From positions 620,001 to 684,000 of the forward strand of contig JAFKIL010000003.1 of the NCBI GenBank assembly GCA_017306415.1: a stretch of DNA of 64,000 bases, in the 5' to 3' direction. Every line of letters starts with the position of its first letter. The first letter of the stretch is position 1. The notes below the pieces were generated by a model, which did no database searches, was not told the DNA's origin, and was given only the letters and a program-made list of their open reading frames with translations. Source of the stretch: Microbacterium sp. (lineage in GTDB: Bacteria > Actinomycetota > Actinomycetes > Actinomycetales > Microbacteriaceae). This document shows positions 1-64,000 of this stretch, piece by piece. The translations under genes were made by a program, and so were the position numbers.

Positions 1-2
1 CC

Positions 3-413
3 TCCTGGGTCATCGGGGAGGGCCGCAACTTCGTGCGCACCATGGCGTCGCTCGCCGAGCGCGGGGTCGACCCGAGCGTGGTCGACGACCAGGTCGGGCG
101 CCTCACGTTCACGGACGACCTGGCCCGCGGCATCCGGCACCTCATCGAGGCGGGCGTCCCGTCCGGGGTCTACAACCTCACGGGATCCGGCGCACCGGCA
201 TCCTGGGCGCGCGTCGCGAAGTGGGTCTTCGAGCTGACGGGGAACGATCCCGCCCGCGTGACGCCGGTGTCCACCGAGGAGTACTACGCGTCGTCGACCG
301 GCCCGGTGGCCCCTCGTCCGCGCAACAGCGTGCTCGACCTGGAGAAGATCGCCGCGACCGGATTCGAGCCGCGCGACGCCTACGCGGCGCTGCGGGACTA
401 CCTCCGCGCGTGA
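3..413 (+). CDS. rmlD: dTDP-4-dehydrorhamnose reductase, C-terminal part (cut by window edge)
   Basis: The frame is open from the left edge and ends at TGA 411-413, leaving 136 residues of the C-terminal half. The opening residues SWVIGEGRNFVRTMASL, followed by VVDDQVGRLTFTDDLARGI and a GVYNLTGSG stretch, match the substrate-binding half of RmlD, which uses NAD(P)H to reduce dTDP-4-keto-L-rhamnose to dTDP-L-rhamnose for cell-surface polysaccharide. In many actinobacteria RmlD is fused behind an RmlC epimerase domain; the missing 5' part prevents testing this. The gene is convergent with the small membrane protein that follows, 12 nt away. Confidence 0.8.
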   Translation, partial: SWVIGEGRNFVRTMASLAERGVDPSVVDDQVGRLTFTDDLARGIRHLIEAGVPSGVYNLTGSGAPASWARVAKWVFELTGNDPARVTPVSTEEYYASSTGPVAPRPRNSVLDLEKIAATGFEPRDAYAALRDYLRA

Positions 414-425
414 GGGCGGCCGGCG

Positions 426-596
426 TCAGAGCTGGCGCTGGTTGTTGCGCCGCGTCGTGTGGATCGGGATCGCCATCGCGGCCGACACGAGCAGGATCCC
501 CAGGATGAAGATCACGGCCTGCCAGCCCACCACCGAGAACGCGAGGCCGAAGCAGGCGATGCCGACGATGAAGAGCAGGATCGAGACGATGAACAT
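426..596 (-). CDS. Small two-helix membrane protein, 56 aa
   Basis: A short minus-strand frame runs from ATG 596 to TGA 426, preceded by a GGGAGG ribosome binding site 7 nt upstream. The product starts MFIVSILLFIVGIACFGLAF and continues through a second hydrophobic stretch (AVIFILGILLVSAAMAIPI) to a basic tail, TTRRNNQRQL. It therefore looks like a two-helix inner-membrane protein with a cytoplasmic basic end. The strong binding site and strict hydrophobic pattern argue that it is real. Function is unknown; similar small proteins are common in actinobacteria near housekeeping genes. Confidence 0.6.
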   Translation of the reverse strand: MFIVSILLFIVGIACFGLAFSVVGWQAVIFILGILLVSAAMAIPIHTTRRNNQRQL

Positions 597-690
597 GCGG
601 GTCCCTCCCGGGGATACGGTGCGAGTCCAGGCTACCGCGGGTTGACGCGGACCGCTGTCGCGGCTGCGCGCCGCACGTGCGCGCGGACGA

Positions 691-1383
691 TCACGCCGCC
701 CCTTCGGCGGCCACGGCGGTCACCTCTGCGCTGACCAGGATCGGAAGGTGGTCGCTGAGCCCCTGCGGAAGGGTGCGGATGCGCTCGATGTCGAATCCGA
801 CGGACGTGGCGAAGTCGTAGTGGCCCCGGAAGAACCGGTACCGGGTATAGGTGCGCGAATCGCTCAGAGTCAGCTCGTAGCCCTGCTCGCGGACCTTCTG
901 CCCGAGGTTCTCCTTGAAGACCGGGTAGTTGTAATCGCCGACCATCAGCACGGGCAGTCCGTCGCCGAGCTGCTGCAACTCGGCGAGCGCCGTGCGGATC
1001 TGATGCCGGCGCAGCGAGTTGAGGGCGGTCAGCGGGGCGGCGTGGAAGGACGCGACGATGAACTCGCGTCCGCTGTCGATATCGAGGAGACGCACGCCGA
1101 GCATCCGCTCCTCGGCCGGCTTCAGCACCCGGTCGTGGAGCGACTTCTTGAGGGCGATGGAGCGGACCTCTTGCGGACGATACATGTCCGCGCGGTAGTA
1201 CACCGCCAGACCGAGCCGGTTGCGCTGCGTCGCGTCCGCCAGCCGGAGGCCGCCGATCGCGGCAGGGACGTCCGTCGTGTCGACCTCCTGGACGCACAGC
1301 ACATCGACGTCGTGGCGCTCCACGAGTGACTCGAGCTCGGCGGCCGCGCGATGCTTGCGCAGGTTGTAGGAGATGACCTTCAT
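691..1383 (-). CDS. Endonuclease/exonuclease/phosphatase-family hydrolase, 230 aa
   Basis: The protein shows the metal-dependent EEP (DNase I-like) fold from end to end: MKVISYNLRK at the N terminus carries the first Asn, LCVQEVD the metal-binding Glu, VGDYNYPVF the central Asp/Asn pair, and SDHLPILV the C-terminal Asp-His. There is no signal peptide, so it is cytoplasmic. The family includes DNases, sphingomyelinase-like and phosphoinositide phosphatases, and the substrate cannot be decided from sequence. The ATG at 1383 follows a purine-rich GGGGGCACG. It lies 70 nt downstream of truA on the same strand and may be co-transcribed with it. Confidence 0.8.
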   Translation of the reverse strand: MKVISYNLRKHRAAAELESLVERHDVDVLCVQEVDTTDVPAAIGGLRLADATQRNRLGLAVYYRADMYRPQEVRSIALKKSLHDRVLKPAEERMLGVRLLDIDSGREFIVASFHAAPLTALNSLRRHQIRTALAELQQLGDGLPVLMVGDYNYPVFKENLGQKVREQGYELTLSDSRTYTRYRFFRGHYDFATSVGFDIERIRTLPQGLSDHLPILVSAEVTAVAAEGAA

Positions 1384-1453
1384 CGTGCCCCCAGCCTAGG
1401 CATCCGCTGTGACCGGCGGACGACCTCTGCGCGAATGCATAGCGAACGACGGG

Positions 1454-2299
1454 CTATCCCGCATCGCGACGTGCCCGCGTCTGCTCGGCGCGGGCAGCGA
1501 GGAGGTCGTCGGCGGGATAGCCGATCTCGCGCAGCGTGAGTCCGCGCGCGGCCAGGACGGTGAACCCGCTCGTGCGCTGGGCGTCGTCGCGCAGGCGTGC
1601 GACGTCCGCGACCTCGAGGCGGCCGGCGCCGACCGCGGCGCACGCGCCGACGAGGGCACGCACCATCGAATGGCAGAACGCGTCGGCCTTGACGTCGGCG
1701 ACCAGCACGCCCTCCGCGTCGCGACGCCACTGGAAGACGAGGAGGGTACGGATCGTCGTCGCCTCCTCGCGCGCCTTGCAGTAGGCGGCGAAGTCGTGGA
1801 GGCCAACCAGCGAGCGCGCGGCGGCATCCATGCGGGCCACGTCGAGCCGGCCACGCACGGTCGTGGTCCGCAGGCGCTCGAGCGGATCGTAGCCGCTCAC
1901 GTCGTCGGCGACGCGGTACTCGTAGCGCCGCCAGACCGCGCTGAAGCGCGCGTCGAACCCTTCGGGCGCCACGGTCGCGCGGCGGACGGCGAGGTCGCTG
2001 TACGCGCCGAGCGCCCCTCGCACACGGTGCGCGAGCCGGCCCACGGGGTCGGATGCCTCCTCCCGCCGGGTGGTGGCACGCAGTCGTTCCTCCTGAGCGG
2101 CGTCGAGGTCCAGGTGCGCCACCTGGCCGTGCGCGTGCACTCCGGCATCCGTCCGTCCGGCGACGACCAGCGAGACCTCTCCGCCGAGGATGCGCGCGAT
2201 GGCGTCCTCGAGTGCGCCTTGCACGGTGCGAAGACCCGGCTGGCGCGCCCAGCCGCGGAAATGCGTCCCGTCGTACGCGATGTCGAGCCTGATCCGCAC
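1454..2299 (-). CDS. truA: tRNA pseudouridine synthase A (TruA), 281 aa
   Basis: TruA converts uridines 38-40 of the tRNA anticodon stem-loop to pseudouridine. The start, MRIRLDIAYDGTHFRGWARQ, and the catalytic motif GRTDAGVHA at about residues 48-56 (Asp51 is the nucleophile) are diagnostic. The later FCHSMVRALVGA block is the second conserved TruA region. Length fits the family; the last dozen residues (ARAEQTRARRDAG) are a non-conserved tail. In many bacteria truA follows rplQ; here it lies beyond a plus-strand gene pair instead. It is divergent from the acyltransferase gene. Confidence 0.95.
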   Translation of the reverse strand: MRIRLDIAYDGTHFRGWARQPGLRTVQGALEDAIARILGGEVSLVVAGRTDAGVHAHGQVAHLDLDAAQEERLRATTRREEASDPVGRLAHRVRGALGAYSDLAVRRATVAPEGFDARFSAVWRRYEYRVADDVSGYDPLERLRTTTVRGRLDVARMDAAARSLVGLHDFAAYCKAREEATTIRTLLVFQWRRDAEGVLVADVKADAFCHSMVRALVGACAAVGAGRLEVADVARLRDDAQRTSGFTVLAARGLTLREIGYPADDLLAARAEQTRARRDAG

Positions 2300-2404
2300 G
2301 GCTCCAGCCTAGCCAGCGCGCATCCGCCGCTCCCGGTCGCGCTCCCGGGCGCCGTCGGCGCGGGAACGTAGAATTGCACTCTCGTCCGATCCGGAACATC
2401 GCAC

Positions 2405-4354
2405 ATGTCCTCCCCCGCTTCCCCCTCGCTCCGGCCTGCGCGCTACGCAGGCCTCGACGGTCTGCGCGCCCTGGCCGTGGGCCTCGTGGTCGTGTACCAC
2501 CTGTTCCCGCAGTGGCTGCTGCGATCCGGTTTCGTGGGCGTCGACGTCTTCTTCGTCATCAGCGGGTTCCTGATCACCTCGCTGCTGCTGCGCGAGCGCG
2601 AGGTCACCGGCCGCATCCATCTGGTGGTGTTCTGGCGCCGCCGGGCACGACGTCTGCTGCCCGCCCTCGCCGTGATGGTGACGGTGTGCGCCACGTGGGC
2701 GTGGCTGGTGGGAGGCGACGTCCTCGTGCGGCTGGGCTGGCAGGTGCTGGGAGCCGCCACGTTCAGCTACAACTGGCTGTCCGTCGCCGGGGGCTCGGGG
2801 TACTTCTCCGCCGACACGCCCGAGCTGTTCCGCAACCTGTGGTCGCTCGCCGTCGAGGAGCAGTTCTACGTGCTGTGGCCGCTGCTGCTGCCGCTGATCC
2901 TGGTCCTGCCGCGGGCATGGGCGCGCGCGGCACTCGCCCTCGTGCTCGCCGCGGGCTCCGCGGTCTGGATGGGAGTGGTCGCCTCCGACGGCGGCGACCC
3001 GACGCGCGCGTACTTCGGCACGGACACGCACGCCTTCGGCATCCTGCTCGGCGTCGCACTCGCGTTCGTGCTGCCGCGGCTCCTCATCGCACCGCCTGCC
3101 TGGCTCGAGGGCCGCGTCGCCCGTGCGGTGGGCCTGACGGTCGGGCTGGCGACCGTCGTCGGGCTCGTCGGCGTCGCCATGCTGCCCGCCGGCGACGGGA
3201 TAGGGACGTTTCCGGGCGTTCTCCTCGCCGCCAGCGTCCTCACCGCTGTCGCCATCGTCGCGGGGGTCGCGCCGCGCTCGTGGTTCGGGCGCGCCGTCGA
3301 TGTCGCTCCCCTGCGGTGGATCGGCGACCGCTCGTATGCCATCTACCTGTGGCACTGGCCGGTGCTGGTGCTTCTCGTCGCGTCCGCGCAGACGGGACCG
3401 GCGGATGCGACGGTGCCCGTCTGGCTGGGACTGCTGACGCTCGCCCTCACGCTCGCCGCCGCCGAGCTCTCCTACCGCTTCGTCGAGCGTCCCGTCCGTC
3501 GCCGGGGTTTCCGCGGGTCGCTGCGGGAGCTGCGCGCACGGCTGGCCGGCACACCGCGATCCCGCTTCGGCGCCCTGGCGACTCTCGCGGTGGCACTCGG
3601 CGTCGTGAGCGGCACCACGGCCGCGATCGCGGCGGCGCCCGCCCGATCCTCGGGCGCGGATGTCGTCGCCGCGGGCGCGGAGGCCCTCCGGCAGGCATCC
3701 GCGTCTCCGGCCGTCTCGCCGCCGCTCGCCCCACCCACGCCACGCCCGTCGACGTCCGCCGCGGATCCGGGTCCCGTACCGGCGCCCACGCCGAGCGCCG
3801 TGGGCGGCGGCCAGATCACCGCGGTGGGCGACTCCGTGATGCTCGCCTCGGCACCGGCACTGCTCGAGCGGTACCCGGGGGCTCAGATCGACGCGAAGGT
3901 ATCTCGATCGATGTATGCCGCTCCGGGCATCCTCCGCGCGCTCGCGGCGGCGGGGCAGCTCCGGACGTACGTCGTGCTCGCCCTGGGCACGAACGGCGCC
4001 ATCGACACGGGTTCGCTGGACCAGGTCCGCGAGATCATCGGCCCGCAGCGCACGCTCGTGCTCGTCAACGCCTACGCTCCGCGGTCCTGGATCCCGGGCG
4101 TCAACCGGACGATCTCGGACTACGCCGCGCAGCACCCCGGCGTCGTCGTCGCGGACTGGTCGGATGCCATCGCGCCGCACGTGGGCCTCCTCGCCGGCGA
4201 CCACATCCACCCGGGGATGGCGGGCGGGCGGATCTTCGCGGCCAGTGTCGGCGACGCGATCGCCGCCGCAGAGGAGGCCAAGGCCCGCGCGCAGTACCTG
4301 ATGGCGCTGCGGGCGTACCGGCTCGCCCATCCGTACCTTCCGGAACCGCACTAG
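2405..4354 (+). CDS. Membrane acyltransferase 3 with C-terminal SGNH domain (OafA-like), 649 aa
   Basis: Residues 10-360 form an acyltransferase-3 membrane domain: GLDGLRALAVGLVVVYH carries the catalytic His, and FVGVDVFFVISGFLI and LWSLAVEEQFYVLWPLLL are further family motifs with about ten transmembrane helices. A Pro/Ser/Ala linker (about 425-465) leads to an SGNH hydrolase-like domain with GDS at 475-477, LGTNG at 527-531 and Asp599-x-x-His602. Such fusions acylate, usually O-acetylate, peptidoglycan or surface glycans outside the membrane. The next gene starts 9 nt downstream, so the two are probably one operon. A TAGAAT hexamer at 2369-2374 is a possible -10 but has no clear -35. Confidence 0.9.
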   Translation: MSSPASPSLRPARYAGLDGLRALAVGLVVVYHLFPQWLLRSGFVGVDVFFVISGFLITSLLLREREVTGRIHLVVFWRRRARRLLPALAVMVTVCATWAWLVGGDVLVRLGWQVLGAATFSYNWLSVAGGSGYFSADTPELFRNLWSLAVEEQFYVLWPLLLPLILVLPRAWARAALALVLAAGSAVWMGVVASDGGDPTRAYFGTDTHAFGILLGVALAFVLPRLLIAPPAWLEGRVARAVGLTVGLATVVGLVGVAMLPAGDGIGTFPGVLLAASVLTAVAIVAGVAPRSWFGRAVDVAPLRWIGDRSYAIYLWHWPVLVLLVASAQTGPADATVPVWLGLLTLALTLAAAELSYRFVERPVRRRGFRGSLRELRARLAGTPRSRFGALATLAVALGVVSGTTAAIAAAPARSSGADVVAAGAEALRQASASPAVSPPLAPPTPRPSTSAADPGPVPAPTPSAVGGGQITAVGDSVMLASAPALLERYPGAQIDAKVSRSMYAAPGILRALAAAGQLRTYVVLALGTNGAIDTGSLDQVREIIGPQRTLVLVNAYAPRSWIPGVNRTISDYAAQHPGVVVADWSDAIAPHVGLLAGDHIHPGMAGGRIFAASVGDAIAAAEEAKARAQYLMALRAYRLAHPYLPEPH

Positions 4355-4363
4355 CCGGCCGCG

Positions 4364-5755
4364 ATGACGAGCTTCCGCTCCCGGCTCGCGCTCTCGCTGC
4401 GCTCCGCAGCGGTGACCACCGCGGCCGCGCTCGTGACGCTCGCCGTCGCCGTGCTGCTCGACCCCGAGCCCGGTCCCGCGATCTTCGGCATGCTCCTGGC
4501 CGTCTCGCTATCGCGCAGTCAGCTCGAGCGCGACCTGCGCGGGCGGCTCGAGGCGGGTCTCGTGCTCCCGCTCGTCGCCCTGATGGGTGCGGGCGTCGGT
4601 GCGCTCCTCGTCTCCCTCCCCTGGCTCGGCGCCCTGGTGTTCACGCTGGCCGTCACGCTCTCCGTGTACCTCCGCCGTTTCGGCGAGCTCTGGCGACGGA
4701 TCGGCGGGCTCATCGCACTGCCGTTCACCGTCCTCCTCGTCGCGCCGCTGCAGAGCGAGCGTCTGGGACCCGGGGGAAGCCTCCTGGTGACGCTCGCCGT
4801 CGGCGTCACGGCCTGGATCGCGGTCACGGTGCTCCAGCTCGCGGCGGCGCGTCTGGGCGCGCTGACGCCTGCGTCCGTCCGTCCTCCCGCGCCGTCGGAG
4901 GGTTCGCCGTCGCCGCGCACCCCACCGCGCCTCGATGCGACGACCCGCCTCGCTGTCCAGATGGGGGCAGCGGTGGGGATCGCGTTCGTCGTCGGCTACC
5001 TCGTGTTCCCGGACCGGTGGTCGTGGATCGTGCTGACGGCCCTGCTGGTCACCGTCGGGAATGCCGGTCGCGCGGATGTGACGCACAAGGCGGTGCAGCG
5101 CGTCATCGGCGCAGGCGTCGGATCGGTGATCGCGCTCGTGCCGCTCCTGCTGCCCCATCCGGCACCGGTCGTGGCCATCGGGATCGCACTCGTTGCCCTC
5201 TTCGCTGGACTCGCAGCGCGTCCATTCGGGTATCTGTGGTGGACGCTCGCCGTGACGGTCGTGCTCGCGCTCGCGCAGAGCGTCACCGCCGGACGGTTTT
5301 CCCTGCTCGAGCGGTGGGAGGAGATCGCGCTCGGCGCGGTGATCGCCGTCGCGGTGGCCTGGCTGCTGCTCCCGGTGCGTTCGGAGTCCACCGTGCGTCG
5401 CCGGCTCGCCGACCTCCTGTCGGCGACGGCGGACTGGCTCGAGATCGTCACCGCACCGGAGAGAGCACCGGACGCCGGCGACGCGGATGCGCCCCGCGCG
5501 CGGGTGGACGTGGCGCTCGCGCGCGTGACGAGGGTCGCCGCCCCCTTCGACGCGGCCCGGCGCTGGCTTCCGCCGTCCTGGCGTCCGCGCGCGTGCGGGT
5601 GGCTCGACACGACTCGGAGCGCCGTCGCACTGCTCCTCGATCGGCCGCGGATCGGAGCGCGCCGTCCCCTCGGCGCCGTCCGACGCTCGCTGCGCGCACC
5701 CGACGAGCTCCAGGCGGCCCTCGACGCGCTCCTCGAGGCCGCATCCGGGAGCTGA
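4364..5755 (+). CDS. FUSC-family integral membrane protein, 463 aa
   Basis: Two sets of about five to six hydrophobic helices are separated by a polar loop (residues 160-185), and the second set carries the FUSC/aromatic-acid-exporter signature (RWSWIVLTALLVTVGNAGRADVTHKAVQR, with the core VLTALLVTVGN). The C-terminal 110 residues are hydrophilic and Arg-rich, probably cytoplasmic. The family includes the AaeB and YccS proteins, and substrates are rarely known. It follows the acyltransferase by 9 nt, suggesting a joint cell-envelope role. It ends just before a bidirectional terminator shared with rplQ. Confidence 0.75.
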   Translation: MTSFRSRLALSLRSAAVTTAAALVTLAVAVLLDPEPGPAIFGMLLAVSLSRSQLERDLRGRLEAGLVLPLVALMGAGVGALLVSLPWLGALVFTLAVTLSVYLRRFGELWRRIGGLIALPFTVLLVAPLQSERLGPGGSLLVTLAVGVTAWIAVTVLQLAAARLGALTPASVRPPAPSEGSPSPRTPPRLDATTRLAVQMGAAVGIAFVVGYLVFPDRWSWIVLTALLVTVGNAGRADVTHKAVQRVIGAGVGSVIALVPLLLPHPAPVVAIGIALVALFAGLAARPFGYLWWTLAVTVVLALAQSVTAGRFSLLERWEEIALGAVIAVAVAWLLLPVRSESTVRRRLADLLSATADWLEIVTAPERAPDAGDADAPRARVDVALARVTRVAAPFDAARRWLPPSWRPRACGWLDTTRSAVALLLDRPRIGARRPLGAVRRSLRAPDELQAALDALLEAASGS

Positions 5756-5769
5756 CGGGGCCGGAGATG

Positions 5770-5807
5770 AGAGACGGCCCGCGCACCGAGGTGCATGGGC
5801 CGTCTCT
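5770..5807. terminator. Bidirectional terminator between FUSC gene and rplQ
   Basis: AGAGACGGCCC (5770-5780) pairs perfectly with GGGCCGTCTCT (5797-5807), an 11-bp stem with a 16-nt loop. It sits between the convergent ends of the FUSC gene and rplQ, so it likely stops transcription from both sides. Confidence 0.8.
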
Positions 5808-5817
5808 GCGAAGGGTC

Positions 5818-6384
5818 TTACTCGGACTTCTCCTCGGCCGGCGTCTCGTCCGCGGCATCCGCGGCCGGAGCGTCGTCGGGGGTCTCCTCGACCGCGGCGT
5901 CGGCAGCGGCGGCCTCGGGGGTCTCCTCCGCCGGAGCCTCCTCGACAGGGGTCTCCTCCGCGGCGGGCGCCGGGGTCGCCGACTCCGCCTTCGCCGACTT
6001 CTTGACCGACGTCGCCTTCTTGGTCACGGGCTCGAGGACGAGCTCGATGACCGCCATCGGCGCGTTGTCGCCCTTGCGGTTGCCGATCTTCGTGATGCGG
6101 GTGTAGCCGCCCTCACGCTCGGCGACCAGCGGCGCGATCTCGGTGAAGAGGACGTGCACGACCTCCTTGTCGCCGATGACGCTCAGCACGCGACGACGCG
6201 CGTGGAGGTCGCCACGCTTGGCGAACGTGATGAGGCGCTCGGCGAGCGGACGCACGCGCTTCGCCTTCGTCTCGGTGGTCTGGATCGACTTGTGCGTGAA
6301 CAGCGCAGCGGCGAGGTTCGCGAGCAGCAGGCGCTCGTGGGCGGGGCCGCCTCCGAGGCGGGGACCCTTGGTGGGCTTAGGCAT
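5818..6384 (-). CDS. rplQ: 50S ribosomal protein L17 with long acidic tail, 188 aa
   Basis: The first 120 residues, [20 protein letters not shown] onward through the [19 protein letters not shown] block, are ordinary L17, which lines the peptide-exit region of the large subunit. Residues 125-188 are an added low-complexity tail rich in Ala, Glu, Pro and Thr (repeats of the EETPEE type), making the protein about half again as long as the usual 120. Similar tails occur on other actinobacterial L17 proteins. It is the last gene of the alpha operon, 35 nt after rpoA, and is followed by a strong terminator. Confidence 0.97.
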
Positions 6385-6419
6385 TGTTGATTACTCCAGG
6401 GTGAAAGTCGATCGGGCGA

Positions 6420-7409
6420 TCAGGCGGTCTCGTCGTCGTAGCCGCCGTAGAAGTGCGCGCCGTCGAACCCGGGGACCGAGTCCTTCAGCGACAGGCCGAG
6501 CGACGTCAGCTTGTCGCGCACCTCGTCGACCGACTTCTGGCCGAAGTTGCGGATGTTCATCAGCTGGGTCTCGGACAGAGCGACGAGCTCGGAGACCGTG
6601 TTGATGCCCTCACGCTTCAGGCAGTTGTACGACCGCACCGACAGGTCGAGGTCCTCGATGGGCATCGACAGCTCGTTCGACAGGACCGTCTCGACCGGCG
6701 CGGGGCCGATCTCGATGCCCTCGGCGTCGACGTTCAGCTCGCGGGCGAGGCCGAACAGCTCGGTCAGCGTGCGACCGGCGGACGCCACGGCGTCGCGCGG
6801 GGCGATGGAGGACTTCGACTCCACGTCGAGCACGAGCTTGTCGAAGTCGGTGCGCTCGCCCGCACGCGTCGCGTCGACGCGGTAGCTGACCTTGAGCACC
6901 GGCGAGTAGATCGAGTCGATCGGGATCTGCCCCGCCTCGGCGTACTCGTTGCGGTTCTGCGTGGCCGACACGTAGCCGCGGCCGCGCTCGATCGTGAGCT
7001 CGAGCTCGAAGCGCGCGGTGTCGTTCAGGGTCGCGATGACCAGTTCGGGGTTGTGCACCTCGACGCCGGCCGGAGCGGAGATGTCGGCGGCGGTGACCTC
7101 ACCGGCGCCGGTCTTGCGCAGGTACGCCGTGATCGGCTCGTCGCGCTCGCTGGAGACGACCAGCTGCTTGATGTTGAGGATGATCTCGGTGACATCCTCC
7201 TTGACACCCGGAATGGTGCTGAACTCGTGGAGGACGCCGTCGATGCGGATGCTGGTGACCGCCGCCCCCGGGATCGAGGACAGAAGGCTGCGACGCAGCG
7301 CATTGCCGATGGTGTAGCCGAAGCCGGGCTCCAGGGGCTCGATGATGAAGCGGCTGCGGAACTCCCCGATCTTCTCCTCGGTCAGGGTGGGACGCTGTGC
7401 GATGAGCAC
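6420..7409 (-). CDS. rpoA: RNA polymerase alpha subunit, 329 aa
   Basis: Alpha dimerises to nucleate RNA polymerase assembly. The N-terminal domain contains [20 protein letters not shown] and the C-terminal domain the helix-hairpin-helix [15 protein letters not shown] and [13 protein letters not shown] used for contacts with DNA and activators. I set the start at GTG 7409 (encoding the start of (M)[16 protein letters not shown]) because it has a GAAAGGAA binding site and matches the conserved actinobacterial N terminus; an upstream ATG at 7448 would add 13 unconserved residues. It is preceded by a 164-nt intergenic region with two hairpins. Confidence 0.97.
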
Positions 7410-7481
7410 TATGTGTTCCTTTCGTGCGACGTGCCCGCTATATGACACGTGCAGTGGGTGAGGTGTTGAGTTTTATCCGTG

Positions 7482-7504
7482 GGATGCCTCGTGGCGAGGC
7501 ATCC
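7482..7504 (-). repeat. Short palindrome, GGATGCC type, copy 1
   Basis: GGATGCCTCG (7482-7491) and CGAGGCATCC (7495-7504) form a perfect 10-bp hairpin with a 3-nt loop in the rpsK-rpoA spacer. A related palindrome lies at 51554-51578 after rpoC (nearly the same arms) and another at 8500-8528. It may be an mRNA processing or attenuation structure, or a mobile palindrome. Confidence 0.65.
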
Positions 7505-7517
7505 GAAGCGTCGGGCC

Positions 7518-7559
7518 GACCGGGGAGCAGGCGCAGTCCCGCGACTGCTCCCGGCGGTC
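7518..7559 (-). other. Intercistronic hairpin after rpsK
   Basis: GACCGGGGAGCAG pairs with CTGCTCCCGGCGGTC across an 18-nt centre, with small bulges. It begins 15 nt beyond the rpsK stop and has no U-tract, so it is more likely a stabilising or attenuating structure than a full terminator, since rpoA must be expressed from upstream. Confidence 0.5.
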
Positions 7560-7573
7560 AGCCGTGGAGGATG

Positions 7574-7972
7574 TCAGACGCGGCGGCGCTTGGGCGGGCG
7601 GCAGCCGTTGTGCGCCTGGGGCGTCACGTCCTGGATCGAGCCGACCTCGAGGCCGGCGGCCTGCAGCGAGCGGATCGCGGTCTCGCGGCCCGAACCCGGA
7701 CCCTTCACGAAGACGTCGACCTTCTTGACGCCGTGCTCGGCGGCCTGACGGGCGGCCGACTCGGCGGCCATGCCGGCCGCGTACGGCGTCGACTTGCGGG
7801 AGCCCTTGAAGCCCACGCCACCCGACGACGCCCAGCTGATGACGGCGCCCGAGGGGTCCGTGATCGAGACGATCGTGTTGTTGAACGTCGACTTGATGTG
7901 GGCGTGGCCCAGCGCGATGTTCTTCTTCTCCTTGCGGCGCGGCTTGCGCGCGGCGGACTTGGCCTGTGCCAT
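7574..7972 (-). CDS. rpsK: 30S ribosomal protein S11, 132 aa
   Basis: S11 sits on the 30S platform near the mRNA exit site. The run [18 protein letters not shown] and the C-terminal [17 protein letters not shown] are diagnostic, and the length is typical. It begins 32 nt downstream of rpsM and belongs to the alpha operon. The basic N terminus ([17 protein letters not shown]) is usual for actinobacteria. Confidence 0.98.
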
Positions 7973-8004
7973 GAGTTCTCTTCTCCTAAACCTTCAGGGC
8001 GCGC

Positions 8005-8385
8005 TTACTTGCGGCCGGCCTTCTTCTTGCCGGCGACGGTGCGCTTCGGGCCCTTGCGGGTGCGAGCGTTCGTCTTGGTGCGCTGGCCGCGCACGGGAAG
8101 GCCGCGACGGTGGCGGATGCCCTCGTACGAGCCGATCTCGACCTTGCGGCGGATGTCTGCGGCGACCTCGCGGCGCAGGTCACCCTCCACCTTGTAGGTG
8201 CCCTCGATGTGGTCGCGGAGCGCGATGAGCTGGTCATCGGTGAGGTCCTTGACGCGGATGTTCTCGTCGATCTCCGTCGCCTTGAGGATCTCGTTCGAGC
8301 GGGTACGGCCGATGCCGTAGATGTAGGTCAGGGCGATGACCACGCGCTTGTCGCGCGGGATGTCGACGCCGGCGAGACGTGCCAT
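8005..8385 (-). CDS. rpsM: 30S ribosomal protein S13, 126 aa
   Basis: [20 protein letters not shown] and the [15 protein letters not shown] helix-hairpin region identify S13, which contacts the P-site tRNA and the 50S head bridge. The basic C-terminal tail ([20 protein letters not shown]) is normal. It is the first large gene of the alpha operon and is preceded by a structured 154-nt spacer from rpmJ. Confidence 0.98.
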
Positions 8386-8418
8386 GCGGCTCTCCTAGGA
8401 GTGTCGTGGAGGTGTGGA

Positions 8419-8478
8419 GCAGGATCGGTGCCCGGGCCTCCGCCCGAGGTGTCCCCTCTCGCGAGGTTCTGATCCTGC
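8419..8478 (-). other. Structured spacer upstream of rpsM
   Basis: GCAGGATC (8419-8426) pairs with GATCCTGC (8471-8478), enclosing a smaller hairpin with CGGGC/GCCCG arms at 8433-8446. With the palindrome at 8500-8528 it makes most of the rpmJ-rpsM spacer double-stranded in the transcript. It could be a translational control leader for rpsM-rpsK, but no known ribosomal-protein leader is recognised by eye. Confidence 0.4.
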
Positions 8479-8499
8479 CGTTGTGTGTATTGAGTTGTG

Positions 8500-8528
8500 T
8501 CCGGATGCCGCGACCCGCGGCATCCGGA
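8500..8528 (-). repeat. Short palindrome, GGATGCC type, copy 2
   Basis: TCCGGATGCCGCG (8500-8512) and CGCGGCATCCGGA (8516-8528) are perfect 13-nt inverted repeats around a 3-nt loop. It lies 11 nt beyond the rpmJ stop. It has the same GGATGCC/GGCATCC core as the copies at 7482 and 51554. Confidence 0.65.
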
Positions 8529-8539
8529 AAGCCTGCGGA

Positions 8540-8656
8540 CTAGCCCTGACGCTGCTTGTGGCGCGGGTTCGACTTGCAGATGACCATGACGCGGCCGTGA
8601 CGGCGGATCACCTTGCAGTGGTCGCAGATCGGCTTGACGCTCGGGTTGACCTTCAT
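8540..8656 (-). CDS. rpmJ: 50S ribosomal protein L36, 38 aa
   Basis: The product [20 protein letters not shown] followed by [18 protein letters not shown] is the zinc-type L36, with Cys11, Cys14, Cys27 and a late His forming the zinc site. ATG 8656 to TAG 8540. It follows infA by 66 nt, the standard order. Confidence 0.97.
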
Positions 8657-8722
8657 GTTGCTTCCTGTTCGCTGTCTTCGCCGGGCGGGCACGGATGCCC
8701 GGGGCGTTACTTCTCGACCGGT

Positions 8723-8944
8723 CTAGCGGTAGCGGTAGACGATGCGCCCGCGGGTCAGGTCGTAGGGGCTCAGCTCCACGACCACGCGGTCCTCCGGGAT
8801 GATGCGGATGTAGTTCTGCCGCATCTTTCCGGAGATCGTGGCGAGGACCTTGTGTCCGTTGCTCAGCTCGACGCGGAACATCGCGTTGGGCAGTGCCTCG
8901 GAGATCACGCCTTCGATCTCGATGACCCCGTCTTTCTTCGCCAT
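8723..8944 (-). CDS. infA: Translation initiation factor IF-1, 73 aa
   Basis: IF-1 is a single OB-fold protein that blocks the A site during initiation. [20 protein letters not shown] through [15 protein letters not shown] is the complete family sequence. The start at ATG 8944 is chosen because it gives the canonical 73-residue length; the frame stays open upstream for 41 more residues that resemble nothing in the family. It heads the infA-rpmJ-rpsM-rpsK-rpoA-rplQ run. Confidence 0.98.
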
Positions 8945-9038
8945 ACGCTCGCTAACAGTTCTGCAGACCGGTCGATCTGCGGTGGATGGGATTGCGGTGC
9001 CGAGACACGCCGATAAAGGCGCAAGGCACCAAAGATTC

Positions 9039-9067
9039 AGTGTACGTGATAACGGGGCCCCCGGCAA
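9039..9067 (-). promoter_or_regulatory. Predicted infA promoter
   Basis: On the minus strand TTGCCG (9062-9067), a 17-nt spacer and TACACT (9039-9044) make a good sigma-70-like promoter about 90 nt upstream of infA. The -35 lies inside the terminator hairpin at 9053-9083, so the two signals overlap. Confidence 0.45.
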
Positions 9068-9083
9068 CTCGCCGGAGGCCCCG
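9053..9083 (-). terminator. Hairpin downstream of the dsbA-like gene
   Basis: CGGGGCC and GGCCCCG outer arms plus CCGGC/GCCGG inner arms form a 12-bp stem with one C-A mismatch. It would end the map/dsbA-like transcript before infA. It lacks a clear U-tract and overlaps the predicted infA -35. Confidence 0.5.
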
Positions 9084-9130
9084 CCGAGAGGGGTACGTTC
9101 TCAACTTCCCATCGCTTGTCAGCCCAGAGG

Positions 9131-9151
9131 GCGCAGTCAAGGTGACTGCGC
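9131..9151 (-). other. Perfect small hairpin in the dsbA-infA spacer
   Basis: GCGCAGTCA (9131-9139) and TGACTGCGC (9143-9151) form a 9-bp stem with a 3-nt loop, 72 nt downstream of the dsbA-like stop. It could be the first of two tandem terminators. Nothing else is recognisable in the 278-nt spacer. Confidence 0.4.
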
Positions 9152-9222
9152 ATCGAGACTGGCAACTAACTCCGTTGACCGGTACCACCAGAAATGGGGG
9201 TTTCAGGGAACCCGGTTCGGGT

Positions 9223-9915
9223 CTACTTCAGGCGGGCCAGAATGTCGGTCTGGGGGTTCATCGTGACGCCGACCATTGCACCATTCACAACGAGCGTCGG
9301 GGTGCCGTTAGCACCCGTCGGCAGCTGCCACTTCGCCGCGAACTGCATGTAGCGGTTGTCGTTGATGGCCTTCTTGAGATCGTCGGTGACGTTGACGCCT
9401 GCCTTCGAGGCGACGTCGATGATCTGCTTGTTCGTGAGGCCGGCGGTGTTCTCCCCCGGCTGATCAGCGTAGAGAGCCTCGAGGAACGCGTACGCGTTGT
9501 CGGGATCTGCCACAGCCACCGCGTACATCGCGCTCGCCGCGCGGCTCGAGTAGCGGGTTCCCGACGACCGGTCGTCGAGAATCGTGACCGGGTGCACGTT
9601 GAGCGTGACCTTGCCATCGGCGATCAGCTGCTTGATCGTCGGGCCCTCCGACTGCTCGAACTGGTTGCAGTAGGGGCACAGGAAGTCGATGTACGTGTCG
9701 ACGGTGTTGGTCCCCGACCCGAACGTGATGGCGCCGGTCTCGGAGTTCACGATGCTGCCCTTGGGCGTCTCGGTGCCGATGGCGCCCGGGGTGTTGCTTG
9801 CCGTCGTCGAGGCGTTCATCCAGATCACGAGACCCGCGATGATCGCGACCACCACCACCACTGCCACGCTCACCCAGATGGCGAACCAGTTCGTCTTCCG
9901 CACAGCGGTAGCCAT
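9223..9915 (-). CDS. Membrane-anchored DsbA-family thiol oxidoreductase, 230 aa
   Basis: After a short cytoplasmic N terminus a single helix (about residues 12-33, WVSVAVVVVVAIIAGLVIW) anchors the protein with the rest outside. The thioredoxin-fold domain carries the active site Cys80-Pro-Tyr-Cys83, preceded by DTYIDF, and a cis-Pro loop, GTPTLVVNG, near residue 212. Such DsbA/DSBA-like proteins form or rearrange disulfides in exported proteins. It starts 33 nt downstream of map in the secY-adk-map unit, consistent with a role tied to secretion. No partner VKOR/DsbB-like gene is seen here. Confidence 0.88.
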   Translation of the reverse strand: MATAVRKTNWFAIWVSVAVVVVVAIIAGLVIWMNASTTASNTPGAIGTETPKGSIVNSETGAITFGSGTNTVDTYIDFLCPYCNQFEQSEGPTIKQLIADGKVTLNVHPVTILDDRSSGTRYSSRAASAMYAVAVADPDNAYAFLEALYADQPGENTAGLTNKQIIDVASKAGVNVTDDLKKAINDNRYMQFAAKWQLPTGANGTPTLVVNGAMVGVTMNPQTDILARLK

Positions 9916-9948
9916 TCGTCTTCCTATCGCTCTATCGCTTGAGAGGTC

Positions 9949-10782
9949 TTACTCGATGGCGGACGGGGTCACGCCGAAAGGCGCGAGGCCTGCCGCACCA
10001 CCATCGGGCGCGGTGAGCACCCAGATGCCACCATCATGCACGGCGACGCTATGTTCCCAGTGTGAACCGGCTGTGCCGTCGAGGGTGGAGACCGTCCAGC
10101 CGTCATCCTCCACGAACGTCTCCTGGTCGCCGATGACGACCATGGGCTCGATCGCGACGGCGAGCCCCGGTCGCACCTCGGGCCCGGGGTCGGCGACGCG
10201 GTAGTTGAAGATGGAGGGCGACTCGTGCATCCTGCGGCCGATGCCATGGCCGACGTAGTCGCGCAGGATGCCATAACCGTGACCGGACGCGTCGATGTAG
10301 GCCTGCACGGCTGCGCCGATCTCGCCCAGGTGGCGCGCGGTCGCGAGAGCGGCGATCCCGGCCCAGAGCGACCCCTCAGTGACCCGTGAGAGCTCCTCCC
10401 GCTCGGCGACCAGCACCGGACGGGAGGGATCCGGCACGACGACCGTGATCGCGGAGTCCCCGTTCCAGCCGCGGTACTCCGCCCCGGCGTCGACGGACAC
10501 GATGTCGCCCGGCTCGAGCGCACGGCCGCCGGGGATGCCGTGCACCACCTGCTCGTTGACCGACGTGCAGATGGTGTGCCGGTAGCCGCGGACCATCTGG
10601 AAGTTGGAGACGGCTCCGCGTCCGGTGATGACGCGGGATGCCTCTGCGTCGAGCTCGAGCGTGGTGACGCCCGGCACGATCAGCGGCCGTACGGCGTCGA
10701 GTGCGGCGGCCGTGATGAGACCCGGCTCGACCATCGCCCTCAGCTGTGCGGGCGACTTGTAGATCCCGCGACGCAGCCCCAC
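9949..10782 (-). CDS. map: Methionine aminopeptidase type I, 277 aa
   Basis: The enzyme removes N-terminal methionine from nascent proteins. Metal ligands are visible in the order typical for the family: VSVDAGAEYRGWNGDSAIT with two Asp, GHGIGRRMHESP with the His, and AIEPMVVIG plus a final WEHSVAVHD. I chose GTG 10782, which begins one base after the adk stop and gives VGLRRGIYKSPAQLRAM; the open frame upstream overlaps adk and looks unlike the family. The binding site is weak, so translation is probably coupled to adk. An internal ATG (AMVEPGL) is the alternative. Confidence 0.93.
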   Translation of the reverse strand: MGLRRGIYKSPAQLRAMVEPGLITAAALDAVRPLIVPGVTTLELDAEASRVITGRGAVSNFQMVRGYRHTICTSVNEQVVHGIPGGRALEPGDIVSVDAGAEYRGWNGDSAITVVVPDPSRPVLVAEREELSRVTEGSLWAGIAALATARHLGEIGAAVQAYIDASGHGYGILRDYVGHGIGRRMHESPSIFNYRVADPGPEVRPGLAVAIEPMVVIGDQETFVEDDGWTVSTLDGTAGSHWEHSVAVHDGGIWVLTAPDGGAAGLAPFGVTPSAIE

Positions 10783-10783
10783 G

Positions 10784-11482
10784 TCAGGCGGCGGCCGGCC
10801 GCGCGATCCCGCGAGCCGCGAGGGCACCCAGGATGCGAGCGGTCACCGTCTCGAGCGAACCGACCCCGTCGATCGTGTCGACGAGCCCGCGCTCGCGGTA
10901 CACGTCGAGGATCGGGGCGGTCTCGCGCTCGTAGATGCTCAGGCGCTTGGCGATCGCGTCCTCGGTGTCGTCCGTGCGACCCTGCTCGCGCGCACGCTCG
11001 GCGATCCGCGCGATGCTGACCGCACGCGCGACGCCGAGCTCGATGACGGCGGTCAGCGGCTCGTCCCGCTCCGCCAGGTACCCGTCCAGGAGGGCGACCT
11101 GCGCGAGATTGCGCGGGAACCCGTCCAGGAGGAAGCCGCCCGCGGCATCCGGCTGCTGCAGGCGGTCGCGGACGACCTCGAACGTGAGGTCGTCGGAGAC
11201 CAGGTCGCCCGCGTCGATGACCGACTGGACCTTGGCGCCCAGCTCGGAGCCGTCCTTGATCGCGGCGCGGAAGACGTCGCCCGTCGAGATCGCGGGCACG
11301 CCCAGCAGATCGCCGATCCGCGCGCCCTGCGTGCCCTTGCCCGACCCCTGCGGTCCGACGATCAGGAGCCGTGCGGCCTGCAGGGCGGGAACCTGCGCCT
11401 CGCGATGCGCGACACCCTCGCGGTGCTGCTCGTGCTCGCCGAACTCCCGGTGGCCCTCGTGGCGCGTGTGTTCCGTCGTCAT
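10784..11482 (-). CDS. adk: Adenylate kinase with His-rich N-terminal extension, 232 aa
   Basis: Adk interconverts ATP+AMP and 2 ADP. The P-loop IVGPQGSGKGTQ lies at residues 41-52 rather than near residue 7, because of a 36-residue leader containing six His (5, 8, 11, 18, 20, 26) and many Glu/Arg. DGFPRNLAQ is the AMP-binding block, and a short lid (RAREQGRTDDTEDAI) marks the zinc-free type. ATG 11482 overlaps the secY stop as ATGA, which supports the upstream start, and there is no ATG/GTG/TTG between it and the P-loop. So the extension appears genuine. Confidence 0.93.
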   Translation of the reverse strand: MTTEHTRHEGHREFGEHEQHREGVAHREAQVPALQAARLLIVGPQGSGKGTQGARIGDLLGVPAISTGDVFRAAIKDGSELGAKVQSVIDAGDLVSDDLTFEVVRDRLQQPDAAGGFLLDGFPRNLAQVALLDGYLAERDEPLTAVIELGVARAVSIARIAERAREQGRTDDTEDAIAKRLSIYERETAPILDVYRERGLVDTIDGVGSLETVTARILGALAARGIARPAAA

Positions 11483-12801
11483 CGCAGGAGCCCTTCGTAA
11501 TGGCGCTGCTGCAGCTGCGCGTCGATCTGCTTCACCGTCTCGAGGCCGACGCCCACCATGATCAGGATCGACGTGCCGCCGAAGGGGAAGTTCTGATTCG
11601 CGCTCACCGTCGCCAACGCGATCAGCGGGATCAGCGCCACGAGACCCAGATAGATCGAACCGGGGAGCGTGATGCGCGTGAGCACGTAGTCCAGGTACTC
11701 GGCCGTGGGACGCCCCGCGCGGATGCCCGGGATGAAGCCGCCGTACTTCTTCATGTTGTCGGCGACCTCGACCGGATTGAACGTGATCGCGACGTAGAAG
11801 TAGGTGAACCCGATGATCAGCAGGAAGTACAGCAGCCAGTAGAGCGGGTGGTCGCCCTTGGTGAGGTAGTTGGAGATCCACGTCACCCACGCGGCCGGGG
11901 TCTCCCCCGCCTTCGGCTGGTTGAACTGGGCGATCAGCGCGGGGATGTAGAGCAGCGACGACGCGAAGATCACGGGGACCACACCCGCCATGTTGACCTT
12001 GATCGGGATGTACGTGTTCGTGCCGCCGTAGGTGCGGCGGCCGACCATCCGCTTCGCGTACTGGACCGGGATGCGCCGCTGCGACTGCTCGACGAACACG
12101 ATGAGCGCCACGATGACGATGCCGACCGCGATCACCAGGAAGAACGTCTCCGGTCCGCGCGAGGTCCAGATGGCCCACATCGCCGACGGGAACGACGCCG
12201 CGATCGACGTGAAGATCAGGATCGACATGCCGTTGCCGACGCCCTTCTCCGTCACCAGCTCCGCGAACCACATGATGAGTCCGGTGCCGGCCGTCATGGT
12301 GATGATCATGAGGAGCTGCGCCCACCACGCGTCGTTGCTGACGAGCTGGGAGCAGGATGCCGCGGCGTTGGTCCCGAACAGCTGTCCGCTGCGGGCGACC
12401 GTCACCAGCGTCGTCGACTGCAGCAGCGCGAGCGCGATGGTGAGGTAGCGCGTGTACTGGGTCAGGCGGCTCTGGCCGGCCTGGCCCTCTTTGTACAGCG
12501 TCTCGAAATGCGGGATGACCACGCGGAGGAGCTGCACGATGATCGTCGCCGTGATGTACGGCATGACCCCGAGCGCGAAGATCGAGAGCTGGAGGAGGGC
12601 GCCGCCCGAGAAGAGGTTCACGAGCGAGAGGAGACCCTGCGTCCCGCCGCTGTCCTTCAGACACTGCTGGACGTTGCCGAAGTCGACGAACGGCGTCGGC
12701 ACGTGCGCACCGAGGCGGTAGATGACGATGATGCCGAGGGTGAAGGCGATCTTCCGACGCAGGTCGGGAGTGCGGAAGACCCGCGCGATGGCGCTGAACA
12801 A
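11479..12801 (-). CDS. secY: Preprotein translocase subunit SecY, 440 aa
   Basis: SecY forms the protein-conducting channel. Ten transmembrane helices and family motifs such as IVIYRLGAHVPTP, LFSGGALLQLSIFALGVMPYI (core LSIFALGVMPYI) and FAYFYVAITFNP-like segments are present. The start is TTG 12801, six bases after a strong GGAGGA binding site (12808-12813); an upstream ATG at 12834 lacks any binding site. SecY heads its own unit (secY-adk-map-dsbA) because a perfect terminator separates it from rplO. Confidence 0.97.
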   Translation of the reverse strand: MFSAIARVFRTPDLRRKIAFTLGIIVIYRLGAHVPTPFVDFGNVQQCLKDSGGTQGLLSLVNLFSGGALLQLSIFALGVMPYITATIIVQLLRVVIPHFETLYKEGQAGQSRLTQYTRYLTIALALLQSTTLVTVARSGQLFGTNAAASCSQLVSNDAWWAQLLMIITMTAGTGLIMWFAELVTEKGVGNGMSILIFTSIAASFPSAMWAIWTSRGPETFFLVIAVGIVIVALIVFVEQSQRRIPVQYAKRMVGRRTYGGTNTYIPIKVNMAGVVPVIFASSLLYIPALIAQFNQPKAGETPAAWVTWISNYLTKGDHPLYWLLYFLLIIGFTYFYVAITFNPVEVADNMKKYGGFIPGIRAGRPTAEYLDYVLTRITLPGSIYLGLVALIPLIALATVSANQNFPFGGTSILIMVGVGLETVKQIDAQLQQRHYEGLLR

Positions 12802-12907
12802 GTGGATTCCTCCAGGAAAGGGATTCCGGCACACACGAGTGCGCAGACAACCAGGGTAACCCAGTCGGCCGATCCGGCGGTTGCGACGGGTTGCGTCCTG
12901 GAACGGA

Positions 12908-12937
12908 AGCGGGGCCGGAGTCTCCTCCGGCCCCGCT
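12908..12937 (-). terminator. Terminator after rplO
   Basis: AGCGGGGCCGGAG (12908-12920) and CTCCGGCCCCGCT (12925-12937) form a perfect 13-bp stem with a 4-nt loop, nine bases past the rplO stop. It should end or strongly attenuate the S10-spc transcript and isolate secY. Confidence 0.8.
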
Positions 12938-12945
12938 CGGTCGTG

Positions 12946-13605
12946 CTACTCGGCGGTGGCGACGGCCACGGAGCCGCCGGCAGCCACGATCTTCTGCTCC
13001 GCGGATCCGGAGACCTTGTCGACCGAGACGTTCAGCTTGACCGCGATGTCGCCGGTCCCGAGGACCTTGACCTTCTCGTTCTTGCGCACGGCGCCCTTGG
13101 CGACGAGATCCGTCACCGTGACGTCGCCGCCCGACGGGTAGAGCTCCGACAGCTTGTCCAGGTTCACGACCTGGTACTCGACGCGGAACGGGTTCTTGAA
13201 GCCGCGCAGCTTCGGCGCACGCATGTGCAGCGGAAGCTGACCGCCCTGGAAGCCGGGGCGCACCTGGTAGCGCGCCTTGGTTCCCTTGGTACCGCGACCC
13301 GCCGTCTTGCCCTTCGAGCCCTCACCGCGACCCACGCGGGTCTTGGGGGTGTTGGCTCCGGGGACCGGACGCAGGTGGTGCACCTTGAGGACACCGGGGC
13401 GCGAGGCCTCAGCATCCTTCTTCCGGGCGGCCTTCTTCGCGGGTGCGGCCTTCTTGGCAGGCGCCTTCTCGGCAGCGGACGCCTTCGCGGCGGCCGGAGC
13501 CTTCTCCGCGGCCGGGGCCTTGGCGGCAGCCGGCTTCTTCGCGGCGGCCTTCTTCGGGGCCGCCTTCTCGACGGCCTCTGCCGCCTCGGCCTTGTTCTCA
13601 GCCAT
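12946..13605 (-). CDS. rplO: 50S ribosomal protein L15 with Ala/Lys-rich N terminus, 219 aa
   Basis: The L15 body begins at about residue 70 ([20 protein letters not shown]) with the usual Gly/Lys-rich [17 protein letters not shown] loop that threads into 23S rRNA. Residues 1-68 are an added low-complexity segment of Ala, Lys, Pro and Glu ([17 protein letters not shown]), so the protein is about 70 residues longer than usual. The ATG overlaps the rpmD stop by one base (TAATG). It is the last gene before the spc terminator. Confidence 0.97.
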
Positions 13606-13790
13606 TAGTCGATCTCCTCAACCTTCACGAGGTGGGCGACGGTCTTGACGTAGCCGCGCGTCTGCGCGTCGTCCGGACGGACGACCGAGTCGCCGATCCG
13701 CTTGAGACCGAGGCTTCGCAGCGTGTCGCGCTGGTTCTGCTTCTCACTCACCTTGGACTTCACCTGCGTGACCTTCAGACGGGCAGCCAT
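13605..13790 (-). CDS. rpmD: 50S ribosomal protein L30, 61 aa
   Basis: [20 protein letters not shown] followed by [20 protein letters not shown] is canonical bacterial L30. The ATG at 13790 overlaps the rpsE stop (TGATG) and its own stop overlaps rplO, so all three are translationally coupled. Confidence 0.97.
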
Positions 13791-14491
13791 CAGGCACCTA
13801 CCTTCTGCTCGCGCGCTGCCGCGGCCAGGTCGGCCTCGGCGCGGATGAGACGGGCCGGAGCGACCTGATCGAACTCGAGGCCGCGACGCGCGGCGACCGC
13901 GCGGGGCTCCTCGAGCTGCTTCAGGGCCTCCACCGTGGCGTGCACGATGTTGATCGTGTTGGACGAGCCGAGCGACTTCGACAGCACGTCGTGGATGCCG
14001 GCGCACTCCAGGACGGCACGCACCGGGCCGCCCGCGATGACACCGGTACCGGCGGCAGCGGGACGCAGCAGCACGACGCCGGCGGCGGCCTCGCCCTGCA
14101 CCGGGTGCGGGATCGTCGAGCCCGCGCGCGGAACGCGGAAGAAGTTGCGCTTGGCCTCCTCGACGCCCTTCGAGATCGCCAGCGGCACCTCGCGGGCCTT
14201 GCCGTAGCCGACGCCCACGACGCCGTTGCCGTCACCCACGACCACGAGGGCCGTGAAGCTGAAGCGGCGACCGCCCTTGACGACCTTCGACACGCGGTTG
14301 ATCGTCACGACGCGCTCGAGGAACTGGCTCTCGTTGCGGTCGCGCGACCCGCGGTCGCGGTTGGGGTTGCGCTCGCGGCCGCCACGGCGGGGCTCGCGCT
14401 CCGTCTGCGCCGCTTCGGGCGCAGTCGTGGCAGCGGGCTGCTCGGCGGACTGCTCGGTGGCGGTCACTTCGGTCTCCTTGTTGTCGCTCAC
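13790..14491 (-). CDS. rpsE: 30S ribosomal protein S5 with charged N-terminal extension, 233 aa
   Basis: The S5 core starts at about residue 54 ([20 protein letters not shown]) and includes [15 protein letters not shown] and the double-stranded RNA-binding region. S5 acts in decoding fidelity and helicase activity at the mRNA entry. The first 53 residues are acidic then Arg-rich ([18 protein letters not shown]) and are an extension shared by many actinobacterial S5 proteins. The start overlaps the rplR stop as ATGA. Confidence 0.98.
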
Positions 14492-14847
14492 AGGTTGAGC
14501 CCTCCCTCGCGGGCGCCGTCGGCGATAGCCGCGACCCGACCCGCGTAGCGGTTGCCACCGCGGTCGAAAACGACGTCGGCGACGCCGGCGGCCTTCGCGC
14601 GCTCGGCGACGAGCTCGCCGACCTTGCGCGCCTTGGCCGTCTTGTCACCGTCGAACGAACGCAGATCGACCTCGAGGGTCGACGCGGACGCGACGGTGTG
14701 GCCCTTGCTGTCGTCCACGACCTGGACGAACACGTGACGCGCGGAGCGGGTCACGACGAGGCGCGGGCGAAGCTCGGTGCCCACGACCTTCTTGCGAAGG
14801 CGGGCGTGACGACGCGAACGCGCCTGAGTCTTTGTCTTGACAGCCAT
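14488..14847 (-). CDS. rplR: 50S ribosomal protein L18, 119 aa
   Basis: [21 protein letters not shown]-type start, here [20 protein letters not shown], and the [20 protein letters not shown] end are characteristic. L18 binds 5S rRNA together with L5. Length is normal, it starts two bases after rplF and overlaps rpsE by four bases. Confidence 0.98.
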
Positions 14848-14849
14848 GG

Positions 14850-15386
14850 TTACTTACCACTCTTTCCGGCCTTGCGCCGCACGACCTCGCCGGCGTACCG
14901 CACACCCTTGCCCTTGTAGGGCTCGGGCTTGCGGATCTTGCGGATGTTCGCGGCCGCCTCGCCGACGGCCTGCTTGTCGATGCCGCTCACGGTGAGCTTG
15001 TTGTTGCCCTCGACCGTGAAGGTGATGCCCGCCGGCGGGTCGACGAGGACGGGGTGCGAGAAGCCGAGCGCGAACTCGACCGACGACCCCTTCTGTGCGA
15101 CGCGGTAGCCCGTGCCGACGACCTCGAGGCCCTTGGAGTAGCCCTGGGTGACACCGATGATGTTGTTGTTGATGAGCGTGCGGGTCAGGCCGTGGAGCGA
15201 ACGCGACTCGCGCTCGTCGTCGGGACGGGTGACGAGCACCTGACCCTCCTCGACCTTGACCTCGATGGGGCTCGCCACGACGAGCGACAGCTCACCCTTG
15301 GGGCCCTTGACCGCGACACCCTGGCCGTCGACCGATACGGTCACGCCGGCGGGGATGTCGATGGGAAGACGTCCGATACGAGACAT
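14850..15386 (-). CDS. rplF: 50S ribosomal protein L6, 178 aa
   Basis: [20 protein letters not shown] and the C-terminal [20 protein letters not shown] define L6, which sits near the sarcin-ricin loop and factor-binding site. Two repeated beta domains are intact and the length is usual. It starts 6 nt after the rpsH stop. Confidence 0.98.
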
Positions 15387-15392
15387 CGTCGA

Positions 15393-15791
15393 TCACCACA
15401 CGTAGGCGAGGACTTCCCCACCCACGCCCTTCGTCTCGGCCTGCCGGTCCGTCAGGAGACCGGAGGAGGTGGACAGGATGGCGACGCCGAGGCCGCCGAG
15501 CACCGTGGGGATCTCGGTCGACTTGGCGTACACGCGCAGGCCGGGCTTCGACACGCGCTTGATGCCGGCGATCGACCGCTCGCGGTTCGGGCCGTACTTC
15601 AGCGTCAGCGTCAGCGTCTGCCCGACGCGGGCGTCCGCCACGGACCAGTCCGCGATGTAGCCCTCCTGCTTGAGGATGGCCGCGATGTGCGTCTTGAGCT
15701 TCGAGCTCGGCAGCGACACGGAGTCGTGGTGTGCCGAGTTCGCGTTGCGCAGACGGGTCAGCATGTCTGCGACCGGGTCTGTCATCGTCAT
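15393..15791 (-). CDS. rpsH: 30S ribosomal protein S8, 132 aa
   Basis: [20 protein letters not shown] and the end motif [14 protein letters not shown] identify S8, an early-binding 16S protein and often the spc-operon repressor. It follows rplE directly; the rpsN gene found here in many bacteria is missing and is replaced by a 91-nt spacer with a hairpin. Confidence 0.98.
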
Positions 15792-15853
15792 GGTTGATTT
15801 CCTTCGTTCACCAGGTTTCGAGCGCCGTTACACGACGAGCGACCTGTGGTGGT

Positions 15854-15876
15854 GGGCCGGCCGGACGGCCGGACCC
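15854..15876 (-). other. Hairpin in the rplE-rpsH spacer
   Basis: GGGCCGGCC (15854-15862) pairs with GGCCGGACCC (15867-15876) apart from one bulged A, around a 4-nt loop. It begins six bases past the rplE stop, in the position where type-Z rpsN normally lies. No frame in the 91-nt spacer could encode S14. Confidence 0.55.
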
Positions 15877-15882
15877 GGGTAG

Positions 15883-16473
15883 TCACGCCTGAGCGTCGTC
15901 CGAACGGAACGGGAAGCCGAGGTGACGCAGCAGCGCGCGCCCCTCGTCGTCCGTGGTCGCGGTGGTCACGACGGTGATGTCGAAACCGCGCACGCGGTCG
16001 ATGCGGTCCTGGTTGATCTCGTGGAACACCGACTGCTCCTGGAGACCGAACGTGTAGTTGCCGTGCCCGTCGAACTGGTCGCCGGACAGACCGCGGAAGT
16101 CGCGGATGCGCGGCAGCGCGAGGTTCACGAGACGGTCCAGGAACTCCCACGCACGGTCGCCCCGCAGGGTGACGTGCGCACCGATGGGCTGGCCCTCGCG
16201 CAGCTTGAACTGCGCGATGGACTTGCGCGCCTTCGTGACGACGGGCTTCTGACCGGTGATCTTGGTGAGGTCGTCGACCGCGCCATCGATCACCTTGCTG
16301 TCACGAGCCGCCTCGCCGACGCCGGTGTTCACCACGACCTTGACCAGGCCGGGGATCTGCATCACGTTCTGGTAGCCGAACTCGTCCTGCATCTTCTGCT
16401 GGATCTCGGCCTTGTACTTCTGCTTCAGGCGGGGCTGGATCTTGCCAGCCACCGCGGCAGTTGCGGTGCTCAT
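15883..16473 (-). CDS. rplE: 50S ribosomal protein L5, 196 aa
   Basis: The body [20 protein letters not shown] through [20 protein letters not shown] is complete L5, a 5S rRNA-binding protein contacting the P-site tRNA. About 12 extra N-terminal residues ([12 protein letters not shown]) precede the core. Start overlaps rplX by one base (TGATG). Confidence 0.98.
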
Positions 16474-16832
16474 CAGAGGTCCTTGCCTGACTTCTTCGCG
16501 TAGCGCACGCGGACCGTGCGCTTGGTGCCGTCCTTGATCTTCTCCTCGACCTTGTGGCCGACACGGGTCGGCTTCTTGGTCGAGGGGTCGACGACGGCGA
16601 CGTTGGAGATGTGGATGGGGGCCTCGAAGGTCTCGATGCCGCCCGTCTTGGTGCCGCGCTGGGTCTGACCGACGCGGTTGTGCTTGGTGACGTAGTTCAC
16701 GCCCTCGACGATGACGCGGTTCTGCTCGACGAGGACCTCGAGGACCTTGCCCTGCTTGCCGCGGTCGCCGCCGCGCTCGGGCTTGGCGCCCGTGATGACC
16801 TGAACCAGGTCGCCCTTCTTGATCTTCGCCAT
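16473..16832 (-). CDS. rplX: 50S ribosomal protein L24, 119 aa
   Basis: [20 protein letters not shown] with the KOW motif ([12 protein letters not shown]) and the following GVNYVTKH block are diagnostic of L24, an assembly initiator near the exit tunnel. Length is slightly above the 105 typical of proteobacteria but usual for actinobacteria. It lies two bases after rplN. Confidence 0.98.
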
Positions 16833-16834
16833 GA

Positions 16835-17203
16835 TCAGATGACCTCCGGAGCCAGGGAGACGATGCGCATGAACTTCTTGTCGCGAAGCTCGCGCCCGAC
16901 CGGTCCGAAGATGCGGGTGCCGCGGGGCTCCCCGTCGTTCTTCAGGATGACGGCGGCGTTCTCGTCGAACTTGATGTAGGAGCCGTCGGGACGGCGGGTC
17001 TGCTTCACCACACGGACCACCACGGCCTTGACGACATCGCCCTTCTTGACGTTGCCGCCGGGGATGGCGTCCTTGACCGTGGCGACGATGACGTCGCCGA
17101 GGCCGGCGTACCGGCGGTTCGAGCCGCCCAGCACGCGGATGGTGAGCAGCTCCTTGGCGCCGGTGTTGTCGGCGACCTTGAGGCGGGACTCGGTCTGAAT
17201 CAC
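16835..17203 (-). CDS. rplN: 50S ribosomal protein L14, 122 aa
   Basis: [20 protein letters not shown] and [20 protein letters not shown] are invariant L14 motifs; the protein makes an intersubunit bridge. Length is standard. A 32-nt spacer separates it from rpsQ. Confidence 0.98.
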
Positions 17204-17235
17204 TTCTTACTCCTTGGGTTCCAAGAGGCCGTGGC

Positions 17236-17607
17236 CTACTTGGCCTTCTCGAGGATCTCGACCAGGCGCCAGCGCTTGGTGGCGCTCAGCGGACGGGTCT
17301 CGTTGATGACGACGAGGTCGCCGATGCCGGCGGTGTTGCCCTCGTCGTGCGCCTTGACCTTCGACGTGCGACGGATGACCTTGCCGTAGAGCGGGTGCTT
17401 CACGCGGTCCTCGACCTCGACGACGATGGTCTTGTCCATCTTGTCGCTGACGACGTAGCCGCGGCGGGCCTTGCGGTAGCCACGGGCGTCGACGTCGCGG
17501 ACGTCGTGCGCCGAACTCTCGTGCCCGGACGCGACGGTCACGGTCTCGAGCTCCTTCTCCGCCTTCTTCTTGGCCGGAGCCTTGGGGGCGTTCTTCGTCT
17601 CGGCCAT
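17236..17607 (-). CDS. rpsQ: 30S ribosomal protein S17 with N-terminal extension, 123 aa
   Basis: The S17 OB fold starts around residue 46 ([20 protein letters not shown]) and includes [20 protein letters not shown]17 is an early 16S-binding protein. About 40 additional residues rich in Lys, Ala and Glu precede it ([20 protein letters not shown]), so it is 123 rather than about 84 residues. ATG 17607 overlaps the rpmC stop (TGATG); a GTG directly before it is an alternative. Confidence 0.97.
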
Positions 17608-17918
17608 CACTCAGCCTCTTCCTTCGCGGCCTCGTCGGCGGCGTCCGCCTTCTTGGCCTTGGTCTTCTTCGCCTTGGTCACCTCGACGGGCGCGGGCGTG
17701 GCACGGATGCCGAGCTCGCGCTCACGGATGACGGTGTAGAGCCGCGCGATATCGCGCTTGACGGCGCGGATGCGACCGTGGCTCTCGAGCTGGCCGGTGG
17801 CCGACTGGAAGCGCAGGTTGAAGAGCTCCTCCTTGGCCTTGCGCAGCTCCTCCACGAGGCGCTGGTCCTCGAACGTGTCCAGCTCGCTGGGAGCGAGCTC
17901 CTTGGTGCCGATCGCCAT
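17607..17918 (-). CDS. rpmC: 50S ribosomal protein L29 with C-terminal extension, 103 aa
   Basis: The [20 protein letters not shown] and [20 protein letters not shown] helices are L29, which sits at the tunnel exit and helps dock SRP and trigger factor. Past residue 75 comes a Lys/Ala/Glu-rich tail ([20 protein letters not shown]) not found in short L29 proteins. One-base overlaps link it to rplP and rpsQ. Confidence 0.97.
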
Positions 17919-18337
17919 TACGCGTCGCCCTCCTCGCGCTTGATGATGCGTGCCTTGAGAGGCAGCTTGTGAATGGCACGGGTCAGGGCCTCACGAGCGA
18001 GTTGCTCGTTGACGCCCGCGACCTCGAAGAGGACGCGACCCGGCTTGACGTTGGCGACCCACCACTCCGGCGAGCCCTTTCCGGAACCCATGCGGGTCTC
18101 GGCGGGCTTCTTGGTGAGCGGACGGTCGGGGTAGATGTTGATCCACACCTTGCCGCCACGCTTGATGTGACGCGTCATCGCGATACGAGCGGACTCGATC
18201 TGACGGTTGGTCACGTACGCGGGCGTGAGCGCCTGGATGCCGAACTCGCCGAAGGAGACCTTCGTGCCGCCGGTGGCCTGGCCCGAGCGACCCGGGTGGT
18301 GCTGCTTGCGGTACTTGACCTTGCGGGGGATAAGCAT
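17918..18337 (-). CDS. rplP: 50S ribosomal protein L16, 139 aa
   Basis: [20 protein letters not shown] and [20 protein letters not shown] are invariant L16 motifs; L16 organises the A-site tRNA environment. Length is standard and there are one-base overlaps on both sides. Confidence 0.98.
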
Positions 18338-19095
18338 CAGGCGGACGCTCCTTCTGCGACGGGGGCCTCGCTGCGCGGGCCACGACGACGGTCGCCACCG
18401 CGGTCGTCACGACCGCGGACCGGCTTCTGGTTGGCCTGCTCGCGCGCGAGCTCCTTGTTGGTGAGGTCGCCCTTGTAGATCCAGACCTTCACGCCGATGC
18501 GGCCGAAGGTGGTCTTGGCCTCGTAGAAGCCGTAGTCGATGTTCGCGCGCAGCGTGTGCAGCGGCACCCGACCCTCGCGGTAGAACTCCGACCGGCTCAT
18601 CTCGGCGCCGCCGAGACGGCCCGACACCTGGATGCGGACGCCCTTGGCGCCGGCGCGCTGAGCGCCCTGCAGTCCCTTGCGCATCGCGCGGCGGAAGGCG
18701 ACGCGGGCGCTGAGCTGCTCGGCGATGCCCTGCGCGACCAGCTGAGCGTCGGCCTCTGGGTTCTTGACCTCGAGGATGTTCAGCTGGATCTGCTTGCCGG
18801 TGAGCTTCTCGAGGTCGGCGCGGATGCGCTCGGCCTCGGCGCCGCGGCGGCCGATCACGATGCCCGGGCGGGCGGTGTGGATGTCGACGCGAACGCGGTC
18901 ACGCGTGCGCTCGATCTCGATGTTGCTCACGCCGGCGCGGTCGAGCTGCGTCTGCAGGAGCTTGCGGATCTTGATGTCCTCGGCGACGTAGTCGGCGTAG
19001 CGCTGGCCCGGCTTGGTCGAGTCCGAGAACCACCGCGACACGTGGTCCGTGGTGATGCCGAGGCGGAAGCCGTACGGGTTTACCTTCTGTCCCAT
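18337..19095 (-). CDS. rpsC: 30S ribosomal protein S3, 252 aa
   Basis: [20 protein letters not shown], the KH domain ([20 protein letters not shown]) and the [14 protein letters not shown] block identify S3 at the mRNA entry channel. The C-terminal 35 residues are a disordered Arg/Asp-rich tail ([20 protein letters not shown]), longer than in E. coli. Adjacent genes overlap by one base. Confidence 0.98.
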
Positions 19096-19487
19096 TACTT
19101 GCTCGCCTTCTTGCTGTTGGAGCCGGCCTCGGCCAGCTCGGGCGTCGCGAGGACCACGGTGATGTGGCTCGTACGCTTCTTGATCTGGAACGCGCGGCCC
19201 TGGGCACGGGGCTGGAAACGCTTGAGCGTCGTCCCCTCGTCCACGAAGGCGTTCTTCACGTACAGGTCCTGCTCATCCAGGTACTCGCTGGCCGCATCGG
19301 CCTTCACGCGAGCGTTCGCGATCGCGGACGCGACGAGCTTGTAGATCGGCTCGCTGGCGCTCTGCTGCGCGAACTTCAGGATGGCCAGGGCCTCCTGGGC
19401 CTGCTTGCCCTTGATGAGGGCGACGACACGACGAGCCTTCTGAGGGGTCACGCGGATGTGTCGCACGCGTGCGATGGACTCCACCAT
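19095..19487 (-). CDS. rplV: 50S ribosomal protein L22, 130 aa
   Basis: [20 protein letters not shown] and the tunnel-lining beta hairpin region ([20 protein letters not shown]) identify L22. The hairpin is intact, with no insertion of the kind seen in macrolide resistance. A short Ser/Lys tail (GSNSKKASK) follows the core. Confidence 0.98.
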
Positions 19488-19509
19488 TTCTCTCTCCTCT
19501 GCCCCCGCG

Positions 19510-19791
19510 TCAGCGGCGGCGGCCCTTCTTGTCGTCCTTCTCGTGGCCGCGGAAGGTGCGGGTGGGCGCGAACTCGCCCAGCTTGTGGCCGACCATGGTC
19601 TCGGTCACGAACACGGGGATGTGCTTGCGACCGTCGTGCACGGCGATCGTGTGGCCGAGCATGGCCGGCACGATCATCGAACGACGCGACCAGGTCTTGA
19701 TGACGTTCTTCGTTCCCGCTTCGTTCTGCACGACGACCTTGCGAAGCAGGTGCTCGTCGACGAAGGGGCCCTTCTTGAGACTGCGTGGCAT
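19510..19791 (-). CDS. rpsS: 30S ribosomal protein S19, 93 aa
   Basis: [20 protein letters not shown] and the [20 protein letters not shown] motif are invariant; S19 binds 16S rRNA in the head together with S13. Standard length, 22 nt before rplV. Confidence 0.98.
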
Positions 19792-19804
19792 CTTCTGTTC
19801 CTAC

Positions 19805-20644
19805 CTACTTGCGCTTCTTGCCGGCGTTGCGACGGCGAACGATGTACTTGTCGCTTTCCTTGTTGGCGTGGCGGGTGCGACCCTCTGCCTGCCCCCACGG
19901 CGACACCGGGTGACGACCACCGGAGGTCTTGCCCTCACCACCACCGTGCGGGTGGTCGACCGGGTTCATCGCGACACCGCGGACGGTCGGGCGGATGCCC
20001 TTCCAGCGGTTGCGGCCGGCCTTGCCCCAGTTGATGTTCGACTGCTCGGCGTTGCCGACCTCGCCGATCGTGGCGCGGCAGCGCGCGTCGACGTTGCGGA
20101 TCTCGCCCGAGGGCAGGCGCAGCTGCGCGTAGGGGCCGTCCTTCGCCACCAGGCGGACGGACGCGCCGGCCGACCGGGCCAGCTTCGCGCCGCCGCCGGG
20201 GCGGAGCTCGATGGCGTGGATCACGGTACCGGTGGGGATGTTGCGCAGCGGCAGGTTGTTGCCCGGCTTGATGTCGGCGCCCGCACCGGACTCGACGATG
20301 TCGCCCTGCGAGAGCTTGTTCGGCGCGAGGATGTAGCGCTTCTCGCCGTCCACGTAGTGCAGGAGCGCGATGCGCGCCGTGCGGTTGGGGTCGTACTCGA
20401 TGTGCGCGACCTTCGCGTCGATGCCGTCCTTGTCGTTGCGACGGAAGTCGATCACGCGGTACTGGCGCTTGTGGCCGCCACCGATGTGACGGGTCGTGAT
20501 GCGACCCTGGTTGTTGCGGCCGCCCGTCTTGGAGAGCGGGCGCAGCAGCGACTTCTCCGGCGTCGATCGGGTGATCTCCGCGAAGTCGGACACCGACGAG
20601 CCGCGACGACCGGGGGTCGTGGGCTTGTACTTGCGAATTGCCAT
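19805..20644 (-). CDS. rplB: 50S ribosomal protein L2, 279 aa
   Basis: L2 stabilises the peptidyl-transferase centre. [40 protein letters not shown], and the [20 protein letters not shown] loop with the functional His are all present. Full length. It is located 13 nt before rpsS. Confidence 0.98.
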
Positions 20645-20669
20645 GGTTCTCTCGTCCCTGTCCCGACCG

Positions 20670-20969
20670 TCAGCCGACTGCCGTGAAGATGTCGATGGTG
20701 CCCGACTTCAGGGTCACGATGGCACGCTTGGTGTCCTTGCGCTTGCCGATCCCGAAGCGGGTGCGACGGGCCTTGCCGACGCGGTTGATCGTGTTGACCG
20801 AGGCGACCTTGACGCCGAAGATCTTCTCGATCGCGAGCTTGATCTCGGTCTTGGTCGCGCGGGGGTCCACGTAGAACGTGTACTTGCCCTCGTCGATCAG
20901 GCCGTAGCTCTTCTCGGAGACGACGGGCTTGAGGATGACGTCGCGAGGGTCCTTGTTGACGGCGGTCAT
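20670..20969 (-). CDS. rplW: 50S ribosomal protein L23, 99 aa
   Basis: [20 protein letters not shown] and [20 protein letters not shown] mark L23, the trigger-factor and SRP docking site at the tunnel exit. Normal length; the start overlaps the rplD stop by four bases (ATGA). Confidence 0.98.
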
Positions 20970-21628
20970 GCCGAGACCTCCTGGGTCGAACCGGTCTTGG
21001 ACGCGACGAACGCGTCGAAGGCGGCCTTGGTGAAGACGATGTCGTCCGAGACGAGCACGTCGTAGGCGTTCAGCTGGTCGAAGGTGAGCACGTGCACGTA
21101 CGCGAGGTTGCGCACGCTCTTGACGCTCAGCTCGTCGTCGCGCTCGATGACCACGAGGACGTTCTTCGTGGCGGACAGAGCGGCGAGGACGGACGCTGCG
21201 GCCTTCGTCGAAGGAGCCCCCTCGATGCCGAACGACTCGACGACGTGCAGACGCTCACCGCGGGCACGGTCGCTGAGCGCGCCGAGGAGCGCGGCCGCGA
21301 TCATCTTCTTGGGGGTGCGCTGCGCGTAGTCGCGCGGCTTCGGGCCGTGGACGATGCCACCGCCGGTCATGTGCGGTGCGCGGATCGAGCCCTGACGCGC
21401 GTTGCCGGTGCCCTTCTGCTTGAAGGGCTTGCGGCCGGCGCCGGACACCTCGCCACGACGCTTGGTCGAGTGCGTGCCCTGGCGAGCCGCCGCGAGCTGC
21501 GCGATGACGACCTGGTGGATCAGCGGGATGTTCGTCTTGACGTCGAACAGGCCGGCGGGGAGCTGGACCGAGCCAGCCGCCTTGCCGTCTGCCTTCACGA
21601 CGTCGAGCGCGAGAGTCGAGTCAGCCAT
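20966..21628 (-). CDS. rplD: 50S ribosomal protein L4, 220 aa
   Basis: The long tunnel loop [20 protein letters not shown] followed by [20 protein letters not shown] is intact and identifies L4, which in E. coli also represses the S10 operon. Full length; two bases from rplC. Confidence 0.98.
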
Positions 21629-21630
21629 GC

Positions 21631-22290
21631 TCAGGCACCCTTCACTGCGTTGCGGACGTAGACGATGCGGCCGCGCGCACCGGGGACGGCGCCCTTGACG
21701 AGCAGCAGACCCTTCTCGGCGTCGACGGCGTGCACCGTGAGGTTGAGGACGGTCACGCGCTCGCCACCCATACGGCCGGCCATGCGCATGCCCTTGAAGA
21801 CGCGGCTCGGGGTCGACGATGCGCCGATGGAGCCCGGCTTGCGGTGGTTGCGGTGCGAACCGTGCGAGGCGGAGACGCCCTTGAAGTTGTGGCGCTTCAT
21901 GACGCCCGCGGTGCCCTTGCCCTTGCTGGTGCCGACGACGTCGACCAGCTGGCCGGCCTCGAAGACGCCGTCCACGGTGAGCTCCTGACCGAGTGAGTAG
22001 TCGGAGGCATCCGCCGTGCGGACCTCGGTCACGTGGCGACGCGGCGTCACGCCGGCGGCGTCGAAGTGACCTTCGAGGGGCTTGGTGACCTTGCGCGGGT
22101 CGATCTGGCCGGCGGCGATCTGCACGGCGCTGTAGCCGTCCTTCTCGGACGTCCGAACCTGGGTGACCACGTTCGGGGCGACCTCGATGACGGTGACGGG
22201 GACGAGCTTGCCCTGCTCGTTCCAGACCTGGGTCATGCCGAGCTTGGTGCCCAGCAGACCCTTCGAAACCTTGTTGTTGATGTCAGCCAC
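21631..22290 (-). CDS. rplC: 50S ribosomal protein L3, 219 aa
   Basis: The start is GTG 22290 ([20 protein letters not shown]), with a GAGG binding site in the rpsJ end; the frame stays open further upstream but that part is the rpsJ shadow. [20 protein letters not shown] is the loop reaching the peptidyl-transferase centre. Full length, 8 nt downstream of rpsJ. Confidence 0.98.
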
Positions 22291-22298
22291 GTCGAACC

Positions 22299-22607
22299 TC
22301 AGAGCTTGATCTCGATGTTGACGTCGGCCGGGAGGTCGAGACGCATCAGCGAGTCGACGGCCTTGGGCGTCGGGTCGATGATGTCGATCAGACGCTTGTG
22401 GGTGCGCATCTCGAAGTGCTCGCGGCTGTCCTTGTACTTGTGGGGCGACCGGATGACGCACACGACGTTCTTCTCGGTCGGAAGCGGCACGGGGCCGACG
22501 ACGGTCGCGCCCGCGCGGGTCACGGTGTCGACGATCTTGCGCGCCGACGAATCGAGGCCGGCGTGGTCGTACGACTTCAGGCGAATGCGGATCTTCTGTC
22601 CCGCCAT
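22299..22607 (-). CDS. rpsJ: 30S ribosomal protein S10, 102 aa
   Basis: [20 protein letters not shown] through [20 protein letters not shown] is canonical S10 (also NusE in antitermination). ATG 22607 gives the standard length; upstream in-frame residues belong to the leader. It is the first gene of the S10-spc operon and sits about 330 nt from the predicted promoter. Confidence 0.98.
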
Positions 22608-22942
22608 TGTCTGCTCACTCTCTTTCCGCGTCATACGCTCTCGCGCATCGGACGCACGGTGGCGCTTCGTTCTCAACGACTCGGCGCCATGGCACTTCCA
22701 CCGACTCGCGCCGGTGATGCTGCACCACTCTTCTGCTGTCAATCCGGATGCCTCGGCACCCGGAAGCCCCCACCCGCGCGCGAACGCGCCCTCCCGAAAG
22801 AGGTGGTGTGTCGGCTGTGGCGTTCTGCTGCCCGCGGCCTAGAACTCTGCGCTCTCGCGCCGTCTATGCACTGCCCTGACAGTGATCCGGATCACATCGC
22901 GCCTGCACGGCACGACGACCACCCGGAATGTGGAACCTCAAT
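22608..22942 (-). promoter_or_regulatory. Long 5' leader of the S10 operon
   Basis: The space between the predicted promoter and rpsJ is about 335 nt, long enough for a ribosomal-protein or antitermination control structure. A TTGACA hexamer (minus strand, ending near 22738) lies inside but has no matching -10. No convincing gene is seen; it has a GGATGCC word and GC-rich stems. Confidence 0.45.
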
Positions 22943-22971
22943 AGTCTACGTGTCACCCGGGCGTGTCGCAA
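22943..22971 (-). promoter_or_regulatory. Predicted S10 operon promoter
   Basis: Minus-strand TTGCGA (22966-22971), a 17-nt spacer and TAGACT (22943-22948) form a good sigma-70-like promoter. The same TAGACT -10 appears upstream of tuf. It would drive rpsJ through at least rplO. Confidence 0.6.
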
Positions 22972-23022
22972 ACTCGGGCGTGTCGCGCTTCCGACGGTGT
23001 CGTGGGCATCGTCGGCGGACGA

Positions 23023-23062
23023 CAGGAGGGGCGGACGGGATGATCCCCGCCCGCCCCTCCTG
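23023..23062 (-). terminator. Terminator after the Rv0909-like gene
   Basis: CAGGAGGGGCGG (23023-23034) and CCGCCCCTCCTG (23051-23062) form a perfect 12-bp stem, extended inside by ACGGG/CCCCG. It lies nine bases downstream of the small gene and separates it from the S10 promoter. Confidence 0.8.
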
Positions 23063-23071
23063 GTGTCGTGG

Positions 23072-23287
23072 CTACTCCGTGCCGACCGCCTTGTCGATGG
23101 TGCCGCGGATGTCGTCCACGGTGCCGTCGAACTGATCCGGTGCGACCTTCTTCGCGAGCTCGGCGGCGCCGTCGAGGACCTTGTCGCTGATGTCCTCGGC
23201 CTGCTCCGAGTGGAGCAGCTCGTCGATCTTGTCCTTGTTCTGCTCGAACAGCCCCTTGCCCTGGTTGACGATGTCTTCGATGCCCAT
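23072..23287 (-). CDS. Small helical protein, Rv0909/MT0933 antitoxin-like, 71 aa
   Basis: MGIEDIVNQGKGLFEQNKDK through DIRGTIDKAVGTE is a charged, almost wholly helical sequence with repeated K-D/E-K and GTIDKA-type heptads, like the short MT0933 family named as antitoxins in mycobacteria. No toxin gene is adjacent, so the antitoxin label is only a family name here. It lies 75 nt downstream of the sugar transporter permease and could be transcribed from it, with a strong terminator following. Confidence 0.5.
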   Translation of the reverse strand: MGIEDIVNQGKGLFEQNKDKIDELLHSEQAEDISDKVLDGAAELAKKVAPDQFDGTVDDIRGTIDKAVGTE

Positions 23288-23362
23288 GCGGGCCCCCCTC
23301 CCTTTCCACGGCCGCGCGGCCGCATCCGATGGCGGGCGCCGCTCGCGCGGCGCCCGCAGGCC

Positions 23363-24337
23363 TCACCCCTTCGTGGCGCCGGCCAGTAGGCCGCGCACGA
23401 AGAATCGCTGCAGCGAGAAGAACACGATCAGCGGCACGATGATCGAGATGAAGGTTCCGGCGGATTGCAGGAACCACTGCGCTCCCCACGATCCCGACAG
23501 CGAATTCAGCGTCTGCATCAGTGGCAGCGAGGAATCCGGCGCGAAGATCGTCGCGACGAGCAGGTCGTTCCACACCCAGATGAACTGGAAGATGGCATAC
23601 GACGCGATCACGGGCATCGCGAGCGGCAGGATGATCCGGAAGAAGATCTGCCCGTGACCCGCACCATCGACGCGCGCAGCCTCGATGAGCTCGCCCGGCA
23701 GTTCGGCGATGAAGTTGTGCAGCAGGAAGATCGCCAGCGGCATGGCGAAGATCGCGTGCGCGATCCACACGGTCGCGAAGCTGTGATCGACGTCGCGCAG
23801 CTCGAAGCCCGGGAACACCTGGACGCCGTTGATCGTGAGGCCGCGCGAGAACAGCGTCAGCAGCGGCACGAGTGCCATCTGGATCGGCACGATCTGCATC
23901 GCGAACACCGACACGAACAGGATGCCGCGCCCCTTGAAGGGGATCCATGCGAACGCGTAGGCCGCGAGCGAGGCCACCGCGATCGGGATCAGCGTCGCCG
24001 GGATGGTGATCGCGAGCGAGTTGATGAACGACTCGCCCAGCGTCAGCGCGGTACCCCCGGACGTGAGCGCCTGACCGTAGTTGTCCAGCGTGAAGTCCGG
24101 CTTGACGAACACCGTCCACCAGCCCGTCACCGAGGAGTCGGCGCCGGGGCGGAACGACGTCACGAAGAGGCCGAAGGTCGGGATCGTCCACACGATCGCG
24201 ATGATGATCGCCACGATCGTGGCGCCCTTCGAGGTCAGCTTCTTGTGCGCCTCGTTCTCGAGCCTGCGTGTCTGCCGCGCGACCTGGCGCGCCGCCTTCC
24301 CGTCGAAGCGGGGTGTCGTCTCGACTGTGGTGGCCAT
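23363..24337 (-). CDS. Sugar ABC transporter permease, MalG/AglG type, 324 aa
   Basis: Six transmembrane helices and the cytoplasmic coupling loop ELIEAARVDGAGHGQIFFRI (the EAA motif, core EAARVDGAG) place it among CUT1-family permeases that pair with a MalF-like partner. The N terminus (about 35 residues) is charged and cytoplasmic. It overlaps the upstream permease by one base (TGATG), so both are made together. The ATPase subunit is not encoded here. Confidence 0.92.
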   Translation of the reverse strand: MATTVETTPRFDGKAARQVARQTRRLENEAHKKLTSKGATIVAIIIAIVWTIPTFGLFVTSFRPGADSSVTGWWTVFVKPDFTLDNYGQALTSGGTALTLGESFINSLAITIPATLIPIAVASLAAYAFAWIPFKGRGILFVSVFAMQIVPIQMALVPLLTLFSRGLTINGVQVFPGFELRDVDHSFATVWIAHAIFAMPLAIFLLHNFIAELPGELIEAARVDGAGHGQIFFRIILPLAMPVIASYAIFQFIWVWNDLLVATIFAPDSSLPLMQTLNSLSGSWGAQWFLQSAGTFISIIVPLIVFFSLQRFFVRGLLAGATKG

Positions 24338-25689
24338 CAGCGGATCTCCCTCTGCTTGCGCAGATTGCGCACGTTATACACGATGAGCGGCACCATGAAC
24401 AGGAACAGCACGACGGCCAGCGCCGACGAGTGCCCGAAGCTCTGGAACCGCTGCTGCTGATTGACCATCTCGAAACCGAGGACGGACGAGTTCGAGCGCC
24501 CGCCGGTCATGTTCGCCACGATGTCGTACACCTTCAGCGAGGCGATCGTGATCGTGGTGAGCACGACGATCAGCGACGACCGGATGCCGGGCACCGTGAC
24601 GTTGCGGAACCTCTCCCACGCGTTGGCGCCGTCGAGCTGGGCCGCCTCGATCTGCTCGGCCGGAACACCCTTGATGGCGGCCGAGAGGAACACCATCGCG
24701 AAGCCGGTCTGGCTCCAGATGAACACCGCCAGCAGGCAGAACGTGTTGATGAACGGCGTCGCGTCGAGCCACGAGACCGGCTGACCGCCGAACCACGTGA
24801 TCACGGCGTTCAGGATGCCGATCTGGTCGCCCTGCCGGTAGTCGTAGACGAACTTCCAGATGATGCCCGCACCCACGAACGAGATCGCGACCGGCATGAA
24901 CACGAGGACCTTGAGGACACGCTCGCCACGCGCACGGTCGATGAAGACCGCGTAGGCGAGGCCGATGACCGTGGCGATCGTCGGGGCGAGGAGCGCCCAG
25001 ATGAGCGTGTTGATCACGGACCAGAAGCCCTCGGGGTTCGTGAACGTCCAGACGTAGTTGTCCAGTCCGACGAACTGCTTGCCGGTCTTGTCGAAGAACG
25101 ACTGGAAGAAGGTCGCGATCGTCGGGTAGACGAGACCCACCAGCAGCAGGATCGACGCCGGCGCGAGGAAGGTGATCAGCTGGAAGAGATAACCCGCCCC
25201 CTCGCGTGCCCGGTAGTCCGCCCAGAACAGGAGCGCACCGGCGAGCAGGGCGATCGCCACCACGTAGACCACGGCGCCCTGGACCGGCCGCAGCATCATG
25301 AACGCGATGAACGGGATGACGAAGCACGCCGCGACCCGCAGCCAGAAGTAGCCACGGCCCGGGCGCGGCGCATACTCGATCAGCACGAGGATGACGGCGA
25401 CCACGATCGCGAAGACGACCACGACGATCGGGATCTGCAGGAGCGGATTGAGGTTGCCGATCCAGACGAAGAAGCTGTTCAGCGAGAAGCCGAGGGACGT
25501 CGGCCGTGCATCCTCGATCGGCGTGCGCGTCACCATGAACAGGAACAGCGCGACGATGAGGATGGCGAGAACGAGGCCGACGGCGATCGTCAGACGCCGC
25601 GAGTATTTCTGCCGGGGCCCCGGCGGCTTGAGTGCCGCAGCGGACCCGGACTTGGTCGTAGTGGCCGTTTTGGTGTCGGTGTCAGTCAT
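24337..25689 (-). CDS. Sugar ABC transporter permease, MalF/AglF type, 450 aa
   Basis: The start at ATG 25689 has GAAAGGCAG upstream; further upstream in-frame residues are probably untranslated. Residues 35-165 add about four transmembrane helices before the usual six, as in AglF-like permeases. The EAA loop EQIEAAQLDGANAWERFRNV and the periplasmic loop fit CUT1 family members. It forms the channel with the following permease, and its sugar is inferred only from family similarity. Confidence 0.88.
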   Translation of the reverse strand: MTDTDTKTATTTKSGSAAALKPPGPRQKYSRRLTIAVGLVLAILIVALFLFMVTRTPIEDARPTSLGFSLNSFFVWIGNLNPLLQIPIVVVVFAIVVAVILVLIEYAPRPGRGYFWLRVAACFVIPFIAFMMLRPVQGAVVYVVAIALLAGALLFWADYRAREGAGYLFQLITFLAPASILLLVGLVYPTIATFFQSFFDKTGKQFVGLDNYVWTFTNPEGFWSVINTLIWALLAPTIATVIGLAYAVFIDRARGERVLKVLVFMPVAISFVGAGIIWKFVYDYRQGDQIGILNAVITWFGGQPVSWLDATPFINTFCLLAVFIWSQTGFAMVFLSAAIKGVPAEQIEAAQLDGANAWERFRNVTVPGIRSSLIVVLTTITIASLKVYDIVANMTGGRSNSSVLGFEMVNQQQRFQSFGHSSALAVVLFLFMVPLIVYNVRNLRKQREIR

Positions 25690-25748
25690 GACCCTGCCTT
25701 TCTGAGCACGTCTTCGGGCTCGGCGACCGGCTGCGCTCGGTCGGTGGG

Positions 25749-25791
25749 GAGAGGATGGGGCCGCCCGCACCGCGAGCGACCCCATCCTCTC
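25749..25791 (-). other. Hairpin between solute-binding protein and permease genes
   Basis: GAGAGGATGGGG (25749-25760) and CCCCATCCTCTC (25780-25791) form a perfect 12-bp stem with a 19-nt loop, 18 nt after the binding-protein stop. There is no U-tract. Such structures commonly stabilise the binding-protein part of the mRNA, giving more of it than of the permeases. Confidence 0.6.
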
Positions 25792-25809
25792 GAACTCGAG
25801 CCCGGAGAG

Positions 25810-27138
25810 CTAGTCCTTGTATCCCGCCTGGATGTCACTCAGGACCTGGTCGGTGGGCCGGCCGTCGATCCAGTTGACCATGCCCTTCCAGAAGGAACCG
25901 GAACCGACCGAGGCCGGCATCAGGTCGGATGCATCGAAGCGCACGACGGTGCTCTTGTTCTGCAGCGTCTTCATGGCGTCGGTCAGGAACTGGCTGGATG
26001 CCAGCGACGGGTCAGCACCGTTGTTCGCGGAGATGACGCCGCCGAGCTTGACGCGGGCGTTGGCGAAGTCCGGAGTCGACATGTACTCCTGGACCTTCTG
26101 GACCGCGGCGTCCTTCGAGAAGGACGTCACGAACTCGCCGCCCGCCTCAGCGCTGACCGTGCCCTCGGTGATGCCCGGGAGCAGGAACGCGTAGACGTCG
26201 CCGTCCGGAGCGATCGTCGGGGTCTTGCCGTCCTTGGTCTTCACCGTCAGGAAGTTCGACGAGAGGAACGAGGCCTGGTGCGTCAGCGGGCAGGTGCCGT
26301 CGGCGACCTTCGCCGCGACGTCGCCGAACGCCGTCGAGTTGATGCTCTTGACGTCGCCGAAGCCGGCGTTGACGTACTTCGGGTCGAGGAGGATCTTCCC
26401 GACCGCGTCGAAGGCGTCCTTGATCGGCTGGTCGGTGAACTTGACCTTGTTGGCGACCCACTGGTCGTACACGTCGGGGCCGGACTGGCGCAGGACGAGG
26501 TCCTCGATCCAGTCGGTGCCCGGCCAGCCGGACGCGGCGTCGGACGCGAAGCCCGCGCACCAGGGCGCCTTGCCGGTCTTCTCCTGGATCGTCTTGGTGA
26601 GCGTGAGCAGGTCGTCCCACGTCTTGGGCACCTCGACGCCCCACGTCTTGAACTGCGACGGGGAGTACCAGATGTAGCCCTTGACGTTCGCCAGCATCGG
26701 TGCCGCGTAGAACGTGCCGCCCTTCGACCCGTAGGTCTTCCAGTCGGCGGACCAGTACTTGTCGACGTTGCTCTCGACGGTCTTGTCGGGCTTGACGACG
26801 TCGCCCGTGTCGATCAGGGACTGCAGCAGACCGGGCTGGGGCACGATCGCGATGTCGGGCGCAGAGCCACCCGTCACCTTGGTCACGATGTTGCCCTCGA
26901 AGCTCTTGTCACCCGTGTAGACGACCTTGATGCCGGTGTCTTTGGTGAACTGGTCGAAGGTCTTGTTGAGCGCGTCGGCCTCGGAGCCGGTGATGCCACC
27001 GGAGATCCTCACCGTCTTGCCCTTGAGGTCTCCGCTGTTGTTGCCGGAGCCGCCTTCGGCACAACCCGCCAGCACCAGTCCCGCGATGCCCATCAGGGCC
27101 AGCGGGGCGAGCAGCCGACGTCGAGGTGACTTCCCCAT
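25810..27138 (-). CDS. Sugar-binding lipoprotein of ABC transporter, AglE-like, 442 aa
   Basis: ATG 27138 has a GAGGAGGAAT binding site. A signal peptide (MGKSPRRRLLAPLALMGIAG) ends in the lipobox LVLAGC, so Cys25 is probably acylated. The mature part, with FTKDTGIKVVYTGDKSFEGN and GGSAPDIAIVPQPGLLQSLI, resembles the alpha-glucoside-binding AglE group by eye (conserved D-I-A-x-x-P-Q-P-G-L-L). It delivers oligosaccharide to the two permeases that follow. It is divergently controlled with the LacI gene. Confidence 0.9.
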   Translation of the reverse strand: MGKSPRRRLLAPLALMGIAGLVLAGCAEGGSGNNSGDLKGKTVRISGGITGSEADALNKTFDQFTKDTGIKVVYTGDKSFEGNIVTKVTGGSAPDIAIVPQPGLLQSLIDTGDVVKPDKTVESNVDKYWSADWKTYGSKGGTFYAAPMLANVKGYIWYSPSQFKTWGVEVPKTWDDLLTLTKTIQEKTGKAPWCAGFASDAASGWPGTDWIEDLVLRQSGPDVYDQWVANKVKFTDQPIKDAFDAVGKILLDPKYVNAGFGDVKSINSTAFGDVAAKVADGTCPLTHQASFLSSNFLTVKTKDGKTPTIAPDGDVYAFLLPGITEGTVSAEAGGEFVTSFSKDAAVQKVQEYMSTPDFANARVKLGGVISANNGADPSLASSQFLTDAMKTLQNKSTVVRFDASDLMPASVGSGSFWKGMVNWIDGRPTDQVLSDIQAGYKD

Positions 27139-27192
27139 ATATTCCTCCTCATCGAGTGCGCGGAGGATGATCCGCGCCATGGCTCCCGGTCG

Positions 27193-27204
27193 GGAACCGA
27201 TTCC
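27193..27204. promoter_or_regulatory. LacI-type operator 1
   Basis: GGAACCGATTCC is a near-palindrome (one base off GGAACCGGTTCC) with a central CG, typical of LacI-family sites. It overlaps the expected start point of the transporter promoter, so binding should repress it. Confidence 0.55.
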
Positions 27205-27209
27205 ACACA

Positions 27210-27238
27210 ACGGTATTGACAACTCCCCGGCAACGCAA
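27210..27238 (-). promoter_or_regulatory. Predicted transporter operon promoter
   Basis: Minus-strand TTGCGT (27233-27238), a 17-nt spacer and TACCGT (27210-27215). The predicted start falls within operator 1, about 65 nt upstream of the binding-protein ATG. Confidence 0.4.
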
Positions 27239-27292
27239 TGCCGGTTCATCACAAGTCGATAACCGCCCATGCTTCGACCCTTGCGGGTATCC

Positions 27293-27304
27293 GGGAGCGC
27301 TCCC
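27293..27304. promoter_or_regulatory. LacI-type operator 2, GGGAGCGCTCCC
   Basis: A perfect 12-bp palindrome. With its flanks it is one base off TGGGAGCGCTCCCA, the site known for CebR/CelR cellobiose regulators of actinobacteria. It lies about midway between the divergent genes. Confidence 0.6.
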
Positions 27305-27343
27305 ATATGCTGATTTCGTCGTCCAGGGCCACCTATGGATTGT

Positions 27344-27355
27344 GGAACCGGTTCC
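27344..27355. promoter_or_regulatory. LacI-type operator 3, GGAACCGGTTCC
   Basis: A perfect 12-bp palindrome 76 nt upstream of the lacI-type start, the same motif as operator 1. It probably mediates autoregulation. Confidence 0.6.
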
Positions 27356-27430
27356 CTCTTTCGGCCATCGGTGACCTATGCTGAGGGCGTACCGACGGCA
27401 CCGGCCCGCGCGAGGAGGCGATCGAGGCAG

Positions 27431-28498
27431 ATGAGCGGCATCGCCGACGTCGCGCGCATGGCAGGCGTGTCCAAGTCCACCGCCAGCCGTGCGCTCACCG
27501 GGAGCGGCTACGTGTCGGAGAGCACGCGCCGTCGCGTCGTCGATGCGGCCACGACGCTCGGCTACGTGGCGTCGACGAGCGCAGTGAGCCTCGCGACCGG
27601 TCGCACGCAGAACGTCGGCGTCCTGATGCCGTACCTCACCCAGTGGTTCTACGCGGAGGTCCTCGAAGGCATCCAGGAGGCACTGCTCTCGCGCGACCTC
27701 GACCTCACCCTGTACGTCGCCCGACCGGGGACCTCCGGTCGGGAGCGGATCTTCGAGCACTTCCTGACCCGCCGGCGGTTCGACGGCCTCATCGTCGTCG
27801 GACTGGAGCCGGCCGACCACGAGCTCCAGCGGCTCGTCTCGCTCGGACGCCCCCTGGTGTCGATCGTCGGCCCCGGCGAGGACGGGACGAGCCTCATCGA
27901 GATCGACGACGCCCACGCCGCGCGGCGCGCCACCGACCACCTCATCGCGCTCGGACATCGGCACATCGCGTTCCTGGGCGGCGGGGATGACGACCTCCGC
28001 GCGCACGTCGACCAGCGCCGCCTGCAGGGCTACCGGGACTCGATGACGGCCGCGGGGCTCGCCGCCGAGATCCGGCACGTGCCCTCGCCGCCGAGCATGC
28101 CGGGGGGCTACGCCGCCGCCGTGGACCTCCTCGGCGACTCGATGTCGCGGCCGACGGCGGTGATCGGGACGTGCGACGAGGCCGCCATCGGCGCGATCAT
28201 CGCCGCACGTCGGCTCGGCATCCGTGTCCCCACCGATCTGAGCGTCATCGGCATCGACGACCACGAGAACGCGGAGATGTTCGGGCTCACGACACTGAAG
28301 CAGGTGCCGTGGGAACAGGGCGCGGCGGCCGTCGAGCTCCTTCTCTCGCGGATGCAGAGCGCGGACACACCGCACACCGCCGTGCGCCTCAGGGCGCGGC
28401 TGGTGATGCGCAGCTCCACCGCTCCCCCGTCCGGAGCCGACTCCGCCATCGAGCTGGACTCACCGCTCGTCGACGAGGACCGCCTGACCGACGCGTGA
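27431..28498 (+). CDS. LacI-family transcriptional regulator, 355 aa
   Basis: ATG 27431 begins right at the helix-turn-helix: GIADVARMAGVSKSTASRAL, then the hinge helix region LGYVASTSAVSLATGR. The remainder is a periplasmic-binding-protein-like effector domain, with GVLMPYLTQWFYAEVLEGIQ and the PTDLSVIGIDDHENAEMFGL dimerisation part. It is divergent from the sugar transporter and is expected to repress it until an oligosaccharide binds. An in-frame ATG at 27335 would add 32 residues unlike the family. Confidence 0.93.
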   Translation: MSGIADVARMAGVSKSTASRALTGSGYVSESTRRRVVDAATTLGYVASTSAVSLATGRTQNVGVLMPYLTQWFYAEVLEGIQEALLSRDLDLTLYVARPGTSGRERIFEHFLTRRRFDGLIVVGLEPADHELQRLVSLGRPLVSIVGPGEDGTSLIEIDDAHAARRATDHLIALGHRHIAFLGGGDDDLRAHVDQRRLQGYRDSMTAAGLAAEIRHVPSPPSMPGGYAAAVDLLGDSMSRPTAVIGTCDEAAIGAIIAARRLGIRVPTDLSVIGIDDHENAEMFGLTTLKQVPWEQGAAAVELLLSRMQSADTPHTAVRLRARLVMRSSTAPPSGADSAIELDSPLVDEDRLTDA

Positions 28499-28517
28499 TC
28501 CGGTCGGCCCACGCGAA

Positions 28518-28547
28518 AGGGGCCGGACCCCGAAGGATCCGGCCCCT
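28518..28547. terminator. Bidirectional terminator between lacI-type gene and tuf
   Basis: AGGGGCCGGA (28518-28527) and TCCGGCCCCT (28538-28547) form a perfect 10-bp stem. It is midway between convergent genes and near the tuf stop, so it serves both. Confidence 0.8.
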
Positions 28548-28564
28548 GACGTGTGTCGCGAGGA

Positions 28565-29758
<1,194 letters not shown>

Positions 29759-29833
29759 TTGGTCCTCCTCAGGACGGTCGTGTAGAAGATCCGGGCACTG
29801 GTTTGCGACCGGTTCTCTACGGGGATTGCTCTC

Positions 29834-29839
29834 AGTCTA
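29834..29839 (-). promoter_or_regulatory. Possible tuf -10 hexamer
   Basis: TAGACT on the minus strand, identical to the -10 predicted for the S10 promoter, about 75 nt upstream of tuf. No good -35 was found at 16-18 nt, so it is only tentative. Confidence 0.3.
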
Positions 29840-29875
29840 GTAGAGAGGCTTCTGGTGATTCTGTGTGAAGTTGTG

Positions 29876-29909
29876 CCCGGGGCCGCCTCGTCACCGAGCC
29901 GGTCCCGGG
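29876..29909 (-). terminator. Hairpin after fusA
   Basis: CCCGGG arms at 29876-29881 and 29904-29909, with inner CTCG/CGAG and CCG/CGG pairs, form an imperfect but stable hairpin eight bases past the fusA stop. There is little U-tract, so partial read-through into tuf is possible. Confidence 0.5.
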
Positions 29910-29916
29910 TGAAGGG

Positions 29917-32031
29917 CTACTCGCCCTTGGTCTTCTGGACGATCTCGTCCATGACGTTGCGCGGGACCTCGGCATAGCTGTCGAACTCCATGGAGTAGAC
30001 GGCACGGCCCGAGGTCTTGGAACGCAGGTCGCCGATGTAGCCGAACATCTCGGACAGCGGCACGTTCGCCCGCACGACCTTGACGCCCGCGGCATCCTCC
30101 ATCGACTGGATCTGACCACGACGGGAGTTCAGGTCGCCGATGACGTCGCCCATGTACTCCTCGGGCGTACGCACCTCGACGGCCATGATCGGCTCGAGGA
30201 TGACGGGGTTCGCCCGGCGCACGGCCTCCTTGAAGCCCATCGAGCCGGCGATCTTGAACGCCATCTCGGACGAGTCGACGTCGTGCGACGCGCCGTCCAG
30301 GAGGATCGCCTTGACGCCCACCATGGGGTAGCCGGCGAGCACGCCGACGTTCATGGCGTCCTGGAAGCCCTGGTCGGTCGGGCTGATGTACTCGCGCGGG
30401 ATGCGGCCACCGGTGACCTTGTTCTCGAACTCGTACGTCTTGTCGGCCGTGACCTCGAGAGGCTCGATCGTGAACTGGATCTTGGCGAACTGACCCGATC
30501 CACCCGTCTGCTTCTTGTGGGTGTAGTCGTGCTTCTCGACGGCCTTGCGGATCGTCTCGCGGTACGCCACCTGGGGCTTGCCGACGTTCGCCTCGACCTT
30601 GAACTCCCGCTTCATGCGGTCGACCAGGATGTCGAGGTGCAGCTCGCCCATGCCCTTGATGACGGTCTGGCCGGTCTCGGAGTTCTGCTCGACGCGGAAC
30701 GTCGGGTCCTCCTCCGCGAGCTTCTGGATCGCGAGACCCAGCTTCTCCTGGTCGGCCTTGGTCTTGGGCTCGATGGCGACCTCGATCACAGGCTCCGGGA
30801 ACGTCATCGACTCGAGCACCACCTGGTTGGTCGAGTCCGACAGCGTGTCGCCGGTCGTCGTGTCCTTCAGGCCGATGACCGCGTAGATGTGACCCGCGGT
30901 CACCGAGTCGACCGGCATCTCCTTGTTGGCGTGCATCTGGAAGATCTTCCCGATGCGCTCCTTCTTGCCCTTGGTCGCGTTGACGACCTGGGCGCCGGAG
31001 TCGAGGTGACCCGAATACACGCGGATGTAGGTGAGACGACCGAAGAACGGGTGCGTCACGATCTTGAACGCGAGCGCCGCGAAGGGCTCGTCGCGATCGG
31101 CGTGGCGCTCGATGACCTTCTCTTCGTCCTTCGGATCGTGCGCCTCGATGGCGGGCACGTCGAGCGGCGACGGGAGGTAGTCGACCACTGCGTCGAGCAT
31201 CGGCTGCACGCCGCGGTTCTTGAACGCCGAACCGCACAGGACCGGGTAGAGCTCCGAGGCGATCGTGAGCTTGCGGATGGCGCCCTTGATCTCGGCGACC
31301 GTGAGCTCCTCGCCGCCGAAGTACTTCTCCAGCAGCGTCTCGTCGGACTCCGCGACCGTCTCGAGGAGCTTCTCGCGGTACTCGGCCGCCTTGTCGGCGA
31401 GCTCGGCCGGGATCTCCTGGATCTCGTACTTGGCGCCCATCGTCACGTCGCCCTTGGCGTCGCCGGGCCACACGAGGGCGCGCATCTCGACCAGGTCGAC
31501 GACGCCGACGAAGTCGTTCTCGGCGCCGATCGGCAGCTGGATCACGAGGGGCTTGGCCTTGAGGCGGTTGACGATGGTGTCGACCGTGAAGTAGAAGTCG
31601 GCGCCCAGCTTGTCCATCTTGTTGACGAAGCAGATGCGCGGCACGTCGTACTTGTCGGCCTGGCGCCACACGGTCTCGGACTGGGGCTCCACGCCCTCCT
31701 TGCCGTCGAACACCGCGACGGCGCCGTCGAGGACGCGCAGCGAGCGCTCGACCTCGACCGTGAAGTCGACGTGGCCGGGGGTGTCGATGATGTTGATCTG
31801 GTTCTTGTCCCAGAAGCACGTCACAGCAGCGGACGTGATCGTGATGCCGCGCTCCTGCTCCTGCTCCATCCAGTCGGTGGTGGCAGCGCCGTCGTGCGTC
31901 TCGCCGATCTTGTGGTTGACGCCCGTGTAGAAGAGGATGCGCTCGGTCGTCGTCGTCTTTCCGGCATCGATGTGCGCCATGATGCCGATGTTGCGGACCT
32001 TTGTGAGGTCGGTGAGCACTTCTTGTGCCAC
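29917..32031 (-). CDS. fusA: Elongation factor G, 704 aa
   Basis: EF-G translocates tRNA and mRNA. The GTPase region includes [34 protein letters not shown] and CFVNKMDK, and the five-domain protein is full length up to [10 protein letters not shown]. The start ATG 32031 follows GGAAGACACCCCGTGG. It is the third gene of the str operon, 83 nt after rpsG with a hairpin between. Confidence 0.99.
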
Positions 32032-32071
32032 GGGGTGTCTTCCTTAGCTGTAGTGAGGTTGTCGCGGGTGC

Positions 32072-32100
32072 GCCGGCCGGGGAGGTGCTCCCCGGCCGGC
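32072..32100 (-). other. Perfect hairpin in the rpsG-fusA spacer
   Basis: GCCGGCCGGGGA (32072-32083) and TCCCCGGCCGGC (32089-32100) form a 12-bp stem with a 5-nt loop. No U-tract, so it is more likely an attenuator or a barrier protecting the mRNA end than a true terminator, since fusA follows. Confidence 0.6.
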
Positions 32101-32114
32101 GGACGCGGATGCTG

Positions 32115-32585
32115 TTACCAGCGGTAGTGCGCGAACGCGCGGTTCGACTCGGCCATCTTGTGGGTGTCTTCGCGGCGCTTGACCGCGGCGCCCAGACCGT
32201 TCGACGCGTCGAGGATCTCGTTCTGCAGGCGCTCGGTCATCGTCTTCTCGCGACGCCCCTTGGCGTAGCTGACGAGCCAGCGCAGCGCGAGCGTGTTCGC
32301 GCGGTGCGGCTTGACCTCGACGGGCACCTGGTAGGTCGAGCCGCCGACGCGGCGGCTCTTGACCTCGAGGGTGGGGCGCACGTTGTCGAGCGCCTTCTTG
32401 AGCGTGGCGACGGCGTCCTGGCCGCCCTTGGACTCGACGCCCTGGAGGGCGCCGTACACGATCGACTCGGCGAGCGACTTCTTGCCGTCGACGAGGATCT
32501 TGTTCACGAGCTGCGTGACGACGGGGGCGCCGTAGACCGGGTCGTTGACCACGGGGCGCTTGGGGGCGGGTCCCTTGCGAGGCAT
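32115..32585 (-). CDS. rpsG: 30S ribosomal protein S7, 156 aa
   Basis: [20 protein letters not shown] and [20 protein letters not shown] identify S7, which nucleates 30S head assembly. Length and the [20 protein letters not shown] block are normal. It starts 5 nt after rpsL. Confidence 0.98.
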
Positions 32586-32590
32586 CTTCC

Positions 32591-32959
32591 TTAACCCTTC
32601 TTCGCGCCGTAGCGGCTACGGGCCTGCTTGCGGTTCTTGACGGCCTGCGTGTCGAGGGCGCCACGGACGATCTTGTAGCGGACGCCCGGGAGGTCCTTCA
32701 CACGACCGCCACGGACGAGCACGAGCGAGTGCTCCTGCAGGTTGTGGCCCTCGCCCGGGATGTACGCGGTGACCTCGGTGCCGTTGCGGAGCTTGACACG
32801 GGCGACCTTGCGCATCGCCGAGTTGGGCTTCTTGGGCGTGGTCGTGTACACACGGGTGCAGACACCCGCCTGCTGCGGGTTCGCCTTGAGCGCCGGCGCC
32901 TTGGTCTTCGAGACCTTCGGCGAGCGCCCCTTGCGAACCAACTGCTGAATGGTTGGCAC
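32591..32959 (-). CDS. rpsL: 30S ribosomal protein S12, 122 aa
   Basis: [20 protein letters not shown] and the decoding-centre loops [12 protein letters not shown] (Lys43) and GGRVKDLPG (Lys88) are wild-type, so no streptomycin-resistance substitution is visible. S12 monitors codon-anticodon pairing. First gene of the str operon; ATG 32959 has a GAGGAGAG binding site. Confidence 0.98.
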
Positions 32960-33208
32960 GTTCTCTCCTCATAAGTGCTGCACGGTGACAGCGTTCGTGT
33001 CTCCCCCGCGGCATCCGGATCTTTCGATTCGTGACGCTGCGGGCTCACATGTATCCACCGGCGCGGCAGGATGTCTTCCGCGTGTTCGTGTGGTGGATAT
33101 GCCGTGGGGGTGGCCTGTTCGCAGGCCGGTCCCTGAGATGCGGCGACCGCTCGCCCCCCGGTCCGCACCGAGGCGCAGCACAAGGCGCGCATGGGCGCAC
33201 ACCTCTCC
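32960..33208 (-). promoter_or_regulatory. 5' leader of the str operon
   Basis: About 245 nt from the predicted start site to rpsL. It holds a perfect 6-bp hairpin with a 4-nt loop at 33112-33127 (GGCCTG/CAGGCC) and a GCATCCGGAT word near 33012. No gene is seen. The 328-nt space to the next gene contains only this leader, the promoter and about 50 nt of featureless sequence. Confidence 0.45.
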
Positions 33209-33238
33209 ATGATACCCGCGTACGGCACGGCGGGTCAA
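33209..33238 (-). promoter_or_regulatory. Predicted str operon promoter
   Basis: Minus-strand TTGACC (33233-33238), an 18-nt spacer and TATCAT (33209-33214), a strong sigma-70-like pair, pointing at rpsL. Confidence 0.6.
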
Positions 33239-33287
33239 ACGACGCCGGAGTCCCGTGCAGCCGCGTTCCTGTCGGGCGCGGGCGGGC

Positions 33288-33947
33288 TCAGGGCAGCGAG
33301 GCGAGCACGATCGCCAGCAGCACGGCCGCGACGACCGCGACCGCGACCGCCGCGCCGACGACCACGAGCACGCGCCGACCCCGCGTGCGGCGCGCCGAGC
33401 GATCCGCGGCGATGGCGTCGGGCACGATCTGGGGCTCGCGAACCGGTTCCGGGGCGCGATCGACGCGGGCCGGCTCCGGCGCCCGGGGACGGTAGATGGC
33501 GTTCGCGGCGGGTGCGTTCGGCTGGCGAAGGGGACGCCCGGGCGCGGATGCCACGCCCGGGCCGCGCGGTGACACGACGGTCGGCCCCGTCGCGTCCGGA
33601 TCTCCGCCCCGTCGGCGGGACAGCGCGGTGTCATCGCCCCCCGCCGCGACCCTGCGAGCGGATACCTGTGTGTCGTCCATGGGAGCGCCGCCCCGTCGCG
33701 CGGACAGCTCCGTGTCGTCGCGCGGGACGACGGCCCTGCGCGCGGACAGCTCCGTGTCGTCCTCGGTGGCTCCCGCCCGGCGCGCGGACAGCTCCGTGTC
33801 ATCCACGGCCGTTCTGCGGCGACTCGGCACCGTGTCCTCGTCGATCTCGTCGGGCTCCGACCGGTCGTCACCCGGCCGCACGCCGGAGCGACGACTGCCG
33901 AGCTCGGTGTCGTCGGCCGCGGCGTCCGGCTCCTCCCGACCGCTCAC
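33288..33947 (-). CDS. Tail-anchored protein with tandem DDTELSARR-type repeats, 219 aa
   Basis: GTG 33947 overlaps the stop of the FHA gene as GTGA, which fixes the start. Residues 12-113 hold seven copies of an acidic-Thr-x-x-x-x-Arg-Arg motif: DDTELGSRR, DEDTVPSRRR, three DDTELSARR, DDTQVSARR and DDTALSRRR. The last five have Thr at 51, 65, 79, 93 and 107, an exact 14-residue period. A Pro/Arg-rich stretch leads to one helix (about 193-215, VLVVVGAAVAVAVVAAVLLA) with only three residues after it, so the repeats face the cytoplasm. I infer a multivalent substrate for the cluster kinase and ligand for the FHA protein; no known family is recognised. Confidence 0.75.
   Translation of the reverse strand: MSGREEPDAAADDTELGSRRSGVRPGDDRSEPDEIDEDTVPSRRRTAVDDTELSARRAGATEDDTELSARRAVVPRDDTELSARRGGAPMDDTQVSARRVAAGGDDTALSRRRGGDPDATGPTVVSPRGPGVASAPGRPLRQPNAPAANAIYRPRAPEPARVDRAPEPVREPQIVPDAIAADRSARRTRGRRVLVVVGAAVAVAVVAAVLLAIVLASLP
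33609..33803 (-). repeat. 42-bp tandem coding repeat
   Basis: The DNA for residues 49-113 of the repeat protein consists of five units of 42 bp. Unit cores recur as ACACGGAGCTGTCCGCGCG in reading direction, with the variable part between Arg-Arg and the next Asp-Asp. It could expand or contract by slippage or recombination. Confidence 0.75.
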
Positions 33948-35593
33948 GCGTCGCGGGCGAGTCGCAGCTCGGCGTCCCCGAGGAGGAACCGCATCGTCGC
34001 CACGTGCGGCCGCCCGGGAAGCAGTTCGGTCTCGCGCCCGTCCGGGGACAGCAGCACGACGCCGTTCGTCGAATCCAGGTCGACGATCGTCCACTCGCCG
34101 TCGTGCAGCTCGAGTCGCGCGTGCGTCTTCGACATCGTCCGCGTCTCATCGGCGATCGCCACCAGCTGCGCGCCCGGATGGGACGGGTCCGCGCTCGGTC
34201 GGCGCCCCAGGACGAGCACGTCGCGTGTGACGGCGATCGGCGCGCCCAGGGGCGGGATGAGCGTCCACGTGCTGCGACGGCGCGAAGCGACCATCGTCTG
34301 GTCGAGCACGGCATCCTCGTCCGGCAGCTCGGACGGGGCCCGGCGCGCCGACACAGAGGCGCGTGCCGCCATCGGCTCGCCCAGGCGCGGGGCGCCGAGC
34401 ACGGCGGAGACCTCGGCCGACGTCTCCGAGAACCCGTCGCCGGTCGGCTCGGGCGAGAGCCGCGGCGCGCGCGTGGCGCCGTAAGGCGCGGCGGGCGGCG
34501 CCCAGGGGTCGCGCGCCGGCGCGATCGGAGCACTGCCGGGGAGGCTGCCGGCCGATGCGGCGGAGCGCTCGTCGTCCGACGATCCGTAGTCGTCGCCGGG
34601 CGGGAGCGCCCGACGGGGGCCGGGTGCGTCCTCGGGCAGGAGCGGCGGGCGCGCGCCCTGGCGCCGCATCGTCACCGGGTCGAGCGGATCGTCGACCACG
34701 TCGGAGTCGTCATCGTCGTCGTAGCCCGCGGCGAACGGACCGCCGCGGGCGCGCAGGGGACCCGGACGGTCGGGGTCGGGTGCCGGAGGCTGATCCGGGG
34801 CGCTCGTCACGGGCCCGGGGAAGCCGCGCATCGGCGACCGCGTGGAAGCGGCCGCCGCCGTTGCGGGCGGTGGGGGCGGTGGCGGTCCGGCCGGATCCTG
34901 CGGGACGGGCCGGTCGTCGCCCGGGCCATCGTGCGCGGCGTCGACCGACACCGGGGTCGCACCGAGCGGCGCCGCACGCACCGGTGACCCGCCCGGGACC
35001 ACGGGCAGGGTCGCGGATGCGGGGGCCGCCTCTCGCGCGGCAACGGTCGCGCCGACGGCGACGGGCTGGGGCGCGACCTCGGCCGCGGCGGGTTGCGGCC
35101 GTGAGAGCGGGACGGAGGAGACCACCGGCTCGACATCCCCACCCGCGAGCGGTGCGGTGAAGCGGGCGTCGAGCTCGGCGGACGGCGTGCGGAGCGGCCC
35201 CGGCCGGGAGGCGGGCGTGTCGTCGCCCACCCATTGCGCGCCGCCCCAGCCCACGATCGAGCTCCAGACCGGGAAGAGCAGGGCGGCCAGCACCGTCATG
35301 CCGACGCCGAGCCCGAAGTCCGCGTTGATGCGCCGATACGCGACGATGAGCAGCACCCACAGCACGATGGCCGCCGGGGGGAAGAGGATCAGCAGCACCC
35401 ACCACCCCGAAAGCCGGCCGAGCTGCAGCAGCGTCACCGTGTTCAGGACCGGGACCCATGCCTTCCAGCCCTGCTCGCCGGCCTTGCGGAACACGGCGTG
35501 CAGACTCGCCGCCGTCCAGACGTACACGGCGAGGCTCAGGAGGACGGCGAAGACGATCGGCCCGGTGGCCGCTGCGGGATCACTCATTGTCAT
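33944..35593 (-). CDS. DUF5684 membrane domain plus C-terminal FHA domain, 549 aa
   Basis: Residues 10-125 form about three to four helices with the DUF5684 pattern (AVFRKAGEQGWKAWVPVLNT). A 300-residue Pro/Ala-rich linker follows, and residues 440-545 are an FHA domain: LGRRPSADPSHPG, SKTHARLELHDGEW and DLDSTNGVVLL supply the Gly-Arg, Ser-x-x-His and Asn-Gly ligand residues for phosphothreonine. Just before it lies DQTMVASRRR (Thr433), the same Thr-then-Arg-Arg spacing as in the neighbouring repeats. It overlaps the transglutaminase-like gene by 14 bases; ATG 35587 is an alternative start. Confidence 0.82.
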   Translation of the reverse strand: MTMSDPAAATGPIVFAVLLSLAVYVWTAASLHAVFRKAGEQGWKAWVPVLNTVTLLQLGRLSGWWVLLILFPPAAIVLWVLLIVAYRRINADFGLGVGMTVLAALLFPVWSSIVGWGGAQWVGDDTPASRPGPLRTPSAELDARFTAPLAGGDVEPVVSSVPLSRPQPAAAEVAPQPVAVGATVAAREAAPASATLPVVPGGSPVRAAPLGATPVSVDAAHDGPGDDRPVPQDPAGPPPPPPPATAAAASTRSPMRGFPGPVTSAPDQPPAPDPDRPGPLRARGGPFAAGYDDDDDSDVVDDPLDPVTMRRQGARPPLLPEDAPGPRRALPPGDDYGSSDDERSAASAGSLPGSAPIAPARDPWAPPAAPYGATRAPRLSPEPTGDGFSETSAEVSAVLGAPRLGEPMAARASVSARRAPSELPDEDAVLDQTMVASRRRSTWTLIPPLGAPIAVTRDVLVLGRRPSADPSHPGAQLVAIADETRTMSKTHARLELHDGEWTIVDLDSTNGVVLLSPDGRETELLPGRPHVATMRFLLGDAELRLARDA

Positions 35594-38087
35594 CGGGCGC
35601 CGAAGTCGACGGACGCCCCCTCCTCTCCGTGGCGGGCAGGATACCGCGCGAGATCCGTGGACGTTCCCGCGTGAGCCGGGGCGCGAGGCCCCGGGTGAAC
35701 GATCTCAACGATACGGCCGCGAGCGCCCGTCGCCACAAAGGTGACGACGTCGAGAGCCGGTGACGCTCGTCGTCGACGATGCGCCAGAACTCCTCCGACT
35801 CCTCCGGCGTGAGCGCGGTGTCGGAGAAGACCGCGCGATCCGCGGCCAGCGCGAGCTGCGCGCCGCCCGCGCTGTCGTAGCGCGTGGCGAGCTCCCCCCG
35901 CGTCTCGCTCGACGGTGCGGGGAGACCGTGGTCCACCGCGGTGTCCACGTACTCCTCCCAGCCACCGACGACCCGTGCGGCCGCGTCGGGGGTCTTCCGC
36001 CGGGTGCGCCGGCGCATCGTCTTCGCCGCCACGACGACGAGGAAGGGTCCCAGCACCACGATCAGGGAGAGCAGGACGATTCCGCCGATGCGCACGACGT
36101 CCCACAAGGCGGCGACATCGAATCCGCTCGGCCTCCGCGTCGCCGCGTTGTCCGCGTCGTGCTGCACCGGATCGGGCGGCACGACCTCCCGCGCGGTCTG
36201 CGGTCGCACGTCCGTGGGGTTCTCCGGATCCCGCTGGCGCGTCACCTGGTCGTCCAGGCCGACCTCGTGCTGAGGGGTGACGTCGACCGGCACCCACGCG
36301 CCCCCGTTGGAGAGGACCTCCGTCCACGCGGTGACGTCGGCGCCCGTGCAGACACCGCCCGCGCACGACGGGACGCCCTGGTCCTCGCCCGTGAGGCGCA
36401 CCCCGACCACGACGCGGGCGGGGAAGCCCAGCTGCTCGGCGACGAGGGCGGTGGCGACGGCGAACTGCTCGTCGTCGCCGATTCCCGCGACCAGCGACGC
36501 CGGGCCCGCTCCGTCCCCCGCGGCCGTCTGACGCTCCAGCAGCTGACGGAACAGCGCGTCGATGCGGGCGAGCGAGTGACCCGACGCGCTCGGCTGGAAG
36601 GTGTATCCGGCGCCCAGCGACCGCATCCACGCGGCACCGTCGGCTGGCACGGCCAGGGCGTGGCTGAGGTAGCCTCGCTCGCGCAGTCGGGTCACCAGAG
36701 TCTCGAGGGCGGCTCCATCCGTGCCGACGTGCTGCTGCTCGATCCACGTCTTGATGCTCTCCGGCACAGCGACCGACGGCGTGGTGCCCGGCGCGGTGAT
36801 GCGGGCGAGCGCAGGTGGCGGTGCGACGTTCGCCGTCACCGCGAACGCGTCACCGGCCGCCATGCCTCCGCCCGCCGTGTCGACGCCCGCCTCTGCGGCG
36901 GCGTCGTAGTAGAAGGCGTCCGCGAGCGCGGAGGCGTTCTCCCCCTCGAACGAGACCTGGCGCAGCGAGCCGAAGGTGGGCATCCAGATCCCGCGGAGAC
37001 CCTCGATGTCGATGCGCACGCTCGCGACGCGGCCGTCACCGCCGGGGAGCTCCGAGGGGACACGGGTGAATCGCGCGTCGGCGGAGCCGCCGGCGGCCAC
37101 GCGGTACACGGTGCCGTCGTAGTCGGAGAGCGTCGCGATGCGGAGGCGATCGGGCAGGGCGCCCTGGAGCGCGGTGACGGTGAAGAGCCGTCGCGAGAGC
37201 GCGGCATCCGAGAAGTTGGAGCGGTACTCGGACAGCGGGCTCACCGCACGGCTGATCGCCAGTTCGGGACCGACGCCGCTGCGGAGCACCTCGCGCTGCC
37301 GCCCCGCGGCCATCGCGGGTGCGGCCACCGCGGCGACGACCACCGCGATCGCGAGCATCGCCGCGGCGAGACCTCCGCGACGCGCGTCGGACGCGGTACG
37401 GCGACGCGAGACGCGCACGCCGCTGGTGTCGGCCGCGCGACGAAGCGCCGCCCGGCGCTGGTCCTGCGATCGCCATGCGAGCCACAGGAGGGACAGGACG
37501 AGCGCGAGCGCGCCGCACAGGATCTCGCGCGGCGCCGGCACGGAGACCGGCCCGATCTCGATCGGCGCGCTGGGGACCGTTCGGCCGAACAGGAGGCCGA
37601 ACAGCGTCATCCCGAGACCCGTGACGGCGCCCCACGAGCCCCCGCGTCCGTGTCGCCGCGCCAGCAGCGCCGTCACGAGCGTCCCGCCGAGGAATACGAC
37701 CAGGGCGGGCACGAGCAGGTTGCGGTAGGCGCCGACGGGGAGGTCGACCGTCACCAGGTCCTTCCACCCGAGGACCACGCCGACGACGAGGTCTCGCAGC
37801 GCGGCGATGATCGCGAGCGGCGACGGCCCGTCGGGAGGGACGGCCAGCGTCACGCCCAGCACGACGAACGCCCCGAGGGCGACGACGCCCACGAGCCACC
37901 CGCGCCACTCCCACACCGCCGACGCCACGGCGATCGCGACCGCGACGGTCACGGACGCCACCGCGAGCATCCCGAACCGGAGATCCGCGTAGATCGGCCA
38001 CGCGGCGATGGCGGCGACGACGGCCATCGCGGCCGCGTACCCGGTACCGGCGAGGAAGCGGGTCGCCCGCAGGTCGGAGACGCTCAC
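35580..38087 (-). CDS. TgpA-like membrane transglutaminase-fold protein with altered catalytic residues, 835 aa
   Basis: GTG 38087 overlaps the DUF58 stop as GTGA. The N-terminal 240 residues hold at least seven helices (DUF3488 type), then an extracytoplasmic region, a transglutaminase-core domain (about 520-610), one helix (about 675-695) and a cytoplasmic tail. In the core, where the family has G-x-Cys-E-H-F, this protein has GDDEQF with Asp539; where it has His-Ala-Trp, it has TAW with Thr586; the third residue, Asp602 in PVDVTP, is kept. So it probably is not an active Cys enzyme. Encoded between DUF58 and DUF5684-FHA genes. Confidence 0.85.
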   Translation of the reverse strand: MSVSDLRATRFLAGTGYAAAMAVVAAIAAWPIYADLRFGMLAVASVTVAVAIAVASAVWEWRGWLVGVVALGAFVVLGVTLAVPPDGPSPLAIIAALRDLVVGVVLGWKDLVTVDLPVGAYRNLLVPALVVFLGGTLVTALLARRHGRGGSWGAVTGLGMTLFGLLFGRTVPSAPIEIGPVSVPAPREILCGALALVLSLLWLAWRSQDQRRAALRRAADTSGVRVSRRRTASDARRGGLAAAMLAIAVVVAAVAAPAMAAGRQREVLRSGVGPELAISRAVSPLSEYRSNFSDAALSRRLFTVTALQGALPDRLRIATLSDYDGTVYRVAAGGSADARFTRVPSELPGGDGRVASVRIDIEGLRGIWMPTFGSLRQVSFEGENASALADAFYYDAAAEAGVDTAGGGMAAGDAFAVTANVAPPPALARITAPGTTPSVAVPESIKTWIEQQHVGTDGAALETLVTRLRERGYLSHALAVPADGAAWMRSLGAGYTFQPSASGHSLARIDALFRQLLERQTAAGDGAGPASLVAGIGDDEQFAVATALVAEQLGFPARVVVGVRLTGEDQGVPSCAGGVCTGADVTAWTEVLSNGGAWVPVDVTPQHEVGLDDQVTRQRDPENPTDVRPQTAREVVPPDPVQHDADNAATRRPSGFDVAALWDVVRIGGIVLLSLIVVLGPFLVVVAAKTMRRRTRRKTPDAAARVVGGWEEYVDTAVDHGLPAPSSETRGELATRYDSAGGAQLALAADRAVFSDTALTPEESEEFWRIVDDERHRLSTSSPLWRRALAAVSLRSFTRGLAPRLTRERPRISRGILPATERRGRPSTSAPDDNE

Positions 38088-39445
38088 GTCTGCACCCCCC
38101 GCAGCATCAGTCCGGCGAGGTCCCCGAGGAGCCCGACCGTGAGGACGTTCAGATCTCCGAACTGCCGGCGCTGCGGATGAGCCTTCTCGTCGCACACGAT
38201 CGCGACGACGGCGGTCTGATCGGAGAACGACAGCGCCGCCTGCCGCAGGCGCCCGAGCGAGACCTGCGATCCGCAGACGAGGAACGCGAGCGACAGGGTG
38301 TCGGATGCCTCGACCGAGAGCCGGCACACCTCCTCGACGGGCATCGTGTGCTCGAGGGACCGCACGCGGGAGAAGCCGTCGAGGAGACCGCGCGGCGTGG
38401 TCGCGGTCAGCAGCTCGATCGAGCGCATCCGCCCCCGCACCACGCGCGGGATCTCCGCGCCCGTGACGACGTCGAGATCGCGCCCGTCGCGCACGGCCTG
38501 CGCCGCCAGCGAAGCCGCGACGCTGACGCCGAGCTCGAACTCGTCGTCGGACGCGTAGTCGGCCTGCGCGAGGCTCAGGATCACCGCAAGTCGCGAGCGG
38601 AGCGACTCCTCGAACTGACGCACCATGAGACGTCCGGTCTTCGCCGTCGACTTCCAGTGGATCTGACGTCGCGCATCCCCCGGTGCGTACTCGCGGATCG
38701 CGTGGAAGGACATGTCCGCGTCGACCAGGCGGCGACTGGGGTTGCCCTCCAGGTCGCGCACGAGCCCCGCGCTCGTCGCCGGCACCGCCACCGTCCGCGG
38801 GTGCACGTAGAGCTCGTGCGTGGCATCCCATTCGTGCTCGCGCCGCAGGAGTCCGATGGGATCGGTGCGCACCGCAGTCGGCGGGCCCACCGTGATCACG
38901 CCGCGATGCAGCGCGGGGATCGACACCGGCTGCGAGACCTGATGTCCGGCGCGCAGGAGCGGGACGCCCAGCTCCACCAGGCCGTCGCCCACGGGGAGGT
39001 CGAGTCGCCCCGGCAGCGTCGTGCGCGCGCCGACGTTGCGGATCTCGATCTCGCCGTCCACGGTCTCGCCCGCCACCACCCGCTCATGGGAGAGCCGCAC
39101 GCGCACGTCGTACCCGCGCGCCCCGAAGAGGAACGGCACGCTCATCGCGACGAGGGCGACGGACGCGACGCCGGCCACGACCGCCTCGATCCACCCGAAG
39201 GTCCAGCCGAGGGCCAGCCCGGCGGACGCGAGGGCCAGCACGAGCCACCCCGCCGGGGTGACGGTGTGCGAGAGCCAGCGGCCGGCTGCCTCGGCACCCT
39301 CGCGAGCGCCCCGGCTCCACTCGATCAGGCCGACCACGCCGCGCACCAGCGCCCCGCGTCGCGCCGTGGCGATGCGGGTGCGGCTCGCGGTGAGGCCGTC
39401 CGTCGCGGACACCGTCCGCGTGAGGGACGCCGAGGGCTCGGTCAT
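38084..39445 (-). CDS. DUF58 protein, 453 aa
   Basis: Two helices near residues 55-95 are followed by a beta-rich part and the DUF58 signature FHAIREYAPGDARRQIHWKS (core YxxGDxxRxIxW) with a von Willebrand A-like continuation (LRSRLAVILSLAQADY). DUF58 proteins accompany MoxR ATPases and are thought to act with them in assembling or activating envelope complexes. ATG 39445 overlaps the MoxR stop as ATGA. Confidence 0.9.
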   Translation of the reverse strand: MTEPSASLTRTVSATDGLTASRTRIATARRGALVRGVVGLIEWSRGAREGAEAAGRWLSHTVTPAGWLVLALASAGLALGWTFGWIEAVVAGVASVALVAMSVPFLFGARGYDVRVRLSHERVVAGETVDGEIEIRNVGARTTLPGRLDLPVGDGLVELGVPLLRAGHQVSQPVSIPALHRGVITVGPPTAVRTDPIGLLRREHEWDATHELYVHPRTVAVPATSAGLVRDLEGNPSRRLVDADMSFHAIREYAPGDARRQIHWKSTAKTGRLMVRQFEESLRSRLAVILSLAQADYASDDEFELGVSVAASLAAQAVRDGRDLDVVTGAEIPRVVRGRMRSIELLTATTPRGLLDGFSRVRSLEHTMPVEEVCRLSVEASDTLSLAFLVCGSQVSLGRLRQAALSFSDQTAVVAIVCDEKAHPQRRQFGDLNVLTVGLLGDLAGLMLRGVQT

Positions 39446-40407
39446 GCGGTCTCGCGCTGTGTCGGGGGCGGCACGTCCAGGAGGACCTGGCCGATGACGG
39501 CGTCGGCCGTGACCCCGTCGAACTCGGCCTCGGGATGGAGGATCAGCCGGTGCGCGAGGACCGGGATCGCGAGGGCTTTGACGTCGTCCGGGGTCGCGTA
39601 GGTGCGTCCCTGCGACGCCGCCCGCGTGCGGCTCGCGCGGGTGAGGGCGAGCGCCCCCCGGATGGAGACGCCCAGACGCACCTGCTCGGCCGACCGCGAG
39701 GCATCCACGATGCGAGCGATGTAGTCGAGCACGAGCGCGTTCGCGTAGACGTCCTTCGCCAGGTCCGCCATGGCGATGAGGGCCTTCGGGGTGATGACCG
39801 CCTCGAGCTGGTCGGCCGGTCGCGCACCGCCGTCGAGGATCCGCAGTGTGGCCGCATGGTCGGGATAGCCGAGCGATGCCTTGAGGAGGAACCGGTCGAG
39901 CTGGGCCTCGGGCAGCCGATACGTCCCTGCCTGCTCGACGGGGTTCTGCGTCGCGATCACGACGAACGGGACGCCCACCGCACGCGACACCCCATCGATC
40001 GTGACCCTGCCCTCCTCCATCACCTCGAGGAGCGCCGACTGCGTCTTCGGGCTCGCCCGGTTGATCTCGTCGGCCAGCACGATGTTGGCGAAGACCGGAC
40101 CGGCGTGGAACTCGAACACCCCGGTCTTCTGGTCGTACACGGTGATGCCGGTGATGTCGCCGGGGAGGAGGTCGGGCGTGAACTGGATGCGGGTGTTCGT
40201 GCCCTCCATCGAGTGACCGAGCGCCCGGGCGAGCGAGGTCTTGCCCGTTCCGGGCACATCCTCGAGCAGCACGTGCCCGTCGCTCAGCAGCGCTGTCAGG
40301 ACGAGCTCGATCACGTGGCGCTTCCCGAGCACCGCCTGCTCGACGTTGTCGGCGAGCTGCCGGAACGTCTGGGCGAACCAGGCCGCCTGCTCCTGCGAGA
40401 TGGTCAT
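39442..40407 (-). CDS. MoxR-family AAA ATPase, 321 aa
   Basis: Walker A is EDVPGTGKTSLARALG (residues 49-64) and Walker B with sensor region is NIVLADEINRASPKTQSALL; FVVIATQNPVEQAGTYRLPE is the MoxR-specific block. These chaperone-like ATPases remodel partner proteins carrying von Willebrand A or DUF58 domains. Full length. It follows the giant surface protein gene by 15 nt and overlaps DUF58. Confidence 0.95.
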   Translation of the reverse strand: MTISQEQAAWFAQTFRQLADNVEQAVLGKRHVIELVLTALLSDGHVLLEDVPGTGKTSLARALGHSMEGTNTRIQFTPDLLPGDITGITVYDQKTGVFEFHAGPVFANIVLADEINRASPKTQSALLEVMEEGRVTIDGVSRAVGVPFVVIATQNPVEQAGTYRLPEAQLDRFLLKASLGYPDHAATLRILDGGARPADQLEAVITPKALIAMADLAKDVYANALVLDYIARIVDASRSAEQVRLGVSIRGALALTRASRTRAASQGRTYATPDDVKALAIPVLAHRLILHPEAEFDGVTADAVIGQVLLDVPPPTQRETA

Positions 40408-40422
40408 GTGCCTCTTCCTGTC

Positions 40423-43400
40423 TCAGGGGTTCGGGTCGGGTGCCGGCGGCGGGTTGTTGGGGGTGCACGTGCTGCTGAAGGATGCCGCGGCGCGCTGCAG
40501 GTTCCAGCCCTGCGAGGTCGCGGACGCGGACCAGTCCACCGTGACGCGGACGTTCTCGACCGTCACCGCCCCGATCGGGACGGTGCCGTCGCCGGTCGGA
40601 GCGAGGACCTGGCCCTGGTCGTCGAGATAGCGCGCCCCGGAGGTGTCGAAGGACACCACCGACGGGCCGACGGTCGATGCCCCGGAGACCTGGAGCGGCT
40701 GGCCGCCCTCACACACGTCCACACCCCACGTCGCCTGCACCTGGTACGGGGCGCTGCCCGCGCGCGGGGACACTGTCGCGACGTCGCTCTTCCACGATCC
40801 CCACTGATACCACGCGGTGATGCCGGGATCGCGGTCGAACACGTCGGTGGGGTACCCGCCGAAGCGGACGTCGGTGCCGTCGGGCGGCGTCTCGGCCGCG
40901 CTGACGGGCGCATCCGAGATGCGCCACTCGGCACGCCCGGTACCGACGATCGGAGTCGGCGCGACGGTGAAGGTGTAGCCGCGCGGCGCGCGCGTCGTCG
41001 GGAACGCGGTGACGTCGGCGGTCGTCTCGACCCGTCCGAAGGACTGCCCGTCGTACCAGGATTCGGCGCACAGCCGGTATCGGTACGTCTGCCCGACCGG
41101 GACCGTGAAGGTCGCGCTCCCCCCGTCGGTGGACACCGTGCAGGGCGTGCCGTCGGAGACGATGCCGTATCGGATGCGCGAGCCGTCCCCGCCCGATCGG
41201 GCGACGCCCTGCGCGGTGATCGTCGCCGTGCGGTCATCGTTCGGACTCGAGGAGAGAGACAGGGAGGGGGCCACCGGCGCCCCGATGCCGTTGGTGGCGA
41301 TCGTGGCCGTCTGGCCCGTGTTCGACCCGTCGAAGCCCGGCGGCAGGGCGAACCGCGAGTAGGGGGTGACGGTGAGCCGCGTGAGGGCGTTCGAGCCGAT
41401 GCGGTAGTTCGGCACGAAGACCGTGCCGTCGCCGCGGCCGACCGGGACGTCGAGGGTGTCGCCGTTGTCGCTCGTGAGGCGCACACCCGCGGTCTCTGTC
41501 GTGTCGATACCGTCGATCCGGACCGAGACCACGCCGCCGTCCCCCGAGGTGACGACCGGACGTGCCGTGACCGCCGACGGCGCCGGCGGAGCGTCGTAGG
41601 CCCACGCGCTCGTCGTCGCGGCGCTGCGGGACTCGCCGACGGCGTTCACCGCGACGGCGCTGTACACCCGCTCCTCCCCGTTGGGCGCGCTGAACGAGGG
41701 GCAGGTGCCGTCCGGCGTGCAGGTGACCACCGTGCGCCCCTGGGACCGCACGACGAACCCCGTGAGGGCGGGATACGCCGAGCGCGCGTCGCCGGGATCG
41801 ACCCGCAGCGTGACCGACTGGTCGCCGTACGCCGACTGGACGAGCGCCGCCGGCGCCTGGGGGAATCCCTGGAGGTCGAGCAGGAGCCGCCCGTCGCGGT
41901 CCGCGCTCGTCTCCCGCCCTTGCGCATCGCGCAGGGAGACCGACGCCGTGCAGGTCGCACCGGGGGCGTCCGCGGTCCACGACGCCCGGACGCCGGTGGA
42001 GGATGCCACGGAGAACGTGACCCCTGCGCACGTGCCGGTCGGGGTGACGCCCACGACGCGCAGCGGCGTGCGCGGCAGCGGATTGACCTCGCCGGTGGCG
42101 CCCGTCACGGTGATGACGCATGACGAGCCGTCCGCCTCCGAGCACCGCCGGGCGACCGTGCCGCCCTGGGGCAGCGTACTCGGCGCCGCGCCGACCCGGA
42201 GGATGAGGCGCGCCGGCGCCACGCCCGGGTGACTCGTCACGCCGACGACCGCGACCTCTTCGGAGCCGGGGGTCGCGGCATCCGCCCCCGTGATCTTCAG
42301 CAGCGCGCCGTCGCGCTCGATCCGAAAGTCCGCACCCGAGTAGGCGAGCGAGTAGACGATGCGATCCCAGTCGGCGCGACCCTGCCAGGTCGTGAGCGTC
42401 TTCAGGTCGTAGGTCACCGTCTGCCCCGGGGCGGCCGTGATCGAGGCCGCACGCAGGACCGGGACCGGCGTGAGGGCGGTGACCGCGACCGGAACCGACA
42501 GGTAGGTCCAGTTCTTGGTGCCGCTCAGCCGCACGGGCACGATGCACGCGTCGGTCCACGGGGCGCCCTCGCCGGCGTCGTAGCGCACCTTCGTGCCCGA
42601 AGCCCGCTCGCACACGCCCGCCTTGCGCGCCTTGGTGGACGTCACGGCGGAGCCGACCTCGAGCGTCGCGCCGCGGGGGATGCTCACCAAGGAGGCCATG
42701 TCCCACGTCACCGCCTCGCGCTCGGTGACCTGCTGCGGCTTCACCCCCGACCGGAGGGCGAGGGTCAGATCGTCCACCCCCGGGACACGGAGGAAACCGT
42801 ACGAGGTGACCTTCTCCCCGTTCGCGCCGACGCCGGTCAGGGCGAAGGGGATGACGCGGCTGAGGGTCGGGATGCTGCCGCTGAGCCGCGTCCCCTCGAC
42901 CGTCACACCCGGCTGATCGCCCCACAGCGTCAGCGTGAGGCGGGAGACGTCGCCGCCCGACCACGCCACCTTCCCCGCGACGACGTCGATGCCGTCGGGG
43001 AACCTGTCCCGGGTCTCGGCCGTGAGGATCGTGTCGGTGACGACGGGGTAGTCCGGGACCGCCTCGCGGACGACCTTGACGACGATGAGACCCCTCGCGG
43101 TGTTGCCCGTGGAGCTCTCCACGTCGTACAGGAAGGACATCGTCTCGGGATCGTTCCCGGCGCGGATCACGACCTGCGACTTCGTGGAGTCGGCGATCAG
43201 CCCCTCGAGGCGCGCGTACTCCGGGTTGGCGCTGCCGTCGGCGAGCGTCCGGACCACGTCGGGGTGGACGCCGGTGAGCGTCAGCGTGCCCCCGGTCGGG
43301 TCGATGTCGTTCGCGAGCGGGAGCACCTTGACGGCGCTGTCCGAACCCGCCTGGAGCTGCACGTAGTCGGTGAAGGTCACCGGGCTCGGGTTGGCCTGCT

Positions 43401-46371
43401 CGTCGAGGACGCCCACGCGCACGGTGGCCGTGCCCGTCGCCCCCGACGGATCGGTGACGTCGTAGGTGAACGACACCTGCCCGTGGAAGCCGGGGACGCT
43501 GGAGTAGACGATGGACTCGCCGTCGGCCGAGAGCGTGGCCGAGCCGCTCTTGGGCTGGGTCAGGATGCGGTCGAGGGTGACGTCGTCGCCGTCGGGGTCG
43601 ACGCCGAACGAGTGGAACGGGATCGTCGTCGACTGACCGCTGAGCACCCGTCCCTCGAGCGTCTCCGGCCGCGGGGCGCGATTGGACTCGGCCGAGATCA
43701 CGGTCACGCGCACGGTCGCGGAGTCGGCCAGCGTGGGCGACCCGGCCGCGTACACCGAGTACTGGACCCGGTAGGAGCCGGGCTTCTCCGGGGCCAGGTA
43801 GCGCAGGACCCGGCCCGACGCGAAGGCTAGCGCGTCCTTCGTCGACGACGTCACCGACGACGGGTCGAGGATGATCGCGCCGCCCGCGGTCGCGACGTCG
43901 TTGTCGAGCACCGGGATGTCGACCTGGGCACCGGCACGCACGACGACCGAGTCCTCCACCGCGATCGGGGCGAGGTCGCTGGCAGGCGGCAGCAGGTACA
44001 CGGTCGCCTCGCCGGTTATCCGGGCCCCCGCGTCGCTCGTGCCGTCGGACACGACGTACCTGATCGTGCCGAGCAGTCCGGGAGCGCCGTCCGCCGTCGT
44101 CCCGGAGACGCGCAGGTAGTTCTGGCCGACGGCGTCGACCGACATGCTCGCTCCCGTGGCGGGGGACGGCTGCACGTCGCTGAGCAGGAGCACGCGCCTC
44201 GTCGGGTTCGTCACGGCGGCGAAGACGTCGAGCGTGACGTCCTGCTTGGGGTGCACGAACGCGACCACCGGCGAGGTGGCGAGCTGCGCGGGCGCGTCGG
44301 CGGGGAGGATCGTGATGCGCGCCGTCGCGGACGCCTCGCTCCTCCCGTCGGTGACGGTGTAGCTGACGCGGTATGTCCCCGGTCCGCGCGCGCTGAAGTC
44401 GAAGCTCGTACTGCCCGCCGTGGGCACGGCCTCCGCGTTCGCGTCGTCGAGGACGCGCACCGAGGTCAGCGACATCCGCCCCTCGGTCCCCGTGAGATGC
44501 GGCCCCACGTCGACCGTCAGGCCCCCGCTCTGCGTGTCCACGACCGTGAACGACTCCGCCGTGAGCGTCGGCTTCGGCGTCACCCGCACGATGAGCGGGC
44601 GCGTCGTCGTCGCACCGCGCGTGTCCGCGACGGTCACCTCGAGCTTGACCACCTGGGACTGCGTGCTGGAGGCGTTCGAGTGCTGGAACACCACGTCTCC
44701 GGACGGTGTGGAGGCGACCGCGCCCACGCCCGCGTCGTCGGTCACGGACAGCAGCATGAGGGGGTCGCCGTCCGGGTCGACCCACCCGTCCAGCACGGGC
44801 ACGGTCACGGTCCCGCCCGGCGCCACCTGGGGCGTCGGCCACACCGCGAGGCATCCCGTCACGCCGCACCACTGCGGGGCCGCGTTGTCCGGCGCCGGCG
44901 AGACCGTCAGCGTGACGGTGGTCGGCGGCGACAAAAGGCCGTCCGCCGTGGTGCCGTCGGTGACCCGATAGCGGAAGGTCGCCGTTCCGGTCGCTCCCGG
45001 CGCCGTCTGCACCGCGAGCCGCTGGCCGTTGTCGGTGATGCTGACCGTCCCGAACGCCGGATCCAGTCCGGTCACGCTCCCGGGGTCGATGCTGAGCACG
45101 TCCTCGTTCGGGTCGTGGTCGTTCAGCAGGACGGGGAGCGCCACGAGGCTGCCGGCCCGCACGCCGAACGCGTCGGGCTCGGCCACCGGCGGCTTCGGGT
45201 CGATCACGACCTGCGCCTGCTCGTCACTGGGCTGGGACTGCGGGTCGGCGCGGTCGTCGAGGCTCCAGTCCTGACTGGACGTCATGAGCTTCGCGGTGTT
45301 CGCATTCCACACCCACCCGCTGCGGGTCTCGTTCAGGATCACACTGGATCCGGCCGACACGAACACCGGGCGGCGGTCGTCGGCGAGCGACTTCCCCCCG
45401 TAGGGCAGGTCGCGGTCACCGCTGTCGGAGCGCCACAGCGTGCCACCGGACGCGCCCAGCCATGCCGCATACACGATCCCGTCGCGAACGAGAGGTCGCG
45501 CCGGCTCTCCGCGGTCGAGCGACCCGCCGCCGACGGCGCGCGACGGCGCCGATCCGTCGACGGGGAGCCGCACGAGCCCGGTCTGGTCGGCGACCCACGC
45601 GGCGTCGCCCGCGGAGGTGGGTCGGCCGTAGGCCACGTCCCCGACGAGATCGATCTTGCGCGGCGCGTCGCCGCCGCGCCGCCAGACCCGGCCGCCATCC
45701 GCGTCGACGAGGAACCACACGCCCCCGGCGGCGGTGAGGCGCACCGCGGTGGAGGTCGGCGGGCTGCGGACGGCATCCTGCCCGAGCACCTCGGACCCGG
45801 GGATGCGATAGCGCAGCACCACGCGATCGGCCTTCGAGTAGGCGTAGACGACGCCCGCGTCGTCGACGGCGATCGCCTCGGCCGTGAACTCCGGCGCCTG
45901 CGGTCCGTCGCCGCTGGGGTCGAGCTGGACGGGACGGCCCCCGGACAGCGTGCCGGTGAAGACCGCGCCGGAGTCCGTGCGGTACGCGACGTAGTCGCCC
46001 GACACGGCGGCCTCCACGGTTCCGGCGGGGGTGGACGGCGACTGGCGGAGAGTCTGGTCGTCGAGATCCGCCGGGAGCGACTCGTCGATCCGGGTGAGCT
46101 TGCCGAAGCTCTCGGAGAAGAGGTACGCGCCGTCGTCCGTCTGCGCCACGGCCGACGGATTCGCGATGCTGCGGACCGTGTCGAGCTCGTCGATGGCCGT
46201 GTTCACGCGCGCGTAGCGCCGGCCCTCCCCCGTCTGCAGCGCCCACACGGCCGTGTCGGCGGGCGGCGTCGTCTTCGCGTCGAGACCCGGCCAGACGATC
46301 CCGATGACGACGACGGATGCCACGACCGCACCGGCGGCGACCGCCGTCCACAGCACCGAGCGCCGTGACAT
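40423..46371 (-). CDS. Giant membrane-anchored Ig-like/FN3 surface protein, 1982 aa
   Basis: One N-terminal helix (about residues 8-28, TAVAAGAVVASVVVIGIVW) anchors it with the remainder outside. Residues 40-370 look like a beta-propeller (repeats with YLFSESFGKLTRID, VAYRTDSGAVFTG). Then come roughly ten Ig/cadherin-like units of the type PVLLNDHDPNEDVLSIDPGS or PVLDNDVATAGGAIILDPSS, then fibronectin-III domains, and a short C-terminal PPPAPDPNP. Four or more Cys pairs (CGVTGC, CERASG, CSEADG) lie in the outer half. It is a surface or cell-wall-spanning adhesin or scaffold. It starts one base after the kinase stop. Domain counts are by eye. Confidence 0.85.
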   Translation of the reverse strand: MSRRSVLWTAVAAGAVVASVVVIGIVWPGLDAKTTPPADTAVWALQTGEGRRYARVNTAIDELDTVRSIANPSAVAQTDDGAYLFSESFGKLTRIDESLPADLDDQTLRQSPSTPAGTVEAAVSGDYVAYRTDSGAVFTGTLSGGRPVQLDPSGDGPQAPEFTAEAIAVDDAGVVYAYSKADRVVLRYRIPGSEVLGQDAVRSPPTSTAVRLTAAGGVWFLVDADGGRVWRRGGDAPRKIDLVGDVAYGRPTSAGDAAWVADQTGLVRLPVDGSAPSRAVGGGSLDRGEPARPLVRDGIVYAAWLGASGGTLWRSDSGDRDLPYGGKSLADDRRPVFVSAGSSVILNETRSGWVWNANTAKLMTSSQDWSLDDRADPQSQPSDEQAQVVIDPKPPVAEPDAFGVRAGSLVALPVLLNDHDPNEDVLSIDPGSVTGLDPAFGTVSITDNGQRLAVQTAPGATGTATFRYRVTDGTTADGLLSPPTTVTLTVSPAPDNAAPQWCGVTGCLAVWPTPQVAPGGTVTVPVLDGWVDPDGDPLMLLSVTDDAGVGAVASTPSGDVVFQHSNASSTQSQVVKLEVTVADTRGATTTRPLIVRVTPKPTLTAESFTVVDTQSGGLTVDVGPHLTGTEGRMSLTSVRVLDDANAEAVPTAGSTSFDFSARGPGTYRVSYTVTDGRSEASATARITILPADAPAQLATSPVVAFVHPKQDVTLDVFAAVTNPTRRVLLLSDVQPSPATGASMSVDAVGQNYLRVSGTTADGAPGLLGTIRYVVSDGTSDAGARITGEATVYLLPPASDLAPIAVEDSVVVRAGAQVDIPVLDNDVATAGGAIILDPSSVTSSTKDALAFASGRVLRYLAPEKPGSYRVQYSVYAAGSPTLADSATVRVTVISAESNRAPRPETLEGRVLSGQSTTIPFHSFGVDPDGDDVTLDRILTQPKSGSATLSADGESIVYSSVPGFHGQVSFTYDVTDPSGATGTATVRVGVLDEQANPSPVTFTDYVQLQAGSDSAVKVLPLANDIDPTGGTLTLTGVHPDVVRTLADGSANPEYARLEGLIADSTKSQVVIRAGNDPETMSFLYDVESSTGNTARGLIVVKVVREAVPDYPVVTDTILTAETRDRFPDGIDVVAGKVAWSGGDVSRLTLTLWGDQPGVTVEGTRLSGSIPTLSRVIPFALTGVGANGEKVTSYGFLRVPGVDDLTLALRSGVKPQQVTEREAVTWDMASLVSIPRGATLEVGSAVTSTKARKAGVCERASGTKVRYDAGEGAPWTDACIVPVRLSGTKNWTYLSVPVAVTALTPVPVLRAASITAAPGQTVTYDLKTLTTWQGRADWDRIVYSLAYSGADFRIERDGALLKITGADAATPGSEEVAVVGVTSHPGVAPARLILRVGAAPSTLPQGGTVARRCSEADGSSCVITVTGATGEVNPLPRTPLRVVGVTPTGTCAGVTFSVASSTGVRASWTADAPGATCTASVSLRDAQGRETSADRDGRLLLDLQGFPQAPAALVQSAYGDQSVTLRVDPGDARSAYPALTGFVVRSQGRTVVTCTPDGTCPSFSAPNGEERVYSAVAVNAVGESRSAATTSAWAYDAPPAPSAVTARPVVTSGDGGVVSVRIDGIDTTETAGVRLTSDNGDTLDVPVGRGDGTVFVPNYRIGSNALTRLTVTPYSRFALPPGFDGSNTGQTATIATNGIGAPVAPSLSLSSSPNDDRTATITAQGVARSGGDGSRIRYGIVSDGTPCTVSTDGGSATFTVPVGQTYRYRLCAESWYDGQSFGRVETTADVTAFPTTRAPRGYTFTVAPTPIVGTGRAEWRISDAPVSAAETPPDGTDVRFGGYPTDVFDRDPGITAWYQWGSWKSDVATVSPRAGSAPYQVQATWGVDVCEGGQPLQVSGASTVGPSVVSFDTSGARYLDDQGQVLAPTGDGTVPIGAVTVENVRVTVDWSASATSQGWNLQRAAASFSSTCTPNNPPPAPDPNP

Positions 46372-46372
46372 G

Positions 46373-47509
46373 TCAGGCCTGACCCGCGGCGACGACCGCC
46401 CACACGATCGCCGCAGCGACGAGGACGACCCCCGCCGCGATCACGACGGCCCACGGCCAGAGCCGTCGACGCGGAGCGACCGGCAGCGAGATGTCCGTGT
46501 CCTCGTCCCGTGCGCGGTCGACGAGCGGGCGGGGGCCGGTCGTGCGCCGCGCGGAGTCGTGGCGGACGGACGAGACGACGGGACCGCGCAGCGATGCGTC
46601 CGCGAAGTCGACCTCGGGGCTCGGGGGCGCCCAGTCGGCGGTCGCGACCTCGATGGGCGTCTGCGCGAGACCCAGCTCCGCCTGCGCGCCGCGCAGCGCC
46701 TCGGCGAAGGCGAGCGCCGTCGGGTAGCGGTCGGCCGGCTCGCGCGACATGGCCTTCGCGAGGATGTCCTGGACGGTGTCGGGGACGTCGGGGCGGGTCA
46801 TCCGGGGGTACGTCGCGTGCTGGATGCGGCGGCGGAGCTGGTCGCGCGAGTTCTGCCCGGGCTCCAGCCTCTCGAAGGGGCTCCGCCCGGCCAGCAGGGA
46901 GTACACCGTCGCTCCCAGACCCCACACTTCGCTCGCGACGGATCCGGTCGTCCGTTCGGCGATGACCTCGGGGGCGCTCCACGGCACGCTCATGGCCAGC
47001 ACCTCCCCGCCGGAGGTCGACGACAGCGACGACGAGATCCCGAAGTCGGCGAGCACGGGGATGCCGAAGGACGTCACCAGGATGTTGCTCGGCTTGACGT
47101 CGCGGTGCACGAGGCCCGCGCGATGCGAGGACTCGAGCGCGCTGCCCATCTTCACCCCGATCGCGAGCACCTCGTCGAGGGGCAGGCGTTCCGTGCGGTA
47201 GCGGTGCGCGAGCGAACCGGGGCAGTACTCCATCACGATGTACGGGCGGCCGTCGGCGGACAGCCCCGCCTGGTACACCGTCACGATGGACGGATGCGCG
47301 GACAGGTGCGCGAGCACATCCGCCTCGGCGTTGAACATCCGCAGCATCTCGGGGTCGTGGACGTCGCTGGGCAGCACCTTCACGGCGACGCTCCGGCGCG
47401 GCATGTCCTGCTCGTACAGGAACACGTCGGCGAATCCACCCGAGCCCAGCGGGCGCACGTAGGTCAGACCGGGCAGCACCGGGGGCGCAGAGGGCAGCCG
47501 CTTCGGCAT
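46373..47509 (-). CDS. PknB-like Ser/Thr protein kinase with C-terminal helix, 378 aa
   Basis: All kinase residues are present: glycine loop GSGGFADVFL (22-31), Lys44, Glu62, HRDVKPSN (135-142), Asp155-Phe-Gly and APE at 179-181. After a linker, DEDTDISLPVAPRRR precedes one helix (about 352-374) with four residues outside, so it has no PASTA or other external sensor. ATG 47509 has a GGGGG binding site; an ATG at 47572 would add 21 Arg-rich residues. It is the first gene of the cluster, so it likely signals to or through the FHA and repeat proteins. Confidence 0.93.
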   Translation of the reverse strand: MPKRLPSAPPVLPGLTYVRPLGSGGFADVFLYEQDMPRRSVAVKVLPSDVHDPEMLRMFNAEADVLAHLSAHPSIVTVYQAGLSADGRPYIVMEYCPGSLAHRYRTERLPLDEVLAIGVKMGSALESSHRAGLVHRDVKPSNILVTSFGIPVLADFGISSSLSSTSGGEVLAMSVPWSAPEVIAERTTGSVASEVWGLGATVYSLLAGRSPFERLEPGQNSRDQLRRRIQHATYPRMTRPDVPDTVQDILAKAMSREPADRYPTALAFAEALRGAQAELGLAQTPIEVATADWAPPSPEVDFADASLRGPVVSSVRHDSARRTTGPRPLVDRARDEDTDISLPVAPRRRLWPWAVVIAAGVVLVAAAIVWAVVAAGQA

Positions 47510-47618
47510 CGATCCCCCGATCGTTCCCCGCACGCGCCCACGCCGGCCCCGCCGCGAGGCGCGCGAGACCACGGTCAGGGTCCGGCAATCGTAACAAAGC
47601 GCGCCGCGAGCGCGCCGA

Positions 47619-48272
47619 TCACGCGGGGTCGGAGCCGAGATCGAACGGCGAGTCCAGCGATCGCGTCAGTTCCTCCAGCATCGCCGCGATCTGCGGCTCG
47701 ACATACTCCGTGACCGCCGCCTGGATGCGCAGCCGGTGATGCAGCAGGATCGCGCACACCTCGCGCCCGACCATGTTCGCGTAGTCGTCCGCGAGACCGA
47801 CCTCCTGCCGGAGCGCGGCCTTCGCCTCGTCGCTGAGCGGGGGAAGCGGCGGGACGTCGGCCTCCGCCTCCTCGGCGAGACCCGAGAGCGTGAACAGGAA
47901 CGGCGCGCCGGGCTGGGGCTCCGGGTCGAGCGGCAGCCCCTCGAACTCGGGGTCCAGGCCCTCGGACGGACGGTAGCTGCGGGCGCGGTTGCGGGCCGAT
48001 TGCTGGTCGAGCTCGGTCTGGAGCATCGGGAGGTTGCGTGCCGTGTACTCCGCGACCGCGTGGTCGACGATCGTCTTGATGCGCGTGGACAGGCCGTGCT
48101 GGACGGCGTGCGGCACATCCGCACCGAGGCCCGCTGCGGACAGCACCGGGGATCCGAAGCAGCGCCGGCAGGGGGCGACCCTGCCGCGGTGGGTCGCCGG
48201 CTCCCAGCGCGGCAGCCACCGCAGCCAGGTGTCGACCGCCTGGCTCACCTGGGTCTCGAGCGAACGCTCCAC
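47619..48272 (-). CDS. Uncharacterised protein with early CxxC, 217 aa
   Basis: No family is recognised. The soluble protein has an early PCRRC (Cys35, Cys38), a single pair in an otherwise Cys-poor sequence, then a charged helix-rich part (RIKTIVDHAVAEYTARNLPM), an acidic Pro-rich linker and a C-terminal helical part (AAVTEYVEPQIAAMLEELTR). No signal peptide or helix spans the membrane. It lies 109 nt upstream of the kinase start on the same strand and may be the first gene of that transcript. Confidence 0.65.
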   Translation of the reverse strand: MERSLETQVSQAVDTWLRWLPRWEPATHRGRVAPCRRCFGSPVLSAAGLGADVPHAVQHGLSTRIKTIVDHAVAEYTARNLPMLQTELDQQSARNRARSYRPSEGLDPEFEGLPLDPEPQPGAPFLFTLSGLAEEAEADVPPLPPLSDEAKAALRQEVGLADDYANMVGREVCAILLHHRLRIQAAVTEYVEPQIAAMLEELTRSLDSPFDLGSDPA

Positions 48273-48342
48273 AGGTCAACGGTAGCGGGCGTGAGGCGAT
48301 CCGCCGCGGATCCGCGCGGATCGGATCCGTTCACATCCCCGC

Positions 48343-48843
48343 TCACTCCTCCTCGTCGTTCCGTTCCCACGGCCACCGCGGTCGACGTGCGCGCGTGCGT
48401 ACGAGCGCGATGCCGCCCCAGCCGGCGACCAGGGCCGCCGCGGCGATCACGGCACCGAACCACGTGGTGGCGAGGCGGCCCACCGCGGACGCCGCGAGCG
48501 CGGGATCCGCTCCCTCGACGAACGCTCCGACGCAGACGCCGATCAGATACCCGAGGAATGTCGCCGCGGTCGTCCACAGCGCACCCCAGAAGCTCGGACG
48601 CGGTCGCGACAGCGAGACCCACAGACTGCCCGCGAAGGCGGCGGCCGAGGCGATCGACCCGAGGATGCCCGGAAGCTGACCGAACCCCGGTGCGGAGATC
48701 GGGTCCTGGTTCAGCACCAGGCTCGCGATCCCCAGCCCGCACACGAAGAGGGCGACGAAACCGATCACCGCGAAGGCGAGCGCAACGAGCGGCCGGATCG
48801 GACCGTCGCCGCGTCCCTGCGCGTCGGACGGCGAAATGGACAT
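48343..48843 (-). CDS. Four-helix membrane protein, 166 aa
   Basis: Helices at about residues 20-43, 60-80, 88-108 and 128-150 are followed by a basic, then acidic tail (ARRPRWPWERNDEEE). No named family is recognised. It belongs to a run of small membrane protein genes (48.3-51.3 kb) near the kinase cluster and may be transcribed with the following gene. The start ATG 48843 is the only good one. Confidence 0.7.
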   Translation of the reverse strand: MSISPSDAQGRGDGPIRPLVALAFAVIGFVALFVCGLGIASLVLNQDPISAPGFGQLPGILGSIASAAAFAGSLWVSLSRPRPSFWGALWTTAATFLGYLIGVCVGAFVEGADPALAASAVGRLATTWFGAVIAAAALVAGWGGIALVRTRARRPRWPWERNDEEE

Positions 48844-48873
48844 CGTGTCGCCGAGACTACGCCGCTCCGCATC

Positions 48874-48905
48874 CGGTTGCGCACGGTTCAGGGCGTGCGC
48901 AACCG
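48874..48905 (-). terminator. Hairpin between the two membrane protein genes
   Basis: CGGTTGCGCAC (48874-48884) and GTGCGCAACCG (48895-48905) form a perfect 11-bp stem with a 10-nt loop, downstream of the 338-aa protein gene. No U-tract follows. Its arms resemble those of the long hairpin at 59260-59315. Confidence 0.5.
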
Positions 48906-48942
48906 CCGACGCGCGCCCAGGATCGCGCGTAACCGACCCGGA

Positions 48943-49959
48943 CTACCTGCCCTGCGAGAGCTGCGGGCCGGCCTCGAGCGTGCGCTCGTACTCGTGCTGC
49001 GCGGCGAGGTTGAGCTCGCTCACCCGCCGGCCGCGCGCGGCGACCCACGCCCCGAACCAGACGGTGAGCTCGCGGCCGATCACGAAGGCGGCGATCGCGA
49101 GCGGCGCGAACAGCTGTCCCTCGACGATCTTCGCGCCCTCGCTGGCGGTCACGTTCCAGAACGGAGCCTGGAAGAGCTGCCCGAGGAGATGACCCGCGTA
49201 CGACGCGAGCCCGACGAGGAGACCGAAGATCACCCATGCGCCCCAGCGGCCGCGGTTGATGATCGCGCCGAGCAGCCAGAAGGCGATGAAGAACACCACC
49301 ACGGGCACCCACAGGGCCCACGTTCCGAGGGCCGACACGAGCTTCTGCGACACGTTGGCGCTCGTGATCCCGCCGTCGACGAGGCCGATGCCGAGCCACG
49401 CGAGGAGATAGAGCACGGCGAAGCTGAGGGCGGCGAGCAGGCCGATCGCTCCCGCCGCTCCCCGGTTGCCCTTGGGCCGCGGCGCCTCGGGCGCCTGGAC
49501 GAAGATGGGCTGCGGCTGCACGGCCGGCGCGACCGCGGCGCCGGCGACGGCCGGCGCGACGACGGTGGGAGCGGCATCCGCCTCGGGGCGGTCGTACCAC
49601 GGGGTCCGGTCGTACGGCTCGGTCTCCTCGTACCGAGGGGGGACCGCGGCATCGGCGGCTTCGGCGACCCGTGCGGTGGCCGGCGGCTCGTCGACGTGAG
49701 GGGCCTGCGCGGCGGAGCCGGCGACCGCGGGCTCGGCGACTGAAGTGGGCTCGGCCACCGAGGCGGGCTCGGCGACGGGCTCGGCGGAGGCGGATGTCGC
49801 GGAGGTGTGCGCGGCGACGGCGGAGTCGTCCGGGACGACGGCATCGCGCCGCGCTGCTTCGGCGTCGGCGAGGCCTTCGTGCGCGCGGCCCACGACGTCG
49901 TCTTCGACGGGCGTCGGCTCGTCGACCGGCTCGCCGATCGGCGGCTGCGGATCACTCAT
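48943..49959 (-). CDS. Membrane protein with disordered Ala/Pro/Glu N terminus, 338 aa
   Basis: ATG 49959 has a GAGGAG binding site. Residues 1-165 are low complexity with many AEPxSVAEP-type steps and a Tyr-rich YEETEPYDRTPWYDRPEAD, then a basic RPKGNRG. The second half has five or so helices (AIGLLAALSFAVLYLLAWLG onward) and ends in a cytoplasmic AAQHEYERTLEAGPQLS. No family is recognised; the Tyr/Pro-rich part may bind partners or be modified. Confidence 0.7.
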   Translation of the reverse strand: MSDPQPPIGEPVDEPTPVEDDVVGRAHEGLADAEAARRDAVVPDDSAVAAHTSATSASAEPVAEPASVAEPTSVAEPAVAGSAAQAPHVDEPPATARVAEAADAAVPPRYEETEPYDRTPWYDRPEADAAPTVVAPAVAGAAVAPAVQPQPIFVQAPEAPRPKGNRGAAGAIGLLAALSFAVLYLLAWLGIGLVDGGITSANVSQKLVSALGTWALWVPVVVFFIAFWLLGAIINRGRWGAWVIFGLLVGLASYAGHLLGQLFQAPFWNVTASEGAKIVEGQLFAPLAIAAFVIGRELTVWFGAWVAARGRRVSELNLAAQHEYERTLEAGPQLSQGR

Positions 49960-50076
49960 GGCAGGACTCCTCACGCGGGGCATTCCCCCGCCAGTGCGAG
50001 GCTAGCCGCCGCGACGGGATGAGCGAGGGAGGCGTGCCGTCGTGTGTCGGCATCCGCCGGGTGCCGTGACGCCGCC

Positions 50077-50082
50077 TAGGGT
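50077..50082 (+). promoter_or_regulatory. -10 hexamer suggesting a leaderless transcript
   Basis: TAGGGT ends six bases before the lipoprotein ATG (50089), the spacing expected when transcription starts at the ATG. No ribosome binding site is present. The -35 is not clear. Confidence 0.35.
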
Positions 50083-50088
50083 GTAGGC

Positions 50089-50691
50089 ATGCGCAGGATC
50101 GACGTCGCCGCGCTCGCCGTGGCATCCCTCGCCCTCGTCGGCGCTCTCGCCGGATGCGCGCCCGAGCCCGCGGCATCCGGCTCCCCCTCGCCGTCCACCA
50201 CGCTCGTCTCCCCCACGCCGCTGGAGACGAACAAGACGAACGACTCGCCGAGCCCCTCCCCCACGGCCGAGGCGGCGGCGAAGCTGCCCACCGACTGCAG
50301 GGCGATCCTCTCCAGCGCCGTCCTCGCCGAGCTCAAGGGCGTCACACTCAACGACGCCGCCTTCGGGCCGAGCGGCCTGCAGAAGGACGGAAGCCTCATC
50401 TGCATCTGGGCCGACCCGAACGCCGACACGACCGGCCTCACCACGAAGATCAGCCGCATGTCCCGCGGCCCGGCGCTGCAGCTGCTCAACGACCTCGTGG
50501 CGAAGCAGGGCTTCACCTGTTACACGCCTGACGGCGGCACCCGGTGCGAGAAGACCTGGAAGGACGCCACGTACCCCATCACCGACGGGCGGACGGTGTT
50601 CTGGCGGGCGGACGTCCTCATCGACACGACCTACTCGAACCTCTCGCCGAGCGGGTACACGGCGAGCATCGTCGCCCACGTCTTCCCCTGA
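50089..50691 (+). CDS. Lipoprotein with four-Cys domain, 200 aa
   Basis: Signal peptide with lipobox ALAGC (Cys23), then a Ser/Pro/Thr-rich linker to residue 65 and a globular part with conserved DCR, CIW, GFTCY and GGTRC cysteines, probably two disulfides. The C terminus is SGYTASIVAHVFP. The adjacent minus-strand gene encodes a clear relative. Function is unknown. The gene is probably leaderless. Confidence 0.75.
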   Translation: MRRIDVAALAVASLALVGALAGCAPEPAASGSPSPSTTLVSPTPLETNKTNDSPSPSPTAEAAAKLPTDCRAILSSAVLAELKGVTLNDAAFGPSGLQKDGSLICIWADPNADTTGLTTKISRMSRGPALQLLNDLVAKQGFTCYTPDGGTRCEKTWKDATYPITDGRTVFWRADVLIDTTYSNLSPSGYTASIVAHVFP

Positions 50692-50713
50692 CGCGGCGCG
50701 GACGCGGACGCGC

Positions 50714-51325
50714 TCACGGCCAGAGGCGCTGGACGAGCCGGTCCGTGTAGCGATCGGGATGCCACGACCGCTCGACCGTGGCGAGCCAGACGCCGTCCCG
50801 GATCACGTGCTCCTCGACGACGGCGCCGGACGCCTTGACGCAGCGGACGCCCCCGCCGCTGTCCTCGCAAGAGAACCCCTGGCTGGCGAGGCCCGCCTGC
50901 GCGATCCCGGACGCCGACGCATCGACATCCGACAGCGTGGTCGTCACCGTCCCGCCCGACTCGTTGCGCCACGCGCACGTCATCCGCACCTGCGGCGACA
51001 GGGCGGCCCGCACGGAGGTCGCGGTCGTCTCGGGCGCGGCCCGCGTCTGGTCCAGCAGCACGTGCGGCGTCCAGCTCAGCTCGACCCACAGCCCGTCGGG
51101 ATACAGGGAGCGGCAGTCGTCGCTGATCGCCGAGCCGATCTGGTGGACGGGCTTCGGGCCCTCCGGGGCTGAGGCGGATGCCGCGGTCCCCGTGCGCAGG
51201 ATGTCGCCGACGAAGGACACGGCGGTCGGGATGCCGGGAACGGCCAGCCACGCCAACGCTCCCACGATGCCCACGCACACCACGCCGGCCGGCCACGCCA
51301 GCCACGCACTGCGCCCACCGATCAT
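50714..51325 (-). CDS. Membrane-anchored relative of the four-Cys lipoprotein, 203 aa
   Basis: One N-terminal helix (about 8-30, LAWPAGVVCVGIVGALAWLA) anchors it, without a lipobox. The outside part repeats the neighbour's landmarks in order: DDCR, TCAW, GFSCE, GGVRC, DGxW, and YTxxxxQxLWP at the end. Only 22 nt separate the convergent ends. I infer an old inverted duplication. Function unknown; no enzyme motif seen. Confidence 0.75.
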   Translation of the reverse strand: MIGGRSAWLAWPAGVVCVGIVGALAWLAVPGIPTAVSFVGDILRTGTAASASAPEGPKPVHQIGSAISDDCRSLYPDGLWVELSWTPHVLLDQTRAAPETTATSVRAALSPQVRMTCAWRNESGGTVTTTLSDVDASASGIAQAGLASQGFSCEDSGGGVRCVKASGAVVEEHVIRDGVWLATVERSWHPDRYTDRLVQRLWP

Positions 51326-51410
51326 GCGCCGCCTTCCCGACCTCCACGGTAAGCCGGGCCCCCGACGCGGCGGGGTGCGGCGCGCGGAGGTCTCTCATCT
51401 TCTTCTCATC

Positions 51411-51424
51411 TGACGCATGCGTCA
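51411..51424. promoter_or_regulatory. Perfect palindrome TGACGCATGCGTCA
   Basis: A 14-bp perfect palindrome 85 nt upstream of the minus-strand four-Cys protein gene, a possible dimeric regulator site. No regulator family is identified. Confidence 0.4.
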
Positions 51425-51515
51425 CAGGACTCACACCTGCACCACCGCGGGCGCCCGCAGGCTGGCGGGTCGGACGACACGAATCCGCCCCGAACCCGGA
51501 GAGACCACGCGAACG

Positions 51516-51549
51516 CCGAAGGCCCCCGGCGCGAGCCGGGGGCCTTCGG
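51516..51549 (-). terminator. rpoC terminator
   Basis: CCGAAGGCCCCCGGC (51516-51530) and GCCGGGGGCCTTCGG (51535-51549) make a perfect 15-bp stem with a GCGA tetraloop on the plus strand, 30 nt beyond the rpoC stop. Confidence 0.85.
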
Positions 51550-51553
51550 GTGA

Positions 51554-51578
51554 CGGATGCCTCGCGGCGAGGCGTCCG
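51554..51578 (-). repeat. Short palindrome, GGATGCC type, copy 3
   Basis: CGGATGCCTCG and CGAGGCGTCCG around CGG form an 11-bp stem with one G-T wobble, right at the rpoC stop. Its arms match the rpsK-rpoA palindrome at 7482-7504. Confidence 0.6.
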
Positions 51579-51579
51579 A

Positions 51580-54500
51580 TCAGTTGTACGTGCCGGGCGT
51601 GAAGTCGTCCGTCGAGAAGCTGTCGAAGTCGACGTAGCTCAGGTCGGCGTCGCTGTAGGCTCCGTCCGACGCGAAGATGCGGTTGGGGTACCGCTCGCTC
51701 TTCGCCTCCTCGGTCGCCTCCACGGTGACGTTCCGGTACTTCGAGAGTCCGGTGCCCGCCGGGATCAGCTTTCCGATGATCACGTTCTCCTTCAGGCCCA
51801 CGAGCGGGTCGCTCTTGCCCTCCATCGCGGCCTGCGTCAGGACACGCGTCGTCTCCTGGAACGACGCGGCCGACAGCCACGACTCGGTGGCGAGCGACGC
51901 CTTCGTGATACCCATGAGCTCCGGCCGACCCGAGGCGGGGCGCTTGCCCTCGCCGACGGACTGACGGTTCAGGTCGATGAAGCGACGCGAGTCGACGAGC
52001 TCACCCGGCAGCAGCGTCGTGTCGCCGTGGTCGACCACGGTGACCTTCCGCAGCATCTGCCGGACGATGACCTCGATGTGCTTGTCGTGGATCGGCACAC
52101 CCTGCGACCGGTACACGCCCTGCACGCCGTTGACGAGGTACTTCTGCACCTCGCGGGCGCCCATGACGCGCATGATCTCCTTCGGGTCGAGCGTGCCCAC
52201 CTGCAGCGGCTGGCCGACGGTCACGTGCTGACCGTCCTCCACGAGCAGCGTGGCGCGCTTGAGCACCGGGTAGGCGATCGGCTCGTCGCCGTTGTCGGGG
52301 GTCAGGATGACCTTCTTCGAACGGTCGGTCTCGTCGATCGTGATGCGTCCGTCGGACTCGGCGATCGGGGACGCGCCCTTGGGGGTGCGCGCCTCGAAGA
52401 GCTCCTGCACACGGGGCAGACCCTGCGTGATGTCCTCAGCGGAGGCGGAACCACCGGTGTGGAACGTACGCATCGTCAGCTGCGTGCCGGGCTCGCCGAT
52501 CGACTGCGCCGCGATGATGCCCACGGCCTCGCCGATGTCGACGATCTTGCCGGTCGCGAGCGAACGGCCGTAGCACTTCGCGCACACGCCGACGGCGGAC
52601 TCGCACGTCAGCACCGAGCGCACCTTGATGCTCTCGACGCCGGCCTCCACGAGGCGGTCGATCAGAACGTCGCCGACGTCCTGGCCCGCCTCGGCGACGA
52701 CCGTGCCCTTGGCGTCCACGACATCCGCCGCGAGCGTGCGGGCGAACACCGAGTTCTCGACGTTCGCGTCACGCACGAGCGTGCCGTCCGCGCCGGGCGC
52801 GGCGATCGTGAACTCGAGGCCCTTGGTCGTGCCGCAGTCCTCCTCGCGGATGATGACATCCTGCGAGACGTCCACCAGGCGACGGGTCAGGTAGCCCGAG
52901 TCGGCCGTACGGAGGGCCGTGTCGGCCAGACCCTTGCGGGCACCGTGCGTCGCGATGAAGTACTCCGCCACCGACAGCCCCTCGCGGTACGAGGAGATGA
53001 TCGGGCGCGGGATGATCTCGCCCTTCGGGTTGTTCACGAGGCCGCGCATACCCGCGATGTTCCGGATCTGCAGCCAGTTACCACGAGCACCCGACGACAC
53101 CATGCGGTTGATGGTGTTGTCCTCCGGGAAGTTGTCGCGCATCGCCTTCTGGACGGCGTCGGTCGCCTCGGTCCAGATCTTGATGAGCTCCTGCCGGCGC
53201 TCGGCGTCGGTGGTCAGACCCTTCTCGTACTGCGCCTGGACCTTCGCGGCCTGCTTCTCGTAGCCCGCGACGATCTCGCCCTTGTTCGGTGGCGTGAGGA
53301 TGTCGCTGAGCGCGACCGTCACGCCCGAACGCGTGGCCCAGTAGAAGCCGGCGTCCTTGATGCGGTCGAGCGAGGCGGCGACCTCCACGCGGGGGTACTC
53401 CTCGGCCAGCTTGTTGACGATCTGCGACAGCTTGCCCTTGTCGGCCTGCTCGCGCACGAACGGGTACCCCTTGGGCAGCGTGTCGTTGAAGATCGCCTGG
53501 CCGAGCGAGGCGTCCACGAGACCGTGGCGCTCGTAGCCCTCGGGCGCTTCGCCCTCGAGGAACGTGAGGCCGGGGACGCGGATGCGGACCTTGGCCTGCA
53601 GGTCGAGGGTGCCCTCGTCCTTCGCCAGGATGGCCTCGCCGACCGAGCCGAACACGCGGCCCTCGCCGGCTGCGCCCGCCTTGACCGTGGTGAGGTGGTG
53701 CAGGCCGATGATCATGTCCTGCGAGGGCAGGGTCACCGGGCGGCCGTCGGACGGCTTCAGGATGTTGTTCGACGCCAGCATCAGGATGCGGGCCTCGGCC
53801 TGGGCCTCGACCGACAGCGGGAGGTGGACGGCCATCTGGTCGCCGTCGAAGTCCGCGTTGAACGCGGCGCACACGAGCGGGTGCAGCTGGATCGCCTTGC
53901 CCTCCACGAGCTGGGGCTCGAACGCCTGGATGCCGAGGCGGTGGAGCGTGGGCGCGCGGTTGAGCAGCACCGGGCGCTCGCGGATGATCTCCTCGAGCAC
54001 GTCCCACACCTCGGGACGGGTGCGCTCCACGGCGCGCTTGGCGGCCTTGATGTTCTGAGAGTGACCGAGGTCGATGAGGCGCTTGATCACGAACGGCTTG
54101 AACAGCTCGAGCGCCATCTGCTTGGGCAGACCGCACTGGTGCAGCTTCAGCTGCGGGCCGACGATGATGACCGAACGGCCCGAGTAGTCCACGCGCTTGC
54201 CGAGCAGGTTCTGGCGGAACCGGCCCTGCTTGCCCTTGAGCATGTCGCTCAGGGACTTGAGCGCGCGGTTGCCCGTGCCCGTGACGGGGCGGCCGCGACG
54301 GCCGTTGTCGAACAGCGCGTCGACGGCCTCCTGCAGCATCCGCTTCTCGTTGTTGACGATGATCTCGGGGGCACCGAGGTCGATCAGACGGCGGAGGCGG
54401 TTGTTGCGGTTGATCACGCGACGGTACAGGTCGTTCAGGTCGGAGGTCGCGAAGCGGCCGCCGTCCAGCTGCACCATCGGGCGCAGCTCCGGCGGGATCA

Positions 54501-55455
54501 CCGGGACGACGTCGAGGACCATCGAGGCCGGGCTCATGCCGGTCTGCAGGAACGAGTTGACCACGCGCAGGCGCTTGATCGCGCGGATCTTGCGCTGACC
54601 CTTGCCCTCCGAGATCTGCAGGTGCAGGCTCTCGGACTCGGCGGCCAGGTCGAAGGCCTGCAGGCGGCGCTGGATCGACTCCGCGCCCATGTAGGCCTCG
54701 AAGTACTGGCCGAAGCGGTCCTGCAGCTCGTGGAAGACGTCGTCCTCGGGCTTGAGGGCGCCGACCTCGAGGGTGCGGAAGTCCTCCCACACGCGCTCGA
54801 GCTTCGCGATCTGCTCGTCCGCGTTCTTGCGGGTGGCGGACATCTCCTTCTCGGCGGCGTCCTTGACCTTCTTCTTCTGGTCGGCCTTGGCGCCCTCCTC
54901 CTCGAGCGCGGCGAGCTCCTCCTCCAGCTTCTGGAGGCGGGTCGCGATGCGGGCGTCGCGGCGGTCCGCGATCGTCTTCATCTCGAGACGCAGGTTGTTC
55001 TCGTGCGTCGGGAGGTCGCGGTGACGCGCCTCCTCGTCGACCGAGATCACCATGTACGCGGCGAAGTAGATGACCTTCTCGAGGTCCTTCGGCGCCATGT
55101 CCAGCAGGTACCCGAGGCGCGACGGGACGCCCTTGAAGTACCAGATGTGCGTGACGGGCGCGGCGAGCTCGATGTGGCCCATCCGCTCGCGACGGACCGA
55201 GGACTTGGTGACCTCGACGCCGCAGCGCTCGCAGACGATGCCCTTGAAGCGGACGCGCTTGTACTTGCCGCACGCGCACTCCCAGTCCCGCGAGGGACCG
55301 AAGATCTGCTCGCCGAACAGGCCGTCCTTCTCGGGCTTCAGGGTGCGGTAGTTGATGGTCTCCGGCTTCTTGACCTCGCCGTAGGACCAGCGACGGATGT
55401 CGTCTGCGGTGGCCAGGCCGATGCGAAGCTGGTCGAAAGTGGTTGATTCGAGCAC
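51580..55455 (-). CDS. rpoC: RNA polymerase beta-prime subunit, 1291 aa
   Basis: GTG 55455 has an AGGAGA binding site and starts [20 protein letters not shown]. The zinc ribbon [19 protein letters not shown] lies near residues 60-78, the magnesium-binding [12 protein letters not shown] near 530-541, and the second zinc site with [11 protein letters not shown] before the conserved [20 protein letters not shown]. Complete. It starts 43 nt after rpoB and is followed by a strong terminator. Confidence 0.99.
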
Positions 55456-55498
55456 TGGTTCTCCTGTGTGCCTAATAAATCTCGGTGAGGGGCCGGGT

Positions 55499-58400
55499 TC
55501 AGATCTCGTCGATGGACGACGACTCGAACCGGCTGGAGATGTTGATGCCGAGCTCTTCCGCCGCGCGGAACGCCTCGTCATCCGTGTCGCGAAGGTTGAC
55601 CGCCGTGCCGTCCGCCGAGAGGACCTCGACGTTCAGGCAGAGCGACTGCATCTCCTTCATGAGCACCTTGAAGGACTCGGGGATGCCCGGCTCCTGGATG
55701 TTCTCGCCCTTGACGATGGCCTCGTACACCTTGACGCGGCCGAGGATGTCGTCGGACTTGATCGTGAGGAGCTCCTGCAGCGCGTAGGCGGCGCCGTAAG
55801 CCTCGAGGGCCCACACCTCCATCTCGCCGAAGCGCTGACCGCCGAACTGCGCCTTCCCACCGAGCGGCTGCTGGGTGATCATCGAGTACGGGCCGGTCGA
55901 CCGTGCGTGGATCTTGTCGTCCACGAGGTGGTGCAGCTTCAGGATGTACATGTAGCCGACCGAGACGGGTGCCGGGAACGGCTCGCCGGAGCGGCCGTCG
56001 AACAGCAGCGCCTTTCCGCTGGAGTCGATCAGGCGCTCGCCGTCGCGCGTGAGGTTGGTCGAGTCGAGCAGACCCGCGATCTCCTCCTCGTACGCGCCGT
56101 CGAACACCGGCGTGGCGACCTTCGTCCCGGGCGCGGCCTCACGGGCGCTCTCGGGCAGATGGGCGGCCCACTCGGGGTTCCCCTCGACCTTCCAGCCCTG
56201 CTTGGCGATCCACCCGAGGTGGGTCTCCAGCACCTGGCCGAAGTTCATGCGGCCGGGGATGCCGAGCGGGTTCAGGATGACGTCGACCGGCGTGCCGTCG
56301 GCGAGGAAGGGCATGTCCTCGATCGGGAGGATCTTGGCGATGACACCCTTGTTGCCGTGGCGGCCGGCGAGCTTGTCGCCCTCGGTGATCTTGCGCTTCT
56401 GGGCGATGTAGACCACGACGCGACGGTTGACGCCCGAGCCGAGCTCGTCGTCGCCGTCCTCGGCGTTGAACTCCTTGACCGCGATGATCGTGCCCTGCTC
56501 GCCGTGCGGCACCTTCAGCGACGTGTCGCGGACCTCGCGGCTCTTCTCGTTGAAGATCGCGCGGAGCAGGCGCTCCTCGGCCGAGAGCTCGGTCTCGCCC
56601 TTCGGCGTGACCTTGCCGACGAGGATGTCGCCGGGGCGCACCTCGGCGCCGATGCGCACGATGCCGCGCTCGTCCAGATCCTTCAGCAGGTCCGGGCTCA
56701 CGTTCGGCAGGTCGCGGGTGATCTCCTCCTTGCCGAGCTTCGTGTCGCGGGCGTCCACCTCGTACTCCTCGATGTGGATCGAGGAGAGGGTGTCGTCCTT
56801 CACGAGGTCCTGGCTGAGGATGATGGCGTCCTCGAAGTTGTGGCCCTCCCACGTCATGAACGCGACGAGGAGGTTCTTGCCGAGCGCGAGCTCGCCGTTC
56901 TCCGTCGCCGGGCCGTCGGCGATGACCTCGCCGGCCTCGATGCGGTCGCCCGCCGAGACGATGACGCGCTGGTTGTACGAGGTTCCCTGGTTGGAGCGGT
57001 CGAACTTGCGCAGGAAGTACTCCTGCGTGCCGCCCTCGTCGAGCTGGATGGTCACGACGTCGGCCGAGACCTCCTGCACGACGCCGGACTTCTGCGCGGT
57101 GACGACGTCACCGGCATCCACCGCGGCGTAGCCCTCCATGCCGGTGCCGACGACGGGCGACTCGCTGCGCACGAGCGGCACCGCCTGGCGCTGCATGTTC
57201 GCACCCATGAGGGCGCGGTTCGCGTCGTCGTGCTCGAGGAACGGGATGAGCGACGTCGCGACCGAGACCATCTGGCGCGGCGACACGTCCATGTAGCCGA
57301 TCTCCTCGGCGTGGAACAGGTCGACCTCGCCGCCCTGCCCGCGACGGGCGAGGACGCGGTCCTGCGCGAAGTGGCCGTCGGCCTTCAGCTCGACCCCCGC
57401 CTGGGCGACGATGTAGTCGTTCTCCTCGGACGCGGTGAGGTAGTCGATCTGGTCGGTCACCCGGCCGTCGACGACCTTGCGGTACGGCGTCTCGATGAAG
57501 CCGAACGCGTTGATCCGCGCGAACGACGCGAGCGAGCCGATGAGGCCGATGTTCGGGCCTTCCGGCGTCTCGATCGGGCACATGCGGCCGTAGTGCGACG
57601 GGTGGACATCGCGGACCTCGACGCCGGCGCGCTCACGGGAGAGGCCGCCGGGGCCCAGCGCCGACAGGCGGCGCTTGTGGGTCAGGCCCGCCAGCGGGTT
57701 GTTCTGGTCCATGAACTGCGACAGCTGCGACGTCCCGAAGAACTCCTTGATCGCGGCGACGACGGGGCGCACGTTGATCAGGGTCTGCGGCGTGATCGCC
57801 TCGATGTCCTGCGTGGTCATGCGCTCGCGGACGACGCGCTCCATGCGGGACAGGCCCGTGCGCACCTGGTTCTGGATGAGCTCGCCGACCGCGCGGATGC
57901 GGCGGTTGCCGAAGTTGTCGATGTCGTCGACGTCCAGGCGGATCTCGACGTCCTTGCCGCCGCGGCGGCCCTCGAACGTCGTGTCGCCGCGGTGCAGGCG
58001 CACGAGGTACTTGATCGTCGCGACGATGTCGGCGACGGTCAGCACGGAGTCGGACAGCGGCGCCTCGAGGCCCAGCTTCTGGTTGATCTTGTAGCGACCC
58101 ACCTTCGCCAGGTCGTAGCGCTTCGGGTTGAAGTAGAAGTTGTCCAGCAGCGCGCGGGCGGCCTCGGCGGCGACCTGCTCGCCCGGACGCAGCTTGCGGT
58201 AGATGTCGCGGAGCGCGTCCTCCTTGGTGAGGATCGTGTCCTTCGACAGCGTCTCCTCGATGGAGTCGAAGCCGGCGAACTCGGCCAGGATGTCCTCGCT
58301 GGTCAGGCCGAGGGCCTTCAGGAACACCGTCACGGACTGCTTGCGCTTGCGGTCGATGCGCACGCCGACCTGGTCGCGCTTGTCGATCTCGAACTCGAGC

Positions 58401-58999
58401 CACGCGCCGCGGGACGGGATGACGCGGGCGGAGACGATGTCCTTGTCGCTGGTCTTGTCGGCGACGCGGTCGAAGTAGACGCCCGGCGAGCGGACGAGCT
58501 GCGACACGACGACGCGCTCGGTGCCGTTGATGATGAACGTGCCCTTGCCGGTCTGCAGGGGGAAATCGCCCATGAAGACCGTCTGGGTCTTGATCTCACC
58601 GGTCTGGTGGTTCATGAACTCGGCCTCGACGTACAGCGGGGCGGCGTAGGTCTTGCCGCGCTCCTTGCACTCCTCGATCGAGTACTTCTCCGGCTCCAGG
58701 TACGGGTTCGTGAACGAGAGCTGCATCGTCTCGCTCAGGTCCTCGATCGGCGAGATCTCCTCGAAGATCTCCTCCAGGCCGCTGATCTCAGGGACGTCGG
58801 TGCGACCGGCGGCCTTCGCCTCGGCGACACGCGCCTTCCAGATGTCGTTGCCGACGAGCCAGTCGAAGGACTCGGTCTGCAACGCGAGGAGGTCAGGGAC
58901 CGTCAGCGTGTCGGAGATCTTCGCGAACGAGAGACGCGATGCTCCGCGTCCGTTCTTGGGGGTGGTGGTGGGGTTGGATGCGTTGCGCGCAGCAGCCAA
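55499..58999 (-). CDS. rpoB: RNA polymerase beta subunit, 1166 aa
   Basis: The rifampicin region reads [20 protein letters not shown] followed by [12 protein letters not shown], wild-type and therefore predicted sensitive. C-terminal motifs ([30 protein letters not shown]) are complete. The start is TTG 58999, eight bases after GGAGG; an ATG five codons upstream (59014) contains that binding site and so is less likely. A strong promoter lies 165 nt upstream. Confidence 0.99.
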
Positions 59000-59163
59000 G
59001 GGGATAACCTCCATGAGCCCGGGTCGGGGCTCGGTTCCTTGTCGTCAGGGTGGAGTGCTCGATCGTCCCCGAAACCCGCGCGTCACGCCCGCCGTGAGGC
59101 GAGGGCACGCAGGCACAGCCGACCACCATATGAGGGCAGGGGGAATCCAGAGCGCAACTACCA

Positions 59164-59192
59164 ACTATACGGCTCTCGCCCTCACGTGTCCA
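59164..59192 (-). promoter_or_regulatory. Predicted rpoBC promoter
   Basis: Minus-strand TGGACA (59187-59192), a 17-nt spacer and TATAGT (59164-59169), five of six consensus bases in each box. It is back to back with the plus-strand promoter at 59202. Confidence 0.65.
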
Positions 59193-59201
59193 GTCGGATT
59201 C

Positions 59202-59230
59202 TTGACGAGTCCAGTTTCCTGCGGTATAAC
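59202..59230 (+). promoter_or_regulatory. Predicted promoter of the STAND gene
   Basis: TTGACG (59202-59207), 17 nt, TATAAC (59225-59230), a near-consensus sigma-70-like promoter giving a transcript with about 140 nt before the STAND ATG. Only nine bases separate its -35 from the rpoB -35. Confidence 0.6.
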
Positions 59231-59259
59231 CGCGTCCACCCCCTCTCCTTCTCCGTCGA

Positions 59260-59315
59260 TTGCGCGCCGTTTTCGGCGTGCGCAGGCGATTGCGCCCGCC
59301 GAAAACCGCGCGCAA
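59260..59315 (+). other. Long hairpin in the STAND gene leader
   Basis: The arms 59260-59278 and 59297-59315 are complementary at 18 of 19 positions (TTGCGCGCCGTTTTCGGCG on the left) with an 18-nt loop. It lies between the plus-strand promoter and ATG, so it could terminate or regulate that transcript. The 377-nt rpoB-STAND space holds this, both promoters and no gene. Confidence 0.65.
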
Positions 59316-59376
59316 CCGGGGGCGAGCGGCGCGAGGAATGCGTGCGGTCGCACGGCTCTTGCGCCACAATGCAGTC

Positions 59377-61995
59377 ATGACCGGGGTGCCGCCCGTGATC
59401 CGCACCCCCGACCAGCGGATCCGCGTCTTCGTCAGCTCGACTCTCCGCGAGCTCGCCGCCGAGCGCGCCGCGGCGCGCGCCGCCATCGAGCGGATGCGCC
59501 TCGCGCCCGTGATGTTCGAGCTGGGCGCGCGCCCGCATCCGCCCCGCTCCCTGTATCGCGCCTACCTCGACCAGAGCGACGTCTTCGTCGGGATCTACGG
59601 CGCGAGCTACGGCTGGGTCGCCCCGGGCGAAGAGGTGTCCGGACTCGAGGACGAGTACAACCTCGCGCCCCGCGGCATGCCCAAGCTCGTGTACATCAAG
59701 GCGTCGCAGACCCGCGACGAGCGCCTCGAGCAGCTGATCGGCCGGATCCGCAACGACGACACCGTCGCCTACCTGTCGTTCGACACGGCGGCGCAGCTCG
59801 AGGAGCAGATCGCGCAGGACCTGGCGACCCTGTTCGCGGAGCGGTTCGAGGAGTCGCAGCGGCCGCCCGAGCCCGACCCCGCGGCATCCGCCGGCTCGCT
59901 CAGCGCGCGCGTGCCGGTGCCGTACACGACCACCATCGGTCGCGAGGACGACATCGACGCCGTGCGCTCCCTGCTCGTCGGCGGCGCGAACCGCACCGTG
60001 AGCCTCATCGGCCCGGGCGGGGTCGGCAAGAGCCGGCTCGCGATCGAGATCGCGCGCGCGACCGAGGACCTCTTCCCCGACGGGACGTACTTCGTGCCGC
60101 TGGAGGGCGTCCTCGAGCCGGGGCTGCTGCTGCCCACGATCGCGTACACGCTGGGCGTGCGCGACAACGGCGAGGCGGCGCTCGAGGAGCGCATCTCGCG
60201 CGCCCTCGCCGACCGGCGGGTACTGGTGGTGCTCGACAACTTCGAGCAGATCGTGGATGCCGCGCCCGTGCTCGTGCGGCTGTACACGGTCGCGCCCACG
60301 GCGACCTTCCTCGTCACGAGCCGCATCGTCCTGCGCATCCGGGGCGAGCAGGTCTACGAGGTCCGTGCCCTGCCGGTGCCCCCGACGACGGGCACCCGGG
60401 AGCGCGCCGCGGCGTCCGCGGCCTGCGTGCTGTTCGTCGATCGCGCCCGCGCCGCCGATCCGTCCTTCGCTCTCACCGACGAGAACGCCGCGGACGTCAC
60501 GGCGATCTGCCGGGCGCTGGAGGGGATCCCCCTCGCGATCGAGCTGGCCGCCGCCAAGGCGCGCATGCTGACGCCGCACGGCATCGCGCAGCGGCTCGGC
60601 GCGAGCCTGCCGCTGCTCACCGCGGCCGTGCGCGACCTCCCCGAGCGCCACCGCACCATGCGGGCGACGATCGAATGGAGCGTGAGCCTGCTGTCGCCCG
60701 ACGACCGCGACCTGTTCGAGTCGCTCGGCGTCTTCGCGACGCGGTTCACCCTCGACGCGGTCGAGTCGCTCGGCAGCGGACGCCCGTGGGACGGCCGCGC
60801 GATCGACGGCATCGCCGCCCTCGTCGACGGCTCGCTCGTGACCCAGACCGACGTGGGCGGTCGGTCGGTGTACTCCCTCTTGGCGATCGTCCGCGAGTAC
60901 GCGCTCGGCCGCCTCAGGGAGCGCGGCGAGGACGGCGCGCTCCGGATGGCGCACGCCGACTACTACACGGCGCTCGTGCATCGCGTGGCGCCGGGGCTGC
61001 GCGGGAGCGCGCAGGCGGAGGCCGTGGCCGAGCTCGGGCTCGAACTGCCGAATCTGCGCGCCGCCATCCGCCACCTCGTGTACACCGACCGCCTCGACGA
61101 CGCGGGCGACTTCGCATGGAGCCTGCTCATCTACTGGTGGATCGTGGGCTTCCTCGCCGAGGTGCGGGTCTGGATGCTCGAGCTGCTCGCCAAGGAGCAG
61201 CCCATCACCCCGCACACGCGGGCGGTCGCGTGGTTCTTCGCACTGTGGGGCCAGATGTGGCAGAACCCGTCTGAGGAGGCCGTCGCCGGGCTCGCCGAAT
61301 GCGTCCGCCTCTTCACGGAGAGCGGGGACGAGGATGCGGCGGCGATGGCGGTCGCCGCTCGCGCCACCGCCCGCGTGCAGCTGCCGGACCCCGACCTCGA
61401 GACGGCGGAGGCGGAGCTGCAGGACGCGTTCGACCGGCTGCGGGGGCTCGGGAACGGATGGGCGGAGGCCATCACCGAGGTCTCGCTCGGCCGGCTGGCG
61501 TGGCTGCGCGGCGGCCTCGACGACGCGCTCACGCACTTCGACCACGCCACGGCGCTCGCCGAGGCCGGGGGCGACCTCTTCACGCTGTCGGTCGCCGGCA
61601 ACCAGACCGGACGGCTGCTGCTGCTGCGAGGCGCGGCCGACGCGGCCGAGGAGGTGTTCCGGCGGACGCTCCTCGTCTCGGTGCGGCTGCGCTTCGAGGA
61701 GGGAGTCGCCTACGGGCTGGAAGGGCTCTGCGGTGTCGCGGCGCTCCGCGGCGACGCCGAGCGCGCTGGGACGCTGTCCGCGGCGGCGGGCACGATCCGC
61801 CATCGGATCGGCATGTTCGACGTGGACGCGTTCACGGTGCACACGGCGCTGCGGGACCGTCTGCGCACCGCGCAGCCCGACCTGCTCGCGGCCGGGGAGG
61901 CGCACGGCGCGCAGCTCACCCCCGCCGAGGCCGTCGCCTACGCACTGCCCGCGCCCGACCGGGACATCGCGGCGGACATCGTCGCGCACTGGTGA
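59377..61995 (+). CDS. DUF4062 - STAND ATPase - TPR protein, 872 aa
   Basis: ATG 59377 precedes the family start. Residues 13-90 are DUF4062 (RIRVFVSSTLRELAAERAAA and SDVFVGIYGASYGWVAPGEE). A NTPase domain follows from 190: Walker A GPGGVGKS (212-219), Walker B VLVVLDN (282-288), and TSR and GIPLAIELAAAKARM blocks typical of NB-ARC-like STAND proteins. From about 560 to the end are helical repeats (probably TPR), the usual sensor part. No effector nuclease or DNA-binding motif is seen; CACAAT six bases before the ATG could also give a leaderless transcript. Its role, perhaps stress or phage sensing, is inferred only. Confidence 0.85.
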   Translation: MTGVPPVIRTPDQRIRVFVSSTLRELAAERAAARAAIERMRLAPVMFELGARPHPPRSLYRAYLDQSDVFVGIYGASYGWVAPGEEVSGLEDEYNLAPRGMPKLVYIKASQTRDERLEQLIGRIRNDDTVAYLSFDTAAQLEEQIAQDLATLFAERFEESQRPPEPDPAASAGSLSARVPVPYTTTIGREDDIDAVRSLLVGGANRTVSLIGPGGVGKSRLAIEIARATEDLFPDGTYFVPLEGVLEPGLLLPTIAYTLGVRDNGEAALEERISRALADRRVLVVLDNFEQIVDAAPVLVRLYTVAPTATFLVTSRIVLRIRGEQVYEVRALPVPPTTGTRERAAASAACVLFVDRARAADPSFALTDENAADVTAICRALEGIPLAIELAAAKARMLTPHGIAQRLGASLPLLTAAVRDLPERHRTMRATIEWSVSLLSPDDRDLFESLGVFATRFTLDAVESLGSGRPWDGRAIDGIAALVDGSLVTQTDVGGRSVYSLLAIVREYALGRLRERGEDGALRMAHADYYTALVHRVAPGLRGSAQAEAVAELGLELPNLRAAIRHLVYTDRLDDAGDFAWSLLIYWWIVGFLAEVRVWMLELLAKEQPITPHTRAVAWFFALWGQMWQNPSEEAVAGLAECVRLFTESGDEDAAAMAVAARATARVQLPDPDLETAEAELQDAFDRLRGLGNGWAEAITEVSLGRLAWLRGGLDDALTHFDHATALAEAGGDLFTLSVAGNQTGRLLLLRGAADAAEEVFRRTLLVSVRLRFEEGVAYGLEGLCGVAALRGDAERAGTLSAAAGTIRHRIGMFDVDAFTVHTALRDRLRTAQPDLLAAGEAHGAQLTPAEAVAYALPAPDRDIAADIVAHW

Positions 61996-62002
61996 GGGCG
62001 GG

Positions 62003-62932
62003 TCAGCCCAGGATCTCCTCGATGCCCGCGATCATCAAGCCGGCCGCACCGCGGCGAAGCGCGGTGCGCCGCGCGGAGTCCGTGGTGAGGACGTGCGCCA
62101 CCACCGGCCTGCCGTCGGCCGTGAAGCTCCGCCAGTGCGCGGCCGACGCGTTCCAGTCGAGCCCCAGCATCGTCCACGGCCTCTGCGTGCGGGCGAAGAA
62201 GTCGGGATCCGCGTCGAGCTGCCGACCGTAGTAGAAGCCCCACGACTCGATCCCGTGGGCTGCGGCGAGCTCCGCCCACAGGACGTTCTCCGCCCCGCTC
62301 TTCGCGACGAACACCTCGGCGGGCTTCGGAACGCTGCCCACCAGCACCGACATGAGCTCGGTGTAGAACCGCTGCGCCACCGCCTTGGGGTCGATCCACA
62401 GCGCGTGCGACGAGCGGTACCGATCGATGAGGTCCGTCAGGCGCCAGTACGGCCGTCGCGGCTGATCGGGGCGACCCGGGGGTGGATCGATGAGGTGCCG
62501 TCGCACCTCGTCCCAGGTGTGCTCGGCGACGGTGAAGCCGGTTGTCCCCGAGGTGCGGTCGAGCGTCCCGTCGTGCACCCCGCACCACACCCCGTCGGCT
62601 GTGCGCGACACCGACATCTCGAGCGCGTCGACCCCGAACGTCGCCGAGCGCGCGTATGCGAACGCGGACATCTCCGGCCAATCGGCCGACCCGCCCCGAT
62701 GCGCGATCGTGAACGGGGACGCTCGGCGCATGGACTCGACCGGCGGGCGCGGCCACAGCGATGCCGCGATGGGGACCCCGGCCGCCGCGGCGGCCACCGC
62801 CGTTCCGCCGCCGATCAGGAGCGCACGTCGCGATAGGCGACGGCCCGGCCTCTCGGACCCGGCGGGTCCCGGCATCCGTCGCTCACCGTCGCCGCCTCTC
62901 GCCGCGTCGGCGTCGTCCCGGTCGTCTGACAC
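62003..62932 (-). CDS. GDPD-fold phosphodiesterase with altered metal motif, 309 aa
   Basis: The N terminus has a twin-arginine-like SRRALLIGGGTAVAAAAAG (34-52), so it is exported. The TIM-barrel glycerophosphodiester phosphodiesterase motifs follow: His78-Arg-Gly, Glu105 and His120-Asp121. The usual metal pair E-x-D is Glu105-Met-Ser107 here, and the usual PENT is PEMS. It may be an altered or inactive member; LWIDPK (later) is kept. A shorter start at Met20 is possible. It is convergent with the STAND gene, 7 nt apart. Confidence 0.82.
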   Translation of the reverse strand: MSDDRDDADAARGGDGERRMPGPAGSERPGRRLSRRALLIGGGTAVAAAAAGVPIAASLWPRPPVESMRRASPFTIAHRGGSADWPEMSAFAYARSATFGVDALEMSVSRTADGVWCGVHDGTLDRTSGTTGFTVAEHTWDEVRRHLIDPPPGRPDQPRRPYWRLTDLIDRYRSSHALWIDPKAVAQRFYTELMSVLVGSVPKPAEVFVAKSGAENVLWAELAAAHGIESWGFYYGRQLDADPDFFARTQRPWTMLGLDWNASAAHWRSFTADGRPVVAHVLTTDSARRTALRRGAAGLMIAGIEEILG

Positions 62933-63029
62933 CCGTCACCCCCTCACCGATGCCGGGACGCTACCCGAGGTCGCTGAAGGATTCCGGAGGATGCGCGCGC
63001 ACGAATGCCGTCGTAGCGCCGAACGCGGA

Positions 63030-63686
63030 TCAGGAGCGGACGAGCGCGACGGCCTGCGCCCGATCGCGCACGCCGAGCTTCGCGAAGATCGCGTTCACGT
63101 GCGACTTGACCGTCGAGATGCCGATGAACAGGCGCCCCGCGATCTCGGCGTTGCCGAGGCCCTCGCCGACGAGCACGAGCACGTCCGCCTCGCGCGGCGT
63201 CAGCTCGGGGAAGCGCGCGATCAGCGCGTCCGCGGGGGCCACGGGGGCGGATGCCGCGGCCGTCGCCGCGCCGACGATGCGGGCGCCGACCTCGGCGGCG
63301 AAGGTGGACTGACCCCGCGCGACGGCGCGGACCGCCGCGGCGAGCTCGGACCGTCCGGCTTCCTTCGTCAGGTAGCCCCGCGCACCCGCCCGCAGCGCCG
63401 CGAGGATCGAGTCGTCGTCGGCGTACGTCGTCAGTACGAGGACGGCCGTGCCCGGCACGTCCGTCACGATCCGCGCGGTCGCGCCGACGCCGTCGAGTCG
63501 CGGCATCCGCAGATCCATCAGCACGACGTCAGGACGCATCGAGACGGCGAGCGCGACCGCCTCCTCGCCGTCCGCCGCGGAGCCGACGACCGCGATGTCG
63601 GGCAGCAGGTCGAGGACCGTGACCAGGCCGTCGCGGACGATCGCCTGGTCGTCCGCGACGAGCACCCGGATGATCTCGTCGGTCAT
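63030..63686 (-). CDS. NarL/LuxR-type response regulator, 218 aa
   Basis: The receiver has acidic Asp12-Asp13, phosphorylation site Asp58 (VVLMDLRMP) and Lys109 (LTKEAG); the LuxR helix-turn-helix is LTPREADVLVLVGEGLGNAE followed by STVKSHVNAIFAKLGVRDR. It overlaps the histidine kinase stop as ATGA, so the two are one pair. Target genes cannot be read from the window. Confidence 0.95.
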   Translation of the reverse strand: MTDEIIRVLVADDQAIVRDGLVTVLDLLPDIAVVGSAADGEEAVALAVSMRPDVVLMDLRMPRLDGVGATARIVTDVPGTAVLVLTTYADDDSILAALRAGARGYLTKEAGRSELAAAVRAVARGQSTFAAEVGARIVGAATAAASAPVAPADALIARFPELTPREADVLVLVGEGLGNAEIAGRLFIGISTVKSHVNAIFAKLGVRDRAQAVALVRS

Positions 63687-64000
63687 GAGACGTCCGCCCG
63701 CACGCCGACGACGAACCGCCCGTCGCGGACCCCGGCCTCCGCGGCGCCGCCCGCGAGGCCGGCGAACCGCTCGCGCATCCCGATCAGGCCGTAGCCGCCG
63801 CCGGCGTGCGCGGGGGCGGATGCGGCGACGGGGTTGCTCACGGTCAGGGACACGACGTCATCCTGCCAGGCGAGCCCGACCTCCACGGGCTGCCCCGGTG
63901 CGTGGCGACGCGCGTTGCTCAGCGCCTCCTGCAGCGCCCGCTCGAGCGCGCCCGCCGCCGCGGAGGGCAGCGTCCGCGCGATCCCCTCCGTCCGCAGGGT
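63683..64000 (-). CDS. Sensor histidine kinase, C-terminal part (cut by window edge)
   Basis: The frame is open to the right edge; 105 residues of the catalytic domain remain. The N box is ALQEALSNARRHAPGQPVEV and the G box is GGGYGLIGMRERFAGLAGG, as in the NarX/DesK-type kinases that pair with NarL regulators. The start lies outside the window. Confidence 0.9.
   Translation of the reverse strand, partial: TLRTEGIARTLPSAAAGALERALQEALSNARRHAPGQPVEVGLAWQDDVVSLTVSNPVAASAPAHAGGGYGLIGMRERFAGLAGGAAEAGVRDGRFVVGVRADVS

Follow-up and report, generated by a model that had tools for sequence, protein, structure and literature searches.

Here we describe a cluster of seven genes on the minus strand of the window, the stretch of 64,000 nucleotides of Microbacterium sp. 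that was analysed, and the repeat protein that its last gene encodes (Table 1). In order, the genes encode a Ser/Thr kinase, an Ig/cadherin protein, a MoxR ATPase, a DUF58 protein, a transglutaminase, a DUF5684 protein with an FHA domain, and the repeat protein, with all genes running in the same direction and separated by gaps of at most 15 nt or joined by small overlaps. A preliminary description of this DNA had placed a Ser/Thr kinase in the same cluster and had held the repeat gene to be translationally coupled to the gene of an FHA protein, and both statements hold: the kinase opens the run, and the start of the repeat gene shares four nucleotides (GTGA) with the stop of the FHA gene. Beyond the repeat gene lie genes that we take, from their sequences, to be the ribosomal genes rpsL and rpsG and then fusA. 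With its co-directional kinase, surface protein, MoxR, DUF58 and transglutaminase genes, the run has the core of a PFNA-type cluster, and no PP2C gene was found in the window operon. Elsewhere in the same genome there are five FHA proteins, each a possible alternative reader. A second kinase cluster of this genome (G000:C11:455000-467000, L080) resembles a type VII secretion-linked signalling cluster and contains a transglutaminase, an RDD-type FHA protein, a PP2C, an FHA protein, a Ser/Thr kinase and a large FHA-bearing ATPase similar to FtsK/EssC.

Table 1. Genes and sequence features of the cluster, in window coordinates
Feature	Position	Strand	Details and basis
Membrane Ser/Thr protein kinase, first gene	46373..47572	minus	Pkinase 2e-41
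Kinase juxtamembrane motif DEDTDISLPVAPRRR, directly before the membrane helix	46463..46507	minus	kinase-tail comparison
Large Ig/cadherin-repeat surface protein	40423..46371	minus	1982 aa; Big_9, Cadherin_5
MoxR-type AAA ATPase	39442..40407	minus	AAA_3 1e-60
DUF58 protein	38084..39445	minus	DUF58 4.5e-9
Membrane transglutaminase-like protein	35580..38087	minus	Transglut_core 6e-10
DUF5684 membrane protein with C-terminal FHA domain	33944..35593	minus	Pfam DUF5684 1e-12, FHA 2e-6; fold model, PDB matches
Self motif DQTMVASRRR (Thr 433) in the disordered linker ahead of the FHA domain	34274..34303	minus	alignment; low-confidence model
Repeat protein gene	33288..33947	minus	219 aa, GTG start at 33947; translation
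Motif DDTELGSRR, Thr 14	33888..33914	minus	motif scan
Motif EDTVPSRRR, Thr 39	33813..33839	minus	motif scan
Five units of 14-residue period, residues 49-113	33609..33803	minus	DDTELSARR (three times), DDTQVSARR, DDTALSRRR; 42-bp tandem repeat
C-terminal helix with the membrane anchor, residues 177-216	33300..33419	minus	AlphaFold2

The repeat protein and its FHA neighbour

A plus-strand reading of 33288-33947 is interrupted by an internal stop, and the seven threonine motifs that the preliminary description had counted are indeed present on the minus strand. The predicted protein consists of a disordered N-terminal part, acidic and rich in arginine, which carries all seven motifs, followed by a single C-terminal membrane helix. 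The motifs follow the pattern [DE][DE]T(x3-4)RR, with threonines at residues 14, 39, 51, 65, 79, 93 and 107, and the last five are spaced by exactly 14 residues, as had been claimed. When residues 1-175 were shuffled 100,000 times, 98,153 of the shuffles held no such motif, 1,833 held one, and 14 held two, which was the maximum. AlphaFold2 models one helix and no further secondary structure, with a pLDDT of about 40-50 across the motif region and a mean of 60, and the tail anchor proposed earlier stands as this single predicted helix. Neither Pfam nor NCBIfam holds a family matching the protein at E 0.001, which agrees with the earlier remark that no family of this kind was described. The features of a multivalent array, namely several threonine acceptors, a disordered chain and a membrane anchor, are all present as predicted features of the sequence.

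Tandem Repeats Finder reports a 42-bp array in the gene with 3.3 copies and 81% matches, an indication that the period of 14 residues arose by DNA duplication. In the three pairwise comparisons of units 49, 63 and 77, 21 of the 27 motif codons are identical, 6 are synonymous and none is changed, whereas none of the 15 spacer codons is identical, 4 are synonymous and 11 are changed. Thus the motif has been held and the spacer has not, which is as expected if the motif were under selection and the spacer free.

The neighbouring protein has a Pfam FHA match above the cut-off, and a fold search against the PDB returned FHA domains that include OdhI, GarA, Rv1747 FHA-1, MDC1 and DgcB, the MDC1 and DgcB matches containing their own N-terminal phosphopeptides; a phmmer search of its C-terminus against the PDB returned nothing at 0.01. 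The linker ahead of the domain carries a threonine motif of its own, which we call the self motif; this motif, like the PP2C gene found in many relatives' operons, was absent from the preliminary description. From this threonine to the first FHA strand there are about 10 residues, and linker residues 4-38 have a pLDDT below 50 in the FHA model. The protein thereby has the trait of the self-ligand proteins GarA, OdhI and DgcB, a conserved threonine in a disordered stretch N-terminal to the FHA domain.

The threonine is invariant in all 35 orthologues of our alignment (A1), or in 35 of 39 when four left-out DUF5684-type paralogues are counted. The GR, SxxH and NG elements of the phosphothreonine pocket are likewise invariant in the 35 rows, an invariance that is partly one of selection since the rows were picked by a pattern demanding the FHA signature, and most of the linker is variable. 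The 35 rows were taken from 44 FHA references, the nine without a clear motif being left out: four that are a different FHA protein (L040:3913, L045:2775, L053:3858 and L054:3359), L044:2611 as being in the wrong frame, and the DUF5684-type paralogues L047, L048, L050 (looser Thr, QTQTVRPRSRRR type) and L051 (none). Twelve of the 35 rows come from loci without a repeat gene directly after the FHA gene. At the loci that do bear a repeat gene, the self motif occurs in every one of the 46 FHA proteins (45 by rule, L113 by eye).

Distribution and variation of the repeat family

When the repeat protein was used as a query, it matched its own genome and only 2 of 57 others. Because the sequences are too divergent for such a direct search, the family was reached by walking from the FHA gene, and its loci are therefore those located by way of that gene. 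The FHA search gave some match, paralogues included, in 55 of the 59 genomes of the genus, in addition to two named Microbacterium loci. In this way the search of other Microbacteriaceae that the preliminary description had proposed led to a syntenic family of 46 loci, extending into a second family of the same order: Microbacterium accounts for 27 of them (one repeat gene truncated), two further genera of the window's own family for 6, and a single genus of the second family for 13. Five additional repeat genes found late (L232, L239-L242) stand outside the residue counts given below, and for L029, L037 and L040 the presence of a repeat gene is undecided. A C-terminal hydrophobic segment, called by score and otherwise by eye, is present in 45 of the 46 repeat proteins, while L008 runs off its contig.

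The repeat gene follows either the FHA gene itself or an FHA-PP2C pair, the latter arrangement being that of the second family, of both other genera and of Microbacterium loci L049, L052 and L117. The order FHA, PP2C, repeat protein is kept at all 20 of the loci L111-L130, which come from the better-scoring FHA matches; among 20 weaker matches (18 from other families, one from the second family, one from another genus of the window's family), the rule recognises a repeat gene at L177, in the second family, alone. On the FHA tree, the proteins of L049, L052 and L117 cluster with those of other genera and outside the main Microbacterium lineage, a placement suggestive of gene transfer or an old paralogue.

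At 15 Microbacterium FHA loci the FHA gene is not directly followed by a repeat gene over the distance searched. A second FHA locus was read in eight of these 15 genomes, and it has a repeat gene in four (at an FHA-PP2C locus) and none in four. Ten second FHA loci divide into four with FHA, PP2C and a tail-anchored threonine-motif protein (G008, where that protein has two motifs, G015, G079 and G271) and six without. At the four positive loci (L239-L242: G015, G079, G008, G271), the self motif TVLAAHRR resembles the repeats TRLAERR and TLLAERR of the same loci, and a kinase lies about 12 kb off the second FHA-PP2C locus.

One search was independent of the FHA gene: a profile of the repeat family (A2, with L008, at a contig end, left out) matched 9 of 297 genomes of the order, 8 of them at the FHA locus; its sensitivity is low, since it missed known repeat genes in at least seven genomes (G082, G111, G166, G180, G208, G282, G293). 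The match in G035 (E 2.7e-6) is a membrane protein and was rejected as spurious.

Motif number ranges from zero (L082) to seven by rule and reaches eight in L125 and L129 on a count by eye; motif spacing, also judged by eye, is irregular in most relatives, L119 and L125 having regular stretches of 16 residues. The preliminary description had reported acidic residues before the threonine and an arginine pair at +5/+6; this stands for the window protein, but across the family the pair is common and not universal, many relatives having a single arginine in its place. Motifs in relatives include DDHTVMSTRR (L125), DDSTRLATRR (L122), DRTVVVGRP (L114) and EDRTRVVDRPG (L119). Judged from these sequences, the family is fast-evolving. 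One Microbacterium group (L009, L012, L013, L015 and relatives) shares the repeat-protein N-terminus DDPDDVTLWAGRLRAWPTPP, a variant of the acidic-threonine motif.

The threonine motif in FHA protein, kinase and phosphatase

FHA domains recognise phosphothreonine and not phosphoserine, so a bias towards threonine is what would be expected of an FHA ligand. Across 46 proteins, 352 positions in acidic-hydrophobic-basic context were counted with any letter as acceptor, and with 14 adjacent S/T pairs set aside the acceptor is threonine in 140 and serine in 3; outside the motif context, the same proteins have 476 threonines and 605 serines. A stricter rule applied to the first 23 proteins gave 68 threonines and 2 serines among 80. 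As the motif rules were fixed after the data had been viewed and the repeats are related, the Fisher values of 2e-41 and 7e-19 only say that the bias of threonine over serine in these sequences is strong.

Serine or alanine at position pT+3 is less classical for FHA ligands. In the available excerpts of PMC5549992, the pT+3 residue is described as modulating FHA selectivity, and a pTxxS case appears among FHA ligands. In the 10 genomes where the self motif has a hydrophobic +3 residue, 36 of 41 repeats of the same genome are hydrophobic there, against 6 of 99 in the 34 genomes where the self motif has a small residue. On the FHA tree, the state of the self motif changes only twice and that of the repeats five times. 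With so few changes of the self state, the match between self motif and repeats is suggestive only and may reflect common descent.

We also considered whether the motif forms a code used throughout the window's own genome, and rejected the idea. The DNA pattern for [DE]T-hydrophobic-hydrophobic-x-x-RR gave 17 matches against 3 for a reversed control, and the 16 of these 17 places that were read are unrelated proteins or out of frame, except for one sugar-permease N-terminus. This N-terminus, SETETLVVPRRGKRT (L068, G000:C3 near 24087), carries a similar threonine motif outside the cluster.

The kinase, too, bears a version of the motif in front of its membrane helix. Thirty kinase loci were listed, with the tails of four further genomes falling outside these counts: RDEDT[DE][IFL][SA] is found in all 17 main-lineage Microbacterium tails inspected, and among the 13 others two have DEGTVLAG, two have REGTL and nine are without a similar motif. 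The C-terminus of PP2C is an acidic-threonine stretch in 20 of 20 loci L111-L130, in some as DDDTVASSRRQVDR, and six second-locus PP2C genes have a weaker tail motif. Such PP2C tails (L111-L130, L168-L172), with DDDTVASSRRQVDR, EDTTPSARRRG or EDTLPR, also occur in some families in which no repeat protein was seen. The phosphatase itself may, on the sequence of its tail, be an FHA client.

In 42 of 42 decidable repeat-bearing loci, and in 6 of 14 repeat-less ones, the contig also has an orthologue of the kinase (E 1e-60 or better) 12-15 kb away, a difference with a Fisher value of 2e-6 taken over related sequences. When second loci are added, four to the first class (whose 42 include G118) and six to the other, the FHA gene has a kinase orthologue at a distance of 12-15 kb in all 46 decidable loci with a repeat gene and in 8 of 20 without one; locus places were read by eye from match tables, and contig breaks set aside G166, G020, G009 and G078 (repeat-bearing) and G069 (repeat-less), with L034 also left out. 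For six of the eight repeat-less loci that have no kinase, the genome instead has its kinase about 12 kb away from the second FHA locus, and four of these second loci have a threonine-motif protein and two do not (G025, G031).

Proposed mechanism, alternatives and known systems

We propose that the repeat protein is a tail-anchored, disordered and multivalent phosphothreonine ligand, phosphorylated by the kinase and bound by the neighbouring FHA protein so that the latter is clustered at the membrane, a reading that we consider reasonably probable on the sequence comparisons above. In each D/E-D/E-T-x-(V/I/L)-(S/A/V)-x-R motif the threonine would be phosphorylated by the cluster kinase, the DUF5684 protein would bind the resulting phosphothreonines through its FHA domain, and one repeat molecule could thus gather several FHA proteins under the membrane. 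Since each FHA protein bears the same motif about 10 residues from its own domain, phosphorylated FHA proteins could additionally bind each other head to tail; given the 10-residue linker, and by analogy with TIFA, the self motif is more likely to be bound in trans than in cis. The motif could likewise recruit kinase tails and, in relatives, PP2C tails. The outcome would be a membrane cluster, switched on by the kinase and reversed by the phosphatase, that controls the machine formed by the Ig surface protein, MoxR, DUF58 and the transglutaminase. The preliminary description's reading of the protein as a multivalent phosphothreonine scaffold is on this evidence partly supported: synteny, the threonine acceptor, the FHA pocket, the shared motif and kinase proximity favour it (the kinase and phosphatase tail motifs, counted towards it, are not in every lineage), whereas the 14-residue spacing and the arginine pair are unconserved.

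We put forward more tentatively, as an idea that we would not yet expect to prove right, a stronger version in which one threonine motif is common to kinase, phosphatase, FHA reader and tail-anchored array, and its phosphorylation starts the assembly of FHA proteins into a polymer or condensate at the membrane. In that version the array with its several seats would seed head-to-tail self-binding, making a bacterial counterpart of assemblies of the TIFA or MDC1 type. What is known of bacterial FHA signalling is mainly a matter of one phosphothreonine binding one domain. If the array does act as a multiplier of the reader's own ligand, valency itself becomes the signal, PFNA-type clusters would gain a concrete and testable mechanism, and the natural arrays, with one to about eight motifs, would serve as reagents for learning how copy number sets clustering.

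Much of this evidence can be read differently. The array might be a kinase substrate and FHA ligand that soaks up the kinase or titrates the FHA protein, damping clustering and acting as a sponge or buffer; the motif shared with FHA linker and kinase tail, together with the threonine bias, fits such a role equally, and the variable copy number and the absence of the array at many FHA loci would suit a tuning element. Assembly, however, is favoured by the self motif and by the fact that both partners are anchored in the membrane, and we regard a buffering role as unlikely. The motif might also be no more than the sequence that the cluster kinase prefers to phosphorylate or to dock on, unread by the FHA domain, with its carriers being plain substrates. 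Acidic residues before threonine suit actinobacterial kinases, and the kinase's own tail carries the motif; yet the motif of the FHA linker is kept at the eight repeat-less loci where no cluster kinase lies close by (their genomes do have other kinases), and the pT+3 residue of the repeats tracks that of the self motif, which together make this substrate role quite improbable in our estimation.

We give very little credence to a structural or sorting role without phosphorylation, for instance through arginine-rich patches near the membrane, or to repeat drift. The 42-bp tandem repeat in the DNA and the fast turnover of the sequence, by which the single-protein search matched so few genomes (2 of 57), would suit such a reading, but the threonine is kept while spacers, flanks and copy number change, and it is invariant across the aligned FHA linkers.

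Returning to the proposed clustering ligand, the closest gene order is that of the Bifidobacterium PFNA operon, given in excerpts of PMC8430577 and PMC6803598 as pkb2, fn3, aaa-atp, duf58, tgm, prpC, a hypothetical gene and fha. As far as these excerpts go, the order of kinase, surface protein, MoxR, DUF58 and transglutaminase is the same as in the window, and PP2C and FHA end the cluster in some species, whereas the window's cluster lacks PP2C and ends with FHA and the extra repeat gene. We rejected the possibility that the repeat protein is the hypothetical seventh gene: the Bifidobacterium-like loci L215 and L224 encode between PP2C and FHA a different repeat protein, built on a VAYENPEFGANV... 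repeat (open reading frames were listed for 4 of 12 fetched loci, and L216 and L217 were picked on the other strand). The units of the L215 and L224 protein are like VAYENPEFGANVAVNPRCYPGLKRWLAEFGD. Bifidobacterium-like FHA proteins also have a self motif, WDGTVLS or WDSTVLS, at six loci.

To our knowledge, Rv1747 is the nearest bacterial precedent for kinase-driven and phosphatase-reversible clustering of a membrane FHA protein. The available part of PMC9312465 describes condensation in vitro for Rv1747, PknF and PstP of Mycobacterium tuberculosis, promoted by the kinase and reversed by the phosphatase. Rv1747, as that part presents it, resembles our system in being a membrane protein with FHA domains and a disordered linker, and its FHA-1 domain is among the fold matches; it joins FHA domains and linker in one ABC transporter, whereas in our system the multiple acceptors sit on a tail-anchored protein of their own. 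In DgcB, the FHA domain takes a phosphothreonine from its own N-terminal tail, with the +3 position important, and the chain from which the bound tail originates is ambiguous in the structure (excerpts of PMC6733907). The likeness to GarA, OdhI and DgcB, so far as the excerpts describe them, lies in one conserved threonine in a flexible tail ahead of the FHA domain; in the Microbacterium protein, in contrast, a stretch of only about 10 residues separates that threonine from the first FHA strand, and a second protein carries further copies of the motif.

We know of no separate multi-threonine scaffold for human TIFA. According to excerpts of PMC7083832, phosphorylated Thr9 of TIFA, near its FHA domain, binds a neighbouring molecule and thereby gives kinase-switched oligomers. 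The TIFA pathway is unrelated to the Microbacterium cluster. MDC1 is a disordered protein that recruits FHA proteins through repeated acidic phosphothreonine motifs; it belongs to a eukaryotic DNA-damage pathway, is served by the kinase CK2 and has no membrane anchor, and the likeness meant here is one of design. In the open-licence literature we found no described family of this kind, and subscription papers may differ. We rate the cluster type and FHA/kinase signalling as known, and the dedicated threonine array as the new element.
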